A DNA stretch of 64,000 nt. Origin: Apostichopus japonicus (lineage: Eukaryota > Echinodermata > Holothuroidea > Aspidochirotida > Stichopodidae). The stretch spans positions 17,113,303-17,177,302 of the forward strand of contig NC_092581.1 of NCBI RefSeq assembly GCF_037975245.1, read 5' to 3'. The notes beneath the pieces were generated by a model. The model searched no databases, was not told where the DNA came from, and saw only the letters and a list, made by a program, of their open reading frames with translations. Below are positions 1-64,000 of the stretch, piece by piece; within the stretch, counting starts at the first letter, position 1, and each line of letters begins with the position of its first letter. The position numbers were made by a program, and so were the translations under genes.

Positions 1-3000
1 TAATTCTTCCTGAAAGGACTGGGATTTGCGACATACGCTTCAAACCGTGCCATCCACGTAACAGAAATTCCTCTCTAATACTTAACAAGGACATAACTAT
101 GTTATTCGGAAGAATTCTTGAAGTTAGCTGTCATTACACCATGATCTTCAAAGCAATTGTCATCATGTGATGACTGCATGACATAAACAGACCAAGAATC
201 CTCCTCGCAGTGTCTTGCAGATGACATGAGCTCATGGCGAGAAAATTAATCCACTAACTGCTCCAATATGTTTGCAGTTACTCTTGTGTTAATTTAACTT
301 ATTGACGTTACCATGGTTACCAACATAAATCACTTCAGTTTATTATAAAGCTAAAACAGGAGCAATTGTGTCCTTCACCCCGGAAGCAGCAGTAAGAAAG
401 AGTCGGGAGAGGGGTGAGGGCTAACGATATGTTTCTCCTTTGTCACCTCTCTCACCCTTCCCCAATAATGGGGAAGATAAAGTGAAATGAATATGATAAG
501 AATAATTTCCATTAAGTAAGATGAAGTTAACAATACAATGTGGATGTGTTTTTGTATGGTTAATACAGTGCAATGTACTGTCCCCAGAGGCACCCCTGTG
601 TTATTTTCATAGTAAACAAATAGTTTCCTCCTTTGCTTGCTTTTGTAGACCTATAAAGTGTTAATACGTCCATTTGCCCATATTCTCTGTAAGCACTTAA
701 AGCTGCTCTTTTTAATTGAGCATAATGAATCCTCACCACTGTTTCCACATAGTGTGGTAATTTAAAAAATAATGAACCTTCAATGACAAATCAAGGATGG
801 TCAGTTATTGTAACAGCTCTTTGCACCCACACCTACATAAAATAATCCCTAGCTAGGTAATAGTCCAAACATGACACTCAGTCAGTACTTATCTAACCCA
901 TCAACACCCCCTTCCTTGCAGAGGGGACTTGGAGGCAAACAAATTTGATCAGCAATGATAAAACATGTCACCATGGCAACTGGTCATACTCAGTCATGAT
1001 GCCTGCATCTCTAATAGGGAATGTCTGCAGCATATCGGTGCCAGCTCATTATTCGAACTCTATTGATGTTGAAATATCTCAGTCACAGAAAAGACAACAG
1101 CCGGCATATCTGTCAGTCACATTTTTACCGGTTAAATCCACAAATAAATCCGGTTACTGACAGACGAAGAGATCTGTTGGTATGAGACTAGATTAGATAG
1201 GATAGGAGTTGTTTTCCTAACAGGCATTCCAAGTATGCCTAATGTATCCTTGCACTTACTTATCAAGATTCCTTAGCAGATGAGCTGAAAATTGGTTTAT
1301 TTGATAAGAGGTAAGGACAACTAGTTACCAACTCAAAATTTATAATATACAGAAATAAATAAAAGCTTTTTATTAGAAATAAATATGAAAATTGTGGCCA
1401 GAAACTCCAATAGTTGCTATGAAAGTTCACAAATGTTAACAATCAAAATTTCTATGTATCTCTCATATTTGTTTTCCTCTTAAGGCAAACTAGACAATAA
1501 AACTTTACACAATCAATGTTATGATTTTATATAGCAATATTGCCAGATGGTAAATTCATTTCATGGTTCCAGAATCACCATTGCTCTCTTAAAGAATCAT
1601 ATAATGTACCTTCTTTCTACACATGTGTTTATTCTTACATTTCAAGGTTACTACATTTCCTGCAGTTTGGTCTATCCAGAGCTTTGATAAATGAATTGTT
1701 AAAGTCCTTTAATTAATTAAAATTTCAACTCAATAATTAGTCTTTTGATCCCTAGTTGCTTCCATTTTTTTTTTTTTGTTCCTGGCATGGCTCTCTATTC
1801 CAAATAATTAGTCAAGGTACAGTTGTATAATGTAAGCCTCACATGAAGAACCAGAATGCAAAAATGCATTGTGGTTTCGATAATGTAACATGAGCAGTTT
1901 TCATCATGAATCTGACATAATGTATAGTGAAGGTGTACAATGTAAACTTGATCTTAGTAATACAGTAAAAGCAGTGTGATGTGACAAACAATTGTGATAC
2001 ATCAACATACTAAATATGACATCTGTCCTAAATATTGTTTAAAACATTGTTTTCACAATTTGACCCCCCTGGTGAATTCAAACGACCATTGACCTCCGCC
2101 AACAACATTAGGCTTCTTGTACTCAATGTGGAACAATTACATACCAAATATGCGATCTGTCCAAGCTTCCCTTGCGATATTATGTTTAGGAAGGTGTGTT
2201 AGTGAAGAGAGACAGGTGAGAGGGGAGTGAAGTAAATGTTTTGCATTTGTTGACCTCAAATGACCTTTGACCTCCACCAAAATCAATAAGCTTCTTGTAC
2301 TCAATGTGGTACTTCTACACACCAAATATGAAATTGGTCTGACCTTCCATTCTTCAGATATCGTGTTTACAAGCTGGGCGTCACAAATGCACATACACAT
2401 ATACACACATACGCCATCATGAATGCAAAGGTTGCGATAATCATCGAAACCAAACATGCTTTCAAGTACAAGGGTACCATGAACCACCCTTGTTGATTGA
2501 AGCTACAAAGTGGTGATTGCAGGCAAGCGGGGTAAGCAGGGATAGATAAACAGTTTCCATGGTTACGAACAGATTGCATAACCAAAAATCACCACTAGCA
2601 GCAAACATTTAAGATGGTACTGTAAACATGCTTCACTGTACTGCACATTAAATCACTTAGACTGGAAATGCTAAAACTAACAAGTATGCTTAGCTAGTGC
2701 CTGTTGTGAAAAAAAATGCATGCCCAGGATGAAACACAGTAAGTAGATGCTTGATACATCACCATGACTAACGGTAGATTTCAATTATAACAACAACTGG
2801 GTGATTTCGAGGAATTTCAGGAATAAATTTGTTAATTTATCGGGTGGTAAGAAGTATAAAATCAAATAACTATGAACGTGAATATAAGATTTCGAGATAA
2901 GTTTATGATGTGAATGATTCAAATTTTACCAAACACGGACACTCGTCATATCATTAGGTTCTGGAAGAATTTTATAAAACCTGACAAAAATTACATGAAT

Positions 3001-3924
3001 GTGATTTTGAAGGTGACAACATATTACTCAGACTATCTTGTGCTCATTATTTAAATATATCACACCTTGCGAGAATCACAATATTTTCTTTGAATGTTAT
3101 AAATTATCAAACTGAATAAACCTTGCAAAATCTTTCAACAGTGTATTAGTGTAACAAAAGAGACTAAATAATTGTAACGAAGAAATAAACTCAAATGGCA
3201 ATAGAACTTCAACATTATAACAAGTGACTTAATTTGGAAGATAAAATTGAGTCATTATTCTCAAGCATAACTGACTGAGCATGGTGGGACAGTAGTTCAT
3301 ACTTAATGTGAGAATAATATCAATAAGTAAGTTGAATTATTTTATCCAGTGTTAAAGCTATGATTATAGTGCACCACTAGAACACCTACAGTGTAGGCAG
3401 TGAGTGATACCTACGTGAATAATTTAGTGCTTTAAATTTTGCATAGCAGTTTCTTGAACCCAAACTTCATTTCTAATGAGATACTATGGTTCTGATTAAA
3501 AAACTGCTACTCATATTTGGACTTGACCGTTTTGTATAGCAACTTGACCATTTTGCATAGCACTTTGCATATCATTTTACAAAGCAATACTGGATGAATT
3601 ATTCGCTGACCTCCACAGATGAAGACTTGAATCAGCTTCGAGTAATACCAACCCAAAGCATACATTTCAAAAGCTGAAATCTATTTGTATCCTAATGCAT
3701 TAATCAATCTGACGATCCCTCCAAAGAACAGAGACTGCACCACTATAACGCCTAACATTACAATATCACTGCAAAATCTTAACACCAACACCAACACCAC
3801 ACCATCCCAACACCGCAACATCCAAACATCACACCATGCTGACTCAAGAGTAATACTGTTATCCTTTCACGATGTTTTATTAATATTCTGAGACAAAGGT
3901 ATTATTACATTTTTTTGGACTCAC
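1..3924. other. Probable HTATSF1 intron, no exon recognised
   Basis: AT-rich sequence downstream of HTATSF1 exon 5. No further HTATSF1 exon (rest of RRM2, acidic tail) was found. It contains one copy of the inverted-terminus repeat family (1850-2451); the remainder shows nothing recognisable apart from short homopolymer and low-complexity runs. Confidence 0.6.
1850..2451 (+). repeat. Dispersed repeat with TGACCTTTGACCTCC modules, copy 1
   Basis: Begins with an ACCAGAATGCA motif followed by GGTTTCGATAA, contains degenerate internal modules (TGACCTTTGACCTCCACC, CTTCTTGTACTCAATGTGG, GATATCGTGTTTACAAGC) and ends with GATAATCATCGAAACC. The ends form a short inverted repeat (GGTTTCGATRA / TCATCGAAACC). 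A longer copy lies at 21977-23450 and a fragment at 46285-46445. Class unknown. Confidence 0.6.
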
Positions 3925-4021
3925 AGCAAATTCCGATGGATCAAACATATGTTTGATGATAACGACTTGCTCGTTTCTTTTCCTTTGATGGAATTTCTTG
4001 TCTGGTCTCCAGGTTAACAAT
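3925..4021 (-). CDS. HTATSF1: HTATSF1 coding exon 5 (start of RRM2)
   Basis: Encodes LLTWRPDKKFHQRKRNEQ followed by VVIIKHMFDPSEFA, matching the WRPER...RVVIIKNMFHP segment that opens RRM2 in vertebrates. Acceptor CAG precedes 4021; donor GTGAGT follows 3925 at phase 0. Confidence 0.9.
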
Positions 4022-7000
4022 CTGTTGAAAAGAAACAAATGTTAACACCAGAACATGATAAATGACAATGTAGTTTCATTAGTATCCATGATAGGAAACA
4101 CATTGCAGACTTCAAGTAATTCTGGCTTTGAAAAATCACCTTAGTGCAAACTTGACACCATTTTGACACCATTTTATAATGCAAGAAAATACATACATGC
4201 ACACGGTACAGACTACTTCGTTCAAACTACATTTTTCTCTCGACAGACAGGGTTCTTCTTGACTGTGTTGTAGTTAAAGGTTTGCTGCCCTCAAATGATC
4301 TTGTTAGCTATATTCTGTCCATATGAAAACCATACCCTTAATTAAAGTTACCTATACATTTAACAACACCAATGTCTTCTCTGTCAACTGTTATACCCCA
4401 TTCGACATCCTGCAATTTAAGGGTAGGGTACAGTACATACCCAATGAATCTCCATTGTCCTGTTTTTTGCAACCAAAATATATTGTACCGACTGCAAACT
4501 GAAGTGTTCCAATTTTTTAAAGGTCTTTGTGACCTCCACGAATATCTCTGTTGTTAGTTGCAATACGCAAATTAAAAAATGTACAAATGCTGTATGCGTC
4601 ATTAAATATTACAAGTGGACATTTCAAAAGCATGACATAATCAATTTGACATATTAATGTTAAAAGCAGGGCCTTATTGGAAACCAGTTTTTGCTGAATA
4701 AGCAAACCCTGGATAAAAATGAGAATAAATAAAATTTCAGCACACAGATGTGATTGATGGCTGCATATTAGATCCACAAGTCTTGGGGAGAGATTATGTA
4801 GCCCTCTTTAAAATCAAAATAAAATTGAAATGAGAGGGAGAGATACAGTGTTCGATCTTGCAACCAAAGAAATGGTAAGCCTTGTTTACAAGTGGTACCT
4901 TATAACAAAGGGACCAATGCTTTCTGAGTCCTCTTATACCCTGCAAACATTAAACAACTGAGACATTAGTGAATAAGAGTGTTCTCACCTCTCTTGTGGA
5001 TTTTTCTTCTTTTTGGTTTTCTTTTTCTTCTTTTTCAGTGATGGGTTATACTGGCCTTTGATGGCAAATTGTGCCTGTTCTACATGAATTCTGCTTCCTC
5101 TAAAGTCATAATCATCGAGTAGCTGCATTGCAAGGTCAACAGATTCTCGCTATGAAGAAAAAGGCAAAGCTGGTCTCGTGCTTTTAACCATTCAAGCGCT
5201 CAAGTTCAAACCGATTAAGTACTTCCTTTCTGAGCTTGTAAATTACACTTTAAACTTAGAGAGTAAGAGAGTTTCAAGAACAGAGAAGATTCACACAGTT
5301 GTGAGCCAGCATTAAAGGGTGTGAAGACTCGCGCAAAAAGAAACGTCTAATGCCGGTAATCTGACCTAGTTTCGAATGAGGTGTAACAGAAGTGTTAGAC
5401 AACACTATCAATCCCAGAAAAAACACACACAGCTTGCTACCGTCTGTAATTAGACACTGGTGTACAGTCAGTACATACAGCTGCGGTCAATACCCACAGC
5501 ACAGTGTATAAATGATACAGCGATGGACATCATAAAGATAACAAGGTATCACGTTTCATTACTGTCTGCATTTTGTAGCGACACGAACAAAACCTCACTT
5601 GCAAGCACCAGAAAGTTAACTTTTTCAGATGGCCGCACACGGTTTGGGGCAAGTCTTCAATGCCTTTAAGGAGACTGACTGGCAGAAAAGCAAACTTTAT
5701 GGAGGGATGCATTGTTGCAACAATTTAAATAAATATTAAGTTGTTTTGTCACAAGATGATTTTATTTTCCAACCATTTCTATTTAGCAGTTATAAAAGAG
5801 CATGGTGTGTATTTAACCTTGAAAATATTCAAATCAAAGCTACATTTGTGATTACTTGAATACTGCCCTCTTCTTTTGTCTACAGTGATGGCTGAACAGT
5901 GACTATATTAAAGTCTCAATACGTGTTTGCTGATGAAAACTTCCGAAGCAGATTCAATGTTTCTTATTCTAAATGCACTCTGACCAGGTGGGTTTAATGG
6001 AGAAAAGCTGTCGCAATCGAAAGAAAGAAATTTATTTTCTGTTGCCCTTATGGGGCGAACGATTTACCGTTAAATCACTGCCACAGCCCATGTCAACATG
6101 TTCATTACACAAATGAAAACAAAATAGTCTACATGCGGCCCGATCAAGATTTTAACACGCAGTCCTATACTTGTATCATCCACTCTTTACATTTCCAGGG
6201 AGGAATTGTCTAGAAACACCTGTTTATTCATTGCAATGGAAGGAAATGACACAGTTTTGCAAGCTACATCGGTTAGACCGAGATAAATATACAAGAGCAG
6301 GGACCTAACACAGGCTAGCCACAAAAGTAAAAGTAAGCCTAGGCCTAACGGTCGTAAACAAAAAAGAGAGTTTTGGGGCGGGCTTGCAAATTTTGACCAA
6401 AGTTTGTAGAATCTATGGACTCGTTAATAAATCTGGTGACTTTTATTCAGCTCAAAATTTTAAACGACAGATAACTCAATAAAAGTAAGGAATATTAATA
6501 TAAAAACTGCATAGAACGGTGTCACTTTTCACTGAACTTTTAGTGCAGTAAGCTAGAAAGGTCGAAGTTTGAGTTTGGCAAACACATACTGAGACTTTAA
6601 TTGAGAAATTAATCTGGAATAAAACCATTTTCAAAGCCTAGCAAATATTGATGATTTCCTATACAAGTGTGTTAGATACTCTTGCTATGAGTTATTCATC
6701 TTCATGTTCAATATGTTACAAGCACGTGGAAGAAATATATAAATATCTTAAGATGCAATTTTGTAACCTGGACAAGTCCACAACTGATACAGAGTTTGAC
6801 ATTCTATACTCTTTGAAAGCTCTACGTAAAGTTGGAAACATAGCCAATAAGTTTAAAGGCATTGAAGACTTGCACCAAACCGTGTGCCGCAATCTGAAAA
6901 GGTTAACTTTCTGTTGCTTGAAAGTGAAGTTATGTTTGTGTCGCTACAAAATGCAGACAGTAATGAAAGGTGATACCTTGTTATCTTTAGCTGGACCTGA

Positions 7001-9035
7001 GATGTCCATCGCTGTATTGTTGCACACTGTGCTGTAAGTATTGACCGCAGCTGTATGTACTGACTGTACACTAGCGTCTAATTACCGATGGTAGCAAGTT
7101 GTGTGTGTATTTTCTGGGATCGATGGTGGTGTCTAACACTTTTGTTACACCTCATTCGAAACTTAGTCAGATTACCGGCATTAGATGTTTTTTTGCGCAA
7201 GTCTTCACACACTTTAAATAACTCAATTAAAATTACCCACATCAAGTCATTAATTACCCACATCAAGTCATTAATTACCCACATCAAGTCATTAATTACC
7301 CATATCAAGTCATACAATAATTACCTTCAGATACGTGCAGAGGCCGTCTCCTTTCAGATTACCCTCGCTGTCTGTGTATAGTTTTAATCTTGGTTTGCCC
7401 GTGTCCTCCTCCTCTGTGATGATCCCGCACTTGTTCATTAATTCCTTAAACTCATCCAGAGTTGTGTCATCTGGTAAACCAGACACATACACATTAGTGT
7501 TTTTCTCACCTTCGATTTCAAACCATCCTAAAAATAGAAAAAATGAAACAATGACGACCAGTTATATGCGGTGACAAAATGACTGGTAGATGGGAAGGGG
7601 GGAGGGAGGGAGTGGTGTGATGGAAGCAAGCAATGTATATTATTTTGAAAGAGGCTGATGAAACCAGGAAAGATCAGAAACTTTTTGAGTTATTGCAACA
7701 ACTGACACCTATCTAAGATTTGTAAATAAATGAATAAGTGCATAAAGTTTTCCACATCTTGGTGATTATAAAGATACTAGGGTTTCCTGCAAAAAAGCTG
7801 TTATATATTTTTGCATTCATGTACCAACCAGTTTTGTTTCATAACTGGAGATTAAAAAGGAATCAAACTGACACCTAAAATGGATCCAGATTCCAAGTTT
7901 ACTACCAAATTGGAAGAAGACTTTAGTTAAAGTGGAAGTTAAGTTAAGCATAGATTGGAGCAGGGTAACAACAAGACAAGAGGTACCATAACTTGATCAT
8001 GAATCCAACATCCTCAATAAATACAGAGTTTTGCTTCATCAATGAGAAGATTGCTGTAACTTCTTGGACCTTAAAATGAACAACTTGAGTAAAAACTAAC
8101 CTTCATCTCCTTTCCGTTTCGGACCTTTCTGTTTCGTTTCTTGCTCCTCTTGTGTTGCACTACTGGTGCCCTCACTGAGGGCAGCATCATCCTTTCCTGT
8201 TGACGTATCTATACCGTAACTGGCCTGATACGCTGCGAGAAAGTCATCGTCCACCTGCGAAACAGAGATTATGGCCAATGTACAATCTATTGATGACAGG
8301 GATGAAGGTCATTGTACAATCTTTTCATGACAACAACTAACATTCAGTTTCTCTCCAGATCAAGTCCATGAATGTACAAAACTGCACTGCAGTGAGTATA
8401 TGCAACACTGGTTACATTTAGCCATTATATATGTCAAGTTTGTCCAGTGTTAATGATTGCAAGCTAAGTACTCATCATCCATAGGACAACTTTGAAGGAA
8501 ACCTTGAATGTCTGAAGAGAAAGTTTACTTGCAGGTAAAACTTTTCCAATATGGCATCGCTACATGCTATGCAAGATTGTCAAATTGCAATTCAAGTGCA
8601 AAGATGAAGATAACAATTTTGTACACAGGAACAATATAATAATAATAATAATAATAAATGAGACTTATATAGTGCCAAATCAGTAGACAAAAGTCACTGC
8701 TCACTGCGCTTTATAGATTAAATATAGTATTTTATCAGAGATAAAATGCAGAGCTTTCAATACTGCTACACAAAATTTGAATGATACAGTAAATTATTCC
8801 CTGACTTGTCTTTGACGATCATTATAAAATCTGTCATTTAAACTATTGACAATAGGCTTGTTGTCATGCAAACTATACCTTAGGAAACCAAGCTTTTCTT
8901 TGTGCGTCCCATTCATACACAGAGCCATCATTTGGATCTGTGTGTGTATAAGCATCATCTGCTTGCTGCTTCTCCACTGCTTCCAACTCTAACTGACGAT
9001 CAAACTCTTCATCGGATGACATTTTATGCTTTGAA
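3925..9035 (-). CDS. HTATSF1: HTATSF1 (Tat-SF1/CUS2 family splicing factor), 5' part of gene, 3' end off window
   Basis: Five coding exons on the minus strand: 8879-9022 (ATG at 9022), 8101-8254, 7325-7527, 4989-5149 and 3925-4021. All junctions are GT-AG and the phases join without error, giving 253 codons. The product resembles vertebrate HTATSF1: acidic N-terminus, the YEWD...KAWFPK motif near residues 36-48, a D/E-rich linker, then RRM1 with RNP2 VYVSGL (about 112-117) and RNP1 KGDGLCTY (about 158-165), a lysine-rich linker, and the start of RRM2 (VVIIKHMFDP). The family is nuclear and binds SF3B1 and U2 snRNP to promote splicing and elongation (family knowledge). The rest of RRM2 and the acidic tail were not found in 1-3924, so the gene probably continues past the left edge. 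The sequence before the ATG looks like a 3' splice site (AG at 9037-9036), implying a 5'-UTR intron. Confidence 0.93.
4989..5149 (-). CDS. HTATSF1: HTATSF1 coding exon 4 (end of RRM1, lysine-rich linker)
   Basis: Encodes RESVDLAMQLLDDYDFRGSR and on to IHVEQAQFAIKGQYNPSL, then an almost pure lysine stretch. This equals the end of RRM1 and the KKKKKCKDYKKK linker of the human protein. Donor GTGAGA, phase 2. Confidence 0.92.
5316..5665 (-). mobile_element. TTAA-flanked MITE, copy 1
   Basis: Copy of a roughly 350-390 bp family with inverted ends (AGGCATTGAAGACTCGC-like / GCGAGTCTTCACACCCT-like), flanked by TTAA at 5312-5315 and 5666-5669. Reverse orientation relative to copies 2, 4 and 5. It lies in HTATSF1 intron 3, as does copy 2. 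No coding capacity. The TTAA target recalls piggyBac-type transposons, but the terminal bases are not the piggyBac consensus. Confidence 0.8.
6857..7213 (+). mobile_element. TTAA-flanked MITE, copy 2
   Basis: Same family, forward orientation, flanked by TTAA at 6853-6856 and 7214-7217, in HTATSF1 intron 3. Its interior matches the other copies (GGTAGCAAGTTGTGTGTGTA, GGGATCGATGGTGGTGTCTA). Confidence 0.8.
7226..7312 (+). repeat. 21-bp tandem repeat, about four copies
   Basis: Four near-perfect units of TTACCCACATCAAGTCATTAA phase, between the right end of MITE copy 2 and the HTATSF1 exon-3 donor at 7324. Confidence 0.9.
7325..7527 (-). CDS. HTATSF1: HTATSF1 coding exon 3 (RRM1, first part)
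   Basis: Encodes GWFEIEGEKNTNVYVSGL, the body of RRM1, and RNP1 in KGDGLCTYLK. Acceptor TAG precedes 7527 and donor GTAATT follows 7325. A 21-bp tandem repeat and a MITE end lie within about 110 bp of the donor. Confidence 0.93.
8101..8254 (-). CDS. HTATSF1: HTATSF1 coding exon 2
   Basis: Encodes VDDDFLAAYQASYGID and then a low-complexity acidic/lysine linker. Acceptor CAG precedes 8254; donor GTTAGT follows 8101 at phase 1. It matches the DFIATYQANYG region of the vertebrate protein. Confidence 0.9.
8636..8658. repeat. (AAT)n microsatellite
   Basis: About seven AAT units in HTATSF1 intron 1. Confidence 0.9.
8879..9035 (-). CDS. HTATSF1: HTATSF1 first coding exon
   Basis: The start codon is at 9022-9020. 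It encodes 48 residues beginning MSSDEEFDRQ and ending KAWFPK. The donor GTATAG follows AAG at phase 0. A pyrimidine-rich stretch plus AG sits just upstream (exon edge at 9035), so the 5' UTR is probably split. Confidence 0.9.
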
Positions 9036-9283
9036 CTAAAGAGAGAAAAGGAAAAAGAAAGAATATATATGCTCCCTTTTAGGATATAGTTTTGTCCAGC
9101 TAGCAACCTGTTAATTAAACATTGTGACCTATTACAGAAATGAATTAAATATAATACGGTTTAAATTAATGAATTTGTCCAAACATAGAACACTTCATTG
9201 TATTTGGTACCAATATTGAGCAATTCTGTCATTAAATATGCTACACTGAGATATAGCATTACTGATATCTTGAAGACTTTGAA

Positions 9284-9601
9284 ATGGAAACCCCTCATAT
9301 AAAGAAGGAAAAGGGCCAGATTCATGCTTTTTATCAAATAATTAATGGCCTAGTTGCAGTCCCAAATGAGACTAATCCATTCTTGAAACCAGGGACACAT
9401 GGCCACAATATTCAAATTCCACATAATCATTGTGCTTTTAAGTATAGTTTCTATCCAGAAAAGACTGCGATTCGCAATCCTTGGCCGTTATGGGAAGCCC
9501 TAGTCTTGAGGTGTTTAAAACTAGATTGCCCACGAATTGTTACTAGCACTGCTGCCCTGCGCACCAATATCCTCGTTGTCATACCCGAGAGGGGTTTTTA
9601 A
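9284..9601 (+). pseudogene. Non-LTR reverse transcriptase C-terminal remnant
   Basis: An open stretch encodes a segment like the conserved tail of non-LTR reverse transcriptases: FKYSFYPEKTAIRNPWPL resembles the usual ...YKYSFFPRTIxxWNSLP motif, followed by about 35 residues. No upstream polymerase motifs remain, so this is a decayed 3' fragment. The exact clade (CR1/L2-like or similar) cannot be told by eye. Confidence 0.6.
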
Positions 9602-10172
9602 CGAGTATTCAACAGAAACAGAAACAAATCTTCAATCCATGCACAGAATCCTGCATTAAAGAACTTGCAAGAAAGGTCTGTATCAAAATAATTGAATATG
9701 TTTATTTATTTAAACATCACAAACACAAACATTTCTGGGTTCACAGATAAGAGCACAGGCAATCACAAGATTTTACAAAGTACCTGGAGTATACATGTGT
9801 GGAAATGACATTAACCATCTGCAATATTTTGGAAGCTTCCTTTGCTACCCTCTTTAGGAAAGAACTTTTCACACTTCTGATCAAAAGTGAATGTGACTTA
9901 CTGTAGATCTAGGCTTAATCAACCCACTTGCAAAACCAGGCTAGCAGCCTATAGGCCTACAGTACTTAAGTGTAATATTATTTTATAATCCTAGGCCTAA
10001 ATACTAATAATGGTTGAGTTGTTGATATGAATATTCCTGTGCGGTATTTCAACAAGAGGGTCCATGCTTCATGATCACGAGAGTTAATATTTTACAACTT
10101 GTCTAATGCCAAAAGTCCAAGCCTTACTAAGGTGATTAAATCTTCATACCCTTCCATATACAGTACTTTAGT

Positions 10173-10653
10173 CAGTATTGCGAAGTTCGGAACACTGCGA
10201 AGTTCGGACACCCTAAGAAATACACGATTTCACCATGACAACCTATAGCAACAGCCAGATTAACAAAAAACTACAATGCTACAGTTATTTTCTCTCCAAA
10301 ATGACCCGTGTGTAAGTAAGTACTTACATATTTATCAATAAAATGACGGAGATCTATGAAGTCTGTTATAATTACTGAAAGAGCAACTGCGCCACCAATT
10401 TTATCACCAGCGCCACACTGTGGGTTGGGTGTCCGAACTTCGCAATACTCTAGCAAAGAAATACCAGTTCCACAATCACGAAGAATCTTCTTGAAATACA
10501 ACGTGAAAACAGTTTGCAGGAAAGAAAGTTTGGCCGTGTATCGTAATATAACACAATTCTCCCACCATATCAAGTATATTTTCAGGTGATTTAGACCAGA
10601 AGATATAGTTTTGGGGTGATTTAAGGCTTAGGTGTCCGAACTTCGAAGTGTCC
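10173..10653. mobile_element. Foldback-type element built on CGAAGTTCGGACACC repeats
   Basis: The left end has two direct copies of a TGCGAAGTTCGGA motif (10178-10213). The inverted motif recurs in the middle (GGTGTCCGAACTTCGCAAT, 10429-10447) and at the right end (10631-10653). Outer copies pair over about 20 bp (ACACTGCGAAGTTCGGACAC against its inverted relative). No clear target duplication and no coding capacity. Confidence 0.55.
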
Positions 10654-12141
10654 ATGCTACTACTACTACTAGCTTTAATACTAAGGCTAGCATAGCTATA
10701 AATCCAAATACAATGGTGACAGGACCAAATCTGAGCAACATTGCACACTTTGAGGTTATGCCCACCTTATTTAGCACACAAAATAATTAAGTCTACCAAT
10801 TATAACCGCCAATTACGGAGTACTGAAACGTACGATACAAGTTGCGCTAGATTATATTTAACCAAAGTTTTAAGTACTGTTATACACAGGCGTACGCTAT
10901 GTATAACTCTCGCGAAAACGGTTAAAATGATCTTTCATATATGAGGTGCAACCTAATGTGAGCGTATGGATTCAGGTTACATATGTCTAACTAAGTGACA
11001 ACACTCGTCATAGCCAAGATAGAAATAGACAGAATTTTTATGAATTTACAGTTAAGGAAAGTGTCTTTTATCTTCAATGAGTATTACCTGCACAATCCAA
11101 AAATAAATGTTGCAGCGATTTTCCCTCACAAGGACGATCGAAAAGGAGTACTCATGTAAAAGCACTCCCATTCTGGTTCCAAAGCTTGATGGACTTAGAA
11201 CCGCGCAAGGCGAAAATTGTCGGAAAATATTTTGCAGTTGGTCAGGAACATCATGACATTTGAGCGAATTTTTCTCGTTTATCTCAACATTTCTACTTTT
11301 AGACTCAGCATTTTCAAAATATGTATTAGTTTTTTTTTTCGATTTACTTCGAAATTTTGAAGTTTATAATTTCAAAATTGTAACATTTTGTTTCTAACTT
11401 CCGACGGTTTTACTGGACAATTCACCTCATTTCATGCTTTATTTCAATATTTATACAAGTTATCTAGCAATGTGACGTTTTTTCATAACATGTCCAAATT
11501 TGTACTTTATATTTTGTCTACGAATATGCCAATAAATGTTGATACTTTAGCTCGAATAATTAACCTCTCTTCGTTGAACCACATTTTTTTTTTTTTTTTT
11601 TTGCAAATTTATTGTTTTTCCTTGCACTGAATTAATTTTGGTTGTGAGAGATCGGTTGTTTCTTTTGCTTTCGAATCGCACCATATTAATTGTGAACAGT
11701 TTATTTCACATCTGTTCATTCGGTATTGATTTCACAGCTCTGTCGTAATATTCATAACTCTGATATTGATTTTCAATTAAATATTTCGGTTTAGTTGAAC
11801 AGTTGATTTAGCGATACCTTTCATATTTTGGAAAGGATTTAGTTGGATTTCGCATGTTGTATCGTAGTGTGGTAGTGGATGCGCATTGTCAGGACATTGT
11901 CTCAAGTCGGAAGAAGATTAAATCTTTGGTAGCCCAACATATTTCTATTTTAGACTTTAAATGATGGATTGATTAGCATGTGCTGTAGTTTGTGATGTAT
12001 TTCAATTGTTTCTTCCTCTTTATATAATGTCGAACGTTTTGTGTAGATTTTTAGATTAGATTTGCAAACCACTGTCTTGAGATCTCAACCGTCGAACATA
12101 CCTGGAAAAAAATCACATGTCCGTTAATCCTAACCCATAAC

Positions 12142-12729
12142 CAGGGGCGGACTGGGTCTTGAAACCGGCCCGGGCATTTTCCACCTAGACCGGGCCATTA
12201 TTCATTGATATGCTACTTACATAGTGATCGCTGTCCTGGGGGAGGGGTCTAATTAATTCATTTATATTTTTTTTTGAAGTTAAGGAATGCCTAGATGCAA
12301 ACTGTTGCTTTATTTCTGAATTTTGTAGGTTACAATAAACCTTTAAAAATGACCCAAAAATACTTTTCCAGAAGCAACACTTGATGAAACTGAGGAAAGT
12401 TAAAAACGTAAAAAACAAATAGACAAAAATATATCTTTTAGACTGGATTTTATTTAGTTTTTCAAGCATTTTGTGACAACATGCTTGAAGAAAACCTTAA
12501 ATAAAATCCATTAGCACGGACGGGTTGCCAATAGCACGTTCTTTTGTTACGAACTAACAGACTAACTAAGATGGTGATGTCATGAGCTGATTCCCACAGT
12601 TAAAAATATATTTCTACACAGCCCGTCTGTATTCTATTAAATACTGTGAAAATGGGCTGTAATTTTTACCCTGAGGCTCCCCAGCCCACCGGGCATTGCC
12701 CAAATGCCCGTGTGGCCAGTCCGCCACTG
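12142..12729. mobile_element. Non-autonomous hAT-like transposon (588 bp) with perfect 8-bp TSD
   Basis: Starts CAGGGGCGGACTGG and ends CCAGTCCGCCACTG, a near-perfect 14-bp inverted repeat with the CAG start typical of hAT elements. Flanked by an exact 8-bp duplication CCCATAAC at 12134-12141 and 12730-12737. No transposase reading frame. Confidence 0.9.
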
Positions 12730-13473
12730 CCCATAACCCTAACCCTTGAGCAAATTAACGCTTGACCCATCTTTTTACGCAAACCCCTTACATCGGGACT
12801 GTAAACATGCTATGGGGTTAAAGTGGATGGCTCTATCATAATTAGCGTCAGGGGGTGGGGGTACCACATTCAGGGGTGGATTTATTAAACCACTCTTCTG
12901 GGTGTACACGCCCATCTATAAATCAGTTTGTAAAATTGAGAATTTGCCAACCTTCCTAAGTTGCCCCTCCAAAGTGTTTGCACCTGTCTCATCACTGGCT
13001 ATAGGCCTTTTGTTATCATGGCAGTGTTACGACGCGCGAATTGAAACACTGGTCATTGAGCGAAACTGCTGCTTTTCTAGAAATATGTATATGAGCGAAC
13101 TCGACGCACGTATGCTTCATATAGTTCATATATAGTTAATCGTATAGTTTATCTATACTTAGTCTATACGTAACCACAAGCAAAAATACGGCATAGCGTA
13201 TATTTCACTAGTTTTTATAACCGTGACGGCTTGTTGGGCGTGAAGCCCAATCAAATTGGTTAATTTGTCTCACGTGAACAGAAGTACCGTGAATGAACTT
13301 ACTACCGTGAAATTCTATGTTAGTAGTGGAGGTTATTTTCGTTGCCTACTCATAACGAATGAACGCAAAGTTTTCTTCAGTTCTTTAAACTTGATCATTT
13401 TTCCAAAAGTACTTATTTGAGAAGAAACATACTTTGCCTCACCTGAACAGAAGATTTTTAGTGAGCTTTCAAA

Positions 13474-13476
13474 ATG
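13474..13476 (+). CDS. Alpha-tubulin initiator-ATG exon
   Basis: The ATG is followed directly by donor GTAAGTATAT. Exon 2 begins with the Arg2 codon at phase 0, so the start exon contributes only methionine. The 5' UTR boundary is not visible. Confidence 0.85.
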
Positions 13477-16400
13477 GTAAGTATATTTCTTTCTTTCCTG
13501 TTTATTCATAGAAAACCGTGATTCAGTTATCTTTCATCGCTTAACAATCTGCAGTCTTATAGTTGCAAGCGGTACAGGAAATCATTATCATGGATTAGAG
13601 ACTTGTAATGGAAACTTACAGGAAAACATATAAATCCTGTTCGTGTCTTATTGTTGCCAATTCCTGCTTACAGTATACTAGCGTACAATGCAATTGGCAG
13701 TACAGGGGAAAAACTGTGATATGAAGGAAGTGTCATATAATATATGAGGAAGACAATGTGTAACGGTAATTGAAAATATTATCTAGACTGACTAAGTAGG
13801 TTTTCAAAAAAACAATGCTCAGACTAGTATTTCATTTCGTTTGGGAACCATCAAGTAATCTAGTACCCCGTTGGTTAATAATGATGTCATAATGACGTCA
13901 CATATATACTGCATGAGGGAAACGACAAGAGAGAACTTAGCTGAGATGAGAGAGTTGCACCCTCCCCAGGGCCGGACCTAAGCGTGTGGGGGGCCCTATA
14001 GTCTGTATTTTTTCCGCACTTTCATGCTTGCAAATTCAGAGTGTATTTCACACCCTCGATCGAGGATTTCTCCCGGACTGATTAGTGACTGCCTTGATTC
14101 GAGTAGCGAATAATATTCAGTCAGCGAAACAGCATGGGAAACGCATCACTTCAACAATACATGCTAAAATTTTGTGGATCACAGTTTTGTAAATTTAGGA
14201 TACACTAAATGTGGGGGCCCCAAAATGTGGGGGCCCGGAGCACGTGCCCAGCTGTTGCCCCGCCCTTAATCCGCTGGTGACCCTCCCCCTCCCACCACTC
14301 CGTTATATTTAACACAATTCAATAACATTATTAAGAGATCCTTCATAATGACAGAAACACTGAACGATGATTTTGCTCAAGTGATCTATCAAGTGACCGG
14401 AGGATCTTGCTTGTGTAAAATAATGTATATATGTAAATGTCTTAGATACTAATGGCAGGTGCTTCTTGTAACATGTATATATGGCGTACTGAACTATTGT
14501 GTACTAGTCTTCGATGTATATACATGGCATCTACCGGGTTAAATATTTACGCAAGTCAATACACGTGTGGTAACACTAAACTTGGCTATTTAGCTTCTTA
14601 CTGTATGTTTATAATAGTGATCATAGTTCATTATCTTTAATACACCAGCATATTGCATGGTATTGCCACAAGTCGCTGTCCTTGGGTTTGAGTGTTTTCT
14701 ATTGTTGATATATGATTCTTGATTCTATAATACAGTATAGACTTTACCAGAAGGAACTTCTTGCATGAGTAACCGTTTTAAATACACATTGTCCTATAGA
14801 CAAAGTGAAAATGCAAAAGAAGGGAACTAAAGGACTCGTTCTGGATGGCTGAACTACTAGAATACTACCTGAATATTACCGTTAGAGTTTAAGTGAATTA
14901 TCATAGTGACAATGATATAGCAGCCCAAGCTATATACAGCAGCAGATTGGAAACGTATCGGTGTACAAGTAGTATAGGTGTAGAGTGTTTTACATTGAAA
15001 TATAAAACAAATATACAGGCGCATATCCAAAAATAACCAAAATTTTTCGCGCGCTCCGCGCGCGTTCAACATGTAAATGCCAATATCATATAAGCAAGCA
15101 TCGGTTATTACATCGCATGCCATCATGTACTGTACGGTCCGTGAAAGTTGCGCAGTGTACCGCGGGATGATATATAATGTAATCAACGAAATGTCTTATG
15201 TAGATGGGGAAAAAGGCATGGAGGCCCAATTATGTCAAAACTCTCTTTTACATTAGTAATGGCGTATTAGGGGCTGCAGCCCCCCCCCCCCGCCTCCTAC
15301 GCCTATGTGTGTAGTGTTCGGTTTCGGAAATATCTGCTATTTTTTTCATTTCCTTCAAACCAAGTTTTATAATAGTCGTTATAAGAGGTTTTAATATTTG
15401 TACACCAATAAATTAACTGTGTCTGAATTTTCGAAAATTTCTGACCAACATTCTTCATCACACTTCCCTCTACTCCTGCAAATTTGACCGGTCTGTTAGG
15501 GGTTGAACGAGGTTTTTCTATATTGGTTGTCCATAGATGAAATTTTTTGCAACATTATGGGTATGTTTTGAAGTGAGTTTATTCACGAGAAATGTGAATT
15601 TTCAAATTCGGAACAAATAATGGGCTTGGAATCTTGAAAAGTGGGCCTGACGGATATTGTGGGCCACGACGTAGAATCACCTACAAAAGCAATGATCCAC
15701 AGGACATGCGATGAGGTCGAACATGATTTGTGACTGGTGACAATCTTCAAGAAGGTTATGGATGGAAAAAAAACTATTGGGAAATACTTGGTTCTCAGGC
15801 AAAAAGTGTACATCTGGTTCGTCATTTTCAAGCCCGAGAAGTGCCATTTCCGGTGATCTAGGGGGTATCAAAACCAGAAATTTTCTTGTACGCTGTGCGC
15901 AAACTGATGGTGGCGCTCCGCTTAGATAGTAATTCGCGCCCCCCGGGTTAGAAAATCCTGGATACGCCCCTGATATAGATATCATGAAGGGGCGGAGAGG
16001 GGAGGAGAACGGGAGTGGAGATCGGGTGCATTATGGGGGGGGGGGGGGGGCGGGAACGTTGAGGCAGGACTTGTGATATACGATTTCTGCTGAAACTGCC
16101 TTTTAAAGTATTGAATCAATAAGAAAGTCAAATAATGTCTACACTTAAAGGGTGCGAAGACTCTCACACAAAAAAACGTCTGATGCCGGTAATCTGACTT
16201 AGTTTTAATGAAGTGTAACAGAAGTGTTAGACACCACCATCGATCCTAGAAAATACACACAGTTTCCTACCGTCGGTAACTAGACAAAAGTGTACATTCA
16301 ATGTAGATACTGTCAATACCCACAACACAGTGTACATAGCAGCAATGGACTTCTCAGCAAGAAGTTTGTTGATGGAACTCCCTGATCTCAGGTCGAGATT

Positions 16401-19400
16401 AAAGATAACAAGGTATCACGTTTCATTACTGTCTGCATTTTGTAGCGACAAGAAAAGACTTCACTTGCAAGCAACGGAAAGTTAACTTTTTTTTCAGATG
16501 GCGGCACGCGGTTTGGTGCGAGTCTTCAATGCCTTTAAAATTGAACAAGCTGTTTTACTGTCAACCTGTAGACCTACACCATGTTGACTCACAGAGATAT
16601 ATTTCATTGTCAACTTGAACAGTCCTCGGTATTAATAATTTGGAGAGCTAAAGACCTTCAAGAAGGTCCTTTTTAAATACTACTAGTCGATTTGAGACGC
16701 AAGTTTTCTTCTTTCCTTGAAATACACTTCCACAGTAAGAATAATGTGAGGGCGTTGTGGTCAAGTGGTTAAGGCAGTGGACTTGTGATCTAAGGATTAC
16801 ATGTTCGGGCCCTGGCCAGATCATTACGTTGTGTCCTTGGGCAAGGCGCTTTATCTCTATTGCCTCTCTTGACCCAGGTGTATAAATGGGGACTTGCGAG
16901 GTGACTTGTAAACATAGTTGTTTTCGCCGGTTTGTGGCTGCACCCTATGGGAAGTCCCCCGGGGGACACGTGGTTGCGGTGCACTGTGGTGCCCCAGGAG
17001 AGATTGATTGAATTGTGCACATTTTGGTGTGTAGGTGTCACAAGTTACCATGACCAGGTTTAAAGTTGCAAAGTCGTGTGAGAAGGCCTTGGCCCTGAAC
17101 AAGACTGTAAACCTGAAAATTAATTAATTAATTAATGTGCGTCCGCCTAAAACGTGCATCGTTGTCGGGGAAGTCCATAAGGCACCTATTTCAGTGTCAT
17201 TCCCACTCCGTTCCACTTTTTTTACTGCGCGTTTGTTGCAGTTATCATCTTTATTTTGTATGTTTGAACGTTACACTGATAGCTTGCAATGTATAGTAGT
17301 GAAGGTGTAAATATTTCGGAGGATGGAAAGCCAGTTTAGAAATTCGTTAGTGTAAATGAACGATTATGCGGCGAGAGCAGTTGGGAAGCACTATGTCACC
17401 TTTTCTAGATCTTTGACCGCTCCTTCTATAGCTCAAACTGTACATGGTCTAAAACGTGGCAAATTGTGCCATGAAAGTCAACCCATCAGCTATGATATAT
17501 CGGGTTGTACATTCCGCTTGAGACTTAATTATATAAACGCTTTAGCGACCTCTTCCGTATAGGCTATAGTCTCCACCATCCTCACAATCTCCATTTTCTC
17601 TTGAAGGATGAAAATATATATCCTTGTCCATTTGACTGAACCCTTTATTTTACAAAAGAGAAATAATTATTAAAATTTACATTGATTCAACAGCGTGAAG
17701 TTATTTCTGTCCACATTGGTCAAGCCGGAGTCCAGATTGGCAATGCATGCTGGGAACTCTTCTGTCTTGAACATGGTATCCAGCCTGATGGTCAGATGCC
17801 CAGTGATACAACCATTGGATACGGCGATGACGCTTTTAACACTTTCTTCAGTGAGACAAATTCTGGAAAACATGTTCCTAGATCAATTTTTGTTGACCTG
17901 GAACCAACAGTCATAGGTATAAATAAAACCCGTTGTATAATTTGTATCACAAAACAACCAAATATATATATATATATATATATACTCTCATAGGCGTACG
18001 GGACCATTTCGGCAGAAAATTTTGTGCCCGAAAGTTCCCGTGTCACTATCTAAGCGGAGCGCCACCGTCGGTTGGCGCGTAGCGTACAAAAAAAATTTTG
18101 GCAAATATTGCCTCTCAGATTGCAGGAAATGGCACTTCAGAGGCCTTGCAAGTTGCATCTAAACAGAAAACATCTAAACGAAAAAGAAAATGTTTCTTAT
18201 ATATACTCATGTCGGGGATGTCCAGGTATACAGTTGATGACTAGTTAGAAAAAATGTTTACTGCGGTTTTCTTCACTTCAGAGACTACTAATCTCCATGC
18301 ACGCATATATCACCACGATTGTGAGCGGCGATCCCTGTTTTGGGCGATATAGTGCAAAAAGCGTGGTAGCCCAGATGAGATGCGCTTACGGTGGTGTTAC
18401 ACGGAAATATTCGGGCATCATGATGCTAAATAAAGAAATCATTAGGCCTATATTAATATTAATGTCACAAAACAAATAACACAAAACGCTCTCCACGGAA
18501 TTGTCGGGCGAAAATATGAAAAAGATTCGGGCAAGCTACTACATATTTATATATATATATATATATTTTTTCTCCTCTTAGGCTGCCCGAATTTTTCAGG
18601 ACTTTTGCCCGAATTTTGGAAATTTGGGGGGCAGTCTGCCCCCCTGCCCCCCCCCCGCCTCGTACGCCTATGTATACTCTACATGAACTTCTAAGAATGT
18701 CGATAATTATTCGGCAGAGCAACCAATAAAAGAAAGAGCAACTACTAAGTTGTCAATTTAGGTCTACGCATGACACCTCAAGTAATGTACAATACACGCG
18801 TCCAAGTAAAGTGGTTCATTTCTCAATCGTTAATCTTCACAGCTATACCAGTATTACAGTATACTTAGAATGCAACTTTTTGTATAAATATTAATGATTT
18901 AATAGGCCTATTACAAAGGGGGGGGGTAAAGGTCAAGTGCCCTCACACTTCCACTCTGATGTTGTCAAATACATTCACAAAATATCACAATATCTGAAAA
19001 ATTATGATCGTCGTCATTCGAATGCTCTGAGGATATTGTTTTGGCCTACAGATGCAGAAATTGTCCAGCAATTTTGCTTGCCAATTTTGTTCAGTAATCA
19101 GAAAATCCCCTTTCGAAGGTCATCGGTACTACTTGGTCACAATCGTTAAATTTTCCAAGAAGTGTTCAATGGTAATTTCCTTGCAGTTCTGGTCCTCAAA
19201 CACAATTCTACACATTGAGAAGTTTTGGAATATGTAATTTAACCGTCTCCTTAAAGGCATTGAAGACTCGCCCCAAACCGCGCTCTGAAAAAGTTAACTT
19301 TCCGTTGTTTGCAAGTGAAGATATCTGCTTGTCGCTTCAAAACGCAGACGGTAATGAAACGTGATACCTTGTTATCTCTAGCTGGACCTGAGATGTCCAT

Positions 19401-20919
19401 CGCTGCTATATGTACACTGTGTTGTGGGTATTGGCCGCAGCTGTATGTACTGACTGTACACTAGTGTCTAATTACCGACAGTAGCAAGCTGTGTGTGTAT
19501 TTTTTGGGATCGATGGTGGTGTCTAACACTTCTGATACATCTCAATCGAACCTAGGTCAGAGTACCGGCATGAGACATTTCTTTGTGCGGGAGTCTTCAC
19601 ACCCTTTAATGGCTTACTACTTTTGCAATGTTAGTAACATGCTCGTTTGACATTTGAGCATGGGCGACCATTATCCGACCTACTAGCATATTTCGGGGAC
19701 AATATTGAAGATCTTTAAACTGCCTTTATTTTCACTTTCGTCATCATCTTTCATGTTTGACTTCATTTTTAACTTCTTTACTTCAGATGAAATCAGAACG
19801 GGGACTTATAAATCGCTGTTCCACCCGGAGCAACTTATTACGGGTAAAGAGGACGCCGCTAATAACTATGCTAGAGGTCATTATACTGCGGGTAGAACGC
19901 ACATTGACATGGTAATTGACCGTTTAAGGAAACTTTCCGAACAGTGCTTTGGATTGCAGGGATTTTTGATCTTTCACAGTTTTGGCGGTGGAACAGGTTC
20001 TGGATTTACAGCTTTACTGATGGAACGGCTGTCTGTAGAATACGGGAAAAAGTCGAAACTAGAGTTTGCGATTTATCCAGCACCCACTCTATCCAGTGCT
20101 GTTGTGGAACCATACAACTCCATTCTAACGACTCATGTCACGTTAGAGCATTCAGATTGCGCATTCATGGTTGATAACGAGGCAGTTTATGACATCTGTA
20201 ATCGGAACCTGGATATTGAGCGGCCATCTTATACCAATCTAAATCGAATCATGGCACAAGTCGTTTCCTCAGTTACAGCTTCTCTGAGATTCGATGGCGC
20301 ACTGAATGTGGATCTGACAGAGTTCCAGACTAACCTGGTACCATACCCTCGTATTCATTTCCCTCTGGCCACCTACGCCCCTATCATCTCTGCAGAGAAG
20401 GCATTCCATGAGCAGCTCACAGTTGCTGAGATCACCAATGCTTGCTTCGACACCGCCAACCAGATGGTGAAGTGCGATCCTCGCCACGGCAAGTACATGG
20501 CCTGCTGTGTGCTCTTCAGGGGTGACGTCGTACCCAAAGACGTTAGTGCAGCCATTGCTGCCATTAAAACCAAGCGTACCATCCAGTTTGTCGACTGGTG
20601 CCCAACTGGCTTCAAGGTCGGCATCAACTACCAACCACCAACCACGGTACCAGGTGGTGACCTCCCCAAGCTCCAGCGTGCTGTCTGTATGTTGAGCAAC
20701 ACCACCGCCATCGCCGAGGCCTGGGCTCGTCTTGATCATAAGTTTGATCTGATGTACGCCAAGAGGGCGTTTGTCCACTGGTATGTGGGTGAGGGTATGG
20801 AGGAAGGGGAAATGTCTGAAGCAAGGGAGGACATTGCAGCCCTGGAGAAAGATTATGAAGAAGTTGGAACCGACTCTACCACTGGAAGCGAAGATTCTTC
20901 TGAAGGCGAGGAATATTAA
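13474..20919 (+). CDS. Alpha-tubulin, divergent isotype lacking Lys40
   Basis: Three coding exons: 13474-13476 (ATG only, then GTAAGT), 17694-17916 and 19787-20919 (TAA stop), total 452 codons plus stop; vertebrate alpha-tubulins are about 449-451 residues. Splitting the gene right after the initiator ATG is the usual alpha-tubulin structure. Visible features: [18 protein letters not shown] start, GTP-binding GGGTGSG loop near 142-148, the DLTEF segment carrying the catalytic Glu254, and a C-terminal GEEY ending suited to detyrosination. It polymerises with beta-tubulin into microtubules (family knowledge). Odd points: Lys40, the lumenal acetylation site, is Thr (MPSDTTIG); helix H3 and adjacent residues are unusual ([19 protein letters not shown]); the tail is Ser/Thr-rich rather than a glutamate run. 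Probably a specialised paralogue, not the housekeeping copy. Confidence 0.95.
13967..14279. mobile_element. Non-autonomous hAT-like element (313 bp) with 8-bp TSD
   Basis: Starts CAGGGCCGGACCTAAG and ends CTTAATCCGCTGGTG, imperfectly inverted. Flanked by ACCCTCCC at 13959-13966 and 14280-14287. The duplication lies in C-rich DNA, so it is a little less secure than the others. Confidence 0.7.
15838..15972. mobile_element. Partial hAT-like element, one terminus only
   Basis: The right end reads, on the minus strand, CAGGGGCGTATCCAGGATTT, a typical hAT terminus. The interior carries the module TGCCATTTCCGGTGATCTAG and GGCGCTCCGCTTAGATAGT, also seen at 18030-18140 and 49225-49310. The left terminus was not found. 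Confidence 0.6.
16149..16534 (-). mobile_element. TTAA-flanked MITE, copy 3
   Basis: Reverse orientation, flanked by TTAA at 16145-16148 and 16535-16538, in tubulin intron 1. It carries about 35 bp extra relative to other copies near the GACCTGAGATC position. Confidence 0.8.
16747..17136 (+). mobile_element. tRNA-derived SINE, near full length
   Basis: The head resembles a tRNA: A-box-like TGGTCAAGTGG (16758-16768) and B-box-like TGTTCGGGCCC (16802-16812). A conserved body (GTGTCCTTGGGCAAGGCGCT) follows, and the tail is (TTAA/AATT)n. A truncated relative is at 23785-23908 on the other strand. RNA polymerase III promoter boxes are inferred from position and sequence. Confidence 0.85.
17694..17916 (+). 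CDS. Alpha-tubulin coding exon 2
   Basis: Encodes residues 2-75, from [16 protein letters not shown] to VDLEPTVIG. Acceptor CAG ends at 17693; donor GTATAA starts at 17917 in phase 1. Codon 40 is ACA (Thr) instead of Lys. Confidence 0.95.
17989..18672. mobile_element. hAT-like element (684 bp) with CATAGGCGTACG ends and 8-bp TSD
   Basis: Starts CATAGGCGTACG and ends CGTACGCCTATG, a perfect 12-bp inverted repeat, flanked by TATACTCT at 17981-17988 and 18673-18680. The left half contains the CTAAGCGGAGCGCCACC module shared with other elements. Inserted 72 bp into tubulin intron 2 next to a (TA)n run. Confidence 0.88.
19255..19605 (+). mobile_element. TTAA-flanked MITE, copy 4
   Basis: Forward orientation, flanked by TTAA at 19251-19254 and 19606-19609, in tubulin intron 2 about 180 bp before exon 3. 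Confidence 0.8.
19787..20919 (+). CDS. Alpha-tubulin coding exon 3
   Basis: Encodes from [15 protein letters not shown] to the terminal EEY. Acceptor TTCAG ends at 19786. The first half uses mixed, AT-tolerant codons and carries most unusual residues; from about 20335 onward third positions become strongly C/G and the protein is more canonical. Confidence 0.95.
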
Positions 20920-21129
20920 GAGTCACTGGATAGGGTTATTGACAAGTGTACAGCTTTTCTGTGATTTTTTTTTATTGAATAGTCAAACTGACATGTATCT
21001 TCTGACTGAGTAAAATCACCCATGGTAACACCACTCCTAAACCATACCACAGATTAAAACGATATTAGATCATGTACTTGATTATTCCGTGCCGTTGAAA
21101 TCAAATTTTCCATTCTTGATTTTCTAACT

Positions 21130-21178
21130 CAAGTGTAGAAACCAAGCAGATATATATATATATATATATACTATATAT
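21130..21178. repeat. (TA)n microsatellite
   Basis: An interrupted TA run beginning about 21150, in the tubulin 3' flank. Confidence 0.8.
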
Positions 21179-21535
21179 TTAGCAATACCTAACAGTACCA
21201 CATCATCCATTATTACAGATCTTATTAAATGTTTTGATCATCATGTTGGGAAATATCTGCAAACTGAAATTGATGATGGCATTATAAGCCATCTGATCAG
21301 ATGAAATACCTTTGTCTTTGTCCTTTTATTCCAGTTTATTCCCTAACCCCTTCCCTTAATCCTCTCTTTGTCCCTCCACTGTTTACCTCTCCTCTTCCCT
21401 TGTTGGTTTCTTTCTTTCTTCTCTCCATCCCTTGTCTACTAATCCCCTTACATCTCTTTGTGTTCACCATGCTCATTAACCTGTCTGTATTCTGTGCGTG
21501 TTTTTGTCCCTTCTGTTACTGTTACTTGTCATTTA

Positions 21536-21574
21536 GCCTTTTAAGAAGTTCCTGCTAGGAACGAAACGTCAGGC
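21536..21574 (+). other. Decayed hammerhead-ribozyme-like motif
   Basis: Same layout as the motif at 34461-34499: GCCT, a seven-base core (TTTAAGA instead of CUGAAGA), stem II GTTCC-TGCTA-GGAAC, GAAA, CGTC, AGGC. Stems are kept but two catalytic-core bases differ, so it should be inactive. Likely a remnant of the same retroelement family. Confidence 0.6.
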
Positions 21575-21976
21575 CAACTTACTTTTACACATTCTCTTAC
21601 ACAGGCTCTCTAGTGGATAAGCAGTTTGCTGACAGTTTTATTTTATTTTTATTCAGATGAAATACAATAAACAACCTCAAAGGCTTCATTGTTTTCAATC
21701 ATTCAGAAACATCAGCTTTTTAAACAGCATATTTATTCCCAATATCCCTGCAATCTCCAACCTTTTTACTTTCCTAAGTCTTCAACATATAAAATACCCA
21801 TATTAGAGCCCATACATATCTTTGATGCTGACCACTGTCCCAACTTACAAAGCTGTTGGCTCCCACTCCCCACCCTCCTCACCAAGCTTACATTATGTCT
21901 CTTATGCCAGAATGGCACAGTTACTTTCTCCCAGCTTCACCATAACAGCCCCTTAAATACAACAACATGTTGAATA

Positions 21977-23450
21977 ACCAGAATGCAAAATGCATTTAGG
22001 TTTCGATGACTTCAATGCACTAGACTTCTGCTTGTTAGTATAACCAGAACTAGCTGTTACAATAACACTATGGCATGCTAACACAGGTCAGTCTGTACGT
22101 GGTTATACACACCTCCATCAAAAACAGTAGGGTTCTTGTACTCAATGTTATGAATCCGCACACCAAGTATTACAAACCAAACCAAATCTCTAATAACTTT
22201 GCACATTAAGGTTGCAGAGGAGTCCACTTATGGACAATTTAGATTGGAATATGCCCACGAAACTTCAAAGAATCAGCTTGAAAGAAGCTAATACAGGTCA
22301 CTGGAGGTCAACCTGAGGTCAAAGGTCACCCAAATGCAGGTCGACTATTGTATTACAATAGCGTAACTCCCAACCTTGATGGACATTTGGTTCTCAAGTT
22401 ATTGCAAAAATACTAGTTTTTGACCCCTGATTGACCTTTGTTGACATTGGATCACATGACTGTTATGTTTTGAAACAATCCCTACCCCATTCACAACTAG
22501 TCCCAAAATATCAACCTTGTGGACCCTGTCAATGGTAGTTTCACAATTTATTGAGAAAAACTAGGCCAACATTACAGCCAACTCCATGAAGTGAAAGCAA
22601 ATCTCAAGTTCACAGGTGCTTGACCTAGTTTCTCCTTGGCAGCTGGCCAAGAAATGTTTTGAAATTTGTGGTACCTGTGCAACTTACATCCAACCAGAAC
22701 TACCAATGATCTACAAATATTTTCTAGAGAAGGCATGCTTCGCCATTCAAGTGCACTATTCCATCGAAATCACATCAACTCTTTAGCAAAATATCCATAC
22801 GGATGAGTGACAAGTGTTGCAGTAGCTCTAGCACTATTATATATCTATGGTCTGCAAGCAAGCCTTGGAAGACACTGTTACACACACACACATGTATGTA
22901 GCTATGTACATAGCAATTCAGGACCTCTAGCGACACACTTAAGTCAATGGGGATATTGTCGCGAGTTCAGATTCAAATCTACGGATGCCCGTAAGATCAT
23001 TTTCAATTGTCAATAGGCTCTCCTATTCTTATCAGGCGAATCGCCCATGTCATCTACTTATAGGCTGGACGATGGGAGATACCGTATATTATGAAAAGGT
23101 TTTTACAAGTTGACCCGTGGTGACCCTAAATGACCTTCGACATCCACCAAAAACGATAGGCTTTTTGTACTTAATGTGGTCAACCTACATACCAAATATG
23201 AAATCAATCCAAGCTTTGCTTTTTGAGATATGTTTACAAGCTTTTCACTATTTGACCCCTGGTGACCTTAAATGACCTCTGACCTACACCAAAAACAATA
23301 GGCTTCTTGTACTCAATATGGTACTCCTATGAGAACTGTCCAAGCTTCCCTTCTTGAGATATCGTGTCTACAAGCTGGGCGTCACAAACGCACACACACA
23401 CACACGCACGCACACGCATGATTGCAAAGGTTACGATTATCATCGAAACC
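21977..23450 (+). repeat. Dispersed repeat with TGACCTTTGACCTCC modules, long copy
   Basis: Starts ACCAGAATGC...GGTTTCGATGA and ends GATTATCATCGAAACC. The interior has several degenerate modules (GACCTCCACCAAAAACAATA, CTTGTACTCAATGTGG, GAGATATCGTG) and a CA-rich stretch before the end. No open frame of note. Confidence 0.6.
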
Positions 23451-23784
23451 AAAAAGGAGGATATTTCTAGCAAATTTAAAGTTTTCACATATAATTCAAT
23501 TCTGAAAACTCAATCATTTACAGTAATGTATTCAACGTTGCCGCTGAATTCTAAAAATTGACAACTTCAGCATAAAACTTGCTTTCATGAAATTTACTAG
23601 TCCAAGCACTGACTACGTAAAATTAAATAGAAGAATATATTAGTTAGTAGACAAATTAATCACATCTTTGTCGTTTCAGCTTGAGATAGATCCACTGATC
23701 AAAGAAACATCACAATATTCAGGGAATCAAAAAATTAACCAAGACTGATGACTATCCTGGGTCTACTCGCTCTGTATGATCTGT

Positions 23785-23908
23785 CATACATACATACATA
23801 CATACACACATACATACATACATACATACACACGATCTGGCCAGGGCTCGAACCTGTAATCCTTAAATCACCAGTCCACTGCCTTAACCACTTGACCACA
23901 ATGCCCCC
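23785..23908 (-). mobile_element. Truncated tRNA-derived SINE
   Basis: Minus-strand copy of the tRNA-like head of the SINE at 16747: A box at 23888-23898 and a perfect B-box-type GGTTCGAGCCC at 23844-23854. The body is missing; the head runs straight into a (TATG)n tract (23785-23832). Confidence 0.8.
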
Positions 23909-24573
23909 CAAACTATCTATTAAATAAAGAGAGACTGGTGAGGATTTAAAGCCAACCACCTTATTAACTTAAAACAAAAGGGGGTTAAAATATGCTAATA
24001 CTGGATCATCTAATCGGGAATGACCACAAATATAGGTCAATATCAGCTAGATGTGAGATATTTATTCTGATGACACAAAACAGATACACATTCAGGTTTT
24101 CTAATTGACTGGTTATTTTTGCTATTATATAATTTATAATAATTTTTCTGTCAGACTTAATCTTTCTCGGGGGGAAGACTGTCATGACGACATAGGATAA
24201 ATGCCTCAGATATAGTTCAATGTCATCGTAAGAGAAAATTTGTAATTCCGAATAGCTAAAATGTTAGGCATGAAGGACAAAGAACTCCAGCTTTTACACC
24301 TTGCCCATTAGTGCCATGACTTAAGTTGTCAGGCAAGTGATAGCCTACTGTAGTAATGTTATTGTCTATTCATATATTCTTCAAAACACCCAGATCTTGG
24401 GCCTCGCATCCACAACGGCTTCCACAGTATTTCTAAACAGAAGACGAGCAACTCTACCCTCATCACTCTTGGTGTAGACGCTTCGGCACTTAGTTCTCTT
24501 CCCGGAATATCCAACTTGCTCCCACAATGCACATGGTACGATTGCCATCCATGTTTGTTTGTCTTTCCAGGCT

Positions 24574-24722
24574 TCATGTGTTGATAGCAGTCCTCATGTC
24601 TTTTCGATCTCTCTTGGTCTCGACATGTCTGAATATTTTAGCCTTCTGCGCCTTCTTAAATTTGTGTTGCTTCATATTGAACCCTTTGTTCTGCTTGTCG
24701 GCTCTCTTACTCGCAGGAACGA
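24574..24722 (-). CDS. DDX18: DDX18 terminal coding exon
   Basis: Encodes [20 protein letters not shown] and then [20 protein letters not shown] to INT and TGA. It matches the basic K...KSKIFKHISKK tail of human DDX18. The acceptor ATTTCAG joins exon 11 in phase 1 (ATC codon at the junction). Confidence 0.85.
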
Positions 24723-27700
24723 CTGAAATACTCGTTAAAGAAAATGATTCATTTTCGAAAATGGAATATACATGTACAGGCATAACATCATTCTAATATC
24801 TTTGTGTTCTCAGCCTGGGTCTCTGAGACTAATTAGTATTTAAAGGCATTGAAGACTCGCCCCAAACTGTGTGCCGCCCTCTGAAAAAGTTAAATTTCCG
24901 TTGCTTGCAAGTAAGTTTTTCTTGTCACTACAAATGCAGACAGCAATGAAACGTGATACCTTGTTATCTTTTATCTGGACCTGAGATGTCTATCGCTGCT
25001 ATATACACTGTGTTGTGGGTATTGACCTTAGCTGCATGCATTGACTGTACACTAGTGTCTAATTACTGACGGTAGCAAGCTGTGTGTGTATTTTCTGGGA
25101 CGGATGGTGGTGTCTAACACTTCTAACACCTCATTCGAAACTAGGTCAAATTACCTGCATCAGACGTTTCTTTGTGCGCGAGTCTTCACTCCCTTTAATA
25201 ACATTAACCATGGCAGACTCGGAAAATGAAACGTAAACACAAGACCTATATTTGGTATCTTTCCTATCCAGTCTGCTCTATGATGACAGGGTTTCATCTT
25301 CCAGTGTTTACACACATCAGCTGAGTGTAAATATTGTTTACACACATCAACTGAGTTTAAATATTGGTTACACATATCAGCTGTGTGGAAACCTACAGTA
25401 AATATTCTATTGTCAAGTGCTTTGATCCAGTATGTATGAGGCATGGCTCCAGTCAACTCCAGACCATGCCCCAGTATTAGAGCAGCTTCCAAATATTTGT
25501 ACCATCGTTGCTCTAATTGTTCGTCTTATCGAGGTTTACTTAATCATTCGGCGGCACTGGCTCAAGCATTTTTACATTTTTTTTACATGGTTAGAAAGAG
25601 AAAAATAATAACTAAAAGGACAATGTATCAAAACCTTCCACGAGACAATTCCTTTAAGCCTTCTTAGTTTTTAGATACTCTTTGACATGTTTCATTTCCA
25701 CTATCATTGTAAAGGATACTCAGATCAACACTTGGTGGAACTCGGAAGCCAAATGACTTGGCCACAAGGTTCAGATCCAGGCTTTGTACGTTGAAGATCT
25801 TCTTCAGCGAGTGGGAATCATATGACCTGATGTAACCTTTATATGCTTGCATTGCAGACATGTGCAGAAAATAATTCTTTTCCAACAGCTTCTCCAACTG
25901 AAAAATTTAGAACGATAAGAATGTTTAGCTACTATTAAAACAGAAAATGGATCAGATCCTTGTTACATAATTTTCTCACAAATTGATTGTGATGGCTTGG
26001 GGAGGGATGGGGAGGGAGGGGGATTGATTGATTCTAAGGGGGGGGGTGGGAGTGATTGATTCTAGATGGTAGACATAAAGCAAAATGTTTATGTCACTGA
26101 TCATCTCTAAGTAAATAAAGTAATAGCTGATTTTTATTCACTTGAAAACATGATTGCGGCTGACCGGGAGAATTTCTTGGAAGAGAATAACTTTCAATAT
26201 TTATTATTGTTCCGAGTTGATGGGGAAGGTTGGGATGGGCAGGTTACTCAGTTACTAACCACATCAAATTTAATACAATTGCAACATCTTCCAACTGAAT
26301 ATCAGAAGTTTTCTTGATCAAACTCACCTGAATTTGAATGTTGGCAATTTTACCCCAGGAGAAGTCATACTCATTTATTGGAACCTTGGCATGTTTCAGG
26401 TATCTAAGGAAACCAACTTCTTCAGGTCTCAAGATCAAGAGGGCATGACCCCTTCCATGCAGACCTCTGGCTGTCCTGCCAACCCTGTGGATGTATTCCT
26501 GCAAACAAGAAGACAACTTACGCTTTTAACCAGTGACAATGATATAAGCAGAAATCTTTCTCTGACTTCTGGGCAGGTCTTTTGATCATGACTAAAGATT
26601 TGGAAGTTATTTCCATGTACCAAATTTTCCTTATGCTGTCATGTTCTTAGTGGACCAAATCATCATACTTGGCCCATGTAACAGATACTTTTATGACAAA
26701 TTCTTCTCACAAACAGTTAAGGGAACTCTTATTCTATTTTGGAGATACTGTGTTTTAATGACAAGACCACAGACAATCATCAAGTCACTTGTGCATTAAT
26801 TGTTATAATCATTCTCAACAAAGACAGAGAGAAATAAAAAAGTTCTTGTACCCTGGTGAAACTATAGAACCCACTGTCGGCCATCTTTAATCATGGCATT
26901 TCCAAACATAGCAAGATTTGTCTTAGTGTTTTTGTTACCAAAATAACTTTTATGTACAACATCAACAACATCAGAACTAACACTGTCTGTTCAGAACATA
27001 ACAATATGAGCAACACAGTATTTACACTTTCTACTGACTATATTTGGTTTTAACTTGTCACATCAATCAAAGTACTTCTGCCATCAGAGTGACCTGAGGC
27101 TTTACCTTGGGGTCATCAGGGGGGTCAAACTGGACGATCCAGTCTACGGCCGGTATATCCAGTCCTCTGGCAGCTACATCTGTACATACTAAGATTCCTT
27201 GCTTAGCCTGACAGAACTGGAAGAATGTTGCTGTTCTATGCTGCTGTTTCTTTCGTCCCTGCAGGATAATGAAAACATTGTAATATGAATCATATAGTAA
27301 CCTTCTAACCGAAGGAAACCAATGGTTACAGCTACATCAAAGATACCACTGGTTCCACCTCTGCCACATACTAGTATATGAGTCTTCCTCATAGTTGGTC
27401 AGATTTGTATGTGGAAAATGGGCAATAATTATTAAAATGCATCGGAATTACCTTAATCAACACCAGTTTTATCAGATAACTGTCCCCTATTAACATCAAC
27501 ACATGCACTTGATGGTTAACTCAGCCGGTGTTTATCCCAACCACTTCCCCTGTTTGCTTCAAGTCTTCACATACATTAAGGCTAAGCCTAGGTTTAACTT
27601 ACTGTGACAATGTTTTAAATGCCTAGCAATATCAGTCCTATAGTCATCTACTTACATGTATACTAACGACAGGAAGGTCGATGTAGTTGAGCAGTTCGGA

Positions 27701-30700
27701 GTGAAACTTCACAGACATACACGAAGACATGAACACCATCACCTTCTTATTACGATTCTTCTTCAGAAAAGTGAAGAGAAGGAGAAAGCGTTTCTCCGAC
27801 GGACACAGAACGTAACCCTGATGAGAGAAGAGAGGTTTTCATGATCGATGCATCAACGAAGTTACAAATGCCAAATTGCAGTTTAGCCTGCAACAAATGA
27901 TCTTTGGAATATCCATTGCTCAGAATCAACTGAATTTAACACGTACTTCCTGCCTCACCATTTCAAGTGTACAACCATCACACATCAATTTTTTTAGAGC
28001 GGGACGAAACGACTCAGGAGAGGAATCATGATTGAATCAACTAGATTGTCAACAAAATGAAGGACAGCAACATTTTTATACAGTGGACCTCACATAGTCA
28101 GTTAGCAGTTAAATCTGGGATTAATATTACTCTCTTACGGTGGTGTTCACTTTCTCAGATAAGCCAAATAAATTTACAAGATGCATCAATGGTTTAAATT
28201 TCAATTCATATTTTCCCCCAATCTCACTCAAATAGCATTAGAATGTCCAATCCGCATTAAATCACCTACCTGTTCCAGACCATTTACAGTAGCTACAGTC
28301 TTCTCATCATCAACACCTATGTAAATGGGTTCTTTCTTCAGAGATACCCTGGCCAGATCTTCTGTCTTTCGTGTTTGAGTAGCCGAGAATAACATTGTCT
28401 GTCTCCTTTCTGTAGCAAAGAACATTGTCACCAGAAATTAAGATACAGACGAGTCTGTATAGAAACAACTGTAATGTATAACTGTTGAGTAGTTACCCTT
28501 CCATCTTTCAACATTGGTATTTGACACCAGTCCAACATGTGGGATCACAATACTACACTGGTTTAGTTAGACAATAGAATACTAAATATTATCCATATTG
28601 AGCTAAACTTTTACCTGCTTTTACCGCCTTGTAGTTATTTTTTAACAATTTAAAGTTTATATTCCATCAACTTATTTTTCATACAATGTAGGGATGAAAT
28701 ACTAAAAGAAATCAATCAAAATTTGTGAACAATCAAAGTCCTCAAGGTATTGTAAAATTCCAAGTTGGATTCTACTGGTGTGTATCCATGAGAATCAGAA
28801 GTATTGTCACCCCAAGAATCAGGACAAGAGCTATGTTAGCATTTTAATCTCTATCTTGACTGCATCAGAAATATCACAATCATCAATCTCATTATTAGAG
28901 TAATGAAGACCGTCGTGAAGTTATCATCACTTGCAGTACATTACACTAGGGTATCAAAGGTTACCGTAGCAACATTACCATAATATACCCTATGAAAGAC
29001 AGTCCCATCTATGGCTTGGAAGTTGAATACTGTACAGCAGCTAAAATGCAAATGAAGAGGGGGTGGGAAAAGTAATAAATGGCCCTGTGTCCTGCTCCTG
29101 CCCCTCTCTACCCGGCAAATCCCACACGGAAGGTTAACCCTCAGTTTACTCCTTGCATTGTTCTCTTACTTGGTAAAAGTTTGACAATCTGTTTTAGGTC
29201 CTCTTCAAATCCAATTTGTAGAATTCTGTCAGCTTCATCGATCACCAAGCACTGTAGATTCTTAAACATGAACTCTGGTGTTTTCTGATAAAAGAAATCA
29301 AACATTTCAGTCCACATTAAAGAAACCATCCATCACACATAGCATATAGATCCTACAAATGAGAGACTCCGAAATATTCATTAGAAGCTACAAATGACAT
29401 AATCATGTATATTCATTATATCCTGCAAATGATAGAATAATGAATATTCAATAGAAGCTAAAAGATTCAAAATCATGCATATTCATTAGAAGCTACAAAT
29501 GACACTGAGTGAGAGAGTTGTTGCACTAGCTACATTCATCTATATGTTTATGCAATGTCACACAAGTGTACGGTGTCCAACTAGCTACACTCACTGCTGT
29601 GTTTATCTGCTAGAATAATATGTATGTTTATGCTAGACCTATGTGAGTATCAGTATACTTATAATACCCAACAATCGATTCCCTTGTTATTACAATACAG
29701 AAAGTGAACTATGCCTCAAGTCATATACTTGTAATGTTTGCTCCTAGCATCAGTAAAACAACACAATCATCATTTCTAATTTGATATGAAGACCGTCGTG
29801 TGCTATCATCACTTGCAAGGAGCATAAGGCTTATTGAGATGTTAACAATTTAGTGCAATTTTGCAAATACATCAGTTCTTTCTACAACCAAAGTAAAACC
29901 CTATATATATCTGGAAATTAGAACACACACACTGTCTTCTTATCACTGTTAGATATTATTTTAAATAAACAAAAAACAGCAACCATTTCCACTTGGGTGT
30001 ATAAACAGCAGAATCTATGAATATTCAAAACCATTATTTTAATGTTCCCTAATCATCTAACAAGTGAGAAAAACAGTAGTGACTGATTGGAAAATCTTTA
30101 TACAGCAGTACTGACTTATAATTAGACTGTACCTTCATGTGGTCCAATAATCTACCAGGTGTTGCTACGAGGACGTTGATCCCCTTGGCTAACTTCTTGG
30201 CCTCAGTTCCTCTATGAGTGCCACCCATGACAATACCAAAGGTGTGATAGTGGTGCTCCATGACTTCCTTTACCACTCCATAAATCTGCATGCAGAGTTC
30301 ACGGGTAGGTGAGATGATGAGTACCCCAGTACCTGTACAGGAACGAACCGGTTAGATCATTCACAATATCATTAATAACGCTTATTTAGAAATTCAAAGA
30401 TTTCACAACATACCAAATTTTGTATTGATATTCATTTTTTAATTTTATTATTTTTAATGATATTCACAACTTAAAAGGTATTTTTGATGATTTTAGCTGC
30501 TGTTTACTGACATAACAATCCCACAGAGGTGAAACATCAACTATCAAACAGTTAGCTACTCGACTGCCTTTTACAGTCAAGGACATCACAATTCCTATTA
30601 TGGTAACTTAGCTTGATCAGTGTCAGTGAATAATAAGGCAGTACTTAGACAGAATGTCATGTCACATACTATGCATGAAAAGACACGTAGAGTATGACCA

Positions 30701-33700
30701 ACAAGTCAATGAGAATAATTATAACATCCGGTTGGCTTTGCACCACGTTAACTCAACTATGTGTAGCTGTTGGACTTGTTGTGTTTGAAGCATCATGCTT
30801 AACCTCAGCTGACCTCATGTGGCTTTTACCTCCTTAAAAAAAAATAGGTCTCTTAAGCTCCTTATGGGGCAGGGGCACGACAACATGTTCAGTTGACAGA
30901 CCTATTAACTGTGTGTCTGGATTCTTTTAATTTACAGTCCGAAACATCTCGTACACCATGACATACACTGACAATCACAACTGGTTAAATGACAGCAAGG
31001 AGTCCAGGACATAATTTATCCAGTATCGCATCACAAAATGCTATGCAAAGTTGTCACAATGCTTTTTTCAAGTCCAAAGATGCATAGCAAATTTTTACAC
31101 AGGAACCTTAAAACTTCAGAGCATTCAAAACTGCTACATAAAATTTTAGCATTAATCTCTATCTTGACTGCATCAGAAATATCACAATCATCAATCTCAT
31201 TATTAGAGTAATGAAGACCGTCGTGAAGTTTATCATCATTTGCAGTACATTACACTAGGATATCAAAGGTTATCATAGCAACAACATTACCATAGTATAC
31301 CCTATGAAAGACAGTCCCATTTATAGCTTGGCATTTGAATTCTGTCCAGCAGCTAAAATGCTATGAAGAGGGGGTGGGAAAAGTTTTAAATTGCCCCGTG
31401 TCCTGCTCCTCTATACCCAACACATCACCCCATACGGAAGGTTAAACCTCAGTTTACTTCTTGCATGTTCTCTTACTTGGTAAAAGTTTGACAATCTACT
31501 GACCTCATGTGACTTTTACCTGCATAAAAAATAATAGGTCTCTTGAGCTCCTCATGGGGCAGAACAACATATTCAGTTGACAGACCTCTTAACTGTGTGT
31601 CTGGATTCTTTTAATTTACAAAAAAACATTTCATTACTCCCTTAAGTCAAATATATGCTAGGTCACAACATTCTATGTTAATTGGTTATTAAAATAGAAA
31701 CTAACCATTTCTTGGCATAAATTTCAGCTTGTGGATAAGTTCAATTGCTGGAATAAGGAATGCTAGAGTCTTGCCACTCCCTGTCTTGGCAGCTGCCAAG
31801 AGATCTCTGAAGGAAAAAGGTAATATTATGAGGGATTAGCCTGGGTTAAAAAAATTCACTGAACTTTGTGGATGATACTATACTAAAATATAAAAAAACG
31901 TGGGAAACTTAAGAAAATATTGTTGATACTGTATAATGTTGGGAATGTTATGAAAATTCACAGAAAAAATTGCGGTATAGGCTCCAGTTTGTGTATGCTA
32001 CAGTGTGTAAGGATACTAGTTTTTGCCCCCCCCCCCTTGCAAGTTGGATATCCATCTGTAATGAAAAACATGCGAACGACGGAGCAAATGATACAACGCT
32101 GTTGTTAGAAATTCACGGAAATTGAGAGGTGTAAATCTCAGAGGTAGAAAAGAAATCCGCAGAAAAAGCTCATGCCTGTATTATAGTTAGCAAGAATGTA
32201 ACAGTCAATATCAGGTTACAGTGATGACAAGGACTGTCTAAAACACTGTTTGATATGCACCAACTTCATCACTTTATGCCTCCTTAAATGAAGAAGGGAA
32301 AACCATGAGCTAGATCTAATCGAGAGATTTGAAAGTTTGCTCCTGCCTGACATCAGTACAAACACAATCATCACTCCCTTATCGGATATGAAGACCGTCG
32401 TGTAGTATCATCATTTGAAAGGTGTAGAGGGTCTAACATTGTAAATTTAAGTGTTATTGGATTGACATGACTATCTCAACATTTAACAAATGATAGAACA
32501 TACAGTCACTCCTTCATGGGGATAATGAGGGGTAGGGGGCGGGGAGGTGGGGCTGGAGAGTGTACCCACTGTTATGATTTAAACTGATTGCAGGGAAGGG
32601 TTCAACAACCTCACAGCTGAAGATTCCATCTCATTTACAAGACAGAGTAGATGGGTACAAAACCACCAAGGAAATGGGTACAATATTTAGGACCCGAGTC
32701 ACACGAGGATCTGAATATGTCTGCAGTTCTTAACTGTTCGCAGTTCTTAACTGTTCGCAGTTCTTGTTCTGTTCGCAGTTCTTAACTGTTCATATCCCTT
32801 ACCTTCCCTCAAGGAGATGAGGTATGGACTTGGCCTGAATCTCTGTCATGTAAGTGAAACCCATGTCACCGAGACCTTTCAGAGTTTCGTCGCAAACTTT
32901 TCCTTCCAATGAAGCAAACGATGAGTTGGTAAGAATGGCATTTGTGGCTGAAAAGAAAACCAAGAAGGATATTTCCACTGGTCACTATTTCCCAGACCTT
33001 ACAAACCCCATTATAACCCTGAGGTCAAATTAAGGGATTTGAAACTATTTATTCCTGGCATCAGTACAAACGCAATCATCATTTCTGAATGGATATGAAG
33101 ACCGTCGTGTAGTATCATCATTTGCAAGAAGATAGTTTAGCAATGTACACTTATTGTGTCAGTGCTGTTCTAAAGGTTAAATTACATTGATATTGTTTCC
33201 TACATAATGGAGTAAACGATCAGTCAGTGGCTCAGGCAACAATCAATTCTGTGTTTCATTACCATGATGTTCTAAGCCTGGAAAACAATAGATAATGGAG
33301 TATTCATTTCCAAACATAACAATTGTTTCCATTCCAATATTAAATTTTCCATGGGCTTCCCAGGGAACCAGTATGTGAAAAGAATGGTGAAACTGACAAA
33401 TTCCAAACTAATGCCATCTTTGGGCTAGACTGCTAATGTATTGACACAAATCGTATATGCCAAGGCACCCAGATAACTATACGGTATGTCTATGCTCAAT
33501 ATAAATAAAAAGTCACATTCTAGTTATGATCACCTTTCTGAGCCTCAGACAATGGCACATCACCATTAACATCTGCCTCTCCTTGATTTTCATCAATTTT
33601 AAGACTTTCTTGAGAGGAATCACCGCTTTCCTTTGTCTCCACAGCATCAGTCTTTTCCTTCACCTCTGTCTCTTTAGATTCAACATCATCTTCTTCACCA

Positions 33701-35067
33701 CCATCATCCTCTGAGTCACTTTCCTCCTCAAGATCTTGTGTTCTCTTTTGTAAAGATTTACTCTTTCCCGACTTTAAATCTATTTCACTTTCAGAGACAT
33801 CTTCATCACTATCACTATCTTCTGATTCATTCTCTTCTGCCTCTAGTATTTCTTTGGTGTTTTTCATTCTTGCTGCATCTTGTTTTGATTTATGTCCTTT
33901 ATCATCATCATCATCATCATCATCATCAACGCTACTATCATCACTACCTTCACTCAGGGCATCATCTATTTCACTATCATCATCTCCATCACTCTCATCA
34001 ATTCTTTCTTGTCTCTTCTCCTCCTCCCTGACTGATGTATTTCCTTCCTCATATTCACTTTCTTCTTCACTTGACGCTACCTCTACCTTCTTCCCAATAC
34101 CAGACCTAGGATGTCCACGACCCCTACTTTCCTTTCTTGCAGTGAATTTTCCTACTGCACCCTTTCCTTTTAACTGTTTTGCATCCTGACTACCAGTTAA
34201 GTTCCTCTTTCCATCTTTTCCATTTTCTATCTTCTTCCTTTTATTCTTTCCTAGAAAGTAAATAAAGAATGAATGCTAAGAGTAGACTTGTTTTTATCTG
34301 AATCATTCTAAGCTACATCAGTGCCAGCCCAATCTTCTAATTTTGTAACTTCTGTTCTTACATAGACAGACAAGAGCATGAGAAGCATTACATTATACCT
34401 AGCCCATCACACACAACATAATGAAGGCACTGTAATCAGCAAAGCTGAACATTATAATAAGCCTCTGAAGAAGATCCTGCTAGGATCGAAACGTCAGGCC
34501 CTCTTACTTTTACACATTATAATCAGTATCTGTACATTTCATTACACCACTCACAACAAAATGAAGGCACTGTAAGCAGCAACACTGATCAATATAAGTA
34601 TAATAAGCACATTATAATAAGTATCTAATAAACCTGTCAACTAGATCAACTAAAGGTAGCAACTGTCAAAGATAAAAAAATATTTTTAGTTCAAAGCTAC
34701 CAGAAATAACAAAAGACGTTGCAACCTTGAAATAATCAAAGCAAATTGATGCACAGAAAGGCAGGCAAAAATGAGTAAACTGTACTGCTAGTACTGTAAA
34801 TATTAAAGCAAACTATTTGACGAATTCACACAATGCTCTCCACCATTTCCCCTCCCAGTTTAAGTAAAATTTTCAAGATTGCTTTTTCATGTTTCTTGTG
34901 ACTGATACAGGAAAATTGTACCCAATAAAATGACCTAGAAATTAACCAATCTATGGATTCATCTAAAAACAAGGGTTTTGTTAAATAATTCTATTTCAGC
35001 CTAAATAAATTTCTAACTTACCAACAATCACTTCCTGTGACTTTCTTTTCTTCATTTTATAAGATGT
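24574..35067 (-). CDS. DDX18: DDX18 (Has1) DEAD-box RNA helicase, complete coding region
   Basis: Twelve coding exons on the minus strand: 35022-35055, 33534-34250, 32803-32947, 31706-31806, 30133-30332, 29170-29284, 28270-28409, 27656-27817, 27106-27258, 26328-26498, 25720-25897 and 24574-24722. All junctions are GT-AG and in phase, total 2265 nt (754 residues plus stop); human DDX18 is 670, the difference being a longer acidic N-terminus. Visible helicase motifs: AKTGSGKT (about 304-311), PTREL, GG, TPGR, DEAD (415-418), SAT (446-448), [12 protein letters not shown] (593-600), then the DDX18-specific [13 protein letters not shown] region and a basic tail. Known role of the family: nucleolar helicase for pre-60S and 40S assembly and snoRNA release from pre-rRNA. 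Introns 2 to 6 each carry a C/D snoRNA. An acceptor-like TTTACAG just upstream of 35067 suggests a noncoding first exon farther right. Confidence 0.96.
24844..25194 (+). mobile_element. TTAA-flanked MITE, copy 5
   Basis: Forward orientation, flanked by TTAA at 24840-24843 and 25195-25198, inside the last DDX18 intron (24723-25719). Confidence 0.8.
25280..25394. repeat. About 30-bp tandem repeat, three to four units
   Basis: Degenerate units of GTTTACACACATCAGCTGAG type in the last DDX18 intron. Confidence 0.7.
25720..25897 (-). CDS. DDX18: DDX18 coding exon 11
   Basis: Encodes [20 protein letters not shown] and [15 protein letters not shown] to PPSVDL. The donor is GTATCC at 25719-25714. 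If it is not used, the frame runs 18 codons further to a stop at 25664-25666, giving an alternative short C-terminus. Confidence 0.9.
26328..26498 (-). CDS. DDX18: DDX18 coding exon 10 (motif VI)
   Basis: Encodes [20 protein letters not shown] and the segment to NIQIQ. Motif [10 protein letters not shown] is intact. Acceptor TTGCAG, donor GTGAGT. Confidence 0.96.
27106..27258 (-). CDS. DDX18: DDX18 coding exon 9 (motif V)
   Basis: Encodes [19 protein letters not shown] and then [20 protein letters not shown]. Motif V ARGLD is intact. Acceptor CTGCAG, donor GTAAAG. Confidence 0.96.
27656..27817 (-). CDS. DDX18: DDX18 coding exon 8
   Basis: Encodes [20 protein letters not shown] through [18 protein letters not shown] to SIH (motif IV region). 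Donor GTAAGT. Confidence 0.96.
28270..28409 (-). CDS. DDX18: DDX18 coding exon 7 (motif III)
   Basis: Encodes [20 protein letters not shown] with motif III SAT, then the start of RecA domain 2. Acceptor CTACAG, donor GTAGGT. Confidence 0.96.
28818..29190 (-). repeat. Segmental duplication, parent copy (intron 6 to exon 6 end)
   Basis: About 370 bp containing the intron-6 snoRNA, an AAAGACAGTCCCAT block, a GAGGGGGTGGGAAAAGT block and the 3' end of exon 6. It closely resembles 31140-31497 in intron 4. Confidence 0.85.
28859..28937 (-). ncRNA. C/D-box snoRNA copy in DDX18 intron 6 (SNORD35/snR73-like guide)
   Basis: Read on the minus strand: terminal stem ACUGCA/UGCAGU (6 bp), C box GUGAUGA (28930-28924), guide UUCACGACGGUCUUCAU, C'-like UUGAUGA, D box CUGA (28868-28865). 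The guide is complementary over 12 nt to 28S rRNA AGACCGUCGUGA, with one more possible G-U pair. Sense-strand intronic location fits processing from the host pre-mRNA. Shares a duplicated segment with the intron-4 copy. Confidence 0.85.
29170..29284 (-). CDS. DDX18: DDX18 coding exon 6 (DEAD box)
   Basis: Encodes [20 protein letters not shown] and LKQIVKLLP with motif II DEAD. Donor GTAAGAG. Its last 20 nt and donor are duplicated in intron 4 near 31478-31497. Confidence 0.96.
29345..29512. repeat. Degenerate tandem repeat in DDX18 intron 5
   Basis: Repeats of AAATATTCATTAGAAGCTAC / AAATGACATAATCATG type, two to three degenerate units. Confidence 0.6.
29740..29823 (-). ncRNA. C/D-box snoRNA copy in DDX18 intron 5
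   Basis: Minus strand: terminal stem GCUCCUUGCA/UGCUAGGAGC (9 of 10 pairs), C box GUGAUGA (29812-29806), guide CACGACGGUCUUCAU, C' AUGAUGA, D box CUGA (29753-29750). Eleven-nucleotide match to the 28S stretch. The long imperfect terminal stem is strong support for a real kink-turn snoRNA. Confidence 0.87.
30133..30332 (-). CDS. DDX18: DDX18 coding exon 5 (motifs Ia, GG, Ib)
   Basis: Encodes [20 protein letters not shown], then [16 protein letters not shown] and [15 protein letters not shown]. Acceptor TACAG, donor GTACAG. Confidence 0.96.
31140..31497 (-). repeat. Segmental duplication, second copy with truncated exon 6
   Basis: Duplicate of 28818-29190 placed in intron 4. It includes a snoRNA and the last 20 nt of exon 6 with its donor (31478-31497), but not the exon-6 acceptor. 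Next to it, 31497-31622 duplicates 30806-30945. Confidence 0.85.
31167..31246 (-). ncRNA. C/D-box snoRNA copy in DDX18 intron 4
   Basis: Minus strand: terminal stem ACUGCA/UGCAGU, C box AUGAUGA (31239-31233), guide UUCACGACGGUCUUCAU, C'-like UUGAUGA, D box CUGA (31176-31173). Nearly identical to the intron-6 copy because both lie in a local duplication, yet the boxes and guide stayed intact. Confidence 0.85.
31706..31806 (-). CDS. DDX18: DDX18 coding exon 4 (motif I)
   Basis: Encodes [20 protein letters not shown], the Walker A/motif I segment, to KFMPRN. Acceptor TTCAG, donor GTTAGT. Confidence 0.96.
32346..32421 (-). ncRNA. C/D-box snoRNA copy in DDX18 intron 3
   Basis: Minus strand: C box AUGAUGA (32414-32408), guide CACGACGGUCUUCAU, C' GUGAUGA, D box CUGA (32356-32353). 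The terminal stem is weaker than in the other copies (about 5 of 7 pairs), so the ends are approximate. Confidence 0.78.
32723..32791. repeat. 17-bp tandem repeat, four units
   Basis: Units of CAGTTCTTAACTGTTCG in intron 3, ending about 12 bp from the exon-3 boundary. Confidence 0.9.
32803..32947 (-). CDS. DDX18: DDX18 coding exon 3 (Q-motif region)
   Basis: Encodes [17 protein letters not shown] and [22 protein letters not shown], the F...MTEIQ Q motif that contacts adenine in DEAD-box proteins. Four 17-bp direct repeats lie just beyond its donor. Confidence 0.95.
33052..33130 (-). ncRNA. C/D-box snoRNA copy in DDX18 intron 2
   Basis: Minus strand: terminal stem UUCUUGCA/UGCCAGGAA with one bulge, C box AUGAUGA (33121-33115), guide CACGACGGUCUUCAU, C' AUGAUGA, D box CUGA (33064-33061). 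Its 3' end is about 104 nt upstream of the exon-3 acceptor; the other copies lie several hundred nt from theirs. Confidence 0.85.
33534..34250 (-). CDS. DDX18: DDX18 coding exon 2, charged N-terminal extension
   Basis: A 717-nt exon encoding a lysine-rich start ([18 protein letters not shown]), a middle basic/GR-containing part, then long Ser/Asp/Glu stretches including nine consecutive Asp encoded by a (GAT)n tract at about 33901-33927. Such tracts are typical of nucleolar proteins. Ends AQK plus G; donor GTGATC. Confidence 0.9.
33901..33927. repeat. (ATC)n microsatellite inside DDX18 coding exon 2
   Basis: Nine ATC units, read on the minus strand as nine GAT (Asp) codons in the acidic N-terminal region. 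Confidence 0.9.
34378..34640 (+). mobile_element. Retroelement remnant carrying the hammerhead motif
   Basis: Two degenerate direct copies of a CACAACA(T/A)AATGAAGGCACTGTAA block (about 34408 and 34549) lie on either side of the hammerhead. Direct repeats with hammerheads occur in the pseudo-LTRs of Penelope-like elements (family knowledge). No reverse transcriptase sequence is seen here. Confidence 0.45.
34461..34499 (+). ncRNA. Candidate minimal hammerhead ribozyme
   Basis: Order of parts: stem I GCCT (34461-34464), core CTGAAGA (CUGANGA, 34465-34471), A, stem II GATCC-TGCTA-GGATC (34473-34487), GAAA (34488-34491), CGTC with cleavage triplet GUC (34493-34495), and AGGC (34496-34499) pairing with GCCT. 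Stem III is only the palindrome ACGU, as in hammerheads that act as dimers. This layout is known from Penelope-like retroelements and retrozymes. The strand is opposite to the host gene DDX18 (intron 1), so it most likely belongs to a retroelement remnant. Confidence 0.65.
35022..35067 (-). CDS. DDX18: DDX18 first coding exon
   Basis: ATG at 35055-35053; encodes [11 protein letters not shown] plus one base of a glycine codon. Donor GTAAGTT. The TTTACAG before 35067 marks a probable 5'-UTR intron. Confidence 0.85.
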
Positions 35068-35594
35068 CTGTAAATGTGGAAAATAAAACATGATGGTATT
35101 TATCAACTTACTATAACTGATGTGCACAGTATTTCATCAACAAATGGAGAATTAGTTAAACCCGAGTTGCCAAATATCTTGAGTTTGAGAACTGGGAAAT
35201 TGTGGGTTATGGAGACCATTGATTGCTTTCAGAGAATCAGGATGACCTTGAGATGACTGGTGGTCTTCATCATTTCATAAAGCTTTCAATGTTATAAGTA
35301 ACTGATTAGTGGGATCACAAAGATACACTACACTTCGAAGTATGGAAACGTAATGTTCAACTTTTGTGAACCGTTCCACTAAATTGGACACAGGGAGGTG
35401 TACTTAATATGAAATGCCCAAGAGTACAAATGTCAACTTTTAAAGGTAAACGCACAAAGTTGATCAAAACTTTCTCAAGTGGGAACAGTTACAAATTATG
35501 CTCTGAATTTTATCTTTAAACAAAGCAAGATAGAAGGGAATATCACCAAATGATAAAATTATGGAATAATACACATTCATTTTCCTCCCTTTCA

Positions 35595-36084
35595 CAGAGC
35601 TCCCAACTGACCCGCATTTTGCGGGTTGGACCCGCATTCTAACACCCAAACCCGCTGACCCGCGCAAGCGTCCAAAAAACCTGCATGGCAATTGTCAAGT
35701 ATACATAAAAAAAATTGCATCAAATTTTGACTTAGCAACCATCATTTCTTTAGCATTTAGCATAATAGAGTATATACCTCCTTTACAGCATCATTTGAAC
35801 CTCAAATTAGCCTATATTTCTTTTCATTGGGGCGAGCAGTGAACATTTTCATGCCACGGGAAAGAATTAATTATCACCTACTATTCAATTTATTGATGTT
35901 ACACACAAAAAAATGCATATTTCTCAGAAAGTTTTGGGTGACAAAAGCCTTTCTAAGTGCCACCATTTTACATGCAGGCATCACCAAGATTCCAAAAAAA
36001 TTCAAAAGGGGGGACACCCCCTCCCCCAGGTCGGCGATTCGTGGCATGGACCAGCATTTGCCTTCTCAAGAGTTGGGAGCTATG
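35595..36084. mobile_element. Short hAT-like element (490 bp)
   Basis: Starts CAGAGCTCCCAACT and ends AGTTGGGAGCTATG (13 of 14 inverted). Flanked by CTTTCA at 35589-35594 and 36085-36090, a 6-bp duplication. The interior has clustered ACCCGC repeats near the left end. Confidence 0.75.
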
Positions 36085-36208
36085 CTTTCATTACTTAGTA
36101 ACTTGATGAATCCGGAGCAGGTAGGCCTAGGACCTAGTAACACTAACAGTAATATGTAGTAATTTTTTTGAGTTCGCCTGTGTGTTCATGTTCCTAGTAT
36201 CACTACAC

Positions 36209-37882
36209 CAGGGCTGGAAAACCTTGCAAACCTTCCGAACCAGGTTCGCGGGAAATCCGCGATGCTCGCGGGAAATCCAGCCTGGCTGGAGAAAAAAAAA
36301 ATCAGGGGAAAAAAAAAAGAAGAAAAAATGGGACGAAACTTAAAAAAAAACACGCAGGAGCAAAAAAACACATCCGTAAAAACAATAAGGAAAATTTCAG
36401 AAGAAAAGTTTCAGAAACAAAAGAAAAATGTCCAGAGAGCGTGCTCGCAATTTAAGTCACAATAGCCTATAACGAGTAATGATGTCCCCAACCCACTCAC
36501 AAGGGCATTGTCACACGGACACACATGGCCCAGCGCGGGAAGGTTAGCCTCGCGGGAATGTTTTGAACAATATTGCCATTCCACATTTTTTTATACTTAT
36601 ATTGTATGTTAGTAAGTAAACGTTTTCTTTCGTATGAATTTGACTTCAATTCAGTGTTCCCTCTAAGGTGCGGGATTCCCTTTAACTGACTCAGTAATCC
36701 CGCAAAGAAAACATTTGTCTGCTGGAAATCCCCGCATCGTTTTCTTGCATTCGCCATAAGTTTATACTCAATGCACAATGTATTCACTTGACTGTAGAAA
36801 AAAAAACTCTGAAAATCAGTACAGAAATTACCAATTGTGTTCGAAAAGTAAGTTGGTACACCTTTCAAATTTTACGAAAGATCCAGCAAAACACTTTCAA
36901 AAAATTCACGCGAAACTGGCATATCATGCTAAATGCAACTAATGTCATGTAAACAAGGCTTTAGTACACCCATTAATAAACCGTAAGACCACATCTGGTG
37001 TTAAGCGGGGGGAGGGAAGAAAGTATTTTCTAGAATTTCCAAAAATACAGAAAAAATATCCTAGCATAGTTAAGTGCATAGCAAATAGCCTAACCACCTC
37101 GTCGGTTACGGATCTCACGTAACTACAAAAACACAACTATTTGTATTTTGCGAACTTGACGTTTTCTACAAGAACATGGAAACAATATTAATCATTTAGT
37201 TAATCATGCCAAGTGGCCTAAAACATATTTTATTACAAGGTTTACTTTCATAAAGATGGCCATAGCTAGTGGGGCCTCGATGTGCTGCGTGTATGGTATG
37301 GACTGTCTCGTGTATCATGGGGAATACTCCATGAAACGTTTCTTGGAAACGTGCCAAAAATGTTAACAAACAGGTGTAAGACAGGGGATGAGTGCGCAGT
37401 TGTTTGGTAAGGTACCTGGGGAAATTCGCAACACATGTACTGTACAGTATCCTACCGTAGTATTTAAGTGGGGTTAAACCGTACTGCAGTTGTTAACTGA
37501 TGTACGTATAGTGTGCGCTATTCATTGTTAGGCAGTCTATAAACGGGGCTTTGCCGAATGTTGTTTGTTTCATAATATCGGAAGTTCTGTAAGTTAAACT
37601 TTTTAAAGATTGTAAGACAGATTAAATCTCTTTTCATTTTATAACATAATATAGCTACTCTAACTTGTCATTTTAAAATTTTCATCTGCTTCGTGACAAT
37701 TTAAATTCAAAAAGTTGTCAGTATTTTGCATCCTCAATTGCGAATTTTTCATCGCCAGACACGCAAAAATACCACACCTTGACCCCACCAGGGCCCTGAG
37801 GCGGGCCCCTGGACCCCACGCCTTTATTCTCGCACGCTATGCTATGTGTTCGCGGGAAATTGAACAAGGTTTTTCAACACTG
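36209..37882. mobile_element. hAT-like transposon (1674 bp) with perfect 8-bp TSD
   Basis: Starts CAGGGCTGGAAAACCTTG and ends CAAGGTTTTTCAACACTG (14 of 18 inverted). Flanked by an exact CACTACAC at 36201-36208 and 37883-37890. Inside are several GCGGGAAAT/GCGGGATT repeats and a GGGCCCTGAGGCGGGCCCCT palindrome-like block near the right end. No transposase frame, so non-autonomous. A second CAGTGTTCCCTCTAAGGTGC terminus-like sequence near 36652 may be a nested insertion. Confidence 0.9.
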
Positions 37883-39091
37883 CACTACACAACACACACA
37901 TTTATGTAAGGCAGACTTAATCTAGACTGTTATTTATTGGGTCCAATTTAAAAATTTGAAGAAATGGCCAAGGCTTTTGGTTGTCCCAAAATTATTTGTT
38001 GTAGGCCCTAGCACTTTATATTGCACCATCATAATTAATGTCCCAGTACTTAGACCTACATCAATATCCTCCACAAAATATATTGCTACAGAATTTGTTC
38101 TGAGTTTCTTCAGATGATTGTCAAAACAATTTGAGCCAACATGCCATAACAAAACAACTTACTCCATCATGAAGTTATTTCTCTTGGAATGACAGAAATG
38201 CCATGCGTGATTATACTAAGGACGACAAACGTGAAAGTAAGCACTAATCCTAGCGTTATCCAATAACGCATACAAGCAGCCTAGGCTATTCTAACTTACA
38301 ATACCAAGCAATGCCAAGCGGACATGGATACATTTTGTAGTGAAGTTGAGGAGACGATTCGAAGGAAAATAATGCACAGATTGAAGAAATACCAGTAAAT
38401 GTTATGGTCAGTTCTCTTAAGGCCCAGCAAGATTGATTTTCTCTTACTCACTCCAGATTTATTAACCAGAAATACGTGGACATACTCACATGGGATAACC
38501 AGAAATCAACCTGCAATGCGAAGTGCTTTAGAATGCACGTGTGTAAGTCGGGATCGCAGTCTATGTAACGTAATGAAACGTGCACAGTATAGTACGCGAA
38601 GCAACCAACATTGCGCAACGAGTTTTGTGCTGTGCAAATCGGGGATTTTTGTATTGAACGCGAAAATCTTAAACTATTTGTATGGGCGTTGTCGGGTTTT
38701 AAGTTCGAAATCGTGCTTTCCTGGGTGCTGGGAGGAGAAGGGATTGGGGAGGGGTGATAAATGCAGGGATTAATTGCCTGTGTGTTTTATTTGATAAGTA
38801 ACACGGGTTTTTCAGAAAGACTATAATACAGTGTATAGTCAAACAATAGGAGCATGTGGCTATTTAACCTGCCGGATTGACGCCGATTTATTTTATTTGA
38901 ATCATATTTGTTTTATTTCAAGCAAAGTATTTTCTATGCCAGATAGTCATGTCTTTTCTAACAAATGTCAGTTTAATGTTAATTTAATTTGTAAAGAAAA
39001 TTTTATGAATTATTTCTGAAGTTAATACAATTTAAGTAAACAGTTTGAATTCATTCTTTCATACTCAGCCAACCATCTTTTTGAGGGCATT

Positions 39092-39613
39092 CCACGAGAC
39101 CGAATTTCTGCGAACATATGGTCCGCGAGACCGATGGTCTTTTTCATTAGAGGGGCTTCAGAGCGGGTCGAAGAGATTGACAAGTGGGGCAATATTGTTT
39201 AAAATAGGGTATCGCTATATCTAATTATTCGGTTATATTGTATTATCATATTACATTTGGGGCAGCAGGGGGGGGGGGGGAGGGGCGAGACTTTTGAGAG
39301 CGGGGACTTTTGCCCCCTGCAAACCCGGGTTCTCTGGTGGAGGCGTAGTATCAATGCAAGCCGTCCCAGCCCCCTTGCGTAAGTCACTGGTATCCAGTAT
39401 GAAATGAAATGGCTGTAAATTATTTTTAATTACGAGCTTTATCAACGTAATATTACCGGTAGTAATATTTGTCTTACCACTGTTAAAGGCCTAGTAATAG
39501 TTTCGGTCTGGCGGGGCCTAGAAATAGTTTGGGTCTCCCGGACCTCGGTCTCGGAGACCTTCAGTGTCGCGGACCTTTTTTAATTTCGGTCTCGCGGACC
39601 TTCGGTCTCGTGG
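39092..39613. mobile_element. Inverted-repeat element with CGAGACCGAAGGTCCGC-type subrepeats
   Basis: The left end has CCACGAGACCGAA and GGTCCGCGAGACCGA; the right end has TTCGGTCTCGCGGACCTTCG and CGGTCTCGTGG, their inverse. Several subrepeats of the same motif lie inside the right half. No clear target duplication. Confidence 0.55.
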
Positions 39614-40429
39614 CCTGTAACCTACTTTTTGACATTGACAGTCACATGTGTTCATCATTGTAGAACTTGAAAGGAATGGCAGTATACGAGTTGAAAGAGC
39701 TGAGTTTTTTTCAAAGGTTAGGAAGCCATCATACACCCTCTAAACCCTAAGGCACCGTGTCTGCCCCCCCCCCCACCCCTTCCTAATTATGTTTTGCAAA
39801 CACAACCACCGAACGTGGAAAGTTGGTACAGATGTTTTGCCTGCAAAAATGTTTGCGAAGGCTCTTGACCTTGAAAGTTTTTGAGCTCCTATGGCCACTG
39901 GTAATACAACATGGGGTCCACGGTGACAAAGATAAATGTTGAAACACACTGTACTGTAGGCAACAACCTAGAATTTGGAAAAAGATATGTTGAGTGAAAC
40001 AAAATCAGTTGGATTTTCCCACATAGTCTGTCAACGATAGGGGCTCTGTAAATTGGCTTACAGGACTTACCAACGTATCATTCATCTTGTAGCCTACTAG
40101 GTTGATTAATATCCCTATATTTTGAAAGTAAATCTTTGAATCAGTTTTAGCTTCTATTGTGTAAAATCATTATTTGATATTTGTTGTACTAAATAATATT
40201 TAAGAAGTATTCAGATGCCACACATTAAGTTTATTAGTGTTGGGTAAGGGATCATCATTATTCAACTGCGGCCTCCAATCATGATGAGGTATCAATTTAT
40301 AAGCTTTGTATGTGTATAGCTACATGACAACTAATAGATGGATGCTGCATGTAGCTTGTCAGTTGTCACTGTTGGTATTCATGGAACTGCTGTAATCTTG
40401 GTGAAAAAAACCCACCCCTCATAAGATAC

Positions 40430-41175
40430 AGCAGCACCTACACCCACTCCTAACAAGACAGAGCTGCACCTACACCCACCCTGCATAAGACACAGCTGCA
40501 CATGCACCCACTCGCACATGACAGAGCTGCACCTGCAACCACCCTTAATAAGACACAGCTGCACCTGCACCCACCTTTCATAAGACACACCTGCAGCTAT
40601 ACCCAATCTTCCCTCCAAGATGAACCTGCAATCACCTACATATATACCCATGCCTCATAGGACACCGCTGCAACCACCCTCTTATATGACACAGCTGTAC
40701 ATGCACACACCTCTTTTAGGACACAGCGACACCTGACCCCACCCCTCTTGAGGACACAGCTGCACTTGCACCCGCCCCTCTCAGGGCAAGACTGCACCTG
40801 TACGCACCCCTCATAGGAGACAGCAGCACCTGTACCCATCCCTCATTGGACACTGCTGCACCCACCCACCCTCTTATATGACACTGCTGTACCTACACCC
40901 AACCCTCTTATGACACAGCTGTACCTGCACACACCCCTTTTAGGACACAGCGACACCTGACCCCACCCCTCTGAGGACACAGCTGCACTGGCACCCGCCC
41001 CTCTCAGGACAAGACTGCACCTGTACCCACCCTTCATAGGAGACAGCTACACCTGAACCCACCCCTCTGAGGACAGAGTTGCACCAGAACCTGCACCCAT
41101 CTTATGACACAGCTGTACCTGCACCCCTCTTATGACACAACTGTACCTGCACCCCTCTTAGGACACAGCTGCATG
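40430..41175. repeat. Degenerate roughly 30-bp minisatellite
   Basis: Many imperfect units of GACACAGCTGCACCTGCACC / CACCCCTCATAAG type. Reading frames on the minus strand through it (cysteine/glycine/valine-rich) are by-products of the repeat. Confidence 0.9.
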
Positions 41176-41194
41176 GAAGATTTACTGGTCTTAC

Positions 41195-41253
41195 CTGTCT
41201 GGAATGGGAGTACCCATGGCATCCCATGGAATGTCACCAAAGTGACTGGCCAT
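41195..41253 (-). other. Exon-like ORF of unknown affiliation
   Basis: ATG at 41253-41251 opens MASHFGDIPWDAMGTPIPD and reaches a strong donor (CAG|GTAAGACC) at 41195 without a stop. I do not recognise the peptide and found no partner exon. Spliced to the DDX18 acceptor at 35067 it would read a few codons and stop, so it could be an upstream-ORF leader exon, or it may be chance. Confidence 0.3.
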
Positions 41254-43865
41254 TAATGATAAAAACACAAGGAAAACTATAAGAACACAGACAATATAAT
41301 TTTAACTTTTCGTTGAAATGGCATAAAAAACCATATGCAATGAAATGGTTGTAATATTGGTCATTTAAATATGCATTTCCACAGATAATTTGTCTTTATA
41401 GCTATCAAATGTACTTCCACTTTTCTACAAAAAAAATTATACAAATGACTAATACCACATTACTAAATGTAATTATTATTATTATTATACCCACACACAA
41501 TTGCCCTCCACCAGGAGCTTTCAAAAATATATATATATAAAATAAATCCGTAACAGAACTTTTGTCGACCTGTTTCATGATAGGCAGTTTATGCGACAGA
41601 TAAAGACACAAATTAATAAGAGGTACAAACCACCATGACCAGGGCAAAACAAAAGAAAGAAAGAATAGCTTCGTTGTTGATGAAAACTTAACACAATAGA
41701 AGAAGCTTATGGATATGGGTATACCTTAATAATGACTTAATTCCAAATAACATTCCATGAAGTTAAAACTGTGAATACTCCAGAAAACTGGACACATTCT
41801 TATCATGGCATAAGGAACATTGCATTGACAAGCAGAAGATGGTCTCTAACCATGTAGACAGGTGATTATGCAATAATGCAAATTCATGCCTCTTGTCGTT
41901 TAGGAACAAGAAATCTTTGTCACAACTGAACAATCAAGTAAATGTCAAATTTACTCTACCACCAGGATTAGAATCTCTCTTATATCCGCTACCCCTCTCC
42001 CTCCCACCCCCCCCCCCCACACACACATTCTTTATACTCTTGATTAGTAATTCACTCTCCTTCAACTGTGTACAAGTGGTTAGGCACATGGAAGGGCATA
42101 GGGTTCACTAAGAGGACTAAAATCAAACATAGTCATGACATATGTGATCACATGAATGTCTGTTGTGAACTGAAATGATAACATTTGTAATGTGCTTCTT
42201 GTGAGTAATCCACCACCCCACCACCCCCCCCCCCCCTCCCTACATCAACCTTTGTTCTCAGTAGAATTGATGAATCCTTGTCTATGTTACCTGCAACATG
42301 GTAAAAGAAATGATTTATGCTGGAAACATCTTCAGCAGAATTTCATAGACATCATTTAAATTATTTTCTCATCTTAATTAGCTTTTAGCAATACTGAGTA
42401 TTCGTTGAATAATTGTAGCAATTTTTATTTATTTTTATAGAAATAATGGAAATCATAAGAGATAGACAGAACAACAAATTTAGGTAAATTTTGTTGCCTG
42501 GTAAAAATTATGCCTGCTTAAGTACATGTATTATCCAAATTGGAACCAATGAATATAAATTAGCTGTTGCATTCAAAAATTAAGTATTGAAATATACATA
42601 TTTCTGTATCTATATTAGCTTTGCCAGGCTAGGAAACACTCGATGGTCAACCTTAAAATAAGGGGGAGGACAAAATTAATTTCTAAACGATTCACCAATC
42701 ATGAAAACAACAAAGTTTAAATCTTACTTTGTTTAGTGAAAATCATTCATATGATTAAGTACCAGAAATGTATCAAGGAATTTGTTTTTAATTACAATTA
42801 AAATTCTGGATGAACTGAATGTTATAGCCGTATCATACACCCTCACAAGAATTAAAGCATAAATCACAAATTGAATCTTGTTACCATGCCAACTGTTAGT
42901 GATTGAAACTCCTAAGCCAACCTAGTGCGCACACTAATCTTATGCAACAGAGCCGTAGTGGTTCAAGTGCAACACTAACAACCTGCCATTAAGTGGAATT
43001 GGCCTAACAAGTAACTCATTTTTACTGTTGCCATGGTAACATGAGGATTACTTGCTTACTATAGTTAAAAAACAAATTATTTTTACTATGCTGCTGCTAA
43101 AAAAAATTCAATTATATCATATCAAATCATTTAACATGAGGAAAAAGATACAAATTACAGAAAATATGCAGACCAAGTATTACAATATTCTCGATAATCG
43201 TCATGAATTAACTGATAAACCAGGGTACCAGCCCCATCTATTCCTACAGAATGCTTCACTGTTTTTTAAATGGTGTAGGTGATTACATCCTAGCACCGTC
43301 AACCATAAGAGGTAACAACCGGACCATTGATAACAAATTGTTTTATAGTTTTAATATTTGAAGATCATAATGAGCAGAAGTTACTCATGAACAGATCATC
43401 ACAAACAACTGTTTGTTCCCTTTTGTTTATAGAATGTGAACAAAACAACATGACATGGTAAATAAAGCACATGCACATAGATAATGATATCCTAATTCTC
43501 AGTATGTAAATCTTCTTAATTATTACAGAGATTGCTTAATTGTCTTACAAACACACTCAAACAGAAGTGCTCCTGTCTCTCTAAAATACAAGACCAAAAT
43601 AATTATCTAGTACGACCCTTGAGAGACCTCTAAGGTTAACTAGCCTAGTGAACAGGTAAATCTAGTGTACAATAATCTGTTATTTAAGTACAACAACATG
43701 AATTAAAACAAAGAATATATTTCTCTTTCAATCATAGCCATTATTTGAAACACTTTGTGTTATACAATATCCTACCATAGCAATGAACATTGTGGATGTA
43801 GAATTTAGCTAATAAAAAGATGGGTGAAGGGCCTTCCAATTGAACCACCAAAACAGAAGTATTCT

Positions 43866-44291
43866 TTTCCTCTCCTCTTCCCCCTCTACTCTCCCTCTCT
43901 TCTCCCCTCCTCCCCTATCCCACCTCGACTCCTCCTCTCCTCTACCCTCCTCCCCTATCCCCATCTCTCCTCTCCCCCATCTGACCTCTCCCCCTCATTT
44001 CCTCTCCTCTCCACCACCTCTCCTCCACCCTCCTCCCCTATCCCCATCTCTCCTCTCCCCATCTGACCTCTCCCCCTCCTTTCCTTTCCTCTCCTCAACC
44101 CCCACCTCTCCTCTACCCTCCTCCCCTATCCCCACCTCTCCTCTCCTATACCCTCCTCTCCTCTGCACTACTCCCTCCTCTCCCACTCCTCTCCTCTACC
44201 CTACTCCCCCATCCCCTCCTCTCCCTCTCATGACCTCTCAACCCCTTTCCTTCTCCTCTCTCCCACCTCTCCTCCTCCTCCTCTCCTCTCC
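43866..44291. repeat. Long polypyrimidine CCTCTCC/CCCTAT-type simple repeat
   Basis: About 425 bp almost purely C and T on the plus strand, with recurring TCCTCCCCTATCCC and ACCTCTCCTCT. Open frames on both strands here (Ser/Pro/Leu-rich or Gly/Glu/Arg-rich) are by-products. Confidence 0.95.
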
Positions 44292-45833
44292 TTCTGTTTA
44301 CTAGATGATTGATATACTCTAAAAATATGGTTGATTACTACTGAAACTGGAAACATACTTTAAACCAAAACAGCACAGTCAATGATTATAACATAGGTTT
44401 TAGGACTACACAAGTTTGTTTTCGACAATAGATGGACAAAACATAGCTGGAAGAGGACTGATGGCATCAGCCACAAGTCTACAAAATGCCCTGCTAGACT
44501 GATGCCACAAGTCTACATCGTCTTCTGCTGAAAAAACATGAAAAAAGATTCTGGGCAAAAAAAAATTCAATGAAAGACAACGTTTGTTTATGTCTTGCAG
44601 CTATACATGTCATTGATGAACTAAAAGATAAACAGAATATATGAAAACTAGAGGTCCTGGAATGTCCTGTATTGGAGTGAACATGGCTCAGGAAATTACA
44701 TAAATGTTAAAACATCTCCTGTGTATTATCAGACTTTGACATGGAAAGGCACTGTGAATGGTTAGGGGAAGAAAAGGTAGGGAAATATCTATGCTTAAGC
44801 ATACAAGTTGTATTTGTACAAATAATTCATAAAAGTTCCGAGATTGACCTTGTCAAGGTCTGACCCTGCAAGTGACAGGTCTCCAGAAGGTACACCCTAC
44901 TAATAGCCCAAGAGCATTTTCTGTGGCCCTTGTAGATTTGTGCACATCACATCAGACTACTTCTATCTCTCTTTGTAAACATGACATAGCTTTTGGTCCT
45001 TGCTACTGAACAGATCAACAAGACTCTGGTAACTCCAACAAGGTAAAGATGGCCGAAAGAAGGGACAATTGGATTGCTGGTCATGAGAGCCTCTTGAAGA
45101 TGTTGCTCTGAGAAACATCTCTTAGAACAAATCTCCCCGACACTTTATTTGAATTCATGAGTAGGCTGTAGCTACACGATGAGTTAGACTTGTCATCCAG
45201 TAGAAGTAAAACTGATTGATTAATATAAACTACATAGCACAAGATATCCAGATGAAAGAAAGTTGGCTACAATGACTATGCTGTGACGTCGCATCGCCTT
45301 TCTCGTCTTGGGGTCTCCATTTTGAGTTGACAATCATGGAGGAATGGTAGTAGAAATATGCATAATCCTGTAAATGGGTGGTACTGTTGGTTACTTCACT
45401 ACTACTACATGGCCCCTTCCATTATCCGAGAAACCATACAGCTTCCTGCATGTCCCGTCATTGTACCGCAATTTATACTAATATCTGATAAATTCAGTTG
45501 TGGTTTATACATAAGAAAAGCTATCATACAGAGGTGTCTAGGCAGTGCAGTCAGTCAAATAAAGTATTACAAAGAACCTACTGGGCCTGATTTTGTAGAC
45601 CAACAACCTTCAAGGTTGTAATATCGTAGAATCCTCGCTTACAGGTCCCAGAAGTCGTCCGTCTTAGGCAGAGCTAAGAGACCCGCTCCTCCTTCTTCTG
45701 TACTCGGCTTGGTGGATATATATGAGAATGATACAAAATGAATACTAGCTGTCTTGCACTGACCTAGTAGTTGAGCTGATGATGATGATGAGGATGTTGA
45801 TGATGATGATAGTAGTAATGGTGACCCTTGACC

Positions 45834-62885
<17,052 letters not shown>

Positions 62886-64000
62886 CTGCAAATAGCAAAA
62901 ATATTGTTCAGTTATTAAAAAAAAAAAAAATTAGAGATGATTATCTCTCAAAACAGTTTTTATTGACAGGATAGGATCTTAAATAGGGATTAGGTAATAT
63001 ATGATAGAGATTAGAATTGATACAGGTGTTAAAGATAATGCCAATATAACTACATATAGCTAGTGATATAATGCAGTAGTTTGCATAAAGTAAGTGCCTT
63101 GATGATTAAAGACAGCACTGAAAAATAGTTGTTGAAAGTGACCACACCTAGAACATAAATACCCTGATTTGATCTAGCAATATGATTGGTCAATCTTGTG
63201 CATTACAGCGAATCACAATCTCTGATTAGCTCTGTTCACATATTCTGAGGACAACTTAAAAATTTGCAATGAATGTGCCATCCAACGGGGCTGTAAGTTA
63301 CAAACATACAAACATAGGATTGTAATTATCTATGTGCACAGATGGTTGCACAATGCTAACATTGACAACAGCACTGTTTCTAACAATAATGAATAAATGA
63401 TATGCTAAAATTCAAGTTCACTTCCCTCGCATGGTTTTCTTGTAAACGACGGATTAGAAGCATATATTTGTTGTCTATAGGCTGACTGAACATGGAACAT
63501 TATTGATTAATAAGTTAATTAGCATGAAAGTAATGAAGTAACAAAAAGTGGTAAGTACTTAGTGTATTAGTATGAAAACAGATCAACATGGCAGCTCAAA
63601 TCAGCTAGTCACACACTAAACACGCAAGGTCTGGTCCACATGGGCAAGACTGTGGACCAATTTATCTTTTTTGCCAAATTTGGCCCGCTTGGAGCCTATA
63701 GGGAACCATTTCCTAAAGTAAATAATGCATTGTACTATACCATATTTCTTTTTGTAAGAGAATAATGCCATCAGCTCTAGTGGAAACACTCATAATAACA
63801 ATAATAACTTAAGGCCCAGAGTTTAATATGCAAATTAGGACAGTCCTAGGTACATCGGTTACGCAGATCCAGGCTAGATATTTCATTGTTAGGTGTCTTA
63901 AATAGTAAATGAGATTCTTCAAGGATCACACATGATTGTCACATTATTATATCAAGCTAACTATTCAATACATTAACATTAAAGCAGAGAGTACACTGTA
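62886..64000 (-). other. Probable SH3KBP1 intron at right edge
   Basis: AT-rich, no coding exon recognised; upstream exons (SH3-A, SH3-B) are expected beyond the window. Confidence 0.6.

Follow-up and report, generated by a model that had tools for sequence, protein, structure and literature searches.

Five putative SNORD35 box C/D snoRNAs in consecutive introns of DDX18 in Apostichopus japonicus

INTRODUCTION

Why one protein-coding gene of Apostichopus japonicus carries five similar C/D-like units in consecutive introns is the question raised by this locus. A preliminary description, made from the letters of the window alone (the window being the whole stretch of 64,000 nucleotides that was analysed), read them as a family of paralogous snoRNAs. 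Here, we ask which known family the units resemble, what RNA they might guide, and how the set might have grown.

RESULTS

The host gene and its introns. The top PDB match of the product of the host gene is DDX18 (9ptu_C, E 7.1e-209). Exons N to IX (n=9) keep a single stop-free frame with GT..AG at every junction, and the reading frame continues past exon IX.

26328..35067, minus strand, DDX18 host gene
35067-35022, minus strand, start-codon exon, joined to exon N
34250-33534, minus strand, exon N
32947-32803, minus strand, exon II
31806-31706, minus strand, exon III
30332-30133, minus strand, exon IV
29284-29170, minus strand, exon V
28409-28270, minus strand, exon VI
27817-27656, minus strand, exon VII
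27258-27106, minus strand, exon VIII
26498-26328, minus strand, exon IX

Introns 1 to 5 between exons N and IX hold one C/D unit each; the earlier placement in introns 2 to 6 is correct when counted from the start-codon exon. That exon opens at a splice acceptor, and thus a non-coding exon likely lies upstream, which would shift the intron numbering by one.

The five units. The gene lies on the minus strand, and the sense-strand units, one per consecutive intron, were confirmed.

33052..33126, minus strand, c33.1, SNORD35-like C/D unit, intron N-II, RF00211 34.6 bits; C 33121-33115, guide 33109-33099, D' 33097-33094, C' 33082-33076, D 33064-33061
32344..32419, minus strand, c32.4, SNORD35-like C/D unit, intron II-III, RF00211 28.0 bits; C 32414-32408, guide 32402-32392, D' 32390-32387, C' 32374-32368, D 32356-32353
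31164..31244, minus strand, c31.2, SNORD35-like C/D unit, intron III-IV, RF00211 35.3 bits; C 31239-31233, guide 31225-31215, D' 31213-31210, C' 31194-31188, D 31176-31173
29741..29817, minus strand, c29.8, SNORD35-like C/D unit, intron IV-V, RF00211 32.2 bits; C 29812-29806, guide 29800-29790, D' 29788-29785, C' 29773-29767, D 29753-29750
28856..28935, minus strand, c28.9, SNORD35-like C/D unit, intron V-VI, RF00211 31.5 bits; C 28930-28924, guide 28917-28907, D' 28905-28902, C' 28886-28880, D 28868-28865

As claimed, box C (RUGAUGA) and box D (CUGA) lie near the ends of every unit, with a C' box (NUGAUGA) inside. Where an internal D' box is expected there is only a degenerate CAUA or CAUU, a putative D' whose position was set by alignment to SNORD35. 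The identical 15-nt core reported earlier is indeed present in all five units, but it is composite: CACGACGGTCTTCAT consists of an 11-nt guide, one nucleotide, and the first three bases of D', a box that the preliminary description left unnamed. The sequence best supports a reading as five putative paralogous intronic box C/D snoRNAs in DDX18. A sixth C/D-like element, two introns beyond the five units and outside the SNORD35 set, is a weaker candidate.

27425..27515, minus strand, candidate sixth C/D-like element, intron VII-VIII, model R2 21.7 bits, E 0.011 in the window

It has GUGUUGA twice as C and C', CUGA as D', CCGA as D, and an 8-bp terminal stem; its fold z is -0.02, and its Rfam matches are all sub-threshold.

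Family resemblance. SNORD35 (RF00211) is the top Rfam family for all five units, with 28.0 to 35.3 bits across the full model (1-88) and E values of 1.8e-5 to 0.0025 in a 4.4-kb search and 0.00027 to 0.037 in the whole window. All five matches stay under the RF00211 gathering cut-off (36 bits), and c28.9 and c31.2 are the only units of the five that a strict scan finds. A window-wide Rfam search gave no match at any family's gathering score. The 36-bit threshold was chosen by curators for automatic listing and does not describe a biological feature, and thus we infer SNORD35 membership. Moreover, 14 of 14 prokaryotic controls also yielded matches below this threshold in the RF00211 search, so the score by itself decides little. 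In a genome-wide RF00211 scan, with 58 of 12,716 candidates scored, three of the five units were among the 11 matches listed. The families snoR44_J54, SNORD103, snoU31b, and other Rfam C/D families were rejected, as they matched the units more weakly than SNORD35.

Guide and target. The 11-nt guide CACGACGGUCU is antisense to AGACCGUCGUG of 28S, a 28S/25S stretch printed alike for Daphnia, human, and yeast. A pattern for this stretch had no match with one mismatch or fewer in the A. japonicus assembly, where the 28S of the species may be missing or unassembled, and pairing was therefore checked on the printed 28S of other species. Against the Daphnia 28S, the sequence upstream of D' is antisense to AGACCGUCGUG over 11 to 13 nt in all five units; c29.8, c32.4, and c33.1 form an 11-nt duplex, and c28.9 and c31.2 one of 13 nt that includes one G-U. 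When D' is placed by aligning the units without gaps to the SNORD35 consensus, the D'+5 rule selects the first C of AGACC in every unit. We take this C to be number 4506 in human and 2959 in yeast, from a numbering offset together with published tables. Those tables assign human Cm4506 to U35A/B and yeast Cm2959 to snR73. The D-side spacer is short and variable (11 to 13 nt), so each unit probably carries a single guide. One site is listed for chicken U35 as well, its guide in the 5' (D') position.

We conclude that the five units are very probably intronic copies of SNORD35 (U35; yeast snR73), predicted to guide one 28S cytidine. If transcribed with its host, each unit would be released from the spliced, debranched DDX18 intron by the known biogenesis route and be bound by the C/D snoRNP proteins 15.5K, Nop56, Nop58, and fibrillarin. 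So assembled, it would guide 2'-O-methylation at the cytidine equivalent to human 28S Cm4506 and yeast 25S Cm2959, in the region of the peptidyl transferase centre.

Conservation and folding. Conservation of the guide and boxes argues for selection more strongly than stem covariation does. Of the columns that cover the boxes, the guide, and the leading three bases of D', 31 of 33 are invariant, against 13 of 36 in the spacers (Fisher p 3e-7); all five units agree fully in the guide, in D, and in those three D' bases, while the spacers differ. The terminal stem said usually to close the unit is an uninterrupted 6 bp in c28.9 and c31.2 but has internal mismatches in c29.8, c32.4, and c33.1. Over seven pairs, 82.9% of 35 cells are paired, a level as high in 11 of 500 shuffles, and the covariation score was equalled in 10 of 500. 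Two of the seven pairs are changed on both sides, as many as in 236 of 500 shuffles, and these sit in two near-identical copies and are effectively one event. Stem covariation is thus a weaker argument for selection than had been claimed. Folding covered three of the five units, c29.8 (z -4.86), c28.9 (-1.32, modest), and c33.1 (-0.28, unremarkable).

Duplication within the gene. Two segments of DDX18 are copies of each other, at 89% identity over 365 columns.

31143..31497, minus strand, segment with c31.2, 89% identical to 28833-29190
28833..29190, minus strand, partner segment, part of intron V-VI with c28.9, plus the end of exon V

Segment 31143..31497 includes a 21-nt copy of the exon V 3' end and splice donor. 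Because the duplicate carries an exon tail along, the set grew at least partly by duplication inside DDX18, at least for c28.9 and c31.2. Within this pair, the units differ by one substitution and one gap column in 81, and the flanks differ by 23 substitutions and 16 gap columns in 284 (p 0.022 for substitutions, 0.0025 with gaps).

Occurrence in the genome. With up to two mismatches, CACGACGGTCTTCAT matches the window five times, always on the minus strand (shuffle mean 0.04; 0 of 100 shuffles reach five). The 671.6-Mb assembly holds five copies of the 15-mer (reversed control, 0), a count to which missing stretches could add. Box C followed within 3 to 12 nt by CACGAYGGTCT occurs at five assembly places, the five units themselves (control, 0); a looser wobble pattern occurs at 29, five of them the units (reversed control, 12). 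DDX18, with its five copies, is the only U35-guide source found in the assembly searched. DNA and pattern searches found no copies of the units outside DDX18, and the DNA query with c33.1 also missed c28.9 and c31.2, so the reach of that search is limited. Eight of the 11 RF00211 matches listed lie outside DDX18, at 22.1 to 27.4 bits. Five stretches, L001 to L005, cover six of these eight, the remaining two matches being C5:16720936 and C22:18186727. Four of the five stretches were inspected: the guide is absent from L001 and L003, and L002 and L005 are satellite-like tandem repeats.

DISCUSSION

Perhaps only one or two of the five units are productive, and the others are recent or decaying passengers that look alike through youth or gene conversion. 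The close duplication of c28.9 and c31.2, the interrupted stems of c29.8, c32.4, and c33.1, and the lowest SNORD35 score, that of c32.4, would fit such a history. However, every unit has the same guide, the same D, and the same three opening bases of D' while spacers vary, and even within the c28.9/c31.2 pair the unit diverges less than its flanks. Moreover, conversion of boxes and guide that spared the intervening spacers seems unlikely. We therefore regard a mostly unproductive set as rather unlikely and favor five SNORD35 copies under selection.

Alternatively, the units might form a new C/D family distinct from SNORD35, with a guide that matches the U35 target through chance or convergence. 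The Rfam scores are below gathering, the units (75 to 81 nt) are shorter than the 88-position model, and they align poorly in the C'-D part. SNORD35 nonetheless ranks first for all five, the guide occupies the 5' (D') position, as does the one listed for chicken U35, and box C with the guide occurs at no other place in the assembly searched. A new family is thus very unlikely. Slightly less probable still is that the units act mainly in cis, pairing with DDX18 pre-mRNA to regulate its splicing, as the accessible part of PMC10324135 reports for intronic snoRNAs that pair with an adjacent intron and regulate host splicing. The guide fits 28S exactly, and when the guide alone was tested, the sense strand of 25000-35300 had no AGACCGTCGTG-like site with 0 to 1 mismatch and one with 2; action of the guide on DDX18 pre-mRNA was rejected on this ground. 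Finally, a mobile repeat or retroposed element that landed in DDX18 by chance, the case raised in the preliminary description of units at many sites, is exceedingly improbable and was rejected: snoRNA mobility by retroposition is described in the accessible part of PMC3412847, but pattern and DNA searches, the c33.1 query among them with limited reach, find copies in DDX18 only, all five are sense and in one gene, and the best-preserved duplication, c28.9/c31.2, takes flanking intron and exon and is thus a DNA duplication.

With SNORD35 as the preferred reading, a repeat family that would otherwise be anonymous can be given a guide identity, very probably U35. DDX18/Has1 is a ribosome-assembly helicase and in yeast has been proposed to release the C/D snoRNA U14 from pre-rRNA. 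We speculate, with considerable doubt, that the DDX18 gene might be a dosage-coupled unit in which helicase and U35 guide output rise together and splicing of single introns possibly tunes the level of methylation at the U35 site near the catalytic centre.

The novelty implied for the units does not hold, as they look like SNORD35/U35/snR73 guides, and hosts with snoRNA paralogs in adjacent introns are common and well documented. What appears unreported is DDX18 as host and the presence of one rRNA guide in five copies. A literature search found no paper naming both DDX18 and SNORD35, and the accessible part of a sea-cucumber paper that notes intron-enriched snoRNAs (PMC8580430) names none of the five units.

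SNORD35A and SNORD35B (U35; RF00211), hosted by RPL13A and RPS11, share with the units the C/D anatomy, the 5' (D') guide, the same 28S stretch, and one listed site; here, in contrast, there are five copies, in DDX18, with a shorter C'-D part. The guide here is fully Watson-Crick, whereas the Rfam SNORD35 consensus has CACGAUGGUCU, with one G-U. The SNORD35 host is RPL13A or RPS11 in human and chicken but DDX18 here; snoRNAs are known to change genomic place, so that host was not treated as defining. Yeast snR73, Dictyostelium CD23, and Arabidopsis U35 are listed for the equivalent large-subunit cytidine (Cm2959, Cm3292, and Cm2949) and are likened by listed site alone. SNORD116 also lies singly in each intron of a run, the 29 consecutive ones of SNHG14, but is said, in the accessible part of PMC11608373, which describes this run, to lack known targets, where the units have a conserved rRNA guide; its host, in the accessible part of PMC5748676, is a long non-coding gene, unlike the coding host here. 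Chicken C/D and H/ACA sets likewise have paralogs in neighbouring introns, intragenic duplication, and kept guides, and the five paralogs of chicken GGgCD61 mix intragenic with intergenic duplication. The sponge RPL13A snoRNA has neighbouring-intron paralogs too but is H/ACA, with two copies, and these cis-duplicated chicken and sponge snoRNAs have other guides and other hosts. Here, one conserved rRNA guide sits five times in DDX18, rather than in ribosomal protein genes. Ultimately, the case offers a handle on how snoRNAs change host and multiply by intron duplication and on whether guide copy number sets the level of methylation near the peptidyl transferase centre.

DDX18 hosts five box C/D units

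The host gene was modelled by joining minus-strand exons at their splice sites. A single stop-free frame, with GT..AG at every junction, runs through exons N to IX (34250 down to 26328), and an upstream start-codon exon (35067-35022) is in frame with exon N, its first 60 residues having been translated. In PDB comparisons of the helicase part, chains named DDX18 rank first (9ptu_C, E 7.1e-209), above yeast HAS1 (11aa_p, 6.6e-178). Each of five consecutive introns carries one unit, and the intron's 3' splice site follows 104-831 nt downstream.

Host introns and their units
33533-32948, minus strand: intron N-II, one unit (c33.1)
32802-31807, minus strand: intron II-III, one unit (c32.4)
31705-30333, minus strand: intron III-IV, one unit (c31.2)
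30132-29285, minus strand: intron IV-V, one unit (c29.8)
29169-28410, minus strand: intron V-VI, one unit (c28.9)

None of the five units is present in introns VI-VII to VIII-IX. Counted from the start-codon exon, the splice-joined map bears out the placement in introns 2-6 given by the preliminary description, and box coordinates confirm the elements it had named in each sense-strand unit: a C box (RUGAUGA), the 15-mer core CACGACGGTCTTCAT, a C' box (NUGAUGA) and a D box (CUGA), in that order. With the flanking stem, units measure 75-81 nt. The 15-mer matches five times in the window with up to two mismatches allowed, always on the minus strand (mean of 100 shuffles, 0.04). A pattern search of the 671.6-Mb assembly also returned five occurrences, and none for the reversed control; this count is a lower bound, as unassembled stretches could hold extra copies.

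Probable identity as SNORD35

No Rfam family matches anywhere in the window at gathering thresholds. Below them, RF00211 (SNORD35, cut-off 36 bits) is the top family for all five units and spans the whole model, with scores of 35.3, 34.6, 32.2, 31.5 and 28.0 bits and E-values of 1.8e-5 to 0.0025 when 4.4 kb was searched or 0.00027 to 0.037 when 64 kb was searched. A genome-wide scan, which scored 58 of 12,716 candidates, listed three of the units as the top three of 11 matches, the remaining two being absent from the list. These scores alone are not decisive, because all 14 prokaryotic controls also returned RF00211 matches below the cut-off. At the level of sequence, complementarity of the guide, the 11-nt antisense element within the core, carries more weight for a SNORD35 identity.

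The guide, CACGACGGUCU, is the exact antisense of the 28S stretch AGACCGUCGUG, which is printed within a Daphnia 28S primer (PMC3036644) and a human 28S primer (PMC3626359) and, as antisense, within a yeast 25S probe (PMC6136799). Against Daphnia 28S, the predicted duplex spans 13 nt, including one G-U pair, in c28.9 and c31.2, and 11 nt in the other three units. The D' box downstream of the guide is degenerate (CAUA or CAUU), and its register was set by ungapped alignment to the SNORD35 consensus CaGA, which we take to be D' of U35; being inherited from the family, the register does not count as an independent test. In that register, the fifth nucleotide upstream of D' lies opposite the first C of AGACC in Daphnia 28S in all five units. 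By its offset from Um2921 of yeast and by E. coli numbering, this C is presumably the Cm4506/Cm2959 position. Human 28S-Cm4506 is assigned to SNORD35A (in RPL13A) and SNORD35B (in RPS11) (PMC8393311), yeast Cm2959, labelled PTC, is listed as guided by snR73 (PMC8307265), and one table row aligns Cm3292/CD23, Cm2959/snR73, Cm4506/U35A/B and Cm2949/AtU35 (PMC8817022). Chicken U35, in RPS11 intron 4, is described with one site and a 13-nt 5' antisense element (PMC2653536).

Conservation and folding

Across the C-to-D stretch, the class comprising boxes, guide, the first three D' bases and the preceding nucleotide is invariant among the five copies at 31 of 33 columns, versus 13 of 36 in the spacer, which includes the fourth D' base (Fisher p 3e-7). 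When c28.9 is compared with c31.2, one of the unit's 81 columns is substituted and one is gapped; the 284 flanking columns hold 23 substitutions and 16 gap columns (p 0.022 counting substitutions alone, 0.0025 once gaps are added).

The terminal stem is paired in 82.9% of 35 cells, a value equalled in 11 of 500 shuffles. The preliminary description noted stem sequences that differ between copies with pairing kept; as covariation indicating selection this is weak evidence: 2 of 7 pairs changed on both sides, a number equalled in 236 of 500 shuffles, and the changes count as one event because they are confined to two near-identical copies. Of the three units folded, c29.8 is exceptional (z -4.86); c33.1 (z -0.28) and c28.9 (z -1.32) are ordinary.

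A strict window scan for exact box C, exact D and a stem of at least 4 bp returned four rows, of which two are units of the set and two are plus-strand rows that overlap each other. The other three units were missed because their stems are interrupted. The plus-strand rows (49572-49680; box C, D and a 4-bp stem), possibly chance, are not matched by any Rfam family at E of 1 or below.

Other features in the window

27425-27515, minus (sense) strand: sixth, divergent C/D-like element, DDX18 intron VII-VIII
23307-23522, minus strand: SCARNA7 Rfam match, 32 bits (cut-off 65), E 0.001
19687-20919, plus strand: open frame resembling the large alpha-tubulin exon

Searched across the window at E up to 10, a model built on the five units gave eight matches: the units, the sixth element (21.7 bits, E 0.011) and two others at 15.2 and 13.9. 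The sixth element has non-canonical boxes (GUGUUGA twice, CUGA and CCGA) and an 8-bp terminal stem, lacks the U35 guide and folds no better than shuffles (z -0.02). Its ten Rfam matches, nine in C/D families and one in a telomerase RNA, are all sub-threshold, the best being snoR38 (22.9 bits, cut-off 45). As a lead only, 28S ACUGUCCC, presumably the rRNA letters at the yeast Cm2197/snR76 site, is a possible pairing partner for GGGACAGU, which lies upstream of the element's CUGA. A yeast listing gives snR76 as the Cm2197 guide (PMC8307265).

The SCARNA7 match is probably repeat-driven, since reading frames there are CA/TG repeats.

Duplicated segments

Aligned over 365 columns, segments 28833-29190 and 31143-31497 show 89% identity. 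In the intron III-IV copy, the 3'-terminal 21 nt of exon V and the splice donor are present unchanged; exon V/intron V-VI DNA was therefore copied into intron III-IV. Adjoining this copy within the intron, 30809-30936 and 31499-31620 form an 88% direct duplication, which in combination with the copied segment looks like a composite insertion. The displaced exon V terminus (31477-31497, minus strand), with its intact donor, is a possible cryptic donor. The remaining unit pairs are similar over just 74-110 columns, barely beyond the unit. Near c29.8, intron IV-V holds a short imperfect tandem repeat (29347-29504, plus strand; offset about 70 bp).

Assembly searches found no copies outside DDX18, within a limited reach, as each missed some units: c33.1 retrieved itself, c32.4 and c29.8, and the c28.9 segment retrieved itself and its partner.

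Relation to known systems

Genes for ribosome biogenesis are common snoRNA hosts, and U35 in DDX18, host and guest sharing a pathway, fits that pattern. This link is inferred, and the data give no sign of special coupling between DDX18 and the guide. Yeast Has1, homolog of the host helicase by PDB comparison, is described as working on 90S as well as pre-60S particles, and release of the C/D snoRNA U14 has been linked to it (PMC9196750).

DDX18 as a host of SNORD35 appears to be unreported within the literature searched: no publication was found naming the two together, and texts using only the name U35 would escape. In one account DDX18 is treated both as a target of Myc and as a snoRNP factor (PMC4430873). 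The arrangement itself has parallels. Intragenic duplication giving snoRNA paralogs in different introns of one host is described as usual in vertebrates (PMC2653536), sponge RPL13A is reported to carry H/ACA paralogs in the same way (PMC3412847), and SNORD116 is stated to occupy 29 consecutive introns (PMC11608373).
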